A stretch of 64,000 nucleotides of DNA from Kordiimonas aquimaris. Its GTDB lineage: Bacteria; Pseudomonadota; Alphaproteobacteria; Sphingomonadales; Kordiimonadaceae. The first letter of the stretch is position 1. Every line of letters starts with the position of its first letter. The position numbers and the translations under genes were made by a program. The notes beneath the pieces were generated by a model that was given only the letters and a program-made list of their open reading frames with translations, ran no database searches and was not told where the DNA came from. The stretch is taken from contig NZ_JAOBPO010000005.1 of the NCBI RefSeq assembly GCF_025574485.1, positions 124,001-188,000 of the forward strand. The letters are read 5' to 3'. Of this stretch, positions 1 through 64,000 are shown piece after piece.

Positions 1-1
1 C

Positions 2-97
2 CAAGGTTATAAAGTAAGTCTGAGTTCGCAACCTCATGATAAATACAAAGTATCACGAGCGAAAGTGACAGCACTGAAACAGGCACTCAATAGATAA
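2..97 (+). CDS. 3' end of an unidentified gene (partial)
   Basis: An open frame enters from the left edge and runs 31 codons to a TAA stop. The residues are basic and helical at the end (ending VTALKQALNR). No family can be recognised from so short a tail. It is kept because the frame is open up to the window edge and the next gene starts about 100 bases later on the same strand; it could still be a chance frame. Confidence 0.4.
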   Translation, partial: QGYKVSLSSQPHDKYKVSRAKVTALKQALNR

Positions 98-195
98 TGC
101 CTCTTGATTTTATTGTTTTCACAGAAGAAGCTAAACTTAGTCACTTTGAGTATTAGTTCGCTGTGTCATAAGATCTTCAGAAGGTGTTTTCTTAG

Positions 196-846
196 ATGGA
201 TAGGCTGCTTGACCTTTCAACGAACTTGTACCTCATCGGTAGCATTTTCCTGATAACTTTAATATTGCTGCACTATTTTCTGGTGTTTACAAAGCCGCTC
301 ACATTGAAGCAATGGAAGCTTGCTGAGTATGTCTGGGTTGGATTAGCACTTATTTCTATTGTCGGCGTGCTTGAAGAAGCGAAATTTCTGCGTGCAAATC
401 AAAATGTTGAACGATCACGTGTCCTGGCTGAAGACAAATTGCAAGCTATTGAAAACTGGTTTGATGTATACGGTGTTTTTGCATGTGATGAGCAGGGCGC
501 TAAAGAACGCTCACCAAAACTATGTACATGGATGAAAGTGAAAAGCAGCGATTTGGCTTTGATACTCTCCAATGAGAGTTTTCCGCCAGATATACCGTTT
601 AATATGCTCTCCGGTATTGATGAAATTACCGGTGGAATTCAGGATGCAGACCGAAAGATCATCAAAGGCTACCTGAATGATTATATTGCCGCGCGGCAGT
701 CCTACATGACAGGGGTAACGTCAGCACGACGGTCAAGTTTGTCTGCGCTTATTGTTTCGCTTGCGCCAATATTGTTTGCTATGGCTGTGGCGCTGAAGTT
801 TACCAAAGTTACAGGTGAGTACAGACTAACCGCTAGCCGCAAATAG
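196..846 (+). CDS. Hypothetical inner-membrane protein, 216 aa
   Basis: I do not recognise this protein. It starts with ATG and has two hydrophobic segments near the N-terminus (about residues 11-31 and 43-60), then a soluble, charged middle of about 120 residues with two cysteines (FACDEQG and KLCTWM, near residues 97 and 111), and a third hydrophobic segment near residues 184-203. That layout suggests a periplasmic or cytoplasmic domain held between membrane anchors. The ribosome binding site is weak (AAGGTG about 10 bases upstream). It converges on the ferredoxin reductase gene, with only 8 bases between the two stops. No function is offered. Confidence 0.75.
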   Translation: MDRLLDLSTNLYLIGSIFLITLILLHYFLVFTKPLTLKQWKLAEYVWVGLALISIVGVLEEAKFLRANQNVERSRVLAEDKLQAIENWFDVYGVFACDEQGAKERSPKLCTWMKVKSSDLALILSNESFPPDIPFNMLSGIDEITGGIQDADRKIIKGYLNDYIAARQSYMTGVTSARRSSLSALIVSLAPILFAMAVALKFTKVTGEYRLTASRK

Positions 847-854
847 GGAAAATA

Positions 855-2174
855 TCAGGTTTCTGCGATTGAGACCATTTCCTCAATATCAGTTAATTTA
901 GAGCGTGGTGCGCCGTCATGCGCCGCAGCGATTTCAGCGGCTTCAATCTTCTTCCAGTCCTGAAATGTAACAATCTGTAAGCCGCGTTCAGCTACAATGG
1001 TGTCCAGTCCATCTCGTCCGGCCTTACCACTTGGTTTAACTTCATCAAGTATCTTGGCAGCGATGCCCACACCGTCTGGCTTGTTTGTGCCTATAGTGCC
1101 TGTTGGGCCACGCCTGCACCAACCGACACAATAAAGGCCATCGGTGATTAAGCCTTCATCGTTTTTGAAGACGCCCCAATTTTCATTATAAGGCACATCT
1201 TCAAGTGGGCTGGAACGATAGCCAATACAAGGTACAACAAGACCTACAGGGAGAACTTCTGAACGTCCGGTACCAACACACTTACCGTCTTCCACTGTTG
1301 TTTCTTCCAATCTTATGCCGCAAACACAGTCTTCGCCGATGATTGCCATTGGTCGACGATAGAACTTAATATGCAAACGGACATTTTTGTCGTCAGGTTT
1401 GTTTTTGGTCATTGCCCGCAAGGCAATGAAATTTTTCTTTGCAGCGCCTTTCAGTTCACTATCGATGCTTTCTTCAGGCATTTGCGCTGGATCGACAAGA
1501 GCGACACAGTTATCCAAGTTGTTTAGTTCGCCTAGTTCCTTGGGAGTGAATGCTGCTTCCAGCGGCCCACGCCTTCCAAGAATATAGATGTCGCGAATAG
1601 TTGAGCTATGAATTTCCTCAGCGGCGTGTTGTGCAAGATCAGATTGTGCCATTTCATCAGCTGTTTTAGCTAGAATGCGAGCTACATCAACGGCAACATT
1701 ACCGTTTCCTATAACTGCGACAGCTGCGATCCGAAGGTCAGGGTCTAGATTGCGGAAATCAGGATGGCTGTTGTACCAGCCCACAAACGGACCAGAGCCA
1801 ATGACACCTGTAAGGTCTTCACCCTCAATGCCAAGTGGCCTGTCTTTGGCGGCACCTGTAGCCAATACGACCGCGTCATAAAGTTCGCGAAGTTCGGCAA
1901 GAGTAATGTCGCGCCCTAATGATAAATTGCCAACAAATCGGACATCGTCACGTTGATTGGTTGCTTCGTAGCGCCGTGCAACATTTTTAATGGATTGATG
2001 GTCAGGTGCTACACCTGCACGAATAAGGCCGAAAGGTGTTGGCAGGCGGTCAATGATGTCAACACGGACATCTGCATCTCCTGAAGTCAGTGCTTCTGCG
2101 GTATAATACCCAGCTGGCCCTGCGCCTATAACCGCGACCCATAAGGTTTTAGAACGTTGACCCTCTTGTTCCAT
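855..2174 (-). CDS. fprA: FAD-dependent ferredoxin/adrenodoxin-type NADP+ reductase (FprA family)
   Basis: Predicted flavoenzyme moving electrons between NADPH and a ferredoxin. The N-terminus carries the FAD dinucleotide-binding motif GAGPAGYYTAEAL (about residues 17-29). A second Rossmann motif for NADP, GNGNVAVDVARIL, lies near residue 160, and the family's C-terminal FAD contact GTIGTNKPDG near residue 355. The length of 439 residues fits mycobacterial FprA and mitochondrial adrenodoxin reductase, and the protein lacks the extra domains of glutamate synthase small subunits. A strong Shine-Dalgarno, GGGAGGT, sits just before the ATG. The gene stands alone with no ferredoxin beside it, so its partner cannot be told from here. 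Confidence 0.9.
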   Translation of the reverse strand: MEQEGQRSKTLWVAVIGAGPAGYYTAEALTSGDADVRVDIIDRLPTPFGLIRAGVAPDHQSIKNVARRYEATNQRDDVRFVGNLSLGRDITLAELRELYDAVVLATGAAKDRPLGIEGEDLTGVIGSGPFVGWYNSHPDFRNLDPDLRIAAVAVIGNGNVAVDVARILAKTADEMAQSDLAQHAAEEIHSSTIRDIYILGRRGPLEAAFTPKELGELNNLDNCVALVDPAQMPEESIDSELKGAAKKNFIALRAMTKNKPDDKNVRLHIKFYRRPMAIIGEDCVCGIRLEETTVEDGKCVGTGRSEVLPVGLVVPCIGYRSSPLEDVPYNENWGVFKNDEGLITDGLYCVGWCRRGPTGTIGTNKPDGVGIAAKILDEVKPSGKAGRDGLDTIVAERGLQIVTFQDWKKIEAAEIAAAHDGAPRSKLTDIEEMVSIAET

Positions 2175-2267
2175 ACTACCTCCCTTTGTGGTGCTAGTTT
2201 GCCATGAATTACAAACCTGTCAAAGGGAAACATCCCTTCAGTTACCACGAAGACCGCCATGGACGGT

Positions 2268-3041
2268 TTACTGTTTTTTTGAAATAAAAAGCCGAGGAAA
2301 CAAGCCGGGGACGCGTTTCATATAATCACGGTAGGTATCACCGAATTCTTTGATCAAGTCTTTTTCCTCATAATGCAGGCCAACTATAATATAGATTATG
2401 ATGCCGACAGCGAGTATGGCGCGGCCTTCAGTCATATCTGGCGTGGCAAGCATGGCAATGATTACACCTGTTTGAATGGGATGGCGTACCAGTTTGTAAA
2501 ACAGTGGTGTAACAAAGGTTTTGTTCTGTGCATCTGATGCATCAGCATTCATTGACTGGCGAATGCCCATCAGATGCATGCCATCAATCATTTGGGTGGC
2601 GAGGAAAGTGATAACCCAGCCACCCCAAAAAAGTGCTGATATTATTGTGCGTAACATTGGGTCTTCAACAGACCATATAGTATCTGTCATTGGTCGCCAA
2701 AATAGTAACATAACAAAAATGACAAGAGCTGTTGCGAGCACATATGTGCTGCGTTCCAGCGGCGCAGGTACGACTTTTGTAAGTTTTGCCTTAAAGGATG
2801 CACGCGCCATTACAGTATGCTGCAAAGCAAACAGAATAACTAACAGTATATTGGTGAGTAATGCGGGCATCGGTGTCATTGCGGCGGCAATATCAATTGC
2901 GAAGATGCCTAGAATAGGAGTGTTAAGCGCAAGTCCGATATCGACGAATGTATTATTGGCAAAGAATGCAAACCCAATAAGGCTAACCAGACCAAGTGTA
3001 TAACAAATCAACCCATACACGCCAAAAATAAGCTTTTGCAT
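2268..3041 (-). CDS. mddA: MddA-like methanethiol S-methyltransferase (NnrU/isoprenylcysteine methyltransferase superfamily)
   Basis: A 257-residue integral membrane protein with five or six hydrophobic segments. The signature stretches LQHTVMARASFK, PAPLERSTYVL and the C-terminal LVRHPIQTG followed by YEEKDL resemble MddA, which methylates methanethiol to dimethyl sulfide using S-adenosylmethionine. The RHP and EE motifs are the SAM-binding part shared with isoprenylcysteine carboxyl methyltransferases. The start is supported by AAGGGAAG about 7 bases before the ATG. Family membership of the superfamily is secure; the methanethiol substrate is inferred from motif similarity only, and a generic NnrU-like methyltransferase remains possible. 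Confidence 0.7.
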   Translation of the reverse strand: MQKLIFGVYGLICYTLGLVSLIGFAFFANNTFVDIGLALNTPILGIFAIDIAAAMTPMPALLTNILLVILFALQHTVMARASFKAKLTKVVPAPLERSTYVLATALVIFVMLLFWRPMTDTIWSVEDPMLRTIISALFWGGWVITFLATQMIDGMHLMGIRQSMNADASDAQNKTFVTPLFYKLVRHPIQTGVIIAMLATPDMTEGRAILAVGIIIYIIVGLHYEEKDLIKEFGDTYRDYMKRVPGLFPRLFISKKQ

Positions 3042-3289
3042 TGAAACTTCCCTTTTCCCCGAAAGATATTGAGCTTTTGCATAGCATATTAGTAGCCTGA
3101 ATAAAATGCAGGCCCAAAATGCGTTGACGAAGGATCATTGCTGCGCTTATATCCTGCTTATCGGTGCTTTGGGGTGCCGAACCGCCAAAAGTCTTCACAC
3201 CCATATTATGTACATAAAGACCATAAGCTAAAAGCATGGTTCTTCAGGACACAAGAGCGCGGTGATTGTCCAATGGTATGGAGAATACA

Positions 3290-3859
3290 ATGCCTAATGG
3301 CTCAAGCGGCGATAGCGCCGTAAAACTTATTTCATTTTTAAAAACTGAAGCTCGCTTGTTACACAGAGAAGCACAGCAAGGCGACGTGTTTGCATTGAAG
3401 CGGATTTCCGATCAGTGTCCATCAATACAGCTTGGTACGGAATTACAGCGAAAACATTGTTTGGCAACAATCGGGCGCGAATTGGGTTTTGATAACTGGA
3501 AGACCGCACTTGATTGCTTTTCAGATAATGAAGAAGCAACATATGGTGCATTTTTGCATCCACGAAGATGCCACGTTCACTGGAACATATGGTTCGCCGA
3601 TTACACAGAAGCAAAACAGGTAAGGTCTGAACACGGTGGGTATCTGCTGCCTTACAAGCAGCAATATATGATTGTGGACCGCGATTACATCACATCGCTT
3701 GGTCTAGAGCCAGATGCGGAGGCGTGGGAAAGCCTTGGACGTGATTGGTTGGCAAAAGCGGGTGATCATGCGCGAAGTGCGTTAGCGCTTCAGATTGCTA
3801 ATACTCATTTGAATTGGTTCAAAGAACGTTCTTACCAACAGCACGATGGAAAACAGTGA
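3290..3859 (+). CDS. Hypothetical protein, 189 aa
   Basis: I do not recognise a family. The N-terminal third (residues about 10-70) has helical phrases such as RISDQCP and ATIGRELGFDNWKTAL, a pattern often seen ahead of ankyrin-type repeats in alphaproteobacterial proteins. The middle is rich in W, H and Y (residues 85-125, for example CHVHWNIWFADY). The reading frame is open further upstream from a TTG at 3266 and an ATG at 3278. I chose 3290 because GGAG lies 6 bases before it, whereas the other two lack a good Shine-Dalgarno. It is predicted to be soluble, with no signal peptide. Confidence 0.7.
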   Translation: MPNGSSGDSAVKLISFLKTEARLLHREAQQGDVFALKRISDQCPSIQLGTELQRKHCLATIGRELGFDNWKTALDCFSDNEEATYGAFLHPRRCHVHWNIWFADYTEAKQVRSEHGGYLLPYKQQYMIVDRDYITSLGLEPDAEAWESLGRDWLAKAGDHARSALALQIANTHLNWFKERSYQQHDGKQ

Positions 3860-3877
3860 CTTAAATATTAAGCTGAT

Positions 3878-3909
3878 ACGTAAGGCAAATATTCTTGTTT
3901 GCCTTACGT
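3878..3909. terminator. Perfect 12-bp hairpin, probable terminator
   Basis: ACGTAAGGCAAA at 3878-3889 is exactly complementary to TTTGCCTTACGT at 3898-3909, with an 8-base loop. It lies just past the stop of the orphan gene that ends at 3859. No T-run follows on either strand, so it may work with Rho or as an RNA-stabilising end rather than as a classic intrinsic terminator. Confidence 0.45.
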
Positions 3910-4034
3910 GCTTACATAGATAGGTACAATTGATGGTATTCGTCAGGAAGCTTATGTTTAGTGTTTGAGTGTTTTGTCTTCACTGGCAGTTGAGCAAGCT
4001 CCATATGGTCTAATAAACCTTTTGATGAAGCCAA

Positions 4035-4054
4035 GAGGCGCTTTGCAGCGCCTC
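4035..4054. repeat. 8-bp GC-rich hairpin upstream of groESL
   Basis: GAGGCGCT (4035-4042) and AGCGCCTC (4047-4054) form a perfect stem with a four-base loop. It lies about 60 bases before the groES promoter. There is no T-tract. It could isolate groESL from upstream transcription. The rest of the 360-base gap 3860-4219 holds the groESL control region and nothing else I recognise. Confidence 0.4.
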
Positions 4055-4115
4055 GTATAGTTGATGTACATATGAATAATTCGGAGCCAAAAGACGAAAA
4101 AATCACATTTGCCCT

Positions 4116-4145
4116 CTTGAACCCTGTGAAGGCATCCCTTACATA
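4116..4145 (+). promoter_or_regulatory. groESL promoter, heat-shock sigma-32-like and sigma-70-like elements overlapping
   Basis: CTTGAA at 4116-4121 followed 14 bases later by CCCTTACAT resembles the sigma-32 pattern CTTGAA / CCCCAT. The same bases read as TTGAAC (4117-4122), a 17-base spacer and TACATA (4140-4145) for the housekeeping sigma factor. Transcription would begin a few bases before the CIRCE element. Inferred from spacing and consensus only. Confidence 0.6.
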
Positions 4146-4154
4146 GATGCGCAG

Positions 4155-4181
4155 TTAGCACTCTATTGATGTGAGTGCTAA
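4155..4181 (+). promoter_or_regulatory. CIRCE operator (HrcA binding site)
   Basis: TTAGCACTC at 4155-4163, nine bases, then GAGTGCTAA at 4173-4181: a perfect match to the CIRCE consensus. It lies between the promoter and groES, so HrcA bound here would block transcription, and the element would also form a hairpin in the 5' leader of the mRNA. hrcA itself is not in the window. Confidence 0.97.
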
Positions 4182-4219
4182 CAACCCTTATTTCCGGTTT
4201 ATCAATTAGGAGACAAACC

Positions 4220-4507
4220 ATGGCTCTTCGTCCGCTTCACGACCGTGTATTGGTCAAGCGTCTAGAAAGCGAAGCTAAAACTGCTGGCGGAATTATTCTT
4301 CCAGACACAGCTCAGGAAAAACCATCTGAAGGCGAAGTAATCGCTGTTGGTAGCGGCAACAAAGCTGAAGACGGTACTGTAACTGCGCTCGACGTTAAAG
4401 TTGGCGACAAAATCCTGTTTGGCAAATGGTCTGGCACCGAAGTGAAATTCGACGGCGCTGATTATTTGATCATGCAGGAAAAAGATATCATGGGCATCAT
4501 CGAGTAA
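4220..4507 (+). CDS. groES: Co-chaperonin GroES (Cpn10)
   Basis: A 95-residue GroES, the heptameric lid of the GroEL folding chamber in the cytoplasm. The start [14 protein letters not shown], the mobile-loop region [14 protein letters not shown] (about residues 17-30) and the end DIMGIIE are typical and the length is normal. AGGAG at 4208-4212 places the start at this ATG; the frame is open slightly further upstream but that stretch overlaps the CIRCE element. It is transcribed with groEL, 59 bases downstream, under the CIRCE operator, so heat induction through HrcA release is expected. Confidence 0.99.
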
Positions 4508-4566
4508 TTACTCGACCCTCGATTTCTAACCCGTAATTCTAAGTCTGATTTATCAGGAGGCCCCCG

Positions 4567-6231
4567 ATGGCTGCTAAAGAAGTAAAACTCCGCGACGAAG
4601 CACGCGCCAAAATTATGACTGGTGTTGATGTACTCGCAAACGCTGTAAAAGTAACACTCGGCCCTAAAGGTCGTAACGTAATTCTCGACAAATCTTTCGG
4701 TGCACCACGCATCACCAAAGATGGTGTATCTGTGGCGAAAGAAATTGAACTTGCTGACAAGTTTGAAAACATGGGCGCACAAATGGTGAAAGAAGTTGCT
4801 TCTCGCACCAATGATGTTGCTGGCGACGGTACAACAACTGCTACTGTTCTTGCACAATCAATCGTACGCGAAGGCATGAAGTCTGTTGCTGCTGGCATGA
4901 ATCCAATGGATCTTAAGCGCGGTATCGATCTTGCTACAACTACTGTTGTTGAAAGCCTGAAAGGCCGGACAAAAACAGTAACAACAACTGAAGAGATCGA
5001 GCAAGTTGGTACAATCTCTGCTAACGGCGAAGCGCAAGTTGGTAAAGACATTGCTGCTGCAATGGAAAAAGTTGGCAAAGAAGGCGTTATCACTGTTGAG
5101 GAAGCTAAAGGCCTTGAGAGTGAACTTGACGTTGTTGAAGGTATGCAGTTTGACCGCGGTTACCTGTCACCTTACTTCATCACAAATGCTGAGAAGATGA
5201 CTGTTGAGATGGAAAACCCACTCATTCTTCTTCACGAAAGCAAACTTTCTAACCTTCAACCTATGTTGCCGCTTCTTGAAGCTGTAGTTCAGTCAGGTAA
5301 GCCACTTCTTATCATCGCTGAAGACATCGAAGGCGAAGCGCTTGCTACACTTGTTGTGAACAAACTCCGTGGTGGTTTGAAAATTGCTGCTGTTAAAGCG
5401 CCAGGCTTTGGTGATCGTCGTAAAGCAATGCTTGAAGACATCGCTATCTTGACCGGTGGCCAAGTTGTTTCTGAAGATCTCGGTATCAAGCTTGAGAATG
5501 TTGGCATTGATATGCTGGGTACAGCTAAGCGTGTGAACATCACAAAAGAAGACACAACAATTGTTGATGGTGTTGGCTCTGAAGAAGATATCAAAGCTCG
5601 TGTTGAGCAAATCAAAGCACAAATCGAAGTAACATCCTCTGATTACGATAAAGAAAAACTGCAAGAGCGTTTGGCTAAACTCTCTGGCGGTGTTGCTGTT
5701 ATCAAAGTTGGCGGCGCTACAGAGATCGAAGTGAAAGAACGCAAAGACCGTGTTGATGACGCATTGCACGCAACACGCGCTGCTGTTGAAGAAGGCGTTG
5801 TTGCTGGTGGTGGTACTGCACTTCTTTACGCAACAAAAGCACTTGAGGGCATGGAAGGCGCTAATGACGACCAAACTCGCGGTATCGCGATTATTCGTCG
5901 TGCACTACAAGCACCTGCACGTCAAATCGCTGAAAATTCAGGTGTTGACGGCGCTGTTGTTGTTGGCAAACTTCTTGAGCAAGACGATGCAAACTTCGGT
6001 TTTGATGCTCAAAACGAAGAATACACTAATCTTGTTGCAAAAGGTATCATCGACCCAACTAAAGTTGTGCGTACTGCGCTGCAAGACGCTGCGTCTATTG
6101 CTGGCCTGATGATCACAACTGAAGCAATGGTTGCTGATGTTCCAGAAGACAAAGCTGCTGGCGGCATGCCTGGCGGCGGCATGCCTGACATGGGCGGCAT
6201 GGGCGGCATGGGCGGTGGTATGGGCTTCTAA
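4567..6231 (+). CDS. groEL: Chaperonin GroEL (Cpn60)
   Basis: Cytoplasmic ATP-dependent chaperonin working with GroES. The start [20 protein letters not shown], the nucleotide-binding phrase [14 protein letters not shown] (around residue 86) and the Gly-Met-rich flexible tail (last 25 residues) are diagnostic. The Shine-Dalgarno AGGAGG lies 6 bases before the ATG. The codon choice is strongly biased towards a small set (GCT, GTT, AAA), as expected for a very highly expressed gene and unlike most neighbours. It ends in an intrinsic terminator 35 bases after the stop. Length 554 residues, slightly longer than E. coli GroEL because of the tail. Confidence 0.99.
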
Positions 6232-6265
6232 GCCAAACCATCCAAGCTGTTTAGTATTGAGTATG

Positions 6266-6296
6266 GCCCTCGGACTTCTAGTCCGGGGGCTTTTTT
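6266..6296 (+). terminator. groESL intrinsic terminator
   Basis: GCCCTCGGAC (6266-6275) pairs with GTCCGGGGGC (6281-6290) around a 5-base loop and is followed directly by six T residues. A canonical Rho-independent terminator. Confidence 0.93.
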
Positions 6297-6363
6297 GTTG
6301 AGTTATTGCCTGTAAGCCGTCATGACTAACGGTGAGAATAGTTTTTCTTTTGGGGAGAGCGTG

Positions 6364-7290
6364 ATGCGCCGTCTGTTGCTTGTATTAGCGTTTACTTTTG
6401 TAGTTTCCTGTTCACAGCAAACATCGCCAAGTTTTGATGAACAAGCGGCTATCGATACTTTGCGTATATTGTCTGCGGATGACATGCAAGGCCGTCAGAC
6501 TGGAACAGATGGTAACGCTAAAGCACGTGCGTATTTACTTGAACGCATTGCGGCACTTGATGTTGATGAAGTTGGCCAGACACACGAACATATGTTTAAA
6601 TTTATGCGTGAAGTTGAAGAAGAACCAGCTGTTGAAGTGACTGGTACCAACTTACTATTCCGCATTAATGGTACAGCGGATACCGGGAAAACCATTGTTG
6701 TCTCGGCACATTATGATCATGTGGGTGTCAATGATGGTAAAGTATTCAATGGTGCTGATGATAACGCATCAGGCGTTGCTGGGGTGCTGGCCATTGCAGA
6801 AAGCTTCAAAAACAATCCACCTAAGAATGACATCATATTTGCGTTGTTCGATGCTGAAGAAATGGGCCTGCAAGGCGCCAGGGCATTTGTTCGCAACCTA
6901 GAGCTCATAGACCCTAATATTTCCTTTAATGTTAACTTTGATATGTTAAGCCGCAGTGATAAAAACGAGCTATATGTTGCAGGTGTATTCCACCGACCAT
7001 ACCTAAAGCCTGTTATTGAGGGCATTGCTGCCAAAGTACCCACCAAGCTATTGATGGGGCATGATGACCCTGAATTGGGTATAAATGATTGGACGCAAGC
7101 ATCTGATCAGGGACCATTTCATAATGCAGATATCCCTTTCCTCTATTTCGGCGTTGAAGATCATCCTCACTATCATCAGCCTTCTGACGAGTTTGAAAGT
7201 GTGCCGGTTGAGTTTTTTATCCGCTCGCTCAAAACAGTTGTTACAGCTGTTCACGCTGTAGATGAGCAGTTGACGGGGTTCTCATTGTAA
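6364..7290 (+). CDS. M28-family zinc aminopeptidase, lipoprotein
   Basis: A predicted exported di-zinc exopeptidase. The N-terminus reads as a lipoprotein signal with lipobox VVSC, giving a lipidated cysteine near residue 16. The M28 metal sites are in order: SAHYDHVG (His and Asp, about residues 114-121), GADDNASG (bridging Asp, about 130-137), DAEEMG (catalytic Glu plus ligand, about 163-168), VNFDM (about 190-194) and a late His in HYHQPSD. The first ATG of the frame is at 6322, but GGGGA just before 6361-6364 and the lipoprotein signal favour the start given. It probably trims periplasmic peptides; substrate unknown. Stand-alone gene. Confidence 0.88.
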   Translation: MRRLLLVLAFTFVVSCSQQTSPSFDEQAAIDTLRILSADDMQGRQTGTDGNAKARAYLLERIAALDVDEVGQTHEHMFKFMREVEEEPAVEVTGTNLLFRINGTADTGKTIVVSAHYDHVGVNDGKVFNGADDNASGVAGVLAIAESFKNNPPKNDIIFALFDAEEMGLQGARAFVRNLELIDPNISFNVNFDMLSRSDKNELYVAGVFHRPYLKPVIEGIAAKVPTKLLMGHDDPELGINDWTQASDQGPFHNADIPFLYFGVEDHPHYHQPSDEFESVPVEFFIRSLKTVVTAVHAVDEQLTGFSL

Positions 7291-7339
7291 AGTGGTTATG
7301 GCCTAGCTAGACGTTTCTTATTTGGAACAAGGAACTCTC

Positions 7340-7996
7340 ATGACTTTAAAGCAATCAAAAAAGCTCGGTAAAAAGTTTGATCAACTTTGGAAACGTTCCT
7401 GTGTGCCTGTTTTTACGCACTTGCTTGAATTTGATGAAAGTGTGTGGCGCGGCGAAGCAGGTTCGATCTTTTTGACAGTTGCCGAAGATTTGCCAAAACT
7501 TAATGAAGCACCTGCTTCATTAAGAGTGTCACACATTGCATCAGCTAACATGATCGCGCTTTATAAGTTTCTTTTGAACAAGGAGTTTGAGAGGGGGACC
7601 GCCGAGCGCTTGGTGACTGATATCATGGAGTTGGAGATTGCTAGAGTCCCTGATTTTCTGAAGCGTTTATCCACTTGGTTTATGTTTTCTGGAGTAGGGC
7701 AATATTTTACCAAGTACTTTGCCGAGAAATCCTCGGTTATGAATGACGGCCAATACCGTATGGAATACCAACGCCTGGGGGCGGATTCATTTAGCTTAAA
7801 TATTACGAATTGCGCCACATGTACCTTGGCTAAGAAACAAGATGTGCAAGAATTTGTGCCAACCATATGTAATGTTGACAAAGTGTTATCTGATGAATTT
7901 GGTTGGGGATTACAGCGCACTCAAACAATTGCCAAAGGTAGCAAGCATTGCGATTTTGTTTTTGTGCGAGATGCATATACAAATGTTGAAAAATAA
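7340..7996 (+). CDS. L-2-amino-thiazoline-4-carboxylate hydrolase-like protein
   Basis: A 218-residue soluble protein. The C-terminal half carries the pattern of this family: NCATC (about residue 155), then EFVPTICNVDKVL, then IAKGSKHCDFVF near the end, with conserved cysteines at each site. Characterised members open the thiazoline ring of L-2-amino-thiazoline-4-carboxylate on the way to cysteine, but most homologues are uncharacterised and may act on something else. The rest of that pathway is not here. AGGA 8 bases before this ATG chooses it over a TTG at 7322. It follows the M28 peptidase by 49 bases and may be cotranscribed with it. Confidence 0.6.
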   Translation: MTLKQSKKLGKKFDQLWKRSCVPVFTHLLEFDESVWRGEAGSIFLTVAEDLPKLNEAPASLRVSHIASANMIALYKFLLNKEFERGTAERLVTDIMELEIARVPDFLKRLSTWFMFSGVGQYFTKYFAEKSSVMNDGQYRMEYQRLGADSFSLNITNCATCTLAKKQDVQEFVPTICNVDKVLSDEFGWGLQRTQTIAKGSKHCDFVFVRDAYTNVEK

Positions 7997-8191
7997 ATGC
8001 GGTGCGTGAAAATAACGCTAGATTTCTACAAGGCAGAGCCTTATTATCCGCTTCCGTTCTTCATTAAAGCGTAATGATACCTATGTTAAACATGCTTCAT
8101 ATCAACCGGGTTAACCGGCTTCGACGACGATAACACTTAGGCTTTCCCTTTTGTTGTCCCTGGTGCATGGCACCGTTGATATGAGAACGTT

Positions 8192-8743
8192 ATGTTTGAA
8201 ATTTGTCCTGAGCATCAGCTTGATGCCCCTGCTGTAGAGCAACTCCTAGATTCTGTATTTGGTCCAAACCGTTTTTCCAAGGCTTCATACGCTGTGCGCC
8301 GGAATGTCATGCCTATTCAGGATTTATCTTTCATTGCCCGCGCCGATGACGGTCTTATAGGAACTATTCGTTTTTGGCCTATAACGGTGAAAGACATGTT
8401 GTGCGGTGATACTGAACAGGCACTGTTGCTTGGTCCTTTAGCCGTTTCCGGTAGTGCGCGTGGTCAAAATGTTGGCGCCTCATTGGTTTGGCATGCATTG
8501 AACGAAGCAGAAAAGTCAGGATTTAGACGGATACTGTTGGTAGGCGATATGACATATTATGGTCGGTTTGGTTTTCGGCCAACATTGCCAAATTACATCA
8601 CGTTGCCTGGTGGGCGTGATGCGCGGCGTCTTTTGGTGCGACAGTCGGCGCTTTTATTGTCTTTACCAGCTGTTGGTAAGGTTGAGCCTTACACCCAATG
8701 TGGTTTTATGAAACGAAATTCAATACCTGTGGCTGCTGAATAA
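8192..8743 (+). CDS. GNAT N-acetyltransferase, YhbS-like
   Basis: A single GNAT domain over all 183 residues. The acetyl-CoA-binding strand and loop read LLLGPLAVSGSARGQNVGASLVWHAL (central R/Q-x-x-G-x-G/A loop near residues 93-101), followed by the YhbS-type end MTYYGRFGFRP. Such proteins acetylate amines or small molecules; the substrate cannot be inferred. The gene starts with ATG and a weak GAGAA ribosome site. It precedes the DUF1285 operon by 73 bases on the same strand. Confidence 0.85.
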   Translation: MFEICPEHQLDAPAVEQLLDSVFGPNRFSKASYAVRRNVMPIQDLSFIARADDGLIGTIRFWPITVKDMLCGDTEQALLLGPLAVSGSARGQNVGASLVWHALNEAEKSGFRRILLVGDMTYYGRFGFRPTLPNYITLPGGRDARRLLVRQSALLLSLPAVGKVEPYTQCGFMKRNSIPVAAE

Positions 8744-8816
8744 CTTAACTAAAGAATGATGTACCTCTTTCATTTGTTAGTGCTCACGCCATATAATGGT
8801 GGCAGGAGATTTGCTA

Positions 8817-9407
8817 ATGCCAACAAAACAATATGCTGGTTCATTTGACCTGAACACTTTTGTTAAACAGGTTGAGGGACAACGTTTCCCTCCTGTTGAT
8901 AAATGGGAGCCGGAATTTTGTGGTAATATTGACATGCGCATAGCTGTTGATGGTACATGGTTTTATATGGGCACGCCCATAGGCCGCGAAAAAATGGTAC
9001 GCCTTTTTGCATCCGTTTTACGTAAGGATGCTGACGATCAAACATACCTAGTTACGCCAGTAGAGAAGATTGGCATAACTGTTGATGATGCACATTTTGT
9101 AGCGGTTTCTGTTGAAGTGGCCGACCATGGTGACAATCAATCACTTTGTTTTGTCACCAATACGGGTGACAAAGTTATTGCAGACAATGAGCATCCTATA
9201 CGCGTAGAAATAGACGCTGAAACAGGAGAACCACGCCCTTACATCTTGGTGCGTGGTCGCCTTGAGGCATTGATTAGTCGTTCAGTGTATTATGAGCTTG
9301 TGGAGCATGGAGATATTGTGGAGCAAAATGGCGTTAGTAAATGCAGTATTTTAAGTAACGGCGTTACGTTTTCGCTAGGTGAGTGGTCATATGAAAACAT
9401 GGCTTGA
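8817..9407 (+). CDS. DUF1285 domain protein
   Basis: A 196-residue soluble protein matching DUF1285, whose members begin with a PP(V/T)DKWEPEFCG-like strand and contain GTWFYMGTPIGR and YLVTPVEK, all seen here (residues about 28-85). The biochemical role is unknown. The start at 8817 is chosen because GGAG lies 8 bases upstream; an ATG at 8796 lacks this. Its last 17 bases overlap the Nudix hydrolase gene, so the two are translationally coupled and head a four-gene operon ending with the CCA-adding enzyme, an arrangement common in alphaproteobacteria. Confidence 0.88.
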   Translation: MPTKQYAGSFDLNTFVKQVEGQRFPPVDKWEPEFCGNIDMRIAVDGTWFYMGTPIGREKMVRLFASVLRKDADDQTYLVTPVEKIGITVDDAHFVAVSVEVADHGDNQSLCFVTNTGDKVIADNEHPIRVEIDAETGEPRPYILVRGRLEALISRSVYYELVEHGDIVEQNGVSKCSILSNGVTFSLGEWSYENMA

Positions 9408-10011
9408 TGCTGCCTTAAAACAAGAGAACCCTGCAGCACGCGGGTCGCGCAGTGATTTTGATCTCAATAATGAAGCGGACCAGGCTGAATTGGAATCTGA
9501 AACGCTGCGGGCTGCAGCTGTTTTGGTGCCAATTGTGATGCATGATGAAGGCCCGACAGTCCTTCTGACAAAACGAACTGAAAACCTTAGTAAACACGCC
9601 GGGCAGGTTAGCTTCCCGGGAGGCAGCATTGACCCTGAAGATGAAGATGATGTTGCTGCTGCACTGCGTGAAGCCAGTGAAGAGATAGGTTTGCTTCCTG
9701 AGCAGGTGCAAATTCATGGGCGTTTGGATATGTACCGCACAGGTACAGGGTTTGAAATTTCTCCTATTGTTGCAACAATCGAGCCTGGGTTTGAGTTGAT
9801 AATCGCGGAAGATGAAGTAGCCGAAGCGTTTGAGGTGCCTCTGGACTTCTTTTTGGATCGTAGTAACCATCAGCAGCAAAGTGCGGTTTGGCGTGGTCGT
9901 AGACGACATTATTATGCTATGCCGTATGGAGACTACTTCATTTGGGGGGCAACTGCGGCTATGCTCGTTAACCTGATTGATATTTTGGAATCCGTACGGG
10001 AGAGCGCATAA
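9391..10011 (+). CDS. Nudix hydrolase, CoA pyrophosphatase type (NudL-like)
   Basis: A 206-residue Nudix enzyme of the CoA-diphosphatase subgroup, predicted to split CoA or acyl-CoA into phosphopantetheine and 3',5'-ADP. The subgroup signature LLTKRTENLSKHAGQVSFPG (about residues 57-76) is followed by a Nudix box with GGS start and the core REASEEIGL (about 94-102). AGGTGAG before the ATG lies inside the end of the DUF1285 gene. The stop is one base from the next start, so expression is coupled along the operon. Confidence 0.92.
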   Translation: MKTWLDAALKQENPAARGSRSDFDLNNEADQAELESETLRAAAVLVPIVMHDEGPTVLLTKRTENLSKHAGQVSFPGGSIDPEDEDDVAAALREASEEIGLLPEQVQIHGRLDMYRTGTGFEISPIVATIEPGFELIIAEDEVAEAFEVPLDFFLDRSNHQQQSAVWRGRRRHYYAMPYGDYFIWGATAAMLVNLIDILESVRESA

Positions 10012-10012
10012 C

Positions 10013-10306
10013 ATGCTTGTCTTTCTTCGAATAATGCTGTTGATCTTGCCTATTTTGGCGGTGGCTTTGTGGCTTAGATGGCGATCGAAACAGTCGATGG
10101 AAGACGCTGACTTGCAGCTTGAAGCTAAGCGTTTTCGGATTGGCGTCGGCTTTTTGCTGGTAGCTATGGTGCTTACTGGCCTGAGCCTACGTGTATTCGA
10201 TGATGGAGCTGGTGACACTGACTCGGTTTATGTTCCGCCGCATGTCGTGGATGGTGAAGTGGTCCCCGGAAAATTTGTTCCGAAAGATGACCCGGAAACA
10301 CCATAG
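10013..10306 (+). CDS. Small two-helix membrane protein, DUF6111-like
   Basis: A 97-residue protein with two hydrophobic helices (about residues 2-20 and 42-60), a basic linker with RWRSKQ, and a soluble acidic and proline-rich tail ending KDDPETP. Small proteins of this layout (DUF6111) sit between the CoA pyrophosphatase and the CCA-adding enzyme in many alphaproteobacteria, which is the main reason for the assignment. No function is known. It begins one base after the Nudix stop and ends one base before the next ATG. Confidence 0.7.
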   Translation: MLVFLRIMLLILPILAVALWLRWRSKQSMEDADLQLEAKRFRIGVGFLLVAMVLTGLSLRVFDDGAGDTDSVYVPPHVVDGEVVPGKFVPKDDPETP

Positions 10307-10307
10307 A

Positions 10308-11513
10308 ATGACTGTTAACGATCAGCTATTTCTGCGAAATGGCGAATTGCCTGCATGGGTGTCATCGAAGTTTAGTAAGAAGATTTTTGGTGCTTTAGGC
10401 GTGCAAAATGTGCGCTTTGTCGGTGGTGCTGTACGTGACGCTATACTTGATGTTTCCGTATCTGACATTGACATGGCAACTACTCACAAACCGGATGCTG
10501 TTGTGGATAAACTCAATGCTGTCGGATTGAAGGTTATTCCAACTGGATTGAAGCACGGTACTGTTACGGCAGTGTTTGGCGACGAAATGCGTGAAATAAC
10601 AACGCTTCGAGTGGATCAACAAACCGATGGCCGCCATGCTGTCGTTTCTTATACAGATAATTGGTTTGTTGATGCTGAACGCCGGGATTTTACCATAAAT
10701 GCGATGTATTTATCTGCGGACGGTGCACTTTATGACCCCTTTGATGGTCTTGCCGATCTTAATGCTCACCGCGTGCGTTTCATTGGTGACCCAACTAAAC
10801 GAATTGAAGAAGATGCGCTGCGTATCCTTAGGTTTTATCGTTTTTCTAGCCGTTATGCTGATAATATTGACCATGAAGGTCAAAGGGCGTGCAGAAGTGC
10901 TCGTGATAAAATCAAAACGTTGTCTACTGAACGTGTCCGTGATGAGCTGCTGAAACTGTTATCTGGTACATCGCCGCAGCAGGCTCTTATGGCTATGTTT
11001 GAGTCAGGGGTTAGCGAGAGTATTTTCCCTGATGGCTTTGATGCCCTCGAATTGCTCGAACAGCTAGAGTACGATGATCAAAGCAAAGTACATACATCGG
11101 CAATTACACGCCTTTGGTTGTTGGCTGGGGAAGATTCAACTCCTGCACGCCTCGCCAGTAAATTCAAGCTTTCAGGCGCGCAGAAGAGGCACCTTAGTCA
11201 GGTCGCGTCGATACATGCTGAAGGCAATGCTCTGACTGAAAAACATATCAGGCAGCTTTTCTATAGCTTTGACCCGCTAACTGTCTGTGAAGCTGTGTAT
11301 TTAATGCGCGATAACGCCTTAACGTCATGTGTTCATGAACAAGCTAAATACTGGGAACAAAAAACGCTTCCTGTTTCTGCGCATGACTTGATGGCGCTGG
11401 GGCAGGAGGCAGGGCCTGGCTTGGGTGATGCACTGAAAAGTCTTGAAACAAAATGGCTGGATAGCGATTTCTCACTATCCAAAGAAGAGCTGTTAAACTT
11501 GATAACTAGCTGA
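10308..11513 (+). CDS. cca: CCA tRNA nucleotidyltransferase
   Basis: Adds or repairs the 3' CCA of tRNAs. The class II nucleotidyltransferase head is clear: GGAVRDAILDVSVSDIDMAT (about residues 35-54) contains the G-G-x-V-R-D motif and the metal-binding DxD, then RRDFTINAMYL (about 125-135) and RIEEDALRILRFYRFSSRY (about 165-183), followed by the helical C-terminal body. The length of 401 residues is usual for alphaproteobacteria. The start follows the DUF6111 stop by a single base; an upstream in-frame extension would overlap that gene and is not used. Last gene of the operon, converging on the SYLF gene with 9 bases between. Confidence 0.96.
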   Translation: MTVNDQLFLRNGELPAWVSSKFSKKIFGALGVQNVRFVGGAVRDAILDVSVSDIDMATTHKPDAVVDKLNAVGLKVIPTGLKHGTVTAVFGDEMREITTLRVDQQTDGRHAVVSYTDNWFVDAERRDFTINAMYLSADGALYDPFDGLADLNAHRVRFIGDPTKRIEEDALRILRFYRFSSRYADNIDHEGQRACRSARDKIKTLSTERVRDELLKLLSGTSPQQALMAMFESGVSESIFPDGFDALELLEQLEYDDQSKVHTSAITRLWLLAGEDSTPARLASKFKLSGAQKRHLSQVASIHAEGNALTEKHIRQLFYSFDPLTVCEAVYLMRDNALTSCVHEQAKYWEQKTLPVSAHDLMALGQEAGPGLGDALKSLETKWLDSDFSLSKEELLNLITS

Positions 11514-11522
11514 GAGATTAAC

Positions 11523-12101
11523 TTACAAGCCTTTGTTTAGCTTTTTGTCTTTCCAGTATTTAGTACCTTGAATAGTTGCTTGTAATACAAGGCCATTTTT
11601 TGTGAATTGATAAATGCTTACTTTTTTGCGAACAGAAGCAGCTTCTCCAATTTCACCGCCAACATCGTCTGCGCGTGCTGCTGCATCGACTTCACCAGAA
11701 AGGTCCCAGCCTTTGTTTACGAAGCTGTCAAAAGCACCGCGGTCATGAAAGATAAAAACAGCACGAAAATCTTTTAGGCCCAAGCCAATACCGACACCAG
11801 CAGAGCCCATTTTCATAAATGTTTCTTTTCCTGATGCATTGTCATAGGCAACACCGCGACCACCTTCTGCGGCAAAAAGAACAACATTAATGCCAACATT
11901 CTTAAATACAGCATAACCAACAGCTTCATCAATTTCTGCATTGGCTTGAGGGCGTGTTTCAAACAACTCTGTTAGCACGTCTTGACGCATCTCGCGGATT
12001 TTTGCCCGTTTTTCTTCAGGTGTATCTGCAAGAGCACTTGTTCCCAACAACAATAAGCTCATTGTGGATGCTATAATTAATGAGACGCTTTTCTTAAGCA
12101 T
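11523..12101 (-). CDS. Exported SYLF (YSC84-like) lipid-binding domain protein
   Basis: A 192-residue protein with a clear N-terminal signal peptide (hydrophobic residues about 6-22, cleavage likely after ALA). The mature part is one SYLF domain: AVGYAVFKNVGINVVLFAA, then GGRGVAYD, and MKMGSAGVGIGLGLKD, motifs shared with bacterial YSC84 proteins and the eukaryotic SH3YL1/Ysc84 group, which bind phosphoinositides. Bacterial members are envelope proteins of unclear role. AAGGG precedes the ATG at some distance. Single gene. Confidence 0.88.
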   Translation of the reverse strand: MLKKSVSLIIASTMSLLLLGTSALADTPEEKRAKIREMRQDVLTELFETRPQANAEIDEAVGYAVFKNVGINVVLFAAEGGRGVAYDNASGKETFMKMGSAGVGIGLGLKDFRAVFIFHDRGAFDSFVNKGWDLSGEVDAAARADDVGGEIGEAASVRKKVSIYQFTKNGLVLQATIQGTKYWKDKKLNKGL

Positions 12102-12194
12102 AGAATGAACCCTTTTAAATTTGTGACGGTTGTAATTTCTATAAAGATAAAGGCATTTTTACGGCGAAGAAATCAATAGTCGGCTGATTCACAA

Positions 12195-12626
12195 TCACAG
12201 AACAATGATCACGATTATGCTATAACGCAGTGTTTTCCCAAGCGTTACCAGCAGCAAAAACGGCAAAAATGGAACCCTTAATACACCAGCGATTAAAGTT
12301 AATGGATCGCCAACTATAGGTAACCATGCAAACAATAGCGACCAAATCCCATATTTTCTGAAATGTAATGAAGCCTTTTCTATTTTATCAGGTGTAAATG
12401 GAAACCATTTTCTGTTTTCAAATTTCGTTATTTTATGACCTAGCCACCAATTAACTATTGAGCCGATTACATTGCCAGCAGTTGCAAACAGCAGCAACAA
12501 CAGCGGATGTCCATTGCCACTTTTTAAAAAGGCGGCAAGTGCAAATTCTGATAGCGCCGGTAATATCGTAGCGGCCAGAAAAGCATTCCAAAACAGGGTG
12601 CCGTATACAGCAAGGTCATGCATCAT
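12195..12626 (-). CDS. yqaA: YqaA-family membrane protein (DedA/VTT superfamily)
   Basis: A 143-residue inner-membrane protein with about four hydrophobic segments. The pattern LSEFALAAFL, a G-N-x-x-G-S-x-x-N-W segment and FAWLPIVGDPLTLIAGVLR (with the conserved Pro, Gly and Asp) is that of YqaA, a small relative of the DedA lipid-scramblase-like family. Its exact function is unknown. It begins only 6 bases after the hemF stop and is therefore the last gene of trmL-hemF-yqaA. Confidence 0.88.
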   Translation of the reverse strand: MMHDLAVYGTLFWNAFLAATILPALSEFALAAFLKSGNGHPLLLLLFATAGNVIGSIVNWWLGHKITKFENRKWFPFTPDKIEKASLHFRKYGIWSLLFAWLPIVGDPLTLIAGVLRVPFLPFLLLVTLGKTLRYSIIVIIVL

Positions 12627-12632
12627 GAAGTA

Positions 12633-13499
12633 TTACGGCCATTTAGCCTCTGGCGGTAATGACATCAAGATAGCTTCAACATTACCGCCTGTTTTCAAGC
12701 CAAATGTTGTGCCGCGGTCATAGGCCAAATTAAACTCAGCATAATGTCCGCGATAAATGAGCTGTGTTTCACGTTCCTCGGCAGTCCATGGTTCGTCCAT
12801 ATGCTGCCGGACGAGAGAGGGGTAGATATCTAAAAAAGTGCGACCTACATCTTGTGTGAAAGCAAAGTCATTATCCCAGCTGTCTGTGGCCAGCTGATCA
12901 TAGAAAATACCGCCTTCACCGCGCGCTTTCTGGCGGTGAGGTATATAGAAATATTCATCACACCATTTTTTGTATTTCTCGTAATAAGCAGGATCGTGAC
13001 GATCACAGCAGTTTTTAAAGGCCGTATGAAATTCATCTGTATCTTTGGTGTTTGGTAGGGGGGCGTTAAGGTCTGCGCCGCCGCCAAACCAGCTTTTTGC
13101 GGTGCAGATAAACCGCGTATTCATGTGAACAGCAGGCACACGCGGACTGTTCATGTGTGCGACAAGAGATATGCCAGTTGCAAAAAACGCAGGGTTTTGA
13201 TCTGCTCCTGGTATATTTTTGGCAAATTCTTCAGTGAACGTGCCAAATACAGTCGAGATATTAACACCAACTTTTTCGAAAACACGGCCACCTTTCATAA
13301 TGGACATCACACCACCACCGCCCGGCGCCCCATCTGCCTGATTTGTGCGATCCCAGTTTTTGCGTTTAAACCGGCCTGCAGGTTTTTCTGACATTAAGCC
13401 TGTATTGTCATCTTCAATCGCTTCGAAGCTGGCGCATATCTGGTCGCGCAATTCCTTGAACCAGGCTGAGGCTTGTAGTTTTTTCTGTTCTATATCCAT
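12633..13499 (-). CDS. hemF: Oxygen-dependent coproporphyrinogen III oxidase
   Basis: Converts coproporphyrinogen III to protoporphyrinogen IX with O2 in haem synthesis. Of the 288 residues, [38 protein letters not shown] and [13 protein letters not shown] are family signatures, and [10 protein letters not shown]-type and [11 protein letters not shown] segments follow in the expected order. The protein is cytoplasmic. It sits between trmL and yqaA, and across the divergent control region from petABC, so haem supply and a haem-bearing complex share a locus, as in many alphaproteobacteria. Confidence 0.98.
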
Positions 13500-13521
13500 G
13501 GGAGTTACTCTTAAAATACGT

Positions 13522-13986
13522 TCAGGTGTTGTGAGGTAATAGTGCTGTTTGTCTTAGAGCTTCACCTAATACCATTGACATAGCCACTGCAACGTTGAGT
13601 GAGCGCACATTCGGGTTCATAGGTATGGTAATGCATGCATCGGCATGTTTGTGTACAAAATCGGGCGCCCCGGCAGATTCGCTGCCGACCATCAAGACAT
13701 CATCAGGTTTGAATGAAAAGTTGGTATACGCCATGTCGGATTTTGTCGTTAAGAGAATCGTACGGCGATTGTTTGTTTCTTGCCAACCCTTGAACGCATT
13801 CCACTCAAGGTGATGGTGAATATCGACAAAATCGGCATAATCCATTGCATATCGCTTAACTGCCTTAGTTGAAAAGGGAAATCCGCACGGTTCAATTACG
13901 TGAACGGGCGTATTCATACATGCACCAAGGCGCAAAAGCGTGCCGGTGTTGGGTGGTTGATCAGGCTGAAACAATGCAATATCCAT
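13522..13986 (-). CDS. trmL: tRNA (cytidine/uridine-34 2'-O)-methyltransferase TrmL (SPOUT family)
   Basis: Methylates the wobble-position ribose of tRNA-Leu isoacceptors. The 154-residue form starts [20 protein letters not shown], the normal N-terminus of TrmL; an 18-residue upstream extension of the frame is rejected because the family begins at this methionine. The SPOUT knot is shown by [14 protein letters not shown] (about 92-105) and by [20 protein letters not shown] (about 115-134). It is the first gene of a leftward operon with hemF and diverges from petA. Confidence 0.96.
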
Positions 13987-14269
13987 GGCGGGGAACCTAT
14001 AGTGTCTGGTTGATAGGATCAACGACAGACAATTGTGCACGAAATTTTAACGGGTTTTTTCTATATTTTGGCTATAAACGCTTGCCTCTTGAGGCGTAGG
14101 CGACTAAACAAATCCCAAATTCGGGATGGTTCTAGGGGACTTTCCGCAATCCTTGCTTTGTGGACAGTGCGTCTGTGTGACGCATTACTATGAGACAAGG
14201 GTTAGATAGAATAGGGTCCACGCCGATAGGCGAAGGTCTTTTATATCACTTCCTGTCAGGGAATATTAA

Positions 14270-14824
14270 ATGAGCACACTTGAGACGACAAACCATGAAG
14301 AAGAAGGCGTTTCACGCCGTGATATGCTTCATGTAGGCGCTGGCGTTATGGCTGGCGTTGGTGCGGTAGGGGCTGTTTGGCCATTTATCGATCAAATGAA
14401 TCCTGCGGCTGATACGCTTGCGTTAGCGTCTGTTGAAATCGACATTAGTCAAATTGAAACAGGTGCGGCCGTTGTTATTACATGGCGTGGTAAACCTGTA
14501 TTTATCCGTCACCGGACCGCAGCTGAGATTGAAGAGGCGCGTACCGTAAATGTGGCCGAGCTTCCTGATCGTCAAACAGATGATGAGCGTGTGCTTGCAG
14601 GTAAAGACGAATGGCTTGTTGTTCTCGGTGTATGTACACACCTTGGTTGTGTGCCGCTTGGAACCAAGTCTGGTGACGACAAAGGTGAGTACGGCGGTTG
14701 GTTCTGCCCATGTCATGGGTCCCATTATGATACATCAGGTCGTATTCGTAAGGGTCCTGCACCTAAAAACCTTGAGGTGCCTGAGTATGCATTCCTCAGC
14801 GACACAACATTGAAAATCGGGTAG
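14270..14824 (+). CDS. petA: Ubiquinol-cytochrome c reductase iron-sulfur (Rieske) subunit
   Basis: Rieske [2Fe-2S] subunit of the bc1 complex, taking electrons from ubiquinol at the periplasmic face. A twin-arginine-like SRRDML precedes the single membrane helix (about residues 20-40). Cluster box I is C122-T-H124-L-G-C127 and box II C146-P-C148-H149; C122, C146, H124 and H149 bind the cluster and C127/C148 form the disulfide. Length 184 residues is normal. First gene of petABC, 11 bases before petB. The 283-base region upstream, shared with trmL, includes a small dyad TGCGTC/GACGCA near 14167-14183. Confidence 0.98.
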
Positions 14825-14835
14825 GAGGATAGATC

Positions 14836-16107
14836 ATGGCTGAATGGGAATCCGTGAAACCTGAAAATAAGGCGTTATCTTGGTTTGAGGAACGCCTTCC
14901 GGTTTTGTCTTTGATGAACAACGTTATGGGGCCGGGCACACCGACGCCTCGTAATCTGAATTATGCTTGGAACTTTGGTTCTCTTGCTGGTTTGATGTTG
15001 GTGATCCAGATTATCTCAGGCATTGTGCTTGCAATGCACTATGCTGCTAATACAGGCATCGCTTTTGATAGTGTTGAGCGCATCATGCGCGATGTTAACT
15101 ATGGTTGGCTGATCCGTTACATGCATGCCAATGGTGCATCCTTCTTCTTTATCGCTGTATATATTCATATTTTCCGCGGCCTTTATTATGGCTCTTACAA
15201 AGCGCCTCGTGAAGTATTGTGGATGTTAGGTCTTGTTATCTTCTTGCTGATGATGGCAACAGCATTCATGGGTTACGTATTGCCTTGGGGGCAGATGTCT
15301 TTCTGGGGTGCAACAGTTATTACCAACTTGTTCTCAGCGGTTCCTGTTGTCGGTGACAGCATTGTGACGCTGCTTTGGGGCGGTTTCTCGGTAGATAACC
15401 CAACACTTAACCGTTTCTTTAGCTTGCACTACTTACTACCGTTTGTGATCACGGGTGTTGTGATCCTTCACCTGTGGGCAAAGAAGGTTTCAGATAGTGG
15501 TAACCCGCTGGGTATCGAAGTAAAGTCAAGCGCAGACCAAATTCCGTTCCACCCTTATTACACAATTAAGGATGCGTTTGGCGCTGGTGTGTTCTTCTTG
15601 TTGTTCGCAGCATTTGTTTTCTATATGCCAAATACACTTGGGCATCCTGATAATTATATTCCGGCTGATCCGCTCGTGACACCAGACAGTATCGTGCCTG
15701 AGTGGTACTTCCTGCCATTCTATGCGATCCTACGCTCAATTACCTTTGATATCGGTATTCCAGGAACCGACATCATCTTTATTGATGCCAAGTTGCTCGG
15801 CGTAATAGCAATGTTCTCGGCGATTATTGTGCTGTTCTTCTTGCCATGGCTGGATACGAGCAAGGTGCGTTCAACTAAATTCCGTCCGATGTATTTCTGG
15901 TTTTTCTGGATATTGGTTGCAGATATGGCGTTGCTTACCGTTGTAGGCGGTAAAAAACCCGAGGGAATCTGGCCACTCTTAGGCTTGATTGGAACCTTCT
16001 ATTATTTTGCACATTTCCTGGTAGTGCTGCCGCTTCTCGGTAAAATTGAGAAAACGCTGCCATTGCCGGAAAGCATTTCCAATTCAGTATTGAAACCGGC
16101 AGAGTAA
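14836..16107 (+). CDS. petB: Cytochrome b of the bc1 complex
   Basis: Central membrane subunit with the two b-haems and the Qo and Qi quinone sites. The four haem ligands are visible as H97, H111, H198 and H212 in helices B and D. The Qo motif PEWY lies in [15 protein letters not shown]. About eight to nine membrane helices over 423 residues fit the full-length, unsplit alphaproteobacterial type. GGAGG lies about 9 bases before the ATG. Second gene of petABC, followed by petC after 11 bases. Confidence 0.98.
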
Positions 16108-16118
16108 GGGTAAGAATA

Positions 16119-16910
16119 ATGAAAATGATAAAAAACATTACAGTTGCCCTAACAGTTGGTGTTGCCGTTTCAATCAGCGCTATGGCTGCTGGTGCGGGTA
16201 AGCACCCTTTGCAAGTTGAGTGGTCTTTCGATGGTCCATTCGGCAAGTTTGATCGTGCGTCAGCACAGCGTGGCTGGCAGGTTTACAAGCAGGTTTGCGC
16301 AGCGTGCCACAGCCTGAAGTACTTTCGTTTCCGCAATCTCGCAGAAATTGGCTATGACGAAGACATGATCAAAGCGTTTGCTGCTGAATATGAAGTAGCT
16401 GGCGATGTTGATGATTTTGGTGATCCAACAACACGCAATGCTTTGCCTCAGGATGTATTCCCAAGTCCATTTGCCAACGACAATGCTGCTCGTGCGTCAA
16501 ATGGCGGCGCATTGCCACCAGATCTTTCGCTAATGGTGAAGGCGCGTCATGATGGTGCCAATTATGTGTATAGTTTGCTGACGGGCTATGAGGATTCTGC
16601 GCCTGCAGGTTTTGATCTGACAGACGGTAAATATTACAATGAGTATTTCAAAGGTGCCCAGATTTCTATGGCGCCGCCATTATTTGCGGGTTCCATTGAT
16701 TACGAAGACGGCACAGAAGCTTCTGCCGACCAAATGGCAAAAGACGTTGTTATGTTCTTGACATATGTGTCTGAGCCTTCGCTGGAAAAACGTCACCAGA
16801 TGGGTATTAAAGTACTGTTGTTCCTTCTGATGCTAACCATTCTTCTCTACATGTCCATGAAGAAGATTTGGAAGCCAGTTAAAGAAGGTAAGAACTTCTA
16901 CGAAGACTAA
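16119..16910 (+). CDS. petC: Cytochrome c1 of the bc1 complex
   Basis: Periplasmic c-type cytochrome with C-terminal anchor. A Sec signal peptide (about residues 1-26, ending AMAAGA) precedes the mature start. The haem site is C60-A-A-C63-H64, and the methionine ligand lies in AQISMAPPLF (about 185-194). The last 35 residues hold one membrane helix (VLLFLLMLTILLYMSM) with a basic cytoplasmic tail, the standard c1 anchor. The operon ends here, with an intrinsic terminator 24 bases past the stop. Confidence 0.98.
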   Translation: MKMIKNITVALTVGVAVSISAMAAGAGKHPLQVEWSFDGPFGKFDRASAQRGWQVYKQVCAACHSLKYFRFRNLAEIGYDEDMIKAFAAEYEVAGDVDDFGDPTTRNALPQDVFPSPFANDNAARASNGGALPPDLSLMVKARHDGANYVYSLLTGYEDSAPAGFDLTDGKYYNEYFKGAQISMAPPLFAGSIDYEDGTEASADQMAKDVVMFLTYVSEPSLEKRHQMGIKVLLFLLMLTILLYMSMKKIWKPVKEGKNFYED

Positions 16911-16932
16911 GGTTTCGTTGCATGAAATTATT

Positions 16933-16962
16933 AAAAGGGCTGCCAATTTGGCGGCCCTTTTT
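16933..16962 (+). terminator. petABC intrinsic terminator
   Basis: AAGGGCTGCC (16935-16944) pairs with GGCGGCCCTT (16950-16959), one T-G wobble, 5-base loop, and a following T-run. An A-run at the 5' side may let it act for the other strand too, but no leftward gene ends here. Confidence 0.9.
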
Positions 16963-17099
16963 CGTCTCGGCACGACAAATGTTTATCTGAAAGTTGCCGT
17001 AGTTCTATGAAGCGGCACAGCCGTTGTATTGACAGAAAGCGCGCCTACCATAAACTGGAAAATATTACGCCTATGCCAGCAAATTTTAAGGAACTAACT

Positions 17100-17543
17100 A
17101 TGAAGAAGTTTATCTTGTTAGGTATTGTTATTTTCAGTTTTGGTGCATCAGCTACTAATCAGACAATTGAAGACCTTGTTAAGACACATGACGAGATTGT
17201 TTTTCAACCTGCTCCGGAGTTTGAAGGGCTTGAAGTAGCGCTTATAGCTGGCAACCCGAATGCCCCGGGGCCTTATGTTTTGCGTGCAAAATTTGCTGCA
17301 GGCATTTTGTCAAAGCCGCACTCCCATGATCAGATACGTCATATTACCGTTCTGAAAGGTATATGGCACTTTGGTCTTGGGCCAAGTGGCAGTTGTGATG
17401 GCACAAAGCCTATTAATGCTGGTGGCACCGCCTTACATCCGAAAGGTGTTGTTCATTATGACGGCGCTTGCGGCAGCGAAACCATTGTTGAAATTACTGG
17501 CATCGGTCCTGTGAAAACAACATTTGTGAAACCGGCACAATAA
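17100..17543 (+). CDS. Exported cupin-domain protein
   Basis: A 147-residue protein with a short Sec signal peptide (MKKFILLGIVIFSFGASA). The remainder is one cupin barrel: motif 1 SKPHSHDQIRHITVLKGIWH (about residues 70-89) supplies His-x-His and a later His as likely metal ligands, and motif 2 is HPKGVVHYDG. Two cysteines (SCDG and ACGS) might form a disulfide in the periplasm. AAGGAAC is placed well for this ATG, and the signal peptide supports it; the frame is open 93 bases further up without such signs. Substrate and metal unknown. Confidence 0.83.
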   Translation: MKKFILLGIVIFSFGASATNQTIEDLVKTHDEIVFQPAPEFEGLEVALIAGNPNAPGPYVLRAKFAAGILSKPHSHDQIRHITVLKGIWHFGLGPSGSCDGTKPINAGGTALHPKGVVHYDGACGSETIVEITGIGPVKTTFVKPAQ

Positions 17544-17565
17544 GGTTTTCCGTACGCGTAAGCTT

Positions 17566-17868
17566 TTACTTTATATGGCTACCAGTACCGTCGCCTTTGG
17601 ATTGCCACTGACGCGCTCTGTTTTCTTGCATTTTTTCAGTAACGGCCTGACTGGCATCAAGCTCATGAATATGAAGAAGACGGTATAACAAGATCAAAAC
17701 ATCTGCGGCTTCTTTGCTGATTTCTTCAGAGTTACCTGAGATGACAGCTTCTTCTAATTCATCCAGCTCTTTGCGAGCGCGACTGACTAGAGCCTCTGGC
17801 TTGTCTACTTTGCCAAAGGTTGCATCCGCCCATTCGGTGATTGAATGCTGGGTTTCAGTTTTGACCAT
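17566..17868 (-). CDS. MazG-like nucleotide pyrophosphohydrolase
   Basis: A small all-alpha protein of 100 residues with the MazG/dUTPase-fold metal motif: RKELDELEEAV (about residues 31-41), then EISKEAADVLILLYRL (about 50-65), where the E-x-x-E and later E-x-x-D residues bind magnesium. The family hydrolyses nucleoside triphosphates to monophosphates as house cleaning. The ATG at 17868 has GAGAGG just upstream; a TTG at 17880 overlapping the preceding stop is a possible alternative start. It follows the PAS-domain gene with essentially no gap and is probably coupled to it. Confidence 0.75.
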   Translation of the reverse strand: MVKTETQHSITEWADATFGKVDKPEALVSRARKELDELEEAVISGNSEEISKEAADVLILLYRLLHIHELDASQAVTEKMQENRARQWQSKGDGTGSHIK

Positions 17869-17876
17869 CTGGCCTC

Positions 17877-18446
17877 TCAACCTTTCTTATATTGATAGTC
17901 CACGATACAATCACTAGGTGCGCCTGCACCTAAATCAACAAAGTGCATATCGCGAATATGGCCTAGTTTCCTGTCAGCTTCATCACGTTCCACATCAGTA
18001 TGGGCGGGGCGTCTGCCATAGCCGTAAACCAATAGGAAACAAACCTTTCCGGTGTCATCACTTAAGGGAAATTGCATTGTTTCAAAAACATAGCTGATGT
18101 TTGACGGTGTAGAAACCATATCTGCAACGTAAGCACCGCAAGGCTGGTTAATTATGATTGTGTGATAGGCATTGAGAGCTTTACGTGTTTTCTCGTCTGC
18201 CACCATGTCATAGTAATTACGGACATTTTTATTAAGGCCTGAAAGGCGCTCTATTTCGGAGCCAGAGAAAAGCACATCAAGTTGACAGGGCCCTTCATAG
18301 CGAAACAATGCAATATTTGCCATAAGCGCCCCCATTAATTTGGGGCTGCAATCTTTCTTTGAAGGTAAAAACGAATGAGATGACCGTGGCAAATTATGCC
18401 AACAATCAAGAAAAGCTTGGAAATTTTGTTGTTCTTCCATATGCAC
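17877..18446 (-). CDS. PAS-domain protein (PAS_5-like), 189 aa
   Basis: Soluble protein whose main part (about residues 8-150) follows the PAS_5 pattern found in alphaproteobacterial single-domain proteins: an opening helix FLDCWHNL, strands around GALMANIALFRY, LFSGSEIERLSG with the typical F-x-G-s-x-l form, and a late strand CFLLVYGYGRR. There is no output domain, so a sensing or protein-binding role is the most that can be said. First of two leftward genes with the MazG-like enzyme. Confidence 0.6.
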   Translation of the reverse strand: MHMEEQQNFQAFLDCWHNLPRSSHSFLPSKKDCSPKLMGALMANIALFRYEGPCQLDVLFSGSEIERLSGLNKNVRNYYDMVADEKTRKALNAYHTIIINQPCGAYVADMVSTPSNISYVFETMQFPLSDDTGKVCFLLVYGYGRRPAHTDVERDEADRKLGHIRDMHFVDLGAGAPSDCIVDYQYKKG

Positions 18447-18478
18447 TTTTCGCTCAATGCGAGGCCGCGTGTCCAGTG

Positions 18479-18985
18479 TTACTTTCCAATTTGATTTAAT
18501 ACGTGTCCTTGTTCATCTTCATCAACAATATTCAACAGTACTTCCCAAAACCCAGAAACGGCTTCAGGACCGGCTTTTTTATAAGCCTCTGCAACACGAC
18601 TTCTCTGTGTGGCAAACAACTCTTTTTCGAATAGCTCACCCTTATCTGTTAGATGCAGCAGTCTTTGTCGTCGATCTTGTTCGCCTGTTTTTTGAACGAT
18701 ATATCCTTCATCGACAAGTTGGCCGAGTACGCGAGACAGGCTTTGCTTTGTGATGCGTAGTAATTTTAATAATCCGGACACTGTTGTGCCAGGGTTGCGT
18801 CCAACAAAGTAAAGAACACGGTGATGCGCACGCCCAAAGTTTGAGGTTGCTAATATTTCGTCAGGATCACGTGTAAAATCTCGATAAGCAAAGTATAGCA
18901 ATTCAATACCACGGCGTAATTCTTCTTCGCGCAGGTACAAATTGGATTGCGGTAATTTATGTTGCATTGTCACCTTGTTGCTCAC
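18479..18985 (-). CDS. MarR-family transcriptional regulator
   Basis: A 168-residue winged-helix regulator. The HTH covers about residues 55-100 (FGRAHHRVLYFVGRNPG, then TVSGLLKLLRITKQSLSRVL), and the wing contains EQDRRQRLLHLTDKG, the classic D-x-R MarR signature. It is divergent from ilvE across a 137-base region; this pairing recurs in alphaproteobacteria, so regulation of ilvE is a fair inference, with unknown ligand. Confidence 0.9.
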   Translation of the reverse strand: MSNKVTMQHKLPQSNLYLREEELRRGIELLYFAYRDFTRDPDEILATSNFGRAHHRVLYFVGRNPGTTVSGLLKLLRITKQSLSRVLGQLVDEGYIVQKTGEQDRRQRLLHLTDKGELFEKELFATQRSRVAEAYKKAGPEAVSGFWEVLLNIVDEDEQGHVLNQIGK

Positions 18986-19019
18986 TTTAAATATTGATGC
19001 CTAACATATGGCAGCTTTG

Positions 19020-19048
19020 TTGACACAATAGGGGTGCGCTGATACGTA
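19020..19048 (+). promoter_or_regulatory. Putative ilvE promoter
   Basis: TTGACA at 19020-19025, a 17-base spacer, then TACGTA at 19043-19048. The -35 is perfect and the -10 is weak. It lies in the MarR/ilvE intergenic region about 75 bases before the ilvE start. Confidence 0.45.
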
Positions 19049-19122
19049 GATCAAGGAAAAATAGATGCCGCGAATACACTAACGTACGTAAACGGCAATC
19101 ATTCAATTGTGGAGTATAGACG

Positions 19123-20001
19123 ATGGCTGCAGAGCCCTATGATGATCGCGACGGTTGGATCTGGATGGACGGTGAATACGTACCTTGGCGTGACAGTAAA
19201 GTTCATATCCTAACTCATGCATTGCACTATGGTGGTGCTGCATTTGAAGGTCAGCGCGCGTATAATGGACGTATATTTAAATTGGAAGAGCATACAGACC
19301 GCCTTTTCCGATCTGCTGAAATCTTAGGTTACAAAGTACCGTTCAGTAAAAATGAAATAAACGACGCTTGTAACGAACTACTCGTCAAGCATGAGTTTGT
19401 CGACGCGTATTGCCGCCCCGTTGTTTGGCGTGGCAGTGAAATGATGGGTATTGCGGCACAGCAGAACACAATTCATGCGGCTATCGCTGTTTGGCAGTGG
19501 CCTTCGTATTTTGCGCCAGAAGCCCGCCTCAAAGGCTTGCGCCTTGACATTTCCAAGTGGAGGCGCCCTGCGCCGGATACTGCGCCAACTGACGCTAAGG
19601 CGTCTGGGCTATACATGATTTGTACAATCACAAAGCATGCAGCGGATGACAATGGTTACGATGATGCATTAATGCTGGATTATCGCGGACAAATTGCTGA
19701 AGCTACTGGTGCTAATATCTTCTTTGTTAAAGATGGTGAGCTGCACACACCGACACCTGATTGTTTCCTTGATGGTATTACGCGCCGTACTGTAATTGAC
19801 TTGGCGCGGGCACGCGGACTGAAGGTAACAGAGCGCGCTATAATGCCGGAAGAAATGGAAGGTTTTGAGCAGGCGTTCCTAACAGGAACCGCTGCAGAGG
19901 TTACGCCATTGTCTGAAATTGGTCCGTATCGGTTTGAAGTTGGTGATATTACCAAGACGCTCATGACTGATTACGATACACTCGTTCGCAGCGGTGGTTA
20001 A
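19123..20001 (+). CDS. ilvE: Branched-chain amino acid aminotransferase
   Basis: Fold-type IV PLP enzyme performing the last step of Ile, Val and Leu synthesis. The opening IWMDGEYVPWRD and ALHYGGAAFEGQRAY, the lysine-bearing segment CTITKHAADDNGYDDAL (about residues 167-183, the K taken as the PLP lysine) and LDGITRRTVIDLARARGL are characteristic. Length 292 residues is normal. The gene stands apart from ilvBNC and leuA at 57-62 kb and is controlled from its own region facing the MarR gene. It ends in a terminator shared with the convergent XRE gene. Confidence 0.96.
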   Translation: MAAEPYDDRDGWIWMDGEYVPWRDSKVHILTHALHYGGAAFEGQRAYNGRIFKLEEHTDRLFRSAEILGYKVPFSKNEINDACNELLVKHEFVDAYCRPVVWRGSEMMGIAAQQNTIHAAIAVWQWPSYFAPEARLKGLRLDISKWRRPAPDTAPTDAKASGLYMICTITKHAADDNGYDDALMLDYRGQIAEATGANIFFVKDGELHTPTPDCFLDGITRRTVIDLARARGLKVTERAIMPEEMEGFEQAFLTGTAAEVTPLSEIGPYRFEVGDITKTLMTDYDTLVRSGG

Positions 20002-20034
20002 TGAGCCATTCGCTGTAATTGAGAGAAGTTTAAC

Positions 20035-20069
20035 GCCCCAGCAGCATTAGTTGCCGGGGCTATTTTTTT
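20035..20069 (+). terminator. ilvE intrinsic terminator
   Basis: GCCCC at 20035-20039 and GGGGC at 20056-20060 close a stem that continues, after one mismatch, with AGCA/TTGC-type pairs; a T-rich tail (TATTTTTTT) follows. It overlaps the last codons of the convergent XRE gene. Confidence 0.8.
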
Positions 20070-20463
20070 CACTTTCCTGTACGGCTTGAACCAGATCTGC
20101 CAATGCTTGCCGTAAACTTGAAGGCGGCATTGCGTCTATTTCCGGCAGCAAATAATCCAGTTCATCAATCTTGCCTTTGAATAATATTTCACCAGGTGGC
20201 AAACCTTTGTAAAAAAAGCCGACGTCAACTTTGAGGATATGAGCAAGCATAAACAGTCTGCCTGCGCTTATTCTGTTTTGTCCGCTTTCATATTTTTGAA
20301 GCTGTTGATAGGAAACGCTTAGTATTTCGCTAATATCCTGTTGCGAAATGTCCATGGAACGACGCCTGTCGCGAATACGTTTTCCAACGTGCTTGTCGAT
20401 AAAATCCGCTTTTCTCGCAGTGCTGCCGTCTACTCGGCTTTTCTTTGTTGAGCGATCGCTCAT
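20047..20463 (-). CDS. XRE-family helix-turn-helix regulator
   Basis: A 138-residue protein with a lysine- and arginine-rich N-terminus and one Cro/CI-type HTH (about residues 24-80: VGKRIRDRRRSMDISQQDIS, then SVSYQQLQKYESGQNRIS). The acidic C-terminal tail of about 55 residues probably mediates oligomerisation. GGGGGAAG 9 bases before this ATG selects it over an upstream in-frame ATG. Target genes unknown; the neighbours are converging ilvE and divergent bamD. Confidence 0.88.
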   Translation of the reverse strand: MSDRSTKKSRVDGSTARKADFIDKHVGKRIRDRRRSMDISQQDISEILSVSYQQLQKYESGQNRISAGRLFMLAHILKVDVGFFYKGLPPGEILFKGKIDELDYLLPEIDAMPPSSLRQALADLVQAVQESEKNSPGN

Positions 20464-20670
20464 ATAATTTTCTTCCCCCAAAAAGAAAGCAATAAACAAC
20501 TGGTCGTGATTCCCGTTGGCCTGTCAGTTAAGCTGTGCTAGAAAATCTCTTGGCCAGCGTTGAAACCATGTGTGCACGCAACATAATGTATAAATTATAC
20601 TAATGGTTGTGTGTATGTGTGACAACAAATAAATTAGTAATCAGCTAGGGCTGACGAGTAACTGGAGTAT

Positions 20671-21486
20671 GTGGCGGCTATGGATTCCACCCGGCTTAAA
20701 GCAATTATTATGAGTGCATTATCTATTGTACTTGTTGCATGTAGTTCCAACGATGAAGATACATACGTCGCACGAGACGTAGAGGTTATTTACAACTTTG
20801 CTTATGATGCGTTAGAGCGAAAGCGTTACCGGTTAGCAGCTGCAGGTTTTGATGAAGTTGAGCGTCAGCACCCATATTCTGTATGGGCACGCCGTGCACA
20901 GTTAATGGCAGCATACTCGGCGTACATGAGTAATCAATATGATGACGCTGTATTGGCAGCGCAGCGTTTTCTGCAATTGCATCCGGGCAACGCGTCTGCG
21001 CCGTATGCATATTACTTAATTGCTCTTAGCCACTATGAGCAGATATCTGATGTAGGTCGTGATCAGGAAAAGACCGAAGAAGCTGAGGTTGCTTTGATTG
21101 AGGTTATTCGTCGTTTTCCTGAGTCTGAGTATGCGCAGGATGCACAGCTAAAACTTAACCTTACGCAAGACCATCTGGCTGGTAAGGATATGGAAGTTGG
21201 GCGCTTTTACATGCAGCGCAAAGAATATCTATCTGCAATCATTCGTTTTCGCCGTGTTGTTGAAAAATACCAAACTACCAGCCATGCGCCGGAAGCTTTA
21301 CACCGATTGGTAGAAAGTTATCTTGCGCTCGGTATTACTGATGAAGCACAAATGGCTGCTGCTGTTTTGGGACATAATTTCCCGGAGAGCAAATGGTATC
21401 GCTTCAGTTATTCACAGCTAGTAGATGGTCGTTTGTCGCCAGAAGCCAAGAGCAATTCATGGCTTTCTGCCATTTGGCCATTTTAA
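20671..21486 (+). CDS. bamD: Outer membrane assembly lipoprotein BamD
   Basis: TPR-rich lipoprotein of the BAM complex that inserts outer-membrane beta-barrels. A signal peptide ends in the lipobox LVACSS, and the body shows tandem TPR-like helices (for example YALERKRYRLAAAGFDEVE, YDDAVLAAQRFLQLHPGN, RFYMQRKEYLSAIIRFRRVV). Length about 270 residues. The start is uncertain: GGAG at 20664-20667 is only 3 bases before the GTG at 20671 and 12 bases before the ATG at 20680. First gene of bamD-recN-ligA. Confidence 0.94.
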   Translation: MAAMDSTRLKAIIMSALSIVLVACSSNDEDTYVARDVEVIYNFAYDALERKRYRLAAAGFDEVERQHPYSVWARRAQLMAAYSAYMSNQYDDAVLAAQRFLQLHPGNASAPYAYYLIALSHYEQISDVGRDQEKTEEAEVALIEVIRRFPESEYAQDAQLKLNLTQDHLAGKDMEVGRFYMQRKEYLSAIIRFRRVVEKYQTTSHAPEALHRLVESYLALGITDEAQMAAAVLGHNFPESKWYRFSYSQLVDGRLSPEAKSNSWLSAIWPF

Positions 21487-21509
21487 ACCAGTTAATTTAG
21501 GGGGAAGGG

Positions 21510-23186
21510 ATGCTGACCAGCCTCAGCATTCGAGACATTGTTCTAATCGACAGATTGGCACTTCGCTTTTCTGATGGCTTAAATGTGTTAACTGGTGAAA
21601 CTGGTGCCGGTAAATCGATACTACTCGATAGTTTAGGGTTGGCTCTGGGAACAAGAGCAGATCGAGCCCTTGTGCGCCGAAATCAAGAAAAAGGTACTGT
21701 GTCTGCGTGCTTTACAGTCGCTAAAAGTCACATCGTTTGCAGTAAATTGGATGATGCAGGACTTGATCACGGTGACGGTGAAATTGTTCTTCGGCGTCAA
21801 ATCACTGCGGATGGGCGCAGCAAGGCGTGGATTAATGATCAACCGGTTGGCCAAGCCTTATTAGCCGAGGTTGGCGCGTGTCTTGTAGAAATTCACGGAC
21901 AACATGATGATCGCGGTCTATTGGATGCTTCTGCCCATCGTAATTTGCTTGATGAATTTGCAGGCCTTGCTTCGCTTAAGGCTGATATGTCGCGTGCTTA
22001 TTCTGCTTATCAAGCCGCATTAAAAGAAGAAGCACGTATTAAAGCCGAGATTGCGGAAGCGCGTGTAGACGAAGAATATATTCGTCATGCAGCTGAAGAA
22101 CTGGCGGCATTAGCACCTGAAGAAGGTGAAGAACAAATTTTAGCTGACCGACGGGCGTTGATGATGCAGGGAGAGAAATCTGCTCAGGAGCTAGCTGATT
22201 TCCAAAAAACATTAACGGCGCACGGTGGTGTTGACGCGACAGTTCGCGGTGTTATTCGCAGAATGGCACGCCTTGATGGAGCCTTGGCTGAGCGCCTAAC
22301 AACTACATTTGAAGCACTTGACCGCGCAGCAGATGAGCTTGCCGTTGCAACAGATGCGCTGGGTCGTGTTATTGCGGATGTTCACTTTGATGGGCAAGAA
22401 CTGGAACAAGTGGAAGAAAGATTGTTCGAGTTTCACCGTATTGCGCGCAAGCACAATTGCCAACCAGCAGAGTTGTTGTCATTAGGGCAGGGGTTGTCTG
22501 CAAAACTTGATACGATAACAGGCAGCGAAGATGTACTGCGGGCCGCAACACAACTGGTTCACGACACAAGAGAAAGTTTCCATGCTCTCGTAAAATCTGT
22601 GTCGAGTGAAAGGCGTAAAATTTCTGAACAGCTTGATTTGCAAGTTAACAATGAATTGCCTGCACTGAAGCTTGAGAAAGCAATCTTCAAAACTGATTTG
22701 GAAGCATTGCCTGTTGAACAATGGAATGAATTAGGTGGTGAACGGGTTGTTTTCCAAGTGAAGACAAACGAAGGCACCCCTTTTGGCCCAATGGTAAAAG
22801 TGGCATCTGGCGGCGAGCTGGCTCGTTTCATTTTGGCGTTAAAAGTTGTACTTGCCAAAAATACATCAGTGCCCGTCATGGTTTTTGACGAGGTTGATCG
22901 TGGTATAGGTGGGGCCACGGCAAGTGCTGTCGGGGACCGACTGAAAAAACTCACGGTTCGTTCACAGGTACTTGTGGTTACTCACAGCCCTCAGGTTGCG
23001 GCGCGTGGGGATATTCAGTTTCAGATTAGTAAAGATGATATTGATGGCGATACGAAAACATCTGTTGGTGAATTGTCTGATGTAGAACGTAAGGAAGAAA
23101 TTGCTCGCATGCTTGCGGGCGCGGAAATTACTGACGCTGCTCGCGCAGCAGCTGATCAACTTTTAAATAGTGGCGATAGTGCTTAA
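21510..23186 (+). CDS. recN: DNA repair ATPase RecN
   Basis: SMC-like ATPase acting in double-strand break repair. The N-terminal part has the Walker A GETGAGKSILLDSLGL (about residues 28-43) and the LVEIHGQHDD segment; long coiled-coil arms fill roughly 150-370; the C-terminal ABC part has KVASGGELARFILALK (signature) and VMVFDEVDRGIGG (Walker B). GGGGAAGGG lies right before the ATG. 558 residues is the expected length. The stop codon abuts the ligA start, so the two are cotranslated. Confidence 0.97.
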   Translation: MLTSLSIRDIVLIDRLALRFSDGLNVLTGETGAGKSILLDSLGLALGTRADRALVRRNQEKGTVSACFTVAKSHIVCSKLDDAGLDHGDGEIVLRRQITADGRSKAWINDQPVGQALLAEVGACLVEIHGQHDDRGLLDASAHRNLLDEFAGLASLKADMSRAYSAYQAALKEEARIKAEIAEARVDEEYIRHAAEELAALAPEEGEEQILADRRALMMQGEKSAQELADFQKTLTAHGGVDATVRGVIRRMARLDGALAERLTTTFEALDRAADELAVATDALGRVIADVHFDGQELEQVEERLFEFHRIARKHNCQPAELLSLGQGLSAKLDTITGSEDVLRAATQLVHDTRESFHALVKSVSSERRKISEQLDLQVNNELPALKLEKAIFKTDLEALPVEQWNELGGERVVFQVKTNEGTPFGPMVKVASGGELARFILALKVVLAKNTSVPVMVFDEVDRGIGGATASAVGDRLKKLTVRSQVLVVTHSPQVAARGDIQFQISKDDIDGDTKTSVGELSDVERKEEIARMLAGAEITDAARAAADQLLNSGDSA

Positions 23187-25562
<2,376 letters not shown>

Positions 25563-25606
25563 AATGCCGACTCTTTATCTGAAAATCAAAACTGAAGGGG
25601 GTTTCT

Positions 25607-26569
25607 GTGGCTCTTAAAATGCTTCAAGTGATTGCACCAACAGCTACGGCAGCCAGCTTGCAGAAAATTGCAGACCGAGACGGTGCTGTTTCATTTCACA
25701 AACAATGTGAAATTGATGATGATCACGCAGTGTTCCACATGCTTACAAGCGCGAATACACGCCAACAGATTATTGATGCACTGCAAGAATTGCTGAAAAC
25801 GTCACCCCGGTGTCGCATTAATATTATCCCTGTGGATACAACTGTTCCGTCGATTGATGTAGACTCGCAATCTGATACGCGTGAAGAACTGAATGCAAAA
25901 ATGGCAAGCGGCGCCAATCTGGATTTTAACTATTTGCTTTTGACATTTCTTTCGACGCTTGTGGCTTTGATCGGGTTGTTGCAAGACAACATTGCAGTTG
26001 TGATTGGCGCGATGGTGATTGCGCCGTTTCTGGGGCCCAATCTTGCTTTTGCATTTGGTACGTCACTTGGTAAACGCCCACTGATGTTCTATGCGTTTAA
26101 AGCGGGTGTGGCAGGTGTAAGTTTAGCAGTTTTGCTTTCATACGGTTTTGGCTGGGTGTGGGGTACCGTGCCAGACAGTAGCGAATTGCTTAGCCGAACA
26201 AATATTGGTTTGGACGGTGTTGCCCTTGCGGTCGCGTCAGGTGTCGCTGGTGTGTTATCATTAACTTCTGGCCTTTCCATGACACTGGTTGGTGTAATGG
26301 TGGCGGTTGCTATATTACCGCCAGCGGCAACTTTTGGGTTTATGCTTGGTGCAGAAGAGTGGAAAATGGCTTATGGCAGCTTTCTACTGCTTTCGGTTAA
26401 TATTGTGTGCGTTAACCTATCAGGCCTGTTGGTTTTCCTAGCCAAGGGTATCAAGCCACGTCGGTGGTTCGAGAGGCGAATGGCGAAGCCTTATGTGCTC
26501 GGCGGTATCGCTGTATGGAGCGTGTTACTGCTTCTATTGTTATTTGCCATCGGTAATCCCATTATCTGA
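25607..26569 (+). CDS. DUF389 (TIGR00341-type) membrane protein
   Basis: A 320-residue protein: a soluble N-terminal ferredoxin-like part (about residues 1-85), then about six membrane helices. The DUF389 core DNIAVVIGAMVIAPFLGPN (about 124-142) with GAMVIAPF-type repeat VAVAILPPAA near residue 230 is diagnostic. The role is unknown in all homologues. It uses GTG with a good AGGGGG site. It follows ligA by 44 bases and may be cotranscribed. Confidence 0.88.
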   Translation: MALKMLQVIAPTATAASLQKIADRDGAVSFHKQCEIDDDHAVFHMLTSANTRQQIIDALQELLKTSPRCRINIIPVDTTVPSIDVDSQSDTREELNAKMASGANLDFNYLLLTFLSTLVALIGLLQDNIAVVIGAMVIAPFLGPNLAFAFGTSLGKRPLMFYAFKAGVAGVSLAVLLSYGFGWVWGTVPDSSELLSRTNIGLDGVALAVASGVAGVLSLTSGLSMTLVGVMVAVAILPPAATFGFMLGAEEWKMAYGSFLLLSVNIVCVNLSGLLVFLAKGIKPRRWFERRMAKPYVLGGIAVWSVLLLLLLFAIGNPII

Positions 26570-26779
26570 AATTATAGCAACAGATTTTCTTCTATTGTGT
26601 ATTCAACTAAATATAACGAGCCTGTGATAGCTTACGTGATGAGGTATGCATTTTATGCATGGCTCTGTTGTGGTTTTAACCTCTACTCGCCGCAGATGAT
26701 TGTCCATATATATCTCCCTGTCAGCAGATAAAGCCGACGGTAATAAGTATATAATAATTCAGCGATTTTGGAACGAACA

Positions 26780-27028
26780 ATGGCACACACAGTAGAGACA
26801 ATTGAACTAATCGAAAGCTATTCATTCATGGGTTTATTGGCAACAAAAGGTCAAATCCCAGGCGTGGAAGGCACACCGATTGCAGAAGAACAACGCGCAG
26901 TTAACAAATTGTTTGAAGTTGTTGGCACGAAGAAAACAAAGCCAGCTTTCTCGTTTAAAATCGTTCGCCCGCTTAGCTGGGGCAAATTTAGCACATCAAA
27001 CAATGCAAGCGGTGCATTTGCCCATTAA
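26780..27028 (+). CDS. Small hypothetical protein, 82 aa
   Basis: I recognise no family. The protein is soluble, starts MAHTVETIELIESYSFMG, has a middle with EEQRAVNKLFEVVG and a basic, Ser/Gly-rich end (GKFSTSNNASGAFAH). The gene looks real: it has its own 210-base upstream region with TATAAT at 26750-26755, codon use like the well-expressed genes here (GGT, GAA, AAA), and a strong terminator just after the stop. No convincing Shine-Dalgarno is seen, only GAACGAACA before the ATG. Confidence 0.7.
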   Translation: MAHTVETIELIESYSFMGLLATKGQIPGVEGTPIAEEQRAVNKLFEVVGTKKTKPAFSFKIVRPLSWGKFSTSNNASGAFAH

Positions 27029-27055
27029 GCTTAAAAGCTATCAGTAAATATTATT

Positions 27056-27085
27056 AAGCTCGTTACTTCATGTAGCGAGCTTTTA
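27056..27085 (+). terminator. Intrinsic terminator of the 82-aa gene
   Basis: AAGCTCGTTAC (27056-27066) pairs with GTAGCGAGCTT (27072-27082) with one wobble and a 5-base loop; T residues follow. Confidence 0.85.
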
Positions 27086-27170
27086 TTATGTTTGTTTCAA
27101 GCTGTGCAAACGTAGCTTTGTTTAAGCTCGAGTAACAGAAATTGCTTTTACCAAGCGCGTACTGATTGAA

Positions 27171-28088
27171 TTATGCGCGCTTTAGATAAAGCGCTGTCCA
27201 ATCGCCTTGTTCAACTGCATCAATCAAAGACATGCCTTTGCTCTCGTATGCTGCGAGGACATCTTCTTTTTGAGTAATCAGTAATCCGGATAAAATGAGC
27301 TTACCGCTTCTTGCCGTTGCATCAATAATATCCTGCGCCATGGTAATTAGAGGGCCGGCAAGAATATTAGCTACGATTAAATTATAAGGTGCTTTACGCT
27401 GCAAAGCATCATCCTTCAATCCATCAGCAACAATAAGGTAGATTCCGTCTTCATTGGGGCCGCCGGTGTTTTCTAAAGCGTCGTTAACGCCAAGATTTAA
27501 ACGCGTTACATCAATAGCAATAGGGTCAATATCTGTGGCCGTAACAGTTGAACTTGGCCATAATTTGGCTGCGGCGAGTGCTAACACGCCTGTACCAGTG
27601 CCTATATCAAGCATGTTATCTGGTACATCCGACTGACCAATCTTATCAATGAGCTTTAAGCAAGCCGATGTTGTTTCATGTTTGCCTGTACCGAAAGCTT
27701 GCCCTGCATCAATTTGAAGGTTGATGAGTTTTGGGTCTCGCTTATCTGCATCATGACTGCCAAATACCAGGAAACGACCTGCGCGAACAGGAGCAAGCAG
27801 TTTTTGGCTTTCGCTTACCCAATCCCGGTCCTCAATGGGTGTAAGTGTATATGTCCAACCTTCCAATCCCGCGTGGGTTAGTACTGCATCAATAAAGGCG
27901 GTGTCAGCTTCATCAGTAAAATAAACGTCAACCTGCCATAATGGGCTGTCATCTTGTTCAAATGAGGAAGAGGTTGGTGGGAAGATACCCTGCATTTCCG
28001 CGATAACTTCAATGCTGGTTTCAAGCGCTTCTGATTTTTCTCGTGGTAATTGGCCCGAAAGGCACCAGCCTGTATTCTCTTGCGTCAT
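27171..28088 (-). CDS. prmA: Ribosomal protein L11 methyltransferase
   Basis: SAM-dependent trimethylation of ribosomal protein L11. The N-terminal substrate domain (about residues 1-95) contains the family phrase DRDWVSESQKLLAPVRAG; the catalytic domain has FGTGKHETTSACL, the SAM loop LDIGTGTGVLALAAAKL (about 162-178), TATDIDPIA and the N-I-L-A-G-P motif VANILAGPL. Length 305 residues is normal. It lies 17 bases behind uvrD on the same strand. Confidence 0.96.
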   Translation of the reverse strand: MTQENTGWCLSGQLPREKSEALETSIEVIAEMQGIFPPTSSSFEQDDSPLWQVDVYFTDEADTAFIDAVLTHAGLEGWTYTLTPIEDRDWVSESQKLLAPVRAGRFLVFGSHDADKRDPKLINLQIDAGQAFGTGKHETTSACLKLIDKIGQSDVPDNMLDIGTGTGVLALAAAKLWPSSTVTATDIDPIAIDVTRLNLGVNDALENTGGPNEDGIYLIVADGLKDDALQRKAPYNLIVANILAGPLITMAQDIIDATARSGKLILSGLLITQKEDVLAAYESKGMSLIDAVEQGDWTALYLKRA

Positions 28089-28105
28089 TATCGTGTCCCT
28101 GTTCT

Positions 28106-30526
28106 TTAGGCTGGCGTTATAAAGCGATCAACAACGCGCTTGGTACCGGCTTTCTCGAAAGCGACCAAAAGTTTGTTCCCTTCAACATCTTCGACAATGC
28201 CATAGCCGAATTTATCGTGGAACACACGTTCACCAACGGCAATATTGCTGACAGTTTCAGGTTTGCTTGCGGGTTTGGATATTGTTGGCATATCAATGGT
28301 TACATTGCTGCGCTTCTTGCGTGCAGCACGTTCACCGTAACTTTGTCTTGGATCATAGCGCGATTGTGTTTGGTTGTCTTGGAAACGGCTTTTTGCCCGC
28401 GACCACCCGGGTCCATATTTGTCACCGCCTGATGTGTAATAACCTTCGTCTGACCATTCATTATCACCCCAGCCGCCACGTGTAGGTTTGTTTCCGTAAA
28501 GCCCTTGAGATGCTTCCATCTCAATATGATCTTTAGGTAGCTCTTCGATAAAGCGACTAGGTAGGCTTGATTGCCATTGACCAAAAATCTGACGGCTGCC
28601 TGCATAATAAATATGTGCGCGTTGTTTGGCACGGGTAATGCCGACATAAGCAAGACGGCGTTCTTCTTCTAACCCTTTTGCTCCTGCTTCATCGAGTGCG
28701 CGTTGATTAGGAAACACACCTTCTTCCCAGCCCGGCAAGAAGACATCATTGAATTCCAGACCTTTTGCGGCATGCAAAGTCATTAGTGATACTTTTTCAT
28801 TGCTGCTGTCCTTATCATTGTCCATCACAAGGGCAATATGCTCAAGGAAACCGGCAAGGTTTTCGAAATCACCCATGGCAGAAACAAGTTCTTTAAGGTT
28901 ATCCAACCTGCCGGGTGCGTCAGGTGATTTGTCATTTTGCCACATTTCAGTGTAACCACTTTCGTCCAGCATTGTTTCGGCTAGCTCGGATTGGTTGTGT
29001 GTGGAAAGCATGCTGCGCCAGCGGTCAAAGTCATTCATGAGTTGCGAAAGTGATTTTCGTGCAGCAGCTCTTAGGTCGTCCAACTCCAAAATTTGTTGTG
29101 CGGCGCGAGTCATTGATATGCCGTGGCTACGAGCCAAATGATGGATCTTTTGCACAGTTGTTGTGCCGAGTCCTCGTTTTGGAACATTGATAATGCGTTC
29201 GAATGCTAAGTCGTCGTCCGGCTGGGCGATAACACGAAGGTAAGCCATTGCATCACGTATTTCGGCGCGCTCGTAAAAGCGAGGGCCACCAATAACACGA
29301 TATGGCAAGCCGAGTGTGATCATCCGTTCTTCAAACTCACGTGTTTGAAAACCAGCTCTTACCAGTACGGCAATTTCACTGAGCGAGCAGTCCTTACGCT
29401 GTAAGTTTTCTATATCATCACCGATAGAACGCGCTTCTTCCGGAGCATCCCACACACCTTTAACTTCAACCTTTTCACCGTTGTCAGCGTCAGTCCATAG
29501 TGTTTTCCCTAACCGACCTTCATTGGCGGAAATCAAAGCAGATGCAGCTGCCAAAATGTGTCCGGTAGAGCGGTAGTTTTGTTCAAGGCGAACAACCTTT
29601 GCTCCGGGAAAATCTTCGGAAAAACGCAGAATATTGCCAACTTCTGCACCGCGCCAACCATAGATGCTTTGATCATCGTCACCCACACAGCAAATATTGT
29701 GATTAGCCTGAGCAAGCAGACGTAGCCAAAGGTACTGTGCCACGTTGGTATCTTGATATTCGTCCACAAGGGTGTAGCGAAACTGGTTATGATACTCTTT
29801 CAACACATCGGGTCGTGTCTGGAAAAGTGTGATGACATGCATCAACAGGTCACCAAAATCGCAGGCATTCAGTATTTTAAGGCGTGCTTGATAAGATGCA
29901 TATAGTTCGTTACCCAGACCATTTGCAAAAGCATATGCTTCGCCTTGTGGCACTTTATCTGGTGTTAAAGCCCGGTTTTTCCATCGATCTATGAGGCCAG
30001 CCAATGCGCGAGCAGGCCAGCGTTTATCGTCAATGTTTTCGGCTTGAATTAGTTGTTTTAACAACCGCATCTGATCATCTGTATCCAGAATGGTAAAGTT
30101 CGATTTTAGCCCGACAAGCTCTGCATGCCGTCTGAGAATACGCACGCAGATGGAATGGAACGTTCCAATCCACATACCTTCAACGGGTCGCCCCATTACG
30201 CGTGCGACACGGTCTTGCATTTCCTTGGCTGCTTTGTTGGTAAATGTCACAGCCAGCACATTCCAGGGCGCGGCACGCCCGGTTGCCATTAAATGCCCAA
30301 GGCGCGTTGTAAGCACACGCGTTTTTCCAGTGCCTGCACCAGCCAAAACCAATACAGGGCCATCGGCAGCCAGAACTGCTTCTTTTTGTGGCTCATTAAG
30401 GCCATCAAGGTAAGGTGGTTCAGCAGCATTTGAAGAATGCGTTGGTTCTGCATCAAACGGTGCATCCTGTGGCAGATGCACAGGCGGTTCTTCGTTTAAG
30501 TCATCAAGGTCAAATGGATCATTCAT
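28106..30526 (-). CDS. uvrD: ATP-dependent DNA helicase, UvrD/PcrA family
   Basis: Superfamily 1A 3'-5' helicase. Motif I is LAGAGTGKTRVL (about residues 61-72), the Q-motif region reads LNEPQKEAVLAADGPVLVLA, motif II is VDEYQDTN, motif III DDQSIYGWRGA, motif V TLHAAKGLEF and motif VI RRLAYVGITRAKQ. A PcrA/UvrD-type C-terminal tail ends with a small Tudor-like segment GERVFHDKFGYGIVEDVEG that contacts RNA polymerase in PcrA. A Pro/Asp-rich leader of about 35 residues precedes the helicase. 806 residues. Cotranscribed with prmA. Confidence 0.95.
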   Translation of the reverse strand: MNDPFDLDDLNEEPPVHLPQDAPFDAEPTHSSNAAEPPYLDGLNEPQKEAVLAADGPVLVLAGAGTGKTRVLTTRLGHLMATGRAAPWNVLAVTFTNKAAKEMQDRVARVMGRPVEGMWIGTFHSICVRILRRHAELVGLKSNFTILDTDDQMRLLKQLIQAENIDDKRWPARALAGLIDRWKNRALTPDKVPQGEAYAFANGLGNELYASYQARLKILNACDFGDLLMHVITLFQTRPDVLKEYHNQFRYTLVDEYQDTNVAQYLWLRLLAQANHNICCVGDDDQSIYGWRGAEVGNILRFSEDFPGAKVVRLEQNYRSTGHILAAASALISANEGRLGKTLWTDADNGEKVEVKGVWDAPEEARSIGDDIENLQRKDCSLSEIAVLVRAGFQTREFEERMITLGLPYRVIGGPRFYERAEIRDAMAYLRVIAQPDDDLAFERIINVPKRGLGTTTVQKIHHLARSHGISMTRAAQQILELDDLRAAARKSLSQLMNDFDRWRSMLSTHNQSELAETMLDESGYTEMWQNDKSPDAPGRLDNLKELVSAMGDFENLAGFLEHIALVMDNDKDSSNEKVSLMTLHAAKGLEFNDVFLPGWEEGVFPNQRALDEAGAKGLEEERRLAYVGITRAKQRAHIYYAGSRQIFGQWQSSLPSRFIEELPKDHIEMEASQGLYGNKPTRGGWGDNEWSDEGYYTSGGDKYGPGWSRAKSRFQDNQTQSRYDPRQSYGERAARKKRSNVTIDMPTISKPASKPETVSNIAVGERVFHDKFGYGIVEDVEGNKLLVAFEKAGTKRVVDRFITPA

Positions 30527-30586
30527 AACTCGCTACATAGCATCGTTGGCATGCATGGCAAACAGAAGGATGCCTGATTAATTAAA

Positions 30587-32392
30587 TCATTTACCAGTTC
30601 GGCCTAATCGCTGGTCCTGACCTTGTGTTTCCAGCAATGCTCGATTGTATTGTTTCATTACATCACGGTGTTTTATCAACCCAACCACAGTCTTGTCTTG
30701 CGTTGGTGAAATAACAGGCAATGCATCCTCGCCGCTAGCATCCAGGCGGTGGAGAGCAATCTCAAGTGCATCAGTAGTTTTTACGATGAAAGATGGTTCT
30801 CGTGAAAACTCGCTCGCATGTCTTTCACTGGCACTTCCGTCTTCGAATAAAGAAGTTGGAATTTGCCCCAGTGACAAAACACCTGTTAGTTTTCCAGTGT
30901 CATCAGTGACAATAAGGATACCACCACTTTGTGCGATTAGCAGTTCCCTTGCCTTTTGAACGGTTTCTGTGCCTTGAATCGTGAAGAAATCACGGCTCAT
31001 ATGTTGACCGATTGTCGCTGACTTTAGAAGGTATGTTGCTTTTCCTCCTTCGAGGCGGACGCCGCGATTTGCAAGCTGCATCAGGAAAAAAGAACGTTCG
31101 TAAAACAAGCTTGTCACGATGCTGGCAACGGCAGATGCAATCATGACTGCAATGGTTACGTTGTAATCACGTGTAATTTCAAAAACGATAAGCATTGTGG
31201 ATATGGGCGCGCCGAGTACAGCAGATGCAACAGCCCCCATGCCTACAATTGCATAAAGGCCTGGTGTTGATGCCAGCGCGGGGAAAAGACTTCCTGCAAT
31301 AATGCCAAAGCTGCCGCCAAGCATTGCGCCTATGAATAACGATGGACTGAAAATGCCGACACCAAAACGCCCAGCATACGAAATGATGGCAGCAACAATT
31401 TTTATCAAGATTAACGGCAAAAGTAAGCTGAGTGCATACTCTCCGTTAAGCGCACGACTTGTAGCCTCATACCCGATACTGAGAATTTCTGGGTAGGCGA
31501 GGGCAATTGTACCGATTAATAGCCCGGCTATCCCGGGCTGTAGCCAGTATGGAATACGATCAAATTTTACACGAAGTTTGTCCGCCCAGTTGAGACCAGA
31601 CATAAAAATCACAGCTACTAATGCGGAAACAATACCGAGCAGGAAAAATGCGGGAAACTCCCAAAAGCTGGTGATAAAATATTCAGTTGTGTGGAAAGCC
31701 GGGAAATTTCCGATGTGAATGCGGCTAACAACAGTGCCGGCAATAGCTGCGATAACGATAGGTGCAAATGTATGCAAGGCATAATGACCGATTACGATCT
31801 CAAGCGCAAAAAACACGCCTGCAATTGGGGCATTGAAAGATGCCGACACGGCGGCCGCTACACCGCATCCCAATAATATCCGGCCCGATGCAGGGTTTAA
31901 TCTTAATTTTTTGGTGATGGCTGAGGCCAGTGTGGCCCCCAGGTGCACAGCAGGGCCTTCACGACCCATAGAAGCACCAGATCCCAATGAAACAATGGTT
32001 GCCGCTGCGCTAATTAACCCATCCCTTAAGCCAAGGTTGTTTTCGTTGATAGCAGCCGCTTCAATCACACTAGCAACACCGCTAGTTTGTCGGCTTTTGT
32101 GAAATGTCAGTAACAACCCAACTAGCAAACCACCGATGGTTGGTACAAAAAGCAGATGCCACCAATCAAGGCTGCTGGCGCCGGTTGCCAGAATTTCCTC
32201 GTCAACACCAAACGAGAATTTGAGCAGTGCACTGATCAATACATATAAAGCAATGGCGCCGTAGCCAGCGACAGTGCCAACCAAAACAGCAAGTAGGGTA
32301 ATAGTACCAAACCCATACGCCCCTGTGCGGAACATTCTTGCCCGAGCACTGCGAATAAAACGCTGGATTGTTAAATGCTTGTTAGCAGGCAT
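30587..32392 (-). CDS. ClC-family chloride channel/transporter with two CBS domains
   Basis: A 601-residue protein: ClC membrane core (about residues 20-440) and a C-terminal pair of CBS domains (about 460-580) that may sense nucleotides. Visible ClC motifs are the gating glutamate E145 in GREGP, GVFFALE (E198) and GVGIFSPSLFIGA. The residue aligned with the internal proton glutamate of the E. coli exchanger (E203 there) is Ile199 here, as in channel-type or atypical ClCs, so strict Cl-/H+ exchange is uncertain. AAGGATA precedes the ATG. Divergent from asmA by 176 bases. Confidence 0.92.
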   Translation of the reverse strand: MPANKHLTIQRFIRSARARMFRTGAYGFGTITLLAVLVGTVAGYGAIALYVLISALLKFSFGVDEEILATGASSLDWWHLLFVPTIGGLLVGLLLTFHKSRQTSGVASVIEAAAINENNLGLRDGLISAAATIVSLGSGASMGREGPAVHLGATLASAITKKLRLNPASGRILLGCGVAAAVSASFNAPIAGVFFALEIVIGHYALHTFAPIVIAAIAGTVVSRIHIGNFPAFHTTEYFITSFWEFPAFFLLGIVSALVAVIFMSGLNWADKLRVKFDRIPYWLQPGIAGLLIGTIALAYPEILSIGYEATSRALNGEYALSLLLPLILIKIVAAIISYAGRFGVGIFSPSLFIGAMLGGSFGIIAGSLFPALASTPGLYAIVGMGAVASAVLGAPISTMLIVFEITRDYNVTIAVMIASAVASIVTSLFYERSFFLMQLANRGVRLEGGKATYLLKSATIGQHMSRDFFTIQGTETVQKARELLIAQSGGILIVTDDTGKLTGVLSLGQIPTSLFEDGSASERHASEFSREPSFIVKTTDALEIALHRLDASGEDALPVISPTQDKTVVGLIKHRDVMKQYNRALLETQGQDQRLGRTGK

Positions 32393-32568
32393 GAATATCC
32401 TTGTTAGTCTTGCATGCGAACAGTTGATTATTATATCGCAAGTGTTCAGCTTAGACTTGAATCTTTAAAAGGTTAAGTGCAAATCTGCCGTATCTTTGCC
32501 CATATTCGCATGTTATTTGAATATGTATTCGTGAATGGTTAATTGGCGATTTCGCGCGAAGGTGTAGA

Positions 32569-35500
32569 ATGCAAAAAAGAACTATTTCTTATTTCTTCTT
32601 TGGGTTGATGACAGCGCTTATTATTGCGACGTCTGCGGTACTTTATATCGTGGATTGGAATCAATACCGGGATACATTTGCACAGCTTGTGAGTGATCGC
32701 CTTGGTGTGCGTGTGGAATTGGCTGGTGATCTTGGATTGCAGTTACTGCCCAGACCATCTCTTACAGCGCGAGCAATAAGACTTTCGCCGTTACAGACAC
32801 AGTTTAATGATACGATAGCGACCGCAGACCGTATTGATATGCGCCTTGGGTTGAGTGCAGCCCTCTCTGGTAATATAGAGCTTCAAAGCCTTTCATTAGA
32901 AGGTGTTTCAATCAACCTTGTAGAAACCAGTTCTGGCTGGCGCGTGCGTGGTTGGCCGGAAGTAGAGACATTAGAAAGTACAAGCTCTGAAGGCGATGAT
33001 AGTACAAACCTTGCATCTATTAATCGTTTTCAACTTGAAAACAGTACAATTGTAGCAACACGTATTGATGGCTCAAATGTTACACTAAATCAGATCAATC
33101 TGAATTTATCCGGTGACCTGCCTGTAGGCCCTGTTGATTGGGATGGCAGCATGATTATTGCTGGTGAACCGTTATCTGTTTCAGGCCGTGTTGTGCCGGT
33201 GCGTACACGTGATGAAACATCTGTTCGCAGTGAGATAAAGGTTGCTGACTCGTCTATTGAATTTTCTGGCCGTATTAACCCTAAAGGCAATGTGACAGGC
33301 CGGATGAAAGCGGAAGGGACAAGTGTCAAAAACCTGGCAACATTTATATCACGAACGATGAACGCTGAAGCGCCTGAGTATATCCCTGATACACCGTTTG
33401 CTCTTGATGTTCAGTTTGATCGTGAAGGTGATATTAGCCGTATCGTTTCGCGTCAGTTTTCTATTGCGGAAACGCGCGGTGTGATTGATATGACAATCGC
33501 AGAGAAAAACCAAGGTTATCACCTGACCGGAACAACAACGTTGGGCGTGATTCAGCTGGATGACTATCTGGTTGCTAATGACGCGCCACTGACGGTTACT
33601 CCTTCATCTAATAGCAATCCAGAAAATGCAGAGTCTGGTCAATCACTATCAGTTACAGGTGCTATTGATATTACAGTCGAGGGTGTCGAATATAAAGGTG
33701 GATTAGTACAGCAAATAAATGCAGTTGTAGGTTTTGATGGAAACGCGCCGTTTTTGTCACAATTTAGTGCCTTGTTGCCCGGGGCTTCTCGGCTAGCTTT
33801 TGCTGCTACAGGTAATCAAACAGCAGGCCGTGTTACTTTCCAGTCAGGCCGATTACCTGAGATGTTCAAATGGCTGGATATCCCGCTATCTGACGCCGTG
33901 CCGTCTGGCCGGCTTACGACGGCTGACCTGAGTGCTGATATGCAGGTTTTAGATGAAAACTGGAGGCTCACTAATGTTATTGGGAGCGTTGATACATCTA
34001 ACATTGCAGCCACTTTTTCAGGTAGTACTGCGCCGTTTTCATTAGGTATAGCCGCAATAGAGGTTGATCAGCTAAATTTGGATGCCTATTGGCCTGAGCC
34101 ACAGCTTCCATCAGCAACTGAAGGTAATTCAGAACCATTCCCGGATTTTGAAATCACATTAAAAGTTGGTTCATTACAGTGGCTGCACCGTACGTTTTCA
34201 GGATTGACTACGCATATCCTAGCTTCAGGAAATGAGCTAGCTGCGCGTAACTTCTCTGTTAATCATGAAGAAGGTATGTTGGCAGGTACCTTAAGCCAAG
34301 ACGCAAATGAAAACATTGCTGGTCGCATCACTTATAGCAAGTGGCGCTACCCGATCATTGGTGCGCTATCTCCGCAAGGTGGTGTTGTATTAGATGGATT
34401 TGCAGGCAGGGCTCCCATAACAGGTTCAATAACGCTGAACGGCCCTCTTGATGCCTTGCAAACTCAAATAGTGGCAGATGCAGGTGTTAACAAAGCTGCT
34501 TTCTCAGGAGCAATCGGCGTTGGTGAGCCATTCAAATTTGATCTGCAGGGTACACTGGAACATTATAATGCCTTCGCTTTAGCAGCGGCAATCCCTGACT
34601 TTCAATCACCACAGGGCATTTTACCTATTACGCTTAATGTTAATGCAAATGGTTCGGTGGATGCTTTTACTTTTCGTGCGAACGGGCAGGCTGCTAGTCA
34701 TCAGCTTGATGTTTCCGGTAATTATGAAACAAGTAAATCGAGCCTAGATTTTTCCATGAACATGCCATCAGGCATGAGTGCTGAGTTGCAACAGGTTGCA
34801 GGCGCATATGCAGGTTTTCTTGACGAACAAAAACCAAGCCGGGTTCGCTTTATATTAGATTATGCCGAGAATGATATTTCAGTATCGAACATTGATGTAA
34901 GCAATGGTGCAATGCGTGTTAGTGGCATGACGAGACTACAAGGCGACATGATTGAAGGTGATTTAGCCCTTAGTAATATAGATGTTGACCAGATCCTTGA
35001 TCAAATTAATACGCAAAGCGATGATGATTCTGAAAGCCTGAGTGGCACAGTTGCTCTAAATATTGATAATCTGACATTGTTCGGTCAAAGACTGGATGCC
35101 CCAACTGCTTCATTAATACTGGGACAAAACGTAACAGAGGTGAGGCTGGGAGATAATGCCAAGCTGAATAATCAACCAGTAACAGGAACAATGAATTTGG
35201 CCGATAAGGCAGCCTCTACAATAGCCATAAAGTCGGCTGTATTGGATGCAGGTAAACTGTTGTCAGCCGCAGGGGTTACTGGAAGTGTTTCCGGGCTGAT
35301 CTCGACGGACATAAATTTAACAACACTAGGCGGTACGCCGCGAGAAATGATGGCTAGTTTATCTGGTGATGTAACCTTTAATGGCGGTGCGGGGTCTATG
35401 TATTTTATGGCAGTGCCTAAAATCGTTGAATCGCTAACATCTTCAGGCAGTAAAACAGGCTTCTTACGTTCTATTGGCGGCCTTCTTCGCTCTGGAACGA

Positions 35501-35970
35501 CCGGTTACACTAATCTTAGTGGTTCATTACGATTTGATGGTGGCGTTGCGTTAATCGATGAAATTGTTGCCTCAGGAGATTGGGGGCGCTTCAGTGTTGA
35601 AGGGCAGGCAAACCTACTAGATGATTTGCTTAATATGAAGGGCTCGCTTGATCTTACAAGCCCTCAGGATGTACCTGCTATTCCTGTTGTTTATCAAGGA
35701 AGTTTAACGTCACCGACAACCAACTGGGCTAGTAGCGCTCTTGAGCGCTTTGCTATTGCGGGTATTCAACGTCGCTTGCGGTCTGAATTGTTTGGCGATT
35801 TTGAAAAGGCGCAGACAGAAAATGGTGAAGTGCAAACTGCAGACCCTGGCTCAGCAGTGATCGGTGCAGCGTTCGGGCTGTTGACTAAACTTCGCAATGC
35901 TCAAGAAGAGAAGAAGCGGCAAGAGGCCGAGGCGCAAAAGGAAACGGAAGATAAGCCAGATAATAACTAA
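32569..35970 (+). CDS. asmA: AsmA-family envelope protein, 1133 aa
   Basis: A very long bridge-like protein anchored by one N-terminal helix (about residues 7-28) with the rest in the periplasm. The N-terminal AsmA domain is seen in YRDTFAQLVSDRLGVRVELAGDLGL-like phrasing followed by PRPSLTARAIRLSPL; the body is a long series of beta-strand-rich stretches; the AsmA_2 end has GSIDLTSPQDVPAIPVVYQG-like phrasing. AsmA proteins are linked to lipid transport between the membranes. The tail (last 25 residues) is highly charged, rich in E, K and Q. It overlaps the RHH gene by 4 bases tail to tail. Confidence 0.92.
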   Translation: MQKRTISYFFFGLMTALIIATSAVLYIVDWNQYRDTFAQLVSDRLGVRVELAGDLGLQLLPRPSLTARAIRLSPLQTQFNDTIATADRIDMRLGLSAALSGNIELQSLSLEGVSINLVETSSGWRVRGWPEVETLESTSSEGDDSTNLASINRFQLENSTIVATRIDGSNVTLNQINLNLSGDLPVGPVDWDGSMIIAGEPLSVSGRVVPVRTRDETSVRSEIKVADSSIEFSGRINPKGNVTGRMKAEGTSVKNLATFISRTMNAEAPEYIPDTPFALDVQFDREGDISRIVSRQFSIAETRGVIDMTIAEKNQGYHLTGTTTLGVIQLDDYLVANDAPLTVTPSSNSNPENAESGQSLSVTGAIDITVEGVEYKGGLVQQINAVVGFDGNAPFLSQFSALLPGASRLAFAATGNQTAGRVTFQSGRLPEMFKWLDIPLSDAVPSGRLTTADLSADMQVLDENWRLTNVIGSVDTSNIAATFSGSTAPFSLGIAAIEVDQLNLDAYWPEPQLPSATEGNSEPFPDFEITLKVGSLQWLHRTFSGLTTHILASGNELAARNFSVNHEEGMLAGTLSQDANENIAGRITYSKWRYPIIGALSPQGGVVLDGFAGRAPITGSITLNGPLDALQTQIVADAGVNKAAFSGAIGVGEPFKFDLQGTLEHYNAFALAAAIPDFQSPQGILPITLNVNANGSVDAFTFRANGQAASHQLDVSGNYETSKSSLDFSMNMPSGMSAELQQVAGAYAGFLDEQKPSRVRFILDYAENDISVSNIDVSNGAMRVSGMTRLQGDMIEGDLALSNIDVDQILDQINTQSDDDSESLSGTVALNIDNLTLFGQRLDAPTASLILGQNVTEVRLGDNAKLNNQPVTGTMNLADKAASTIAIKSAVLDAGKLLSAAGVTGSVSGLISTDINLTTLGGTPREMMASLSGDVTFNGGAGSMYFMAVPKIVESLTSSGSKTGFLRSIGGLLRSGTTGYTNLSGSLRFDGGVALIDEIVASGDWGRFSVEGQANLLDDLLNMKGSLDLTSPQDVPAIPVVYQGSLTSPTTNWASSALERFAIAGIQRRLRSELFGDFEKAQTENGEVQTADPGSAVIGAAFGLLTKLRNAQEEKKRQEAEAQKETEDKPDNN

Positions 35971-36200
35971 GGTTTTATTTGTTGCTCAAGGTTTTGCATG
36001 ACAAAAGCGCGTATCGCACCCGATAGAGACCCGTTTCTGGCTTCATCCAACTGACGCACCAGCTCATTAATAGACATGTTTCTATTTTCTGCTGTTGTGC
36101 GCAAATGTCGCCAAAAGCATTTTTCCAAAGATATCGATGTCCTGTGACCGGCAATGGTCACGGAATGTTTTTGCAGCGTTGCATCATCAAGGTCATACAT
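35967..36200 (-). CDS. Ribbon-helix-helix protein (RHH_4 type)
   Basis: A 77-residue small protein with HSVTIAGHRTSISLEKCFW (about residues 12-30) and NMSINELVRQLDEARNGSLSGAIRAFV, the standard form of alphaproteobacterial RHH_4 proteins. Probably a dimeric DNA-binding or regulatory protein; targets unknown. The in-frame ATG at 36236 would add 12 residues but the family starts near the one used. The stop overlaps the asmA stop by 4 bases in convergent orientation. Confidence 0.85.
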   Translation of the reverse strand: MYDLDDATLQKHSVTIAGHRTSISLEKCFWRHLRTTAENRNMSINELVRQLDEARNGSLSGAIRAFVMQNLEQQIKP

Positions 36201-36275
36201 GCATAAGCTGTGGCATCTCGAATACCATATCGTCAAGGATAAGAATGCCGAGATATAATCGGCAAGGAAGTGTCA

Positions 36276-37400
36276 ATGGAACCGTTTAAAGAATTAATGA
36301 ATGCAGATGTAGCTAGAATGCTGGGTGCTATAATCAAAACGAAATATGCCGCATTTAACCAAGATCAATATGAAATGCATGCAATGAATGGCTTGGCCTC
36401 GCTAGAGTTTAAGGACCGGGTTATGCAGGTTGCAGATGCGTTTGATGCAACATTGCCTCAAGATTTTGATACCTTTGCTGAAATTATGCTGAATTGCCTG
36501 CATCCAAGTGAAGACACTAATGCAGATGGCATTAAGTTCGGCCCGGACGGTGTTTGTGGTTTTGCGATTTGGCCGCTAACAGAACTGGTGACGATCAGGG
36601 GGATAAATGAACCTGAAAAAGCGTTTGCTGTACTTAAGGAGCAAACAAAACGCTTTTCTTCAGAGTTTGCTGTGCGCCCTTTAATTGCGAAATATCCAGA
36701 AATTGCAATGGAAACGTTAATGAAATGGGCCGACGATGAAAATCGTCATGTGAGACGTTTAGCAAGTGAGGGTTCTCGTCCTCGGTTGCCGTGGGGTATC
36801 CGTTTAGATCAGTTTGTTAATGATCCGGCGCCTTTGCTTCCGTTACTTGAAAAACTGAAAGATGACCCAGATGAATATGTGAGGCGTTCCGTCGCTAATA
36901 ATCTTAATGACATTGCAAAAGATCATCCGGCTGTTGTGGCGAACATAGCTGAAGCTTGGTTAAAGAATGCATCTAAAAATCGTCATCGGTTAGTGAAACA
37001 TGCCTGTCGAACATTGATAAAAAGTGGTGATCAGCGTGTTCTCAGTGCATTTGGGTATAAGGCGGTAAAGCTGAATCAAGTTTCGTTTGAGATATTAACA
37101 CCTACTGTAAAATACGGTGATGAGGCACTTGAGTTTGAACTCGTAATTTCAAGCGATGGAAAACCAACTAATCTAATGATTGATTATGCTGTACATTTTA
37201 TGAAAGCAAATGGCAGCCTTGCACCTAAAGTGTTTAAATGGAAAGACCTTAAAGGCTTTGAAGATAAACAATTGAAGGCGCAGCGAAAGCATGCAATCAA
37301 GCCAATAACTACAAGAGTTTACTATCCCGGCAAGCATAAGGTAGAGATATTTATCAATGGTGTTTCAGCCGCAATAGCAGACTTTGAGTTGCAGATGTAA
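36276..37400 (+). CDS. alkC: AlkC-type DNA alkylation-repair glycosylase (HEAT-like repeats) with C-terminal Ig-like domain
   Basis: A 374-residue protein related to AlkC/AlkD, which excise N3-alkyl purines using a HEAT-like helical array. Residues about 1-265 show the helical repeats (FAVRPLIAKYPEIAMETLMKW; HVRRLASEGSRPRLPWGIRL; YVRRSVANNLNDIAKDHP). Residues about 270-374 are beta-rich (VSFEILTPTVKYGDEALEFE, then VYYPGKHKVEIFINGV), as in the Ig-like domain found in some AlkC proteins. AAGGAAG lies 6 bases before the ATG. The alkylated-base substrate is inferred from the family. Confidence 0.85.
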   Translation: MEPFKELMNADVARMLGAIIKTKYAAFNQDQYEMHAMNGLASLEFKDRVMQVADAFDATLPQDFDTFAEIMLNCLHPSEDTNADGIKFGPDGVCGFAIWPLTELVTIRGINEPEKAFAVLKEQTKRFSSEFAVRPLIAKYPEIAMETLMKWADDENRHVRRLASEGSRPRLPWGIRLDQFVNDPAPLLPLLEKLKDDPDEYVRRSVANNLNDIAKDHPAVVANIAEAWLKNASKNRHRLVKHACRTLIKSGDQRVLSAFGYKAVKLNQVSFEILTPTVKYGDEALEFELVISSDGKPTNLMIDYAVHFMKANGSLAPKVFKWKDLKGFEDKQLKAQRKHAIKPITTRVYYPGKHKVEIFINGVSAAIADFELQM

Positions 37401-37439
37401 GTCTGCAAAGTAAGGTAGCTAAATGCTACTGTACTGGGG

Positions 37440-37910
37440 TTAATCGATTGTGTCAGGGATATCTTTTGGTGCCCATAAACACAAACCACGCGGGTTATAG
37501 TCAACACCCATCCGCCGGTACATATGTATAGTGCGGACACTGTCAGTGGTGATTGTCCACTTTACGTGTACATTTTCTGATTTTCCCAATTGACCGATGG
37601 CAAGTAACAGTTTCTTGCCTATACCGTGACCGCGCGCATCAGGGCTTACAAACAAGTCATCAATTTCAATCAAATTCTCGCCGAACCAGATGTGAAACCG
37701 CCGAAAATACGTAACAACACCTGCAATCACTCCGTCTAGTTCTGCAAGCAATATGGAGAATTGAGGGTTGTCACCAAAAGCAGCATTTGTGAACGTTGCT
37801 TCATCTATCTGCATATAGTCATCAAGACCTTCATGTATGGCAAGTTGGCGCACCAGTTTATAGGCTTCTGGCGCGTCAGCCTCTACGGCGGGTCTTATCA
37901 TGTAACTCAT
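37440..37910 (-). CDS. GNAT N-acetyltransferase (diamine/spermidine acetyltransferase-like)
   Basis: A 156-residue GNAT protein starting MSYMIRPAVEADAPEAYKL. The CoA-binding loop is DDLFVSPDARGHGIGKKLLL (about residues 88-107), preceded by FHIWFGENLIEIDDLF, a phrase typical of the SAT-like subgroup. An in-frame upstream extension of 19 residues is not used because the family N-terminus is the Ile-Arg-Pro-Ala strand. Substrate unknown, polyamines possible. Leftward gene between alkC and fumA. Confidence 0.88.
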   Translation of the reverse strand: MSYMIRPAVEADAPEAYKLVRQLAIHEGLDDYMQIDEATFTNAAFGDNPQFSILLAELDGVIAGVVTYFRRFHIWFGENLIEIDDLFVSPDARGHGIGKKLLLAIGQLGKSENVHVKWTITTDSVRTIHMYRRMGVDYNPRGLCLWAPKDIPDTID

Positions 37911-38002
37911 ATCATATGCCCCTTGAGTGCTGTGATATTTATATGACAAAGCACTAGTCTGCAGCACAAGAATGCCGCATCAGATCAGAGTTTATACCAT
38001 GA

Positions 38003-39613
38003 TTATAAATCTTTGAAGAAATCATTCCCTTTGTCATCAACAACGATGAATGCCGGGAAATTTTCAACATTAATTTTCCAAACAGCTTCCATGCCTAAAT
38101 CATCAAAGTCGAGAACTTCAACTTTTTTGATATTATTTTGTGCAAGAATAGCTGCTGGACCGCCAATTGAGCCAAGGTAGAAACCGCCATTTTCTTCACA
38201 TGCCTTGGTTACCGCACGAGAGCGATTACCTTTTGCAAGGCTGATCATACTACCGCCAAGTTTCTGGAAAGGCCCGACATAACTATCCATTCGGCCTGCT
38301 GTCGTAGGACCAAAGCTGCCAGATGCATAACCTTCAGGCGTTTTGGCAGGGCCAGCATAATAGATAATATGATCTTTGAAATATGACGGCATTTCTCCCC
38401 CATCTTCGATCATTTGTTGAATGCGGGAATGCGCAAGATCTCGCGCTACCACGATAGTACCTGTAAGAGACAACCTTGTTTTGATCGGGTGTTTGCTGAG
38501 TGTCGCCAGCATGTCTTCCATCGGTTGGTTTAGGTCGACTTGAACAACCTCGGTTGATAGGTCGTCGGCTCCAATTTCTGGAAGAAACTTCACGGGATCA
38601 GTTTCTAATGCTTCAAGGAAAATACCGTCTGCAGTAATTTTCGCTTTGGCTTGCCGATCCGCTGAGCATGATACGCCGATACCTACAGGCAGGCTTGCAC
38701 CGTGTCGTGGTAGGCGAACAACCCGAACATCATGACAAAAATATTTGCCGCCAAACTGTGCGCCAATACCCATGTTTTGGGTCATTTTGTGGACTTGTTT
38801 TTCCATTTCTATATCGCGAAAGGCACGGCCAGACGCGTCGCCGCTGGTCGGTAGGCTGTCAAGGTATCGAGCAGATGCTTTTTTAACTGTTGCCAGGTTT
38901 TGTTCTGCGGACAAACCGCCAATCACGATTGCTAAATGGTATGGGGGGCACGCAGACGTACCTAGCGTTCTGATTTTTTCATCTAAAAAGGCAAGCATGC
39001 GGTCTTCGCGCAATGTCGCAGGCGTCTGTTGGAACAAGAATGTCTTGTTTGCACTGCCACCACCTTTGGCGAGAAACAGAAAGTGATATTCGTTACCTTT
39101 GTCCGCGTATATATCAATTTGTGCAGGTGTGTTGTTCTTCGTATTTGCTTCTTTGTACATTGAAAGCGGCGCCATCTGACTATAGCGCAGGTTTGTCTCT
39201 GTATACGTGCGCATAACACCCTTGGTTAAGGGGGCAGCATCGTCACCATCTGTCCAGACATATTGACCCTTTTTTCCAACAACAATGGCTGTTCCTGTAT
39301 CCTGGCAACCAGGAAGAATGCGACCAGCAGCAATGTTGGCATTTTTCAGCAGCTCAATTGCAACGAAGCGATCATTATCGCTTGCTTCCGGGTCGTCTAG
39401 AATATTAGCGAGCTGCTGAAGATGTCCGGGGCGAAGAAGGTGTGCAATATCTGACATTGCTTGCGCGGTCAGCAATTCCAACCCTTCGTCTTCGACTTTC
39501 AGAATTTTGCGGCCATCAATCTCTATTTCTGACACATGTTCAGATGTGAGTTTTCTGTATGGCGTCTCGTCATCACCAAGTTGAAAGAGTTTTGAATAGC
39601 TCCAATCGGTCAT
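38003..39613 (-). CDS. fumA: Fumarate hydratase, class I ([4Fe-4S], single chain)
   Basis: TCA-cycle hydration of fumarate to malate. The 536-residue single polypeptide fuses the alpha part (for example [20 protein letters not shown], about residues 95-114, with a cluster cysteine) and the beta part ([28 protein letters not shown]-type segment near 390-410, and [16 protein letters not shown] near 440-455). This iron-sulfur type is oxygen-sensitive, unlike FumC. Not coupled to other TCA genes; sspB lies next, upstream on the same strand. Confidence 0.95.
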
Positions 39614-39669
39614 CCTATGGATCCTGTCATTAGCGATGTATTATGTATGATAACTTAAGGCTTTGATTA

Positions 39670-40230
39670 TCATTTTTTGCGAAAGGCATCTAATGTGACA
39701 ACATTATTTGTGTTGTCTTCTTCAGCGTCTGCATCGGTTTTGTCGGGTGATTCAATGTTCTCTGAAGCATCATTTTCATCCAGAAACATCAAATCTTCTT
39801 CATCCTGTTCAGCAGAAGTATCATCCATAATATCAGGAATAGAAGGGGTTAACGATGTTTGCTCGTTACTGTCCTGATCATCGTGGAACTGAAGGGCAAA
39901 CTGAACGCTTGGGTCAACAAAGCCGACAATTGCATCAAAAGGAATTTCAAGATGCTCGGGCTTTTGGTTGAACGATAAACCTATCTCAAAGCGATCTTCA
40001 TGGACAGCCAGCCCCCAAAACTTATGTTGCAGTACGATTGTCATTTCGTCGGGAAAACGACTAACTAGCTGTGGCGGTATATTAACGCCCTCTGCTTGCG
40101 TTTTAAATGCAACATAAAAGTGATGATCACCCTGAAGGCCGTCTTCCGCTGTTTCTTTTAAAACAGTTTTAACGACATTTCTCAGTGCGTCCTGCACCTT
40201 CGCATCATAATCGATGTGACTTTCAGCCAT
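39670..40230 (-). CDS. sspB: ClpXP adaptor SspB (alphaproteobacterial type)
   Basis: SspB delivers ssrA-tagged proteins to ClpXP. The N-terminal ~115 residues carry the dimeric substrate-binding fold (DYDAKVQDALRNVV, then LPGDHHFYVAFKT-like phrasing at about 33-47, and MTIVLQHKFWGLAV). A long acidic linker rich in D and E (about residues 118-175) leads to a short C-terminal motif VVTLDAFRKK that docks on ClpX. 186 residues. The partner RNA ssrA is encoded 3.4 kb away at 43.6 kb. Confidence 0.93.
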   Translation of the reverse strand: MAESHIDYDAKVQDALRNVVKTVLKETAEDGLQGDHHFYVAFKTQAEGVNIPPQLVSRFPDEMTIVLQHKFWGLAVHEDRFEIGLSFNQKPEHLEIPFDAIVGFVDPSVQFALQFHDDQDSNEQTSLTPSIPDIMDDTSAEQDEEDLMFLDENDASENIESPDKTDADAEEDNTNNVVTLDAFRKK

Positions 40231-40552
40231 TAGTGTTGCCTAACTTGTTTACATGCCTCGCGTTCTTATAACCGCTGCTCGGCGCTGCGTGAAGGCAAAA
40301 GATACATGTATTTAGATTTTTTAACTGACTGTTTACTGTATCAGCTTGTCTGGGTTTTTTGAGAAATAAGCCCTGATACAATATAACATTTTGTCGCATA
40401 TGGAAATCTGCTTACCGCAATTGGTTTGTCTACCATACGTCTTACACTAACGTTTATAACTCAAGCAAAAAAACATCAACGTACTGTCATTCATTCGATT
40501 GAAACATGCGTGTGTTGGCTTGGAATAGCAACAAAACCAAGCGGGGAAGATA
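40231..40552. other. Intergenic region between sspB and the metallo-hydrolase pair
   Basis: 322 bases between divergent genes, so it should hold both promoters. The one clear structure is an inverted repeat, TGTATCAG at 40337-40344 and CTGATACA at 40373-40380, with a 28-base interior that contains a T6 run. I could not pick convincing promoter hexamers. No RNA gene is seen. Confidence 0.5.
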
Positions 40553-42010
40553 ATGATTATCAATAAGTTATTAATGGGGGCGGCGTGTGGCTTGCTTTCA
40601 GCTAGCATCAGCCTTTCTGCTAATGCAGGTCAAACCGAAGATGCATTAATTGCAAAAATAGTCGCGGCATATGGTGGTGATGCATTGATCAATGCAAAAG
40701 CATTACGTATTCAAAATTCAAACAGGATTATCTCGGTAGGACAAAGCGCCAATCCTGAAGTTACTGATATTGCTATAAATAAGTCAGACTTGTTTGTAGA
40801 TTTCGCAAATCGGCGCAGTAGTTTGGAAAATTGGAACGAGAATAGGGGGGGGACTTTCTTGAATCAGGCTGTGTTTGATGGCACTTCTGGCCATGCCTAT
40901 AATCATTTGGCGAAAACTCGATCTGAAAACGCAGGCCTTACATTCTTTTCTGTTGGCGGCGGAACTATGCGAACGACTGATACAACACTTGTACGAATAT
41001 TGCTTGAGAATCGCGATGCGGCAGTTAAAGGCGATGACGTCGTCCTGACTGGTAACGTGCATGAGACGCTTACCTTTCCTATGGAAGGCAGCCCTGATTT
41101 GACAATTTATGTTAATAAGGAAACAGGGCTTTTGACAAAAATGAGGCGTGAAAACCCTGTTGCTGGTGCCCTTGATTATGTCTTTTCGGCATATAAGAAA
41201 TCTGACGGTGTTACATACGCCTCGCAGGCAGCTTTTTTGATTGCGGGTCAACCAAATACTCTAACTGTGCACCGAAAGCTTGAAGTTAACCCAAATTTAA
41301 ATGGCGTATTTGTAGCCCCAGATGGTTACCGTGATCAGGGTGCTAATATTGATACATCAGAAATGCAGGTGCGTGAGCTTGCTGATGGTGTTTATTACGC
41401 GGGTCAAAACGGTGGGCATTCCATCTTCGTTGATGCTGGCGACCATTTCATTGCCGCTGGTGGTTATGCAGGATTAACAGCGCGTTTCGATGCAGTGAAA
41501 GAAGCTGCTGGTGTTGACAAGCCGCTGGGACAACAGATCGTTACGCACCAACATTCCGACCATATTGGTGGAATGGGTGAGGCTGCAACACTTGGCGCAA
41601 ATTTTGTAACTGTGGAAAATCACGTGCGCCCAGTTCAGGCATCATTGAGTGAGCCATTACCTGATGACCGTATTACACTTGTTGACGGTTCCATGTCATT
41701 GGCTAACGGTGCAGTGGAAATATACGATATCGCCACAGCGCATGCAGATCACTATCTTTTGGTTTATCTGCCGGAGCTAAACCTCGTGTTTAGTGCAGAT
41801 CATTTTAGCACAAACCTGCAAGAAGGTTTGCCGACCGCAAACCGTAATATGGTTACTTTCCGTGAAGCAGTTGAAGCTCTTGATCTTGATATTGATGGAT
41901 TCTTGGGGGCCCATGGTACACGCCAGCTAACGATGGCAGACCTTAGAGCTGCTACCGAAGGATATACTGTCTCGGTTTGTCCTGTCAGCCGCGTTATCTG
42001 CGCCGATTAA
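40553..42010 (+). CDS. Exported metallo-beta-lactamase-fold hydrolase, first of tandem pair
   Basis: 485 residues: Sec signal peptide (cleavage near SANAGQ, residue 26), a beta-rich N-terminal part (about 30-265; opening IVAAYGGDALINAKALRI as in LolA-like domains of such proteins), and an MBL domain (about 270-480). Metal sites: HQHSDH (about 337-342), ENHV, AHADH, SADHFS and GAHGT, so a full di-zinc set is present. GGGGAAG lies before the ATG. A G8 tract runs through 40845-40852. Substrate unknown. The next gene is a paralogue. Confidence 0.88.
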   Translation: MIINKLLMGAACGLLSASISLSANAGQTEDALIAKIVAAYGGDALINAKALRIQNSNRIISVGQSANPEVTDIAINKSDLFVDFANRRSSLENWNENRGGTFLNQAVFDGTSGHAYNHLAKTRSENAGLTFFSVGGGTMRTTDTTLVRILLENRDAAVKGDDVVLTGNVHETLTFPMEGSPDLTIYVNKETGLLTKMRRENPVAGALDYVFSAYKKSDGVTYASQAAFLIAGQPNTLTVHRKLEVNPNLNGVFVAPDGYRDQGANIDTSEMQVRELADGVYYAGQNGGHSIFVDAGDHFIAAGGYAGLTARFDAVKEAAGVDKPLGQQIVTHQHSDHIGGMGEAATLGANFVTVENHVRPVQASLSEPLPDDRITLVDGSMSLANGAVEIYDIATAHADHYLLVYLPELNLVFSADHFSTNLQEGLPTANRNMVTFREAVEALDLDIDGFLGAHGTRQLTMADLRAATEGYTVSVCPVSRVICAD

Positions 42011-42046
42011 TCTGGCAGGAATAAAATCTAGCTAATTCTAGCTCAT

Positions 42047-42072
42047 AAAGAGGCTCTTCGGAGCCTCTTTCT
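42047..42072 (+). terminator. Hairpin with UUCG loop between the two metallo-hydrolase genes
   Basis: AAAGAGGCTC (42047-42056), loop TTCG, GAGCCTCTTT (42061-42070): a perfect 10-bp stem with a stable tetraloop. The T-tail is only what the stem itself ends with, so partial read-through into the second paralogue is likely. Confidence 0.8.
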
Positions 42073-42128
42073 ATGACTAATGTGTGCCAATAAAAACTTA
42101 ATACTTTTGATCAAGAAAGCGACTGTCA

Positions 42129-43589
42129 ATGAGAAGTCTGAAGATACTGGTTGTAAACAGTTTTTTACTTTTGATGGGGGCTATGACAGCCACGGCCGAA
42201 GGTGCTAAAGACGATGTGATAGATAGAGCAGTTGAAGCATATGGCGGCGAGAACTTCACAAATATGGACAATTTGATTATTGCAGACCGGTATAAAGGAT
42301 TCCGGTTTGGTCAAAGTAACAGCCCAGATTTTGTTGATGCAGAAAGTTATGATGCACGCATCTCGGTAGATTTTGAAAACAAAAGAAAATCCTTTCAGTG
42401 GGTTACGGGACGAAAAGACGCATTTTCTGTACAGCATCAGGTCTTCGATGGCACAAGAGGTTTCAGACTGAATCGTACAAGCCGAACTATTACAGAAAAT
42501 GCGAGCATTAATTTCGCCACTGTGGACCGCCAAGTTTCATACTTGCTTGACACGGTGCTTTTGAAACTGTTGGTCGAAGCACGTGGAGAAGCGAACTATT
42601 TAGGTAAGGAAAATTATCAAGGCAAACTGCATGATAAAATATCATTTCAAGCAGAAGGCTCTCCTGTATTGACGCTTTTTATTGAAGAGATGACAGGTCT
42701 TATCAGTGCAATGACACGGCCTCATTGGCGGGAAGGGTGGAATTTCGTCTATCAGTACAGTGACCATGAAGAAATAGACGGCATTGTTTTCGCGCAGGAC
42801 ACGTATGTAACGCGCGGCGGTCAACCATTTAACGTGCTGTTATCCCGGTCTATAACCATCAACAATGACTTGGAATCTGATTTTGTCCTGCCGACCGGTT
42901 ATGCACAAGAAGCCGCCGTTCATGATTTCTCTGAAATGTCAGTTAAGCAGTTATCAGATGAGGTGTTTATAGTCGGTAAGGTCTGGGGTTTTTCAATCTT
43001 TATTGATGTGGGTGATTATTATGTTGCTTCTGGCGGATACAGTGGATTGAAAGAACGTTTCGAGGCGGTGAGGGGCTTTACAGGGCTTGAAAAGCCTTTG
43101 AAGTACCAGATTGTTAGTCATCATCATCTTGACCATTTAGGCGGCATGCAGGAAGCGGCAGAGCTTGGCGCAACATTCGTTACGGTTTCCAATCATGTTC
43201 AGTCCATTAAGAGTGAAATTACGAAAGCAGTGAAAGATGATGCTTTCATGTTAATTGATAAAGTCGCGAGCCTTGCAGGTGGTGCGGTTGAGATTTTAGA
43301 TATTCCCAGTGGCCATACTAATCATGGCTTAGTCACATATGTTCCTTCGATTAAAACAGTATTTTCCGCAGATACTTTTCTCTCGCGGCAGATATCAGGG
43401 GCACCGTCCGGGTATGTTGGTCTGGATGAATTTCGTGCTGCGATTGCTGCGGAGGGTTGGGAAGTAGATCATTATGCTGCGGCGCATAGCGGGCGTGTTT
43501 TAACGGCTGCCGATCTTGATAGCGCCATCAACAACATATTAGACGAAGTATGCCCTACAAATTGGCGGCAATGTGAAAGATATAGATGA
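42129..43589 (+). CDS. Exported metallo-beta-lactamase-fold hydrolase, second of tandem pair
   Basis: 486 residues, same architecture as the preceding gene: signal peptide (about 1-23, ending TATA-EG), an N-terminal beta-rich domain opening VDRAVEAYGGENFTNM-like, and an MBL domain with HHHLDH, SNHV, SGHTNH, SADTFL and AAHSG. The two proteins align over the whole length by eye, so they arose by tandem duplication and have since diverged. The ribosome site is weak (AAGAAAG at 10 bases). The gene runs into the 3' side of ssrA, convergent. Confidence 0.87.
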   Translation: MRSLKILVVNSFLLLMGAMTATAEGAKDDVIDRAVEAYGGENFTNMDNLIIADRYKGFRFGQSNSPDFVDAESYDARISVDFENKRKSFQWVTGRKDAFSVQHQVFDGTRGFRLNRTSRTITENASINFATVDRQVSYLLDTVLLKLLVEARGEANYLGKENYQGKLHDKISFQAEGSPVLTLFIEEMTGLISAMTRPHWREGWNFVYQYSDHEEIDGIVFAQDTYVTRGGQPFNVLLSRSITINNDLESDFVLPTGYAQEAAVHDFSEMSVKQLSDEVFIVGKVWGFSIFIDVGDYYVASGGYSGLKERFEAVRGFTGLEKPLKYQIVSHHHLDHLGGMQEAAELGATFVTVSNHVQSIKSEITKAVKDDAFMLIDKVASLAGGAVEILDIPSGHTNHGLVTYVPSIKTVFSADTFLSRQISGAPSGYVGLDEFRAAIAAEGWEVDHYAAAHSGRVLTAADLDSAINNILDEVCPTNWRQCERYR

Positions 43590-43599
43590 TGATTATATA

Positions 43600-43942
43600 A
43601 AGGGTGAAGTGGGCCGTTCTGTTGCTAGGTGGCCCAACCCCCACCTGAAGGCGTCAACCCTCAGGAATTTATGTAAATGTAGTTTTCTATGACTGCTTAC
43701 GCAGCGATAGCCAACTCGACGTCATTGTCGTTAGCATTTATCAAATTTGGTCCATTACGGCGGTAGCCTTGCCGAACGAAGAGCATACACTTTTCAATAC
43801 ACGTCGATCCTGGTTCGCCCCCATCAACAATAGTTACCTTAGAAATATACGATAACTACTCTTGGTGGAGGCGCCGGGCACTGCCCCCGGGTCCGCAATA
43901 CTTACTAACTGCGCCGTTTATCGTCATAGCTGACAAGTCAGC
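43600..43942 (-). ncRNA. ssrA: tmRNA (ssrA), circularly permuted two-piece form
   Basis: Rescues stalled ribosomes and adds a degradation tag. Read on the minus strand, the acceptor piece comes first (about 43942 to CCA at 43865-43863), then an intervening loop (43862-43823, with a TAGTTA/TAACTA stem), then the coding piece from GGGGGCG at 43822. That 5' end pairs with CGCCTCC of the acceptor piece, giving an acceptor stem with a G-U at position 3, the alanine identity element. The tag frame at 43735-43697 reads ANDNDVELAIAA then TAA. Hairpins GGGCC/GGCCC close the 3' end near 43605. The end points are approximate by a few bases. Confidence 0.95.
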
Positions 43943-43948
43943 AGTGCT

Positions 43949-43977
43949 TATATAGGCGCTGTGCCGTGTAATTTGAA
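43949..43977 (-). promoter_or_regulatory. ssrA promoter
   Basis: On the minus strand, TTCAAA (43977-43972), a 17-base spacer and TATATA (43954-43949). The start would fall near 43942, at the beginning of the acceptor piece. The consensus match is good at -10 and moderate at -35. Confidence 0.65.
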
Positions 43978-44066
43978 GCTCTTTTGTGAGAAATCTACTT
44001 TGATGCAAATACGTTTTGTGTCACGTTCAATTTAACTTCTTTCTTTCAAGGGCCCGTGTCGTCATT

Positions 44067-44525
44067 ATGATACACAATATTGTTTACATCAGTGCTGCAG
44101 TAAGGCCGTTTACAAGAGACGAATTAGCAAAACTGTTAAAGGAATGCCGGACCAACAATGAGAAAGAAGGCATTACCGGGTTACTAATGTATCATGACCA
44201 GCAGTTCTTTCAGGTTCTGGAAGGACCAGCCAATAAGCTGGAGAGCATTTACAAAAAAATAAGCTGTGATCAGCGTCACCGCGGCGTTCTTACCTTGCAA
44301 GAAGGGCAATCTGAACAGCGGCATTTTTCTCAATGGGAAATGGGTTTAGCTGAGATTTCTAATTTCAGCGACGCCTTTCAAGGGCAATTTGTTAATCTAT
44401 GCAAACTCCATGAACATAAATCGTTTGAGGAGTTAAACAGTGACCCAATCGTTTCTATTTTTGCAAGAACATTTCTAGAAGATATTAGAGAATTCTGTAG
44501 TTTACTTGAGACTAGTCTCAAGTAA
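44067..44525 (+). CDS. BLUF-domain blue-light photoreceptor protein
   Basis: A 152-residue single-domain FAD photoreceptor. The key positions are present: Tyr in HNIVYISAA (about residue 7), Asn in RTNNEKEGITG (about 31), Gln in FFQVLEGP (about 50), and the W/M segment FSQWEMGL (about 92-99). The C-terminal 45 residues are helical, as in short BLUF proteins that signal by protein contacts. The frame is open upstream from a GTG at 44016, but the BLUF fold begins right at this ATG. The Shine-Dalgarno is poor. It diverges from ssrA. Confidence 0.93.
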   Translation: MIHNIVYISAAVRPFTRDELAKLLKECRTNNEKEGITGLLMYHDQQFFQVLEGPANKLESIYKKISCDQRHRGVLTLQEGQSEQRHFSQWEMGLAEISNFSDAFQGQFVNLCKLHEHKSFEELNSDPIVSIFARTFLEDIREFCSLLETSLK

Positions 44526-44543
44526 ACGCATTGTTGAAGTTAT

Positions 44544-45455
44544 CTAAAGCTGCTGCGCTAGCAACTCTTTACGTAACCAGATGTTGCTGGGCGTATCATT
44601 GAGTGTTTTGGGCCACCAAAGAAAAGCTTGAGCTTGTTCTTCAATGAAAGGCAGCTCTAATATTTTGATAGATAGAAGCGGTGCTAGTCTTTGAGCTAAC
44701 AGACGAGGAACTGTGGCGATGAATTTGGTTTCGCTAACAGCAAAAACCAATCCGAGCATAGTGGAAATGGTAGTAGAAAAACGCCGTTCTATGCCTTTAC
44801 TTTTTAACAAGAGTTCCAGCGGTGGTTCATCCAATCCTTCCGGACAATAGAGAATATGCTGTGCATTTATGTAATCATGTTTTTCAAGTGCAGTGTGCCC
44901 TTCACGGGCACTGTGTGCCGACGTGACGGCGACCAAATCTGAAGCGAACCAGGGCACACTCATTATTTTGGCATTGGTTGATGGCTGTAATTCCATTGCA
45001 GCGTGGATGCGTCCATTCTCAATCTCATGTGGAAAACCACGACCAAATCCCGGGCGTATGTCAATATGTACGTTCGGCGCTTTAGTGCTAAGTGTGTGCA
45101 TCAATTTGGGTAAGATTAATGTTTCGCCCAGATCTGACATCATCAAAGTAAAAGTAGATGTATCTGTTCTTGCATCAAAAAGAGTGTTTCCTGTAACTGC
45201 TTTCTTGAGACCGTTCAGAGATGGTTCAATCAGCCCGATCATTTCTAAAGCACGCGGAGTAGGGATTAACCCGCGTTGCTCTCTCAGGAACAACTGATCA
45301 CCCGTGAGGTCTCTTAAACGGCTTAACGCATGACTGACGCCAGATTGCGACATGCCAAGCTGGTTTGCCGCTTTGCTTACGGACCTTTCCCGCATTAAAT
45401 ACTGGAAGATAACGAGGAGATTGAGATCAATATTTCTAATATGCATGAAATACAT
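44544..45455 (-). CDS. LysR-family transcriptional regulator
   Basis: A 303-residue regulator with the N-terminal HTH DLNLLVIFQYLMRERSVSKA followed by ANQLGMSQSGVSHALSRLRD (about residues 8-50) and a periplasmic-binding-like sensor domain (about 95-300). Two in-frame ATGs 9 bases apart (45455 and 45446) are both possible; neither has a clear ribosome site. It is divergent from the membrane hydroxylase gene by 89 bases, the classic LysR arrangement, so that gene is its likely target. Confidence 0.92.
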   Translation of the reverse strand: MYFMHIRNIDLNLLVIFQYLMRERSVSKAANQLGMSQSGVSHALSRLRDLTGDQLFLREQRGLIPTPRALEMIGLIEPSLNGLKKAVTGNTLFDARTDTSTFTLMMSDLGETLILPKLMHTLSTKAPNVHIDIRPGFGRGFPHEIENGRIHAAMELQPSTNAKIMSVPWFASDLVAVTSAHSAREGHTALEKHDYINAQHILYCPEGLDEPPLELLLKSKGIERRFSTTISTMLGLVFAVSETKFIATVPRLLAQRLAPLLSIKILELPFIEEQAQAFLWWPKTLNDTPSNIWLRKELLAQQL

Positions 45456-45544
45456 ATTACAATTTATAAATTTGAATTTCCAGCATGATTAATGCTCCTT
45501 TATCATACACCCATTGTTAAACAGGCTCTGTACAGGAGTAGGTG

Positions 45545-46366
45545 ATGAATACAGCGTTAATTATCGGGTCGATATATCTATTCTTTGCAATTCTGGAACT
45601 GGCTATGGGGCGGTTCCTGAACCGCGATAAAACCACACCTGGGGACGTCTGGATCGAGGTGATCATGACGCTTTCATTGCCTGTTATTATACAACCACTG
45701 ATATTCTTATCTGTAGGTTTTTTAATGCAAACATACGCACCGAATACTGTTGGCATGATAGGCGATTGGCCGTGGTATTTGATTTTACTTTGTTTCCTTG
45801 TCGGCGATGATATGACCCAGTATTGGTGGCATCGCCTAAGCCATGCCTTGCCTTGGCTATATAGTCTACATCGTGCGCATCATGATGTAGCGTATATGAG
45901 TGTGCGCCTCGTTTACCGCAATAGTTTAATATATTATATGTTCATGCCGGGTATTTGGGTTTCAGCGTTGCTTGTTACACTTGCGGGTGTTGAGGTTTAT
46001 GCAGTGTATCTGATCGTTAAAATGACAGTGATTATTGGGGCACATTCCAGTGTGCCTTGGGATGAGAAGTTATACCAGAACCCGATTGGCGCGCGCATTA
46101 TGTGGGTGGTTGAACGTGTTATTTCTACCCCGAGCACACACAGAATGCATCATGGCAGGCACTTATCGGACGGCGTTACTCATTATAAAGGTAATTACGG
46201 AAATTTGTTGTTCTTCTGGGATGTATTGTTTGGTTCTGCGCGAATAACGCGTGCTTATCCAGATGCATACGGTATCGAACATTTAAAACCTGTGCCGTGG
46301 TATCAGTTGGTGTTTACTCCGTTTAGGCGGCCTGAGCCTGACACAAATGAAATTGCAGCAGAATAA
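45545..46366 (+). CDS. Sterol desaturase/fatty acid hydroxylase superfamily protein
   Basis: A 273-residue membrane protein with about four hydrophobic segments and the histidine clusters of membrane di-iron oxygenases: HRLSH (about residues 96-100), HRAHHD (about 108-113) and a later HRMHHGRH (about 198-205). Such enzymes hydroxylate or desaturate lipids with O2. GGAG lies about 9 bases before the ATG; a GTG directly before it would add one codon. The lipid substrate is unknown. Probably regulated by the divergent LysR protein. Confidence 0.88.
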   Translation: MNTALIIGSIYLFFAILELAMGRFLNRDKTTPGDVWIEVIMTLSLPVIIQPLIFLSVGFLMQTYAPNTVGMIGDWPWYLILLCFLVGDDMTQYWWHRLSHALPWLYSLHRAHHDVAYMSVRLVYRNSLIYYMFMPGIWVSALLVTLAGVEVYAVYLIVKMTVIIGAHSSVPWDEKLYQNPIGARIMWVVERVISTPSTHRMHHGRHLSDGVTHYKGNYGNLLFFWDVLFGSARITRAYPDAYGIEHLKPVPWYQLVFTPFRRPEPDTNEIAAE

Positions 46367-46461
46367 TTGATGCTTGTTTCATATTTTATTGGCTAAATGT
46401 TGCCAGAACTTCGCAAACCTTATAGCAAGTAAGCAATGGCCAACGAGAGTGGAAGCATTAC

Positions 46462-47256
46462 ATGCAGCAATATTTGGATTTGCTAAGGACAATTCGTGAA
46501 AACGGTACTTTTAGAGGGGATCGTACAGGCACGGGGACATATAGTATTTTTGGCTATCAGATGCGATTTAATCTGGCAGATGGTTTCCCAATGGTAACTA
46601 CTAAAAAGTTACACCTTCGATCTATTATTCATGAATTGTTATGGTTTATTGCTGGTGACACAAATATTAAGTATTTAAAAGATAACGGCGTATCAATTTG
46701 GGATGAATGGGCCGATGAAAATGGTGATTTAGGCCCCGTTTATGGCCATCAATGGCGCAGCTGGCCTACACCTGATGGCGCCACTGTTGATCAGATTAAA
46801 AACCTCGTAGACCAAATCAAAAATAATCCAAATAGCCGACGACATATTGTATCTGCCTGGAATGTTGCAGACGTTGATCATATGGCCTTGCCTCCGTGTC
46901 ACTGCTTGTTTCAGTTTTATGTTGCGGATGGAAAATTGTCCTGCCAGCTATATCAACGTAGTGCGGATGTATTTTTAGGCGTACCTTTCAACATTGCATC
47001 TTATGCTCTGCTAACTCATATGATGGCACAGGTATGCGATTTGGAAGTGGGTGATTTTGTCCATACCTTTGGTGACGCACATTTGTATTCAAATCACATT
47101 GAGCAAACCGACCTACAACTTAGCCGTGAACCGCTTCCATTGCCAACTTTACATATTAACCCCGATGTTAGGGATTTGTTTGCATTTACAGGCGATGATA
47201 TTCGGATTGATGGCTATACGTCTCACGCTCATATAAAGGCGCCCGTTGCTGTTTAA
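46462..47256 (+). CDS. thyA: Thymidylate synthase
   Basis: Makes dTMP from dUMP using methylene-tetrahydrofolate. The 264 residues show the folate/dUMP segments [20 protein letters not shown] (about 16-35), the nucleophile region [14 protein letters not shown] (about 140-153) and the closing [20 protein letters not shown] (about 165-184). The length equals that of E. coli ThyA. folA lies 2 kb downstream with a kinase gene between, the usual functional pairing. Confidence 0.98.
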
Positions 47257-47322
47257 AGCATAAGTGGCTGAGAGTAATCGTATAGTTCAAAGTGTACGGT
47301 TATCGTCGGTTGAGGTGTTTTT

Positions 47323-49239
47323 TTGTCGTCTGCACGTCGCATTAGTAAACGGCAGCTTATTGCTGTTCTAACGGTGTTGCTAGTAGGGTTGTGTGTAACA
47401 GTTTTTCTGATGCGCAGCGCCTATTGGGCAGTTGTCGATGAGGCACGAGTGGAGTTTCGCACATCTTCAGAAATCTATCTTGATCGTATTAGTTCTGAAT
47501 TGACCGAGGGTTTTGTGGCCGCTGAGGATTTTCAGTTTTATTTTTTTATTTCAGAAGATATTGCCCACGAACAATTTAGTGCATTTATTGACTCTTATAC
47601 CGCGCTCAAAAAAAATAGGACGTTGCTGGCGTTACTGATCTCTGTCACTGGCGAAAATGACAGGCAGCGTGAATTCGCCGCCTTAAATAAGCTTGCGGAT
47701 GAGACAGATTTTACATCATGGAACTTGGACGGGATAAATAATCGCAGCCTCAAAGACGACGAGGAGGCCTTTTACGTGAGGTTTCAATGGTCGGGAGATT
47801 TGGCAGACATAGAAGAGCTTGCAACCGACCTGATTGGGGCCGAAATTGGTCAATATAATGAATTAACATCGTTGATCAGAACAGCAATTAAATCGGGTCA
47901 AACACACGCTGCTTTGTTCACAGAATCTGGTGATATTATTTCTGATCACTTTGGTCAGTTTATTATTATTAGCCCTTTTGAAGTTGCGCCTTCAATTGAG
48001 CTATTTCTTTTACAGTCTATCGACCTTCCAGAATTACTGGATGATGTTGATAAGGTTATGAATGAAGAAGCCCAGTATGTTTCGTTTACCAAGGTGAACG
48101 AACTTAATGACTTGCCTATAGAAAAGCCTATTACGGTTACGATTGGTCCAAATGGTTTAGTTTCCAATGGCGACATTTCTATTTCGAATTATTGGACTTA
48201 CCAAAAGGATGTCGATCTAGGGAATGCCAAGTGGCGTCTTGCCGTTCATGGTGCGCCTCAGTCATTTCCCATCACGTATAATTCTGTGATTATGGAGTTA
48301 CTCACAGGCATTGGCATTACGTGTTTACTTACATACATAATATGGTTGCAGATGCAGCGTTCAAATCGTGTTGCAGATATTGTTGATCGCCGAACGCGCG
48401 CATTGCAGGAAGCGCATAGTGAACTGGAGAACCACTATCGTATGCTTCAGGAACTCAATGAAGACGTTGAGGAAGCGCGACTGTCTGCAGAAACCGCGAA
48501 CATGGCAAAGTCGGAGTTTTTGGCGACAATGAGTCACGAACTCAGGACACCGCTAAACGCAATCCTTGGGTTTTCGCAATTGCTGGAAGATGAAACTCTT
48601 GGGCCTATTGGTGATACCCGATACAAAGAGTATGCTGCGGATATTCATAGCAGTGGTTCTCATCTTTTAAGTATTATCAACGATATACTTGACCTGGCTA
48701 AATTAGAAGCAGGGAAAGTTACAATAGAACGAAGGCCTCTTGAGGTCGTGGCGCTCGGCACTCATGTTGTATCGTTGTTACAACACCAAGCTGATGAGAA
48801 GAAAGTGACGTTAAGTTACGAGGTTGCAGATTACATGCCCGCATTCGTTATCGGTGATGAATTACGCTTGCGGCAAGTTTTGATCAATCTTGCGACTAAT
48901 GCGATTAAATTTACCAATGAAGGCTCTGTGGTAATCAGATTCTTACTCAAGCCATTTAAAAATGGTCAAAGCGGCTGGGTTATGGAAGTGCAGGATACAG
49001 GCATTGGGATACCAGAAGAGAAGCAACTTGTTTTATTTGATCGCTTCACGCAGGTAGATACAGCACTTTCACGCCGGCACGGTGGTGTTGGTTTGGGGCT
49101 TGCTATTTGTCGTGAATTAGTAGATCGAATGGAAGGCATCATTAGTGTGCGTAGTATACAAAATGTGGGAACAACTGTTCGTGCGCAGCTACCGCTTAAT
49201 GTTGCTGATCAAGCCGATGACGATAGTGCTTTCATCTAG
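47323..49239 (+). CDS. Membrane sensor histidine kinase with CHASE-like periplasmic domain
   Basis: 638 residues: TM1 (about 12-31), a periplasmic sensor of about 290 residues whose opening (EFRTSSEIYLDRISSEL, then SEDIAHEQFSAFIDSY, later ENDRQREFAAL) resembles CHASE domains, TM2 (about 325-345), a coiled coil, then HisKA with MSHELRTPLNAILGFSQLLE (phospho-His near 405) and HATPase_c with N-box NLATNAIKFTN, DTGIGIP and VGLGLAIC. No receiver domain. TTG start, supported by GAGGTG 7 bases upstream. It sits between thyA and folA, 8 bases from folA. No response regulator is adjacent. Confidence 0.92.
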   Translation: MSSARRISKRQLIAVLTVLLVGLCVTVFLMRSAYWAVVDEARVEFRTSSEIYLDRISSELTEGFVAAEDFQFYFFISEDIAHEQFSAFIDSYTALKKNRTLLALLISVTGENDRQREFAALNKLADETDFTSWNLDGINNRSLKDDEEAFYVRFQWSGDLADIEELATDLIGAEIGQYNELTSLIRTAIKSGQTHAALFTESGDIISDHFGQFIIISPFEVAPSIELFLLQSIDLPELLDDVDKVMNEEAQYVSFTKVNELNDLPIEKPITVTIGPNGLVSNGDISISNYWTYQKDVDLGNAKWRLAVHGAPQSFPITYNSVIMELLTGIGITCLLTYIIWLQMQRSNRVADIVDRRTRALQEAHSELENHYRMLQELNEDVEEARLSAETANMAKSEFLATMSHELRTPLNAILGFSQLLEDETLGPIGDTRYKEYAADIHSSGSHLLSIINDILDLAKLEAGKVTIERRPLEVVALGTHVVSLLQHQADEKKVTLSYEVADYMPAFVIGDELRLRQVLINLATNAIKFTNEGSVVIRFLLKPFKNGQSGWVMEVQDTGIGIPEEKQLVLFDRFTQVDTALSRRHGGVGLGLAICRELVDRMEGIISVRSIQNVGTTVRAQLPLNVADQADDDSAFI

Positions 49240-49247
49240 GAGTATTC

Positions 49248-49745
49248 ATGCTTTTTTCGATTATTGTCGCCACTGCACGTAACCGCGTGATCGGGAAAGA
49301 TAACGCTTTGCCATGGCATTTGCCTGCTGATTTGAAGTATTTCAAAGCCACAACAATGGGGAAACCAATTGTTATGGGCCGTAAAACTTTCGAGTCGATT
49401 GGACGTCCGTTGCCTGGGCGGCAGAATATTGTGTTAACTCGTGATCCAAATTGGTCTGCGGAGGGTGTTACCGTTATCAATGATGTTAACGATATGACAC
49501 GATCAATAACTGTTGCTGATGAAGTGATGATTATTGGTGGTGAACAGATATATGATTTGACGATGAATCATGTTGACCGCCTGTATGTTACCGAAGTTGA
49601 ATGTGACGTGGACGGCGATGCGTATTTCCCGGCTATTGACAATGCAGTTTGGCAAGAAGCTTCACGAGAACGACATGCTGCTGATGAAAGAAATCCAGCA
49701 TACAGCTTTGTCGTTTACAAAAGGTGTGCTGCTACTGCGGATTAA
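49248..49745 (+). CDS. folA: Dihydrofolate reductase
   Basis: Regenerates tetrahydrofolate after the ThyA reaction. The 165-residue protein has the conserved opening FSIIVATARNRVIGKDNALP, WHLPADLKYFK (catalytic acidic residue D near 27), GRKTFESIGRPLPGR and IIGGEQIYDL. TAGGAG lies 8 bases before the ATG. It overlaps the end of apbC by 4 bases in convergent orientation, and it follows the histidine kinase so closely that they are surely cotranscribed. Confidence 0.98.
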   Translation: MLFSIIVATARNRVIGKDNALPWHLPADLKYFKATTMGKPIVMGRKTFESIGRPLPGRQNIVLTRDPNWSAEGVTVINDVNDMTRSITVADEVMIIGGEQIYDLTMNHVDRLYVTEVECDVDGDAYFPAIDNAVWQEASRERHAADERNPAYSFVVYKRCAATAD

Positions 49746-50848
49746 TCAAGCTTCTTAATAATACTGCTTGCTATCGCGCGATACGCTTTTGCAGCAGTGC
49801 TTTTTGGCTGCTCAACCATGATTGGTTTACCACTATCAGCACTCTCTCTAATTACCATCTCCAATGGTATGCCGCCAAGGAAGTCACACTTAAGCTGCTT
49901 CGCTATGTCTGCGGCGCCGCCATGACCAAAAATATGGCTTTCACCTTCACAGTGCGGGCAAATAAAGCTGGTCATGTTTTCAACAATACCAAAGATAGGC
50001 ACGTCCACTTTCTGGAACATTGCCAACCCCTTGCGGGCATCAATCAATGCCAGATCTTGCGGTGTTGAAACAATCACTGCGCCAGATAACGGGGCTTGCT
50101 GAACCATAGTCAATTGTACGTCGCCTGTACCGGGCGGCATGTCAACGACCAGTACATCCAAAGGCCCCCATGCTACATCTTTAAGGAGTTGCTGCGTTGC
50201 CCCCATTACACGTGGGCCTCTCCAAACTACGGGTTGGTCAACATCAATCAGAAAGCCAATGGACATTAGTTTGAGGCCGTATGCCTGCAATGGCTGCAAG
50301 ATTTTATCTTTGGCTTCAGGTTTTTGCTCAAGGCCAACAAGCATTGGTAGTGAAGGGCCAAAAATATCTGCGTCTAACACGCCGACACTAAGCCCTTGTT
50401 CCTTTAGCGCTAACGCCAAGTTGATTGATGTCGTTGACTTGCCGACACCGCCTTTGCCACTCGCTACTGCTATAACGTGTTTTACGCCAGGAATTTCGGT
50501 GGGCGTTGGCGGTGCTTTTGTTGCAGGAGATAATGTCGGTGCTGGCTTTACTGGTCTGGGACCACTGGAAACCATTGACGGTTTTTCAACTGAGCTTGTC
50601 TGTTTTGTGGCGGATATGACAACATTCACTGCTTTTACACCGTTGAGAGCAGACAAAGTTGCTTCAACATGCGACCGAAACTCTTTCATGCCCTCTACCG
50701 GGGTGTCACCAAAATCCAGAACAACACCAACCTGATCATTATCCACAATAACGGCACTTATATAGTTAGATGAGCTCAAGTTGGTCTGTTTGCCGGGAAT
50801 CGCAATTGCCTGAAGGGTATTTTCGACGTCTTTTTTGAGATCAGTCAC
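49742..50848 (-). CDS. apbC: Mrp/ApbC iron-sulfur cluster carrier ATPase
   Basis: P-loop ATPase that carries [4Fe-4S] clusters to target enzymes. Residues about 5-80 form the MIP18/DUF59 domain; a Pro/Thr-rich linker follows (about 95-120); the ATPase domain has the deviant Walker A ASGKGGVGKSTTSINLAL (about 129-146), DADIFGPSLP and MPPGTGDVQLT. The C-x-x-C that binds the shared cluster is in SFICPHCEG (about 290). 368 residues. Divergent from hflK. Confidence 0.95.
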   Translation of the reverse strand: MTDLKKDVENTLQAIAIPGKQTNLSSSNYISAVIVDNDQVGVVLDFGDTPVEGMKEFRSHVEATLSALNGVKAVNVVISATKQTSSVEKPSMVSSGPRPVKPAPTLSPATKAPPTPTEIPGVKHVIAVASGKGGVGKSTTSINLALALKEQGLSVGVLDADIFGPSLPMLVGLEQKPEAKDKILQPLQAYGLKLMSIGFLIDVDQPVVWRGPRVMGATQQLLKDVAWGPLDVLVVDMPPGTGDVQLTMVQQAPLSGAVIVSTPQDLALIDARKGLAMFQKVDVPIFGIVENMTSFICPHCEGESHIFGHGGAADIAKQLKCDFLGGIPLEMVIRESADSGKPIMVEQPKSTAAKAYRAIASSIIKKLD

Positions 50849-51006
50849 TGTAAAAACCTCTTTTTAGTACGAATTTGCATGAAAATCAGCCTGTATCATT
50901 GCAGCCGCACGGTCCCTACCATATATACCATAGCAACACACAAGCTTTTCTGTGCGATAAGCTTGATGACTATGCCGTATCGGCAGCGCCTAGAGGGAGT
51001 ATCTTA

Positions 51007-52077
51007 ATGTCTTGGCAAAATAATGGAGACGGAGACCGTCCCAACCCGTGGGGTAACGGACAAAAAGGCGGCGGTGGCCGCGGCGGTGGCAATGAGCCAA
51101 ACTTGGATGAGGCTATCCGCAAAGGACAAGAAGCACTCAAGAATGCCTTGCCCGGCGGCAAAGGTGGCCCATTACTGATTATCTTAATCTTGCTACTGTT
51201 TTGGGTTGGTATGGGTATATACCGGGTTCAACCGAACGAACAGGGTGTAGTGTTGAGGTTTGGCGAGCGTACAATTTTAACAGGGCCGGGCTTGCATTGG
51301 CACATGCCTTATCCGATTGAAACTGTCGAAGTGCGAGGTGTTACGAACGAGGAAACAATCTCGATTGGAAATCGTGCAGCTAGTTCTCGTCGCTCAGGTA
51401 GTCTGGATGAAAGCTTAATGCTTACCCAGGATGAAAACATTGTTGATGTGCGTTTCAATGTTGTTTGGCAGATTAAAGACCTTGGTAATTATCTCTTTAA
51501 ATTACGTGATCCTGAAGGAACAATTAAAGCTGTCGCAGAAAGTGTGATGCGTGAACTTGTTGGTCAAAATAGAATCGTACCAATTATCACCACTGCTCGT
51601 GAAGCTTTGCAGCAACAAGCGTTAGAACAAATTTCATCAACGCTTGATAGCTACGAAAGCGGTGTGAGGGTTTTGAGGGTTCAAATTATCGAATCAGAGG
51701 CGCCTGAAGCAGTTAAGGATGCATTTCTTGACGTTCAACGTGCCGAGGCTGACCAGCAGCGTTCAAGAAACGAAGCTGCACGCTATGCCAACGAGGTTAT
51801 TCCTGCAGCACAAGGTGAAGCAGAACGTATGACACAACAAGCTGAAGCATACCGTGCGCAGACTGTCGCGCGTGCTGAAGGTGAAGCCGCACGTTTTACT
51901 TCGGTATACAATGAGTATGTGTTGGCTAAAGATGTTACTCGCAAACGTATCTATCTTGAAACCATGGAAGGTATTCTTTCTGGCATGGATAAAATCATCT
52001 TGGAGGGTGAAGGGTCTGGCGTTGTGCCTTACCTACCACTGAATGAGCTGAACAAATCGAAAAGCGGAGGACAATAG
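51007..52077 (+). CDS. hflK: FtsH-modulating membrane protein HflK
   Basis: Partner of HflC in the SPFH cage around the FtsH protease. The N-terminal tail is Gly/Asn-rich (about residues 1-50: PNPWGNGQKGGGGRGGGNEP), a membrane helix follows (about 58-76), then the SPFH domain (VQPNEQGVVLRFGERTIL onwards) and a long Ala/Glu/Arg coiled coil (about 240-320). GAGGGAG precedes the ATG; the frame extends 132 bases upstream but without such a site. The stop is 2 bases before hflC. Confidence 0.97.
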   Translation: MSWQNNGDGDRPNPWGNGQKGGGGRGGGNEPNLDEAIRKGQEALKNALPGGKGGPLLIILILLLFWVGMGIYRVQPNEQGVVLRFGERTILTGPGLHWHMPYPIETVEVRGVTNEETISIGNRAASSRRSGSLDESLMLTQDENIVDVRFNVVWQIKDLGNYLFKLRDPEGTIKAVAESVMRELVGQNRIVPIITTAREALQQQALEQISSTLDSYESGVRVLRVQIIESEAPEAVKDAFLDVQRAEADQQRSRNEAARYANEVIPAAQGEAERMTQQAEAYRAQTVARAEGEAARFTSVYNEYVLAKDVTRKRIYLETMEGILSGMDKIILEGEGSGVVPYLPLNELNKSKSGGQ

Positions 52078-52079
52078 CC

Positions 52080-52952
52080 ATGAATACTAAATCAATTGCT
52101 TTAATTGTAGTCCTTGGCCTAGCAGGGTTTGTCGGTCTTAACAGTTTGTTTATCGTGAGTGAGCGTGAGCAGGCGATTGTAGTTCAATTTGGTAATCCTC
52201 AACGAACTGTTCCAAATCCGGGGCTACACGTTAAGGTACCATTCTTTGAACAGGTAATATTTATCGATAAACGTGTTCTCAGTCTTGATATTCGACCACA
52301 GGAGCTTCTTGCGAGCGACCAACGCCGTATTCTGGTCGACAGTTTTGCGCGTTATAAAGTTGTAGACCCGCTGCGTCGTTATCAAGCGGCGGCAACAGAC
52401 ACGATTGCCAGTGATCTTCTTGAAGGTATTATGGTGTCAACTGTTCGGCAAGTTCTTGCCAGCCAACCGATGCAAGCGATTGTATCTGGTCAGCGTGCAA
52501 CGTTGATGGAAGAAATTAGCCGCCTCACAAACGAACGTGCTGAGACTATTGGTCTTGAGGTTGTTGACGTTCGGTTGAAGCGTGTTGATCTTCCGATTGA
52601 AAATAGCCAAGCAATTTTTCGCCGTATGGAAACAGAGCGTCAACAAGAAGCCGCAGAGAAACGGGCTGAAGGCCAACGTGATGCAGTGAAAATTACATCC
52701 GATGCTGATCGTCAGGTTGCTGTTTTGGTGGCTGAAGCCGAGAAGAAGTCGCAAATTATTCGTGGTGAAGCCGATGGGCGTGCGGTGAAGGTATTTGCTG
52801 AGGCATTTGGTAAAGACCAAGAGTTCTTTGAATTTTACCGCACGATGCAAGCATATCGTGCCGCTATTAATAAAGACGATACGCGCCTTGTTCTGTCGCC
52901 AGACAATGATTTCCTTAAGCTGTTCCTTGGTTCCAGTAAAGGTGGCAACTAA
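52080..52952 (+). CDS. hflC: FtsH-modulating membrane protein HflC
   Basis: A 290-residue SPFH protein, partner of HflK, with one N-terminal helix (about residues 5-25) and the bulk in the periplasm. ERAIVVQFG-type phrase EREQAIVVQFGNP, then VPFFEQVIFIDKRVLSLD, and the coiled coil RMETERQQEAAEKRAEGQRD are typical. GGAGG lies 9 bases before the ATG, inside the hflK end. The order hflK-hflC-degP is widespread in alphaproteobacteria. Confidence 0.97.
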   Translation: MNTKSIALIVVLGLAGFVGLNSLFIVSEREQAIVVQFGNPQRTVPNPGLHVKVPFFEQVIFIDKRVLSLDIRPQELLASDQRRILVDSFARYKVVDPLRRYQAAATDTIASDLLEGIMVSTVRQVLASQPMQAIVSGQRATLMEEISRLTNERAETIGLEVVDVRLKRVDLPIENSQAIFRRMETERQQEAAEKRAEGQRDAVKITSDADRQVAVLVAEAEKKSQIIRGEADGRAVKVFAEAFGKDQEFFEFYRTMQAYRAAINKDDTRLVLSPDNDFLKLFLGSSKGGN

Positions 52953-53258
52953 TAAGGTGATCAAGCTTCAGTGAAGTAAGATTGAGGCGACAAAAACCAC
53001 GGCATGTATATTGTCGTAAACACCAACATAAGCTTTGCCTTATTTATGAGGCTGAGCTTATGTTATATTAGAGACTATATTAGAAGTGAGCATAAAGCGC
53101 TGCTTGTCGCAGTGCCTGAACAATCTGCCGCAAAGCAGACTATTGTGTGCTTGACCTGATGTAGCGATGATACCACATGCGTCGTGACGATGGGCAATAG
53201 CCTGTTGGTCATGATGAAGAGTAAGTATCGAGTGAATAAGAAAAGAAGGAGTCGTGCT
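52953..53258. other. hflC-degP intergenic region with a 10-bp inverted repeat
   Basis: 306 bases. AACATAAGCT (53025-53034) pairs exactly with AGCTTATGTT (53055-53064); an inner GCCT/AGGC stem (53037-53040 and 53049-53052) extends it. No T-run follows. TTGACC near 53152 could be a degP -35 element, but the -10 is unclear. The hairpin may end the hflKC message or act in degP control. Confidence 0.5.
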
Positions 53259-54767
53259 TTGCGCACTAATTTGACGAAAGCAATCGACCAGCGAGCTAAC
53301 ATGTGGGCAATGCGTGCCCTATTGACTGCCACATTGATCGTGGCAATGGCTATTATATCAATTCAGCCTGCGGCAGCACAGCGCGGGCCGGACAATTTAG
53401 CGGATCTGGTTGAGCAACTAGCACCTGCTGTTGTTAATATTTCAACTGTTCAAACTATTCGCCAACGCAGTCGAGGCAATAATCGTCGGCTACCCCAAGT
53501 GCCTGACGGTGTGCCGTTTGAAGAGTTCTGGGAACAATTTCGGGATCGCTTTAACGAAGAACAAGAGCCACGTCAGGCGCGATCGCTTGGTTCTGGTTTT
53601 ATTATCGATAAATCTGGTATCGTAATTACAAATAATCACGTTATCGAAGATGCTGATGAAATCACAGTTATCCTTGCTGACGGTACCGAGTTTGACGCAA
53701 CACTTTTGGGGCGCGACACGCTTTCGGATGTGGCTGTCCTTAAAATTGAAAATGAAGACAACTCAGATTTCCCGTTTGTAAAATGGGGTGATGATGAAGG
53801 TTCTCGTATCGGTGATTGGGTGATGGCTATTGGTAACCCGTTTGGTCTATCAAGTACGGTAACTGCCGGCATTATTTCGGCCCGTAATCGTCCGATAAAC
53901 AACGGCGATGTTGAGTTCATTCAAACGGATGCTTCCATTAACCGTGGTAATTCTGGCGGTCCACTCTTTAATCTGGATGGTGAAGTTATCGGCGTAAACA
54001 CAGCTATTTTCTCACCCTCTGGCGGTAACGTTGGTATCGGGTTTTCTATCCCATCAAATTTTGCCAAGGATGTAGTTGAGCAGTTGCAAGAACACGGCAA
54101 AGTACGTCGTGGATGGTTGGGTGTAACAATTCAAGCACTTACAGAAGAAATTGCCGAGACACTTGAGCTGGATATCAAAGACGGTGCAATGATCACAACG
54201 GTTGAGCCTGATAGCCCTGCGGATGACGCAGGTTTGCAAGAAAGCGACATCATTGTGACGTGGGACGGTAAACCTATCAAAGACTCTAGCGATCTGAGTC
54301 GTAGCGTGAAGCGCACGCAGATTGATAAAGCAGTGAAGGTTGAAATATACCGTAACGGTGAACGCCAGACAGTTGACGTGAAAACGGGAGCTTTTCAAGA
54401 TCCTATCGTTACGGAAGAGGGTGCTGAAGAGGGTGAAGATCGCCCACGCGAGCGTTCTGATCGTGAACTCGTCGAAGGTATGGAGCTTGCTCCGTTGAAC
54501 GATAGCATGCGTCAACGCCATGAAATAGACGATGATATTGAAGGTGTTGTTGTGCTGCGGGTATCCCGGCGAAGCGCTGCTTACCGCGCCGGTATTCGTG
54601 TTGGCGCCGTTATAACACGTGTTAACCAACAACGTGTTGATAACCCTGCTCAGATCGTTGATTTATTCAATGAGGCGATTGAGGAAGACCGAGAGCGTAT
54701 ATTGGTACTTGTGAGCTATCGCGGTAACACTGTTCATATTCCACTGCGTTTAACGCAAGACGAATAA
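53259..54767 (+). CDS. degP: Periplasmic serine protease, DegP/HtrA (Do) family
   Basis: Envelope quality-control protease. A Sec signal with an extended basic n-region ends at IQPAAAQ (about residue 41). The trypsin-like domain has the triad H127 (TNNHVIED), D157 (LSDVAVL) and S232 (RGNSGGP), followed by PDZ1 (about 280-370) and PDZ2 (about 415-500). I place the start at a TTG because AAGGAG lies 7 bases before it; upstream in-frame ATG codons near 53214 and downstream ones at 53301/53310 lack such a site. 502 residues. Ends with a clear terminator. Confidence 0.95.
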   Translation: MRTNLTKAIDQRANMWAMRALLTATLIVAMAIISIQPAAAQRGPDNLADLVEQLAPAVVNISTVQTIRQRSRGNNRRLPQVPDGVPFEEFWEQFRDRFNEEQEPRQARSLGSGFIIDKSGIVITNNHVIEDADEITVILADGTEFDATLLGRDTLSDVAVLKIENEDNSDFPFVKWGDDEGSRIGDWVMAIGNPFGLSSTVTAGIISARNRPINNGDVEFIQTDASINRGNSGGPLFNLDGEVIGVNTAIFSPSGGNVGIGFSIPSNFAKDVVEQLQEHGKVRRGWLGVTIQALTEEIAETLELDIKDGAMITTVEPDSPADDAGLQESDIIVTWDGKPIKDSSDLSRSVKRTQIDKAVKVEIYRNGERQTVDVKTGAFQDPIVTEEGAEEGEDRPRERSDRELVEGMELAPLNDSMRQRHEIDDDIEGVVVLRVSRRSAAYRAGIRVGAVITRVNQQRVDNPAQIVDLFNEAIEEDRERILVLVSYRGNTVHIPLRLTQDE

Positions 54768-54794
54768 TCTTTCATCAATAGCCAAATAATAATT

Positions 54795-54821
54795 AAGGGC
54801 CGGGAAACCGGCCCTTTTTCT
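54795..54821 (+). terminator. degP intrinsic terminator
   Basis: AAGGGCCGG (54795-54803), GAAA loop, CCGGCCCTT (54808-54816), then a T-run. It could also serve serB weakly from the other side, which ends at 54831. Confidence 0.93.
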
Positions 54822-54830
54822 TTTCTAATA

Positions 54831-55730
54831 TTATCCCACGACAAATTCGGTTTCGCTGTACCCTTGGAAAAACAATAGGGTGGTAAGATCACCGTATCTC
54901 ACTGCGGCTTTTGCCTCTGCTGCAGTTTTTGGCTTTGCATGATAAGCAACACCGAGGCCAGCAGCATTAATCATGGGAATATCATTTGCGCCATCACCAA
55001 CGGCAAGAACATGCGACTGTTTGATATTAAGTTTGGAGCAATATTCTTTTAACGCTTCCAGCTTGGTTTCTGCGCCGCATATTGGTTCAGCTACCTGACC
55101 GGTAAGCGCCCCGTTGTCATCAAGCAGAATGTTGGCACGGTTATCATCAAACCCAATATGACCTGCAACACGCTTGGTGAAAAACGTAAATCCACCGGAC
55201 ACCAATGCTGCGAAAGCACCGTTCTTTTTCATTGTTTTTACAAGTGTTTCTGCGCCCGGCATAATCTGTATGCGGTCATTATAGCATTTTTCAAGATCGG
55301 TTTGCTTGAGGCCGGCCAGCAAAGCCACACGTTCTTTAAGTGCGTCCTCAAATTCTAGTTCTCCCCGCATTGCAGCTTCTGTAATATGAGAGACCTTATC
55401 TTTCAGCCCGACGAAATCTGCAAGCTCATCGATGCATTCAACAGTGATCATCGTTGAGTCCATATCAGCAATCAGCATCAATTTTCGGCGCGTATCATCG
55501 AGTGTTTGCAGGCACCAATCAAGACCATTAATTTTATCCAATGTGCTTGCAAACTGAGTATACAGTGCGCCTATAGAAGGCGTATTAAACTTTATATCCA
55601 GGGCACGCTGCTCACTGAGTGGTGTTTCTGTGCAATCAAAAGCCTCCAGAACTTTTTTTGCCGAAGACCTCGCTTTTTCAAATGTTTGATGGTCACCGGG
55701 GTTGACGACGAGAGTCAAAACTATATCCAT
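54831..55730 (-). CDS. serB: Phosphoserine phosphatase
   Basis: Last step of serine synthesis, a HAD-family phosphatase. HAD motifs: DMDSTMITVECID (about residues 87-99, nucleophile first Asp), SGGFTFF (motif II), and AVGDGANDIPMINAAG (motif IV). The N-terminal 75 residues form an ACT-like extension common in alphaproteobacterial SerB. I start at MDIVLTLVVNPGD rather than 8 residues earlier, because the family begins with this strand. Head-to-head with miaA, 44 bases apart. Confidence 0.95.
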   Translation of the reverse strand: MDIVLTLVVNPGDHQTFEKARSSAKKVLEAFDCTETPLSEQRALDIKFNTPSIGALYTQFASTLDKINGLDWCLQTLDDTRRKLMLIADMDSTMITVECIDELADFVGLKDKVSHITEAAMRGELEFEDALKERVALLAGLKQTDLEKCYNDRIQIMPGAETLVKTMKKNGAFAALVSGGFTFFTKRVAGHIGFDDNRANILLDDNGALTGQVAEPICGAETKLEALKEYCSKLNIKQSHVLAVGDGANDIPMINAAGLGVAYHAKPKTAAEAKAAVRYGDLTTLLFFQGYSETEFVVG

Positions 55731-55774
55731 GATGTGGTTCCGAAGTTTTTGCAACAGATTGGACGATTGTTAAA

Positions 55775-56719
55775 GTGAAGCGTGCTCTTTTTATTGCAGG
55801 TCCGACAGCAAGCGGCAAGTCAGCATTGTCTTTGCAGGCAGCTGACGTGTTGGATGGCATTATTATTAATGCTGATAGTATGCAGGTATATAAGGAACTT
55901 CCTGTCCTGACGGCTTGCCCGTCTGCTGATGATGAAAAAAAAACGCCGCATCGCCTTTATCGTTTTCTCAATGCTGATCAGGTGTGTTCGGCCGCTTTTT
56001 GGGCCGACAAAGCCATGGAGGAAATCGAGTCTGCCTGGTTACAGAATAAAACACCAATTGTTGTTGGTGGCACTGGTATGTACTTCAAAATTCTGATTGA
56101 TGGGATAGCGAAAATTCCGGATATTCCACATGTTGTTCGCCGCGCTGTTCGCCAACAATGTGAAGAAGAGGGTAGTAAGGTATTACACGGTGAGTTGTCA
56201 CAGTATGATACTTTGACAGCTGCCCGGTTGCCTGAGGGCGATAGTCAACGCATATGTCGTGCAGTAGAAGTTTATAGGGCAACGGGTATAGCGCTTAGTG
56301 TCTGGCAGCAGGACACGCCGCCGGGTCCGATGACAGAGCTGGATAAACAGGGTGGCTTGACCAAGGTAATTTTGAGTCCTGATCGAGATGTCTTATACGA
56401 TAGATGTAATAGGCGTTTTGATCAGATGATTACTCAGGGTGCATTGGATGAAGTTAGATCGCTCGATTCTCAGCAGCTACCCCATGACCTACCCGTTATG
56501 CGCGCCCTTGGTGTGCCTTCTCTGATTGCTTATTTGCGTGGTCAACTTCATATGGATGAGGCTTTGAACGATGCCAAGATGCAGACCCGCCGTTTTGCAA
56601 AGCGGCAGTTAACATGGTTTCGCAACCAATTTTCTGACTGGAATCGATTGAGTGCGCAATATTCGGAAAGAGAATTTGCAAATTTTGTTAATAAAATACT
56701 CAAATCAAAGGTTGACTGA
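55775..56719 (+). CDS. miaA: tRNA dimethylallyltransferase
   Basis: Adds the isopentenyl group to A37 of tRNAs reading U-starting codons. P-loop AGPTASGKSALSLQAADVL (about residues 8-26), NADSMQVYKELPVLTACPS (about 33-51), VVGGTGMYFKIL (about 99-110) and RFAKRQLTWFRNQ near the C-terminus (about 277-289) are diagnostic. GTG start. A run of nine A residues lies at 55935-55943 within a Lys-Lys pair. 314 residues is normal. The divergent serB/miaA pair is usual in this class. Confidence 0.96.
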   Translation: MKRALFIAGPTASGKSALSLQAADVLDGIIINADSMQVYKELPVLTACPSADDEKKTPHRLYRFLNADQVCSAAFWADKAMEEIESAWLQNKTPIVVGGTGMYFKILIDGIAKIPDIPHVVRRAVRQQCEEEGSKVLHGELSQYDTLTAARLPEGDSQRICRAVEVYRATGIALSVWQQDTPPGPMTELDKQGGLTKVILSPDRDVLYDRCNRRFDQMITQGALDEVRSLDSQQLPHDLPVMRALGVPSLIAYLRGQLHMDEALNDAKMQTRRFAKRQLTWFRNQFSDWNRLSAQYSEREFANFVNKILKSKVD

Positions 56720-56740
56720 GTAATTTTCGTACAATAAAAC
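56712..56740 (+). promoter_or_regulatory. Putative promoter overlapping the miaA stop
   Basis: TTGACT (56712-56717) and TAAAAC (56735-56740) are 17 bases apart; a better -10-like TACAAT (56730-56735) is only 12 away. It stands directly before the hairpin series at 56748-56849. Weak evidence. Confidence 0.3.
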
Positions 56741-56746
56741 AGTTAG

Positions 56747-56858
56747 TGACGATATCACGCCAGCCTGCGATGTCGTCAGGAGTCTGTCAGCCCAAAGCAG
56801 ACTCCAACTGTGACGAGACCCACCCCGGGGGCGCTCTTAGAGCGCCCCCAATTATTTG
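56747..56858 (+). ncRNA. Candidate structured RNA (small RNA or ilvB leader)
   Basis: Three hairpins in a row: GACGATATC/GATGTCGTC (56748-56756 with 56769-56777, one wobble), GGAGTCTG/CAGACTCC (56779-56786 with 56798-56805, perfect), and GGGGGCGCTC/GAGCGCCCCC (56827-56836 with 56840-56849, perfect, 3-base loop) followed by AATTATTT. This resembles the shape of alphaproteobacterial small RNAs ending in a terminator. I know no named family that it matches. It could instead be a leader that ends transcription before ilvB. Confidence 0.4.
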
Positions 56859-57064
56859 AGAGGTGTTTTCTTTTTAAAAAGCATCTCTTTTACGGCGGTG
56901 TACAATGCCGATGACGTTGCTGAATACATAGCGCTTTAGCAATAAGCGTGTGATGAAGCGAGCGTCGGCGGAGACTGTTGCAGGTATGTATATTTGGGTG
57001 AAAATTAGGTGTAACAGCGAAAGCTGTTCACTATTGTATAGTAACTGAATTGTGGGCCGTGACC
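56859..57064 (+). other. Rest of the ilvB upstream region
   Basis: A further imperfect hairpin, AGAGGTG (56859-56865) with CATCTCT (56882-56888) and an AT-rich core, ends in TTT. A GAAA-looped stem AACAGC/GCTGTT lies at 57013-57028, 36 bases before ilvB. Short frames exist (for example 20 codons from 56983 containing two Leu codons in a row), but none is rich enough in Ile, Val and Leu codons to call a leader peptide. Confidence 0.4.
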
Positions 57065-58858
57065 ATGACTGCTGCAACAACAATTGATTCTGCCAAGACT
57101 GCCGATGCACCAATAATTAGTGGTGCTGAAATGATTCTTAAGACATTGGCGGAGCTTGGTGTCGAAGTCATTTTTGGTTACCCTGGTGGGGCGGTCTTAC
57201 CTATTTATGACGAGATTTTTAAGCAAGACAAAATAAAGCATATTTTAGTGCGTCATGAACAGGCAGCAACGCATGCGGCGGAGGGTTATGCCCGTGCAAC
57301 CGGAAAGCCGGGTGTTGTTCTGGTGACGTCAGGGCCAGGCGCTACAAACGCTGTAACTGGTTTGACAGATGCAATGCTTGATTCGATCCCCATGATTTGT
57401 ATCACAGGGCAAGTTGCGCGGCATCTCATAGGTAATGATGCCTTTCAGGAAGCAGATACAGTTGGTATCACACGACCCTGCACCAAACATAATTACTTGG
57501 TGAAAGAAACTTCGGATATTCCGCTTGTCCTTTCCGAGGCTTTCTATGTTGCAACAAATGGCCGACCAGGGCCTGTGGTCATTGATATGCCGAAAGATGT
57601 ACAGGTTGATAAGGATGCGTTCCTACCTGTTACACAAGCTACGCACCGCACATACCGCCCGCAACTGGAAGGCGATGAAGCAGCGATACGTGAAGCTGTT
57701 GCTGCGATGGCAAAAGCAACAAGACCAGTGATCTATTCTGGTGGTGGTGTAATAAACTCCGGCCCTGAAGCATCTAGGTTACTTATCGAATTCGCGCACC
57801 TTACCGGGTTTCCTGTAACCAGCACGCTTATGGGACTGGGTGCATTTCCTGCTAGTGATAAGCAATTTCTTGGCATGCTTGGTATGCATGGTACATGGGA
57901 AGCTAATCATACCATGCATGATTGCGATGTTATGCTGGCGATGGGAGCGCGTTTTGATGATCGTGTGACCGGGCAAATTGATAAATTTTCACCGGGATCA
58001 CAAAAGATTCATGTGGATATTGACCTTTCTTCAATCAACAAGAACGTTGCAGTTGAGATACCGATCATTGGCGATGCTGAACACGTGCTGCGCCGCATGA
58101 TCGATATTTGGAACGAAGAAGGTTACGGTAAAAAACAGCCACCTCTGGATACTTGGTGGCAACAGATTGATGTTTGGCGCAGCAAGCAATGTCTTGCTTA
58201 CGAAGATAGCAGCGACATTATTATGCCGCAGAAGGCTCTAGAGCGTTTGCAAGCTCTGACGAGAGATCACGATACAATTATTTCCACCGAAGTTGGTCAG
58301 CACCAGATGTGGGCGGCACAATTTATGGAGTTTGAAGGTCCAAACAGGTGGTTAACATCTGGTGGTCTTGGCACAATGGGCTACGGCTTGCCTGCCGCTA
58401 TGGGGGCACAACTTGCATTTCCGGATAATCTTTGCATCGATATTGCTGGAGAAGCATCTATTCAAATGAATATCCAGGAACTGGGAACACTCAAGCAATA
58501 TAACTTACCGGTTAAGATATTTATTCTGAATAATGAATTCATGGGTATGGTGCGCCAATGGCAGGATTTGAGTTACGATGGAAGGCATTCAGAAAGTTAT
58601 TCAGACTCGCTACCTGACTTCGTCGCGCTTGCTAATGCATATGGTATTAAGGGAATGCGTGTTTCAGATCCAGCTGACCTCGATAAAACCATCACTGAAA
58701 TGATTGCGCATGACGGGCCGGTTGTTGTTGATTGTCAGATTGCAAAACTTGAAAACTGTTTCCCAATGGTACCAGCAGGTGCCGCACACAATGAGATGAT
58801 GCTTTCGAGCGATGGCGGGATTAAAACAACTGATGCAGATGCATTAGCTGTTGTTTAG
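57065..58858 (+). CDS. ilvB: Acetolactate synthase large subunit
   Basis: TPP enzyme that starts Val/Leu and Ile synthesis. TPP-binding N domain with [17 protein letters not shown] and [20 protein letters not shown] (about 40-85, catalytic E in HEQAA), FAD-site central domain, and C-terminal TPP domain with [17 protein letters not shown], where the usual GDG is GEA, and [17 protein letters not shown] at 57065 is chosen over an in-frame TTG 15 bases earlier; neither has a strong ribosome site. 597 residues. First of ilvB-ilvN-ilvC. Confidence 0.97.
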
Positions 58859-58892
58859 CAATTTACTGCAGATGAGTTGAGCGGAATATTCA

Positions 58893-59405
58893 ATGAAAGA
58901 ACAAGGTACAATCGCAACACATACCATTAGTGTTTTGGTGGATAACGAGGCTGGTGTGCTGGCGCGGGTTAGTGGCTTGTTTTCAGGTCGCGGATACAAC
59001 ATCGAAAGCCTGACTGTGGCAGCTGTTAATAATGGTGATGATCGATCAAGGATCACGATTGTTACTACGGGAACGCGCATGGTTATTGAGCAGATCAAAG
59101 CGCAGTTGGACCGGCTGGTGCCGGTACATAAAGTTGCTGACCTGACAATAGACGGCGCTCACATTTCACGAGACCTTGCGCTTGTGAAAGTGTCTGGTGA
59201 AGGCGAGAAGCGCGTTGAGGCACTGCGTATTGCAGATGCATTCCGCGCACGTGTTATCGATTCTTCCCGTTCTAGTTTTATATTTGAGCTAACAGGGTCA
59301 GCAGAAAAGCTGAACGCTTTTACAGAAATTATGAGTGAGCTTGGTTTGGTTGAAGTTGCGCGTACGGGTGCTGTGGCACTTTCGCGCGGGAAAACCGGAC
59401 TATAA
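58893..59405 (+). CDS. ilvN: Acetolactate synthase small (regulatory) subunit
   Basis: ACT-domain subunit that gives valine feedback control to IlvB. The 170-residue (IlvH-length) form has the N-terminal ACT domain HTISVLVDNEAGVLARVSGL then FSGRGYNIESLTVA (about residues 8-42) and a C-terminal ACT-like domain (about 85-160). GCGGAA precedes the ATG. It lies 34 bases after ilvB and 57 before ilvC, so it belongs to one transcript. Confidence 0.97.
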   Translation: MKEQGTIATHTISVLVDNEAGVLARVSGLFSGRGYNIESLTVAAVNNGDDRSRITIVTTGTRMVIEQIKAQLDRLVPVHKVADLTIDGAHISRDLALVKVSGEGEKRVEALRIADAFRARVIDSSRSSFIFELTGSAEKLNAFTEIMSELGLVEVARTGAVALSRGKTGL

Positions 59406-60482
<1,077 letters not shown>

Positions 60483-60500
60483 TTGCTGATTTATTATCAA

Positions 60501-60546
60501 AGATACAAGAAGGGCTGCTGGATAAACCAGTGGCCTTTTTTGTATC
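60501..60546 (+). terminator. Long imperfect terminator hairpin after ilvC
   Basis: The inner stem AAGGGCTGCTGG (60510-60521 region) pairs with CCAGTGGCCTT (60527-60537 region) with a bulge and a T6 tail; the outer arms AGATACAA (60501-60508) and TTGTATCT (60540-60547) are also complementary. It separates ilvBNC from leuA. Confidence 0.8.
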
Positions 60547-60660
60547 TTATATACTCAGGTACAGTGCATTAAATCGGCAAACAGGTTTTGTTCGGCGATC
60601 TGCTATCAAACGATGCTTCTGAGGTGAGTATGTTAGTAATCACCTTTGATGATATTGTAA

Positions 60661-60666
60661 TATAAT
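60661..60666 (+). promoter_or_regulatory. Possible -10 element before the leuA leader ORF
   Basis: TATAAT, a perfect -10 hexamer, 75 bases before the 51-codon ORF. No good -35 is found at 16-18 bases, so the promoter is uncertain. Confidence 0.3.
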
Positions 60667-60740
60667 TACTCAAAATTACGGCTTGCAATAATAATAGGTC
60701 ATGTTATTTCTTGCTTTGTGAAACTTAATGGGCATTTGAT

Positions 60741-60896
60741 ATGAGCATTCAACCACGCCGCGAAACGCAAGGCAAAGCTATTGCAGCCATAAGGCAGCAA
60801 CAAATCGCTGTGCGTATTCGGTATGCTGCCATAACCTCTACGGCGTTGCTGATGGTGCTCATGCTACTAGGGTCGGGCCGACTAATCGGCCCTTAA
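60741..60896 (+). CDS. 51-codon leucine-rich small ORF before leuA (possible leader peptide)
   Basis: The frame runs from ATG at 60741 to TAA at 60894. The N-terminal half is basic (MSIQPRRETQGKAIAAIRQQ), the C-terminal part hydrophobic and Leu-rich (TALLMVLMLLGSGRLIGP), with a CTA CTA pair at 60864-60869. The final codons overlap a hairpin (60875-60892), which itself competes with a longer one. This is what an attenuation leader for a leucine gene would look like, but a small one-helix membrane protein is also possible. Ribosome site weak. Confidence 0.5.
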   Translation: MSIQPRRETQGKAIAAIRQQQIAVRIRYAAITSTALLMVLMLLGSGRLIGP

Positions 60897-60939
60897 GCAC
60901 ACCAGCAGAAACGTATGTATTCGTTTCGGTGCTTAAGGG
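60875..60939 (+). promoter_or_regulatory. Two overlapping hairpins in the leuA leader
   Basis: Hairpin A: GGGCCGA (60875-60881), loop CTAA, TCGGCCC (60886-60892). Hairpin B: CCCTTAAGCAC (60890-60900) with GTGCTTAAGGG (60929-60939), plus inner GAAACG (60908-60913) with CGTTTC (60922-60927). A and B share bases 60890-60892, so both cannot be complete at once. No U-tract follows B, so if it regulates, it need not be a classic terminator. Confidence 0.5.
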
Positions 60940-60991
60940 GACTGCTAGAGCTATTCATTACCCAGTATCAATATAAATTCAGGAAAATCCC

Positions 60992-62539
60992 ATGTCACAC
61001 AGTGATAAGGACAGTGTTCGCATATTTGACACAACGCTACGCGATGGTGAACAGTCACCTGGCGCATCAATGACTATTGAAGAAAAAATACGCATTGCTG
61101 AACTATTGGAAGCTATGCGCGTTGATATTATCGAGGCAGGTTTTGCCATTGCGTCAAACGGTGATTTTGAGTGCGTGCAGAAAATTGCACAGCAAATTAA
61201 ACAGTCTACAGTTTGCTCTCTAGCGCGCGCAGCCTTGCCTGACATTGATCGCGCAGCCGAGGCACTGAAACAGGCAGCTCGTCCAAGAATTCACACTTTC
61301 ATAGCAACTAGCCCTTTGCATATGAAAGTTAAGCTTCAAATGGAGCCAAAAGCGGTAATTGAAGCCATTCACGCATCGGTTAGCCATGCAAGAAATTTTG
61401 TCGATGATGTGGAATGGAGCGCGGAAGATGCGACGCGTACCGAGATGGATTTTTTATGTCAGGCGGTTGAAACGGCAATTAAAGCTGGTGCAACCACGAT
61501 CAACTTACCTGACACGGTTGGTTATACAACACCAAGAGAATACAGAGAGATGTTCCAGTCGGTGATTAACCGCGTTCCCGGCGCTGCCAAAGCCATTTTC
61601 TCCACTCACTGTCACAATGATCTTGGTTTGGCTGTTGCTAATTCTCTTGCGGGTGTTGAGGGAGGTGCGCGCCAAATTGAATGTACAATCAACGGTATCG
61701 GTGAACGGGCCGGTAATGCTGCCATGGAAGAGGTTGTTATGGCACTGCGTACACGTGCTGATGCCATGCCTTACCACACAAATATAGAGACAACGTCGAT
61801 TATGAAAGCAAGCAAGCTGGTATCAACTGTTACTGGCTTTAATGTGCAGAATAATAAAGCAATTGTCGGCGCAAATGCTTTTGCTCACGAATCTGGTATC
61901 CATCAAGATGGTATTCTGAAGAATGCTGAAACTTATGAGATTATGACGCCAGAATCGGTGGGAGTTACCAAAACCACTTTAGTCATGGGGAAATTGTCAG
62001 GCCGCGCTGCTTTTGCGGACAAATTAAAAGACCTTGGTTATGAACTTGGCGACAATGCATTTCAGGATTGTTTTCGGCGGTTTAAGGAGCTCGCTGATCG
62101 CAAGAAGAATATATACGATGAAGATATTATTGCGCTGGTTGATGATGAAGTCGCAACTGCAGAAAACCGCCTTCGCCTTGTTGCGTTGAATACACACTCG
62201 TCCACGGATGGCACAGCGGTTGCAGACTTGACGATGTCTATTGACGGGGAGCCGAAGAAGTCTGTTGTGTATGGTGCTGGCCCAGTTGATGCCGTGTTTA
62301 ACGCTGTGAAAGATGTGATGGACTGGCACCCGCGACTGGTTATTTTCCAGGTTCATGCAATTACACAAGGGACCGATGCCCAAGCAGAATGCACAGTTCG
62401 TTTGGAGGAGGATGGTCGTACGGTTAACGGCCAAGGCGCTGACGAAGACACAATAACGGCTGCGGCTCGTGCTTATATTGCTGCGATGAACAAGCTAATG
62501 ATTAAACGCGAAAAGAGAGCCATTGCTGCAACAGGCTGA
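60992..62539 (+). CDS. leuA: 2-isopropylmalate synthase
   Basis: First dedicated step of leucine synthesis. The DRE-TIM barrel starts [17 protein letters not shown] (about residues 9-25) with metal residues and [16 protein letters not shown] (about 206-221); the C-terminal LeuA dimer/regulatory domain (about 390-505) binds leucine for feedback. AGGAAAA lies 8 bases before the ATG. 515 residues is the bacterial LeuA1 length. The gene is transcribed behind the leader region described above. Confidence 0.98.
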
Positions 62540-62712
62540 TATGTCCAAAACAATTTTAATAAAGTTTCCAGCTTTTGGTGCGCATTTTTCTGTTTCAAAC
62601 ACTGGAAATATCTCTTTTTTTACTAAACATGCAAAAAAAAACAAAAACTCGCCTCATTAGCCTGCCAATAGACTTGTATCCGCAGTATAACTGGCCCATA
62701 ACCAGCGGTGGG

Positions 62713-62727
62713 GTTGGTTCTACCAAC
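62713..62727 (+). repeat. Short dyad before mreB
   Basis: GTTGGT (62713-62718) and ACCAAC (62722-62727) with a 3-base gap, 28 bases before mreB and about 35 bases after a possible -10 TATAAC. It could be an operator or a leader hairpin. The remainder of 62540-62754 includes an A-rich stretch and no gene. Confidence 0.35.
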
Positions 62728-62754
62728 TGTTTGTTCAAGAATGTGAGGCGCTAA

Positions 62755-63789
<1,035 letters not shown>

Positions 63790-63843
63790 TCGACCTGTTT
63801 CGCCGTTTTAGTGAAGGTGGCTCTTAACAGGAAGAGGTGATCA

Positions 63844-64000
63844 ATGCGTAGAGAAAACATCAGCGCCAGCCGTGCGCGCCTTAGGCGCAGTGCACGTGGG
63901 CGCGATGCGTTTTGGCTCTACATGATTGTAGCTCTTGTTTTGTTATTTCTTGAAATGCTTGGCCCAGGAGTGCCGCGAACAATTCGTGGGTATGCAAATG
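63844..64000 (+). CDS. mreC: Rod-shape protein MreC (5' end, cut by window edge)
   Basis: The first 52 codons are visible: a very basic cytoplasmic head (RARLRRSARGR) and one membrane helix (FWLYMIVALVLLFLEML, about residues 22-39), as in MreC. AGGAAGAGGTG precedes the ATG. Position right behind mreB makes the assignment safe. Confidence 0.9.
   Translation, partial: MRRENISASRARLRRSARGRDAFWLYMIVALVLLFLEMLGPGVPRTIRGYAN

Follow-up and report, generated by a model that had tools for sequence, protein, structure and literature searches.

The region upstream of leuA in Kordiimonas aquimaris contains a short, Leu-rich open reading frame (ORF) followed by potential RNA hairpins, which raises the question of whether leuA is controlled by a leader peptide and, if so, through which structure. 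We analyzed a 64,000-nucleotide stretch of contig NZ_JAOBPO010000005.1 (hereafter the window; the leader features below lie on its forward strand). The gene order is ilvB, ilvN, ilvC, an intergenic region (60483–60991), leuA, and mreB. The proposed controlled gene, leuA (60992–62539, forward strand), encodes 2-isopropylmalate synthase, as identified from its ORF and a search for LeuA homologs. An ordinary intrinsic terminator ending in six T (60512–60541, read from the sequence) closes ilvC and sets ilvBNC apart from the leader, so leuA is probably transcribed separately, with a leader of its own. The leader ORF (60741–60896) encodes 51 amino acids, MSIQPRRETQGKAIAAIRQQQIAVRIRYAAITSTALLMVLMLLGSGRLIGP, and its Leu-rich C-terminal third ends in LLGSGRLIGP followed by the stop codon. 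An earlier first-pass annotation, made from the sequence alone, had given coordinates for this ORF and for two hairpins, A and B, all of which were correct when compared with the sequence and the ORF list. As described below, leuA is very probably controlled through a leader peptide encoded in this region, and comparative sequence evidence favors a leucine-responsive, ribosome-gated leader, to which we assign a probability of about two-thirds.

To describe the leader in relatives, we searched 61 genomes for LeuA, oriented 30 of the loci, and read the sequence ahead of each gene; one locus (L027) stops at a contig edge. The leader motif was found before leuA in all 29 oriented loci with upstream sequence, namely, the window's own and 28 others. 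The homologous ORF in each of these ends in (R/H)L(I/V/T/L)(G/S/R)P and a stop codon (TAA, TGA, or TAG), is followed by stem B, and is Leu-rich in nearly all of them. Amino acid constraint was strong on the last 20 codons (pN/pS of 0 to 0.37 in most close pairs) and weaker on the rest of the ORF; three close pairs gave ratios of synonymous to nonsynonymous changes of 4:0, 3:0, and 3:0 in this tail, and the first part changed more freely. This combination of a freer first part and a synonymous-biased tail, obtained from the Ka/Ks comparison that the first-pass annotation had suggested, fits what is expected of a leader that is translated and keeps its codon run, and from the constraint we infer that the ORF is translated. 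The pattern that the annotation had set against a leader was conservation of the whole 51-residue sequence by synonymous changes only, together with stems lacking covariation; we found instead that the N-terminal part is freer and that stem B covaries. An N-terminal basic motif, (A)KAKAIAISR (encoded within 60741–60800), is kept across much of Kordiimonas (L002–L014), where its codons show many synonymous changes. The motif is not required of a leader that works by a codon run, and it possibly has a role in membrane insertion or translation start.

The position of the Leu codons relative to the hairpins was also conserved. The Leu codon region of the window reads TTG CTG ATG GTG CTC ATG CTA CTA (60846–60869), and most Kordiimonadaceae have Leu at codons −9 to −12. 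The tandem CTA codons at 60864–60869, where a stalled ribosome had been placed, are in frame with the leader ORF, but the most constant Leu codon is the last one, at 60882–60884, in the loop of hairpin A. This codon −4 forms part of the CGA CTA pair (Arg and Leu; 60879–60884) five bases before stem B. Codon −4 encodes Leu, mostly as CTT, in 117 of 117 non-redundant leaders, with a fixed spacing of five bases to stem B; CGACT belonged to the pattern by which some of this set was chosen, whereas the Kordiimonadaceae leaders were collected without it and had Leu at codon −4 in 23 of 23 cases. Other parts of the tail are less constant. The CGA codon before codon −4, nearly fixed in Kordiimonas, is replaced by a Leu codon (CTC or CTG) in some lineages, the Pro after codon −4 is Leu or Phe in some lineages that keep stem B, the leader stop has become TGG (Trp) in 23 of 84 leaders from other lineages with the same hairpin, in which case a new stop may come two codons later, and the ORF is as short as 14 codons (Gluconobacter, MTFLSILSLRLIGP). 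Because Arg, Pro, stop, and length all vary, conservation lies in the Leu codons and hairpin B rather than in the peptide per se. Leaders with TGG in place of the stop within stem B include L146, L155, L166, L169, and others from Acetobacteraceae and Sphingomonadaceae, usually with GCG TGA following and a peptide end of RLxRPWA. A degenerate relative, L095 (genome G036), likewise has TGG for the stop and an ORF extended by a few codons, and it retains stem B.

Stem B consists of a 5′ arm at 60890–60900 (CCCTTAAGCAC), which includes the leader stop TAA (60894–60896), and a 3′ arm at 60929–60939 (GTGCTTAAGGG); a small hairpin (GAAACG/CGTTTC, 60908–60927) is predicted by folding within its loop. 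In the family, 98.4% of cells in 28 loci were paired, and three pairs were changed on both sides. Over 92 sequences, 95.3% of 1003 cells were paired and compensatory changes were present in seven of the 11 pairs; double-changed cells numbered 112, compared with 33.6 in shuffles, and none of 500 shuffles reached 112. Versions of the stem slid along the same 92 sequences were only 34 to 55% paired. Because the 92-sequence alignment was fitted to the model's stem, its count leans toward stem B; an unfitted MAFFT alignment of 49 sequences gave 95.7% pairing and 62 double-changed cells, compared with 18.4 in shuffles. Judged by these compensatory changes, hairpin B is real. A pseudoknot formed by the loop of B and the bases that follow the hairpin stood out in individual genomes (AGCAG/CTGCT in the window) but was only weakly indicated overall; own versus swapped sequences gave p = 0.06 for Kordiimonadaceae and 0.05 for the class set, compared with 0.47 to 0.59 in other sets.

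Hairpin A (60875–60892; 7 bp, GGGCCGA/TCGGCCC with a CTAA loop) behaved differently. The first-pass annotation had described A and B as mutually exclusive and had built a switch on their exchange. The two do share 60890–60892, but this description is too strong, as the minimum-energy fold holds both hairpins with three bases contested. The 76-nucleotide segment containing A and B folds at z = −3.7, and one of 200 shuffles was as good. Despite pairing in 91% of cells, hairpin A showed no compensatory changes in the family alignment, and its register is not kept outside the Kordiimonas family. We therefore rejected hairpin A as a conserved competitor of B. The alignment of relatives that had been proposed as a check thus gave a split outcome, with conserved Leu codons and compensatory changes in stem B on the one hand and none in stem A on the other; leader-peptide control of leuA retains the support of the conserved Leu codons, stem B, and the constrained tail, whereas the A-versus-B switch does not. 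A supported antiterminator that would exclude a terminator was not found, because A lacks covariation and the alternative hairpin between the 3′ arm of stem B and downstream sequence occurs only in family f8 (mean z of −2.2) and some Acetobacteraceae; it is absent in Kordiimonas (mean z of +0.6). The f8 leaders (L075–L086) appear to carry a different output platform: the 3′ arm of their stem B has a downstream copy as an alternative partner (GCGTTT/AAACGC), and another hairpin lies before leuA.

As masking the leader during folding raises Shine–Dalgarno accessibility in a partly trivial manner, we used shuffles and swaps to look for a partner of the Leu-codon strand near the leuA start. In free RNA, pairing of the leuA Shine–Dalgarno region with the Leu-codon stretch was 0.45, compared with 0.24 for a shuffled stretch, in one set and 0.29 compared with 0.18 in Kordiimonadaceae, centered on leuA positions −12 to −9. 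Since composition could produce such a shuffle signal, leaders were also paired with the leuA starts of other species. Across 117 genomes, the Leu strand paired with its own leuA Shine–Dalgarno region at −15.7 kcal/mol and with swapped regions at −13.5 kcal/mol, that is, better by about 2.1 kcal/mol with its own (z = −7.75), whereas control segments gave z values of 0.8 and 0.4. A grid of window pairs displayed an antidiagonal ridge of leader positions −45 to 0 against leuA positions −36 to 0. The swap signal was weak in Kordiimonadaceae (z = −2.3, p = 0.014) and absent in family f8. In the window genome, pairing between the leader and the leuA Shine–Dalgarno AGGA (60981–60984) was not predicted by folding, unlike in many relatives; instead, the minimum-energy fold of this single genome pairs GCTACTAG of the Leu-codon strand (60863–60870) with CTAGAGC just 3′ of stem B (60945–60951) as a base stem. 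Outside the Kordiimonas family, the partner structure is more likely to be a base stem in which the Leu codons pair with the leuA Shine–Dalgarno region than the A/B pair.

The leader is widespread in Alphaproteobacteria. A second covariance model matched 92 and a third (R3) 119 of 385 sampled alphaproteobacterial genomes, and in 299 genomes of the phylum there were just two matches from outside the class, neither with an adjoining leuA signature. A pattern scan of named genomes found the leader in Acetobacteraceae, Rhodospirillales, Azospirillaceae, Sphingomonadales, Caulobacter, Geminicoccaceae, and Kordiimonadaceae. Of 80 loci retrieved from the scan, 76 lie directly before leuA; the 77th is that of Eilatimonas, with leuA further downstream, and the other three look like chance matches. 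Many of the leaders precede a second type of LeuA that is only 29% identical to that of the window. No convincing second copy of the leader was found in the window's own genome, where the next best match, apart from the antisense of the same stem, had an E value of 0.2.

We propose the following scheme, which builds on what the sequences show: a constrained ORF, stem B, a Leu codon at fixed spacing, a consistent place before leuA, and Leu codons that across the class are complementary to the Shine–Dalgarno region. The 51-codon ORF would be translated, and a shortage of Leu-tRNA would make the ribosome pause on the Leu codons, which end five bases from stem B. The footprint of the paused ribosome would keep the Leu-codon strand out of any helix and stop the base of stem B from closing, and leuA would be expressed. 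With ample leucine, the ribosome would reach the stop inside stem B and depart, allowing stem B to close; in most lineages outside the Kordiimonas family, the freed Leu-codon strand would then pair with the leuA Shine–Dalgarno region, and leuA translation would fall. The stalling, the direction of control, and the output step are what we infer from sequence comparison. Several observations count against the scheme: a U-tract is missing from the window and nearly all relatives, Shine–Dalgarno pairing is not predicted in the window, is weak in Kordiimonadaceae, and is absent in family f8, and pure codon counting leaves the KAKAIAISR motif of Kordiimonas unexplained.

The output could instead be classical transcription attenuation, in which stem B, or an adjoining Rho-dependent site, ends transcription at ample leucine and a stalled ribosome prevents this. 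The position of the ribosome and the order of the hairpins fit such a mechanism, as does the T5 after stem B in Eilatimonas. In L281 (genome G404), a longer stem B of about 18 bp with T8 behind it stands directly before leuA and looks like an intrinsic terminator; this is the clearest sign that B is the OFF structure, which the Eilatimonas T5 also fits, and it supports the ribosome-gated scheme as well. However, only eight of 117 non-redundant leaders have at least five T in an 8-base stretch of the 14 bases that follow stem B, and our scan agreed with the first-pass annotation that no U-tract follows hairpin B in the window, although this genome uses U-tract terminators, as after ilvC. We therefore regard transcription attenuation as an unlikely explanation for the leader.

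Two readings that assign the function to the peptide itself appear far less probable still. An arrest peptide, whose R-L-x-x-P-stop tail would stall its own ribosome on leucine itself, as TnaC does with tryptophan, would account for the conservation of GRLIGP and the stop and for the nearly fixed CGA codon in Kordiimonas, but the changes from Arg to Leu, from Pro to Leu or Phe, and from stop to Trp described above occur in lineages with the same hairpin, and only the Leu codons and stem B persist across lineages. We find it equally hard to credit that the ORF encodes a functional one-helix membrane peptide preceding leuA by chance, a caution raised in the first-pass annotation. The conserved basic N-terminal motif, the hydrophobic stretch in Kordiimonas, and purifying selection would suit such a peptide; however, the N-terminal part evolves faster than the Leu tail and is not common to lineages outside the family, the association with leuA and stem B is strict, and the 14-codon ORF of Gluconobacter is not compatible with a general membrane protein. 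The ribosome-gated leader remains the reading that we prefer.

We compared the leader with known systems. It has general features of ribosome-mediated attenuators, namely, a Leu-rich short leader ORF and a conserved stem B at a fixed distance from the Leu codons. In enteric leuL-type attenuators, a Leu-codon leader peptide directly precedes a leucine biosynthesis gene, the position of the ribosome decides which hairpins form, and a U-tract terminator is present. The alphaproteobacterial leader shares the first of these features and, in the proposed scheme, the second, whereas in the window it lacks a U-tract terminator and a supported antiterminator; L281, with its T8, is the exception. The actinobacterial LEU element upstream of leuA comprises a Leu-codon ORF with internal structure, and its Leu codons pair with the Shine–Dalgarno box without a terminator (Seliverstov et al. 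2005, PMC1262725). A protein-binding site was favored for this element, since mutations of the leader codons in Streptomyces did not behave as attenuation predicts (PMC1262725). The alphaproteobacterial leader likewise has a Leu-codon ORF upstream of leuA, a conserved internal structure, and no terminator, and its counterpart of the LEU base stem is clear class-wide, albeit weak in Kordiimonadaceae and not predicted in the window genome. By contrast, its sequence is different, and its internal structure is one stem holding the leader stop, and a pseudoknot, a further feature of the LEU element, is only weakly indicated. By anatomy, it would work like the LEU element; membership is not claimed. 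A short leader ORF before a branched-chain pathway gene is also common to the Corynebacterium ilvB uORF motif, which is enriched in Ile, Leu, and Val codons and has an intrinsic terminator and an antiterminator (PMC11109978), and to the leader attenuator of Caulobacter ilvIH (PMC4117421), but the genes and structures of these two differ from those of the leuA leader.

No family in Rfam 15 matched the leader above its gathering score, and the open papers searched described the LEU element and other leaders but no alphaproteobacterial leuA leader; an earlier prediction may exist in older subscription papers on attenuation in Proteobacteria. A covariance model of the leader would fill this gap in Rfam. 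We put forward tentatively the idea that Alphaproteobacteria have a class-wide leucine switch not described before, whose Leu codons may serve both as the Leu-tRNA sensor and as the RNA strand that hides the leuA Shine–Dalgarno, and whose hairpin may have become an intrinsic terminator in one or more lineages. If this is true, the leader would parallel the actinobacterial LEU element, either by convergence or by ancient origin; it would favor ribosome gating for such elements and would make the working of the LEU element testable in a second phylum, and the translational output would account for the absent terminator. Leucine control of leuA would also be defined in about a third of sampled Alphaproteobacteria, in groups including Acetobacteraceae, Rhodospirillales, Sphingomonadales, Caulobacter, and Kordiimonas, before both of the divergent LeuA types.

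Two other features of the window were recorded. The stretch upstream of ilvB (56746–57050) has no evident run of branched-chain codons and contains a strong GC hairpin (56827–56849) followed by AATTATTT; this stretch may hold a terminator for the preceding gene or belong to an attenuator. A permuted alphaproteobacterial tmRNA is located at 43608–43981 on the reverse strand.
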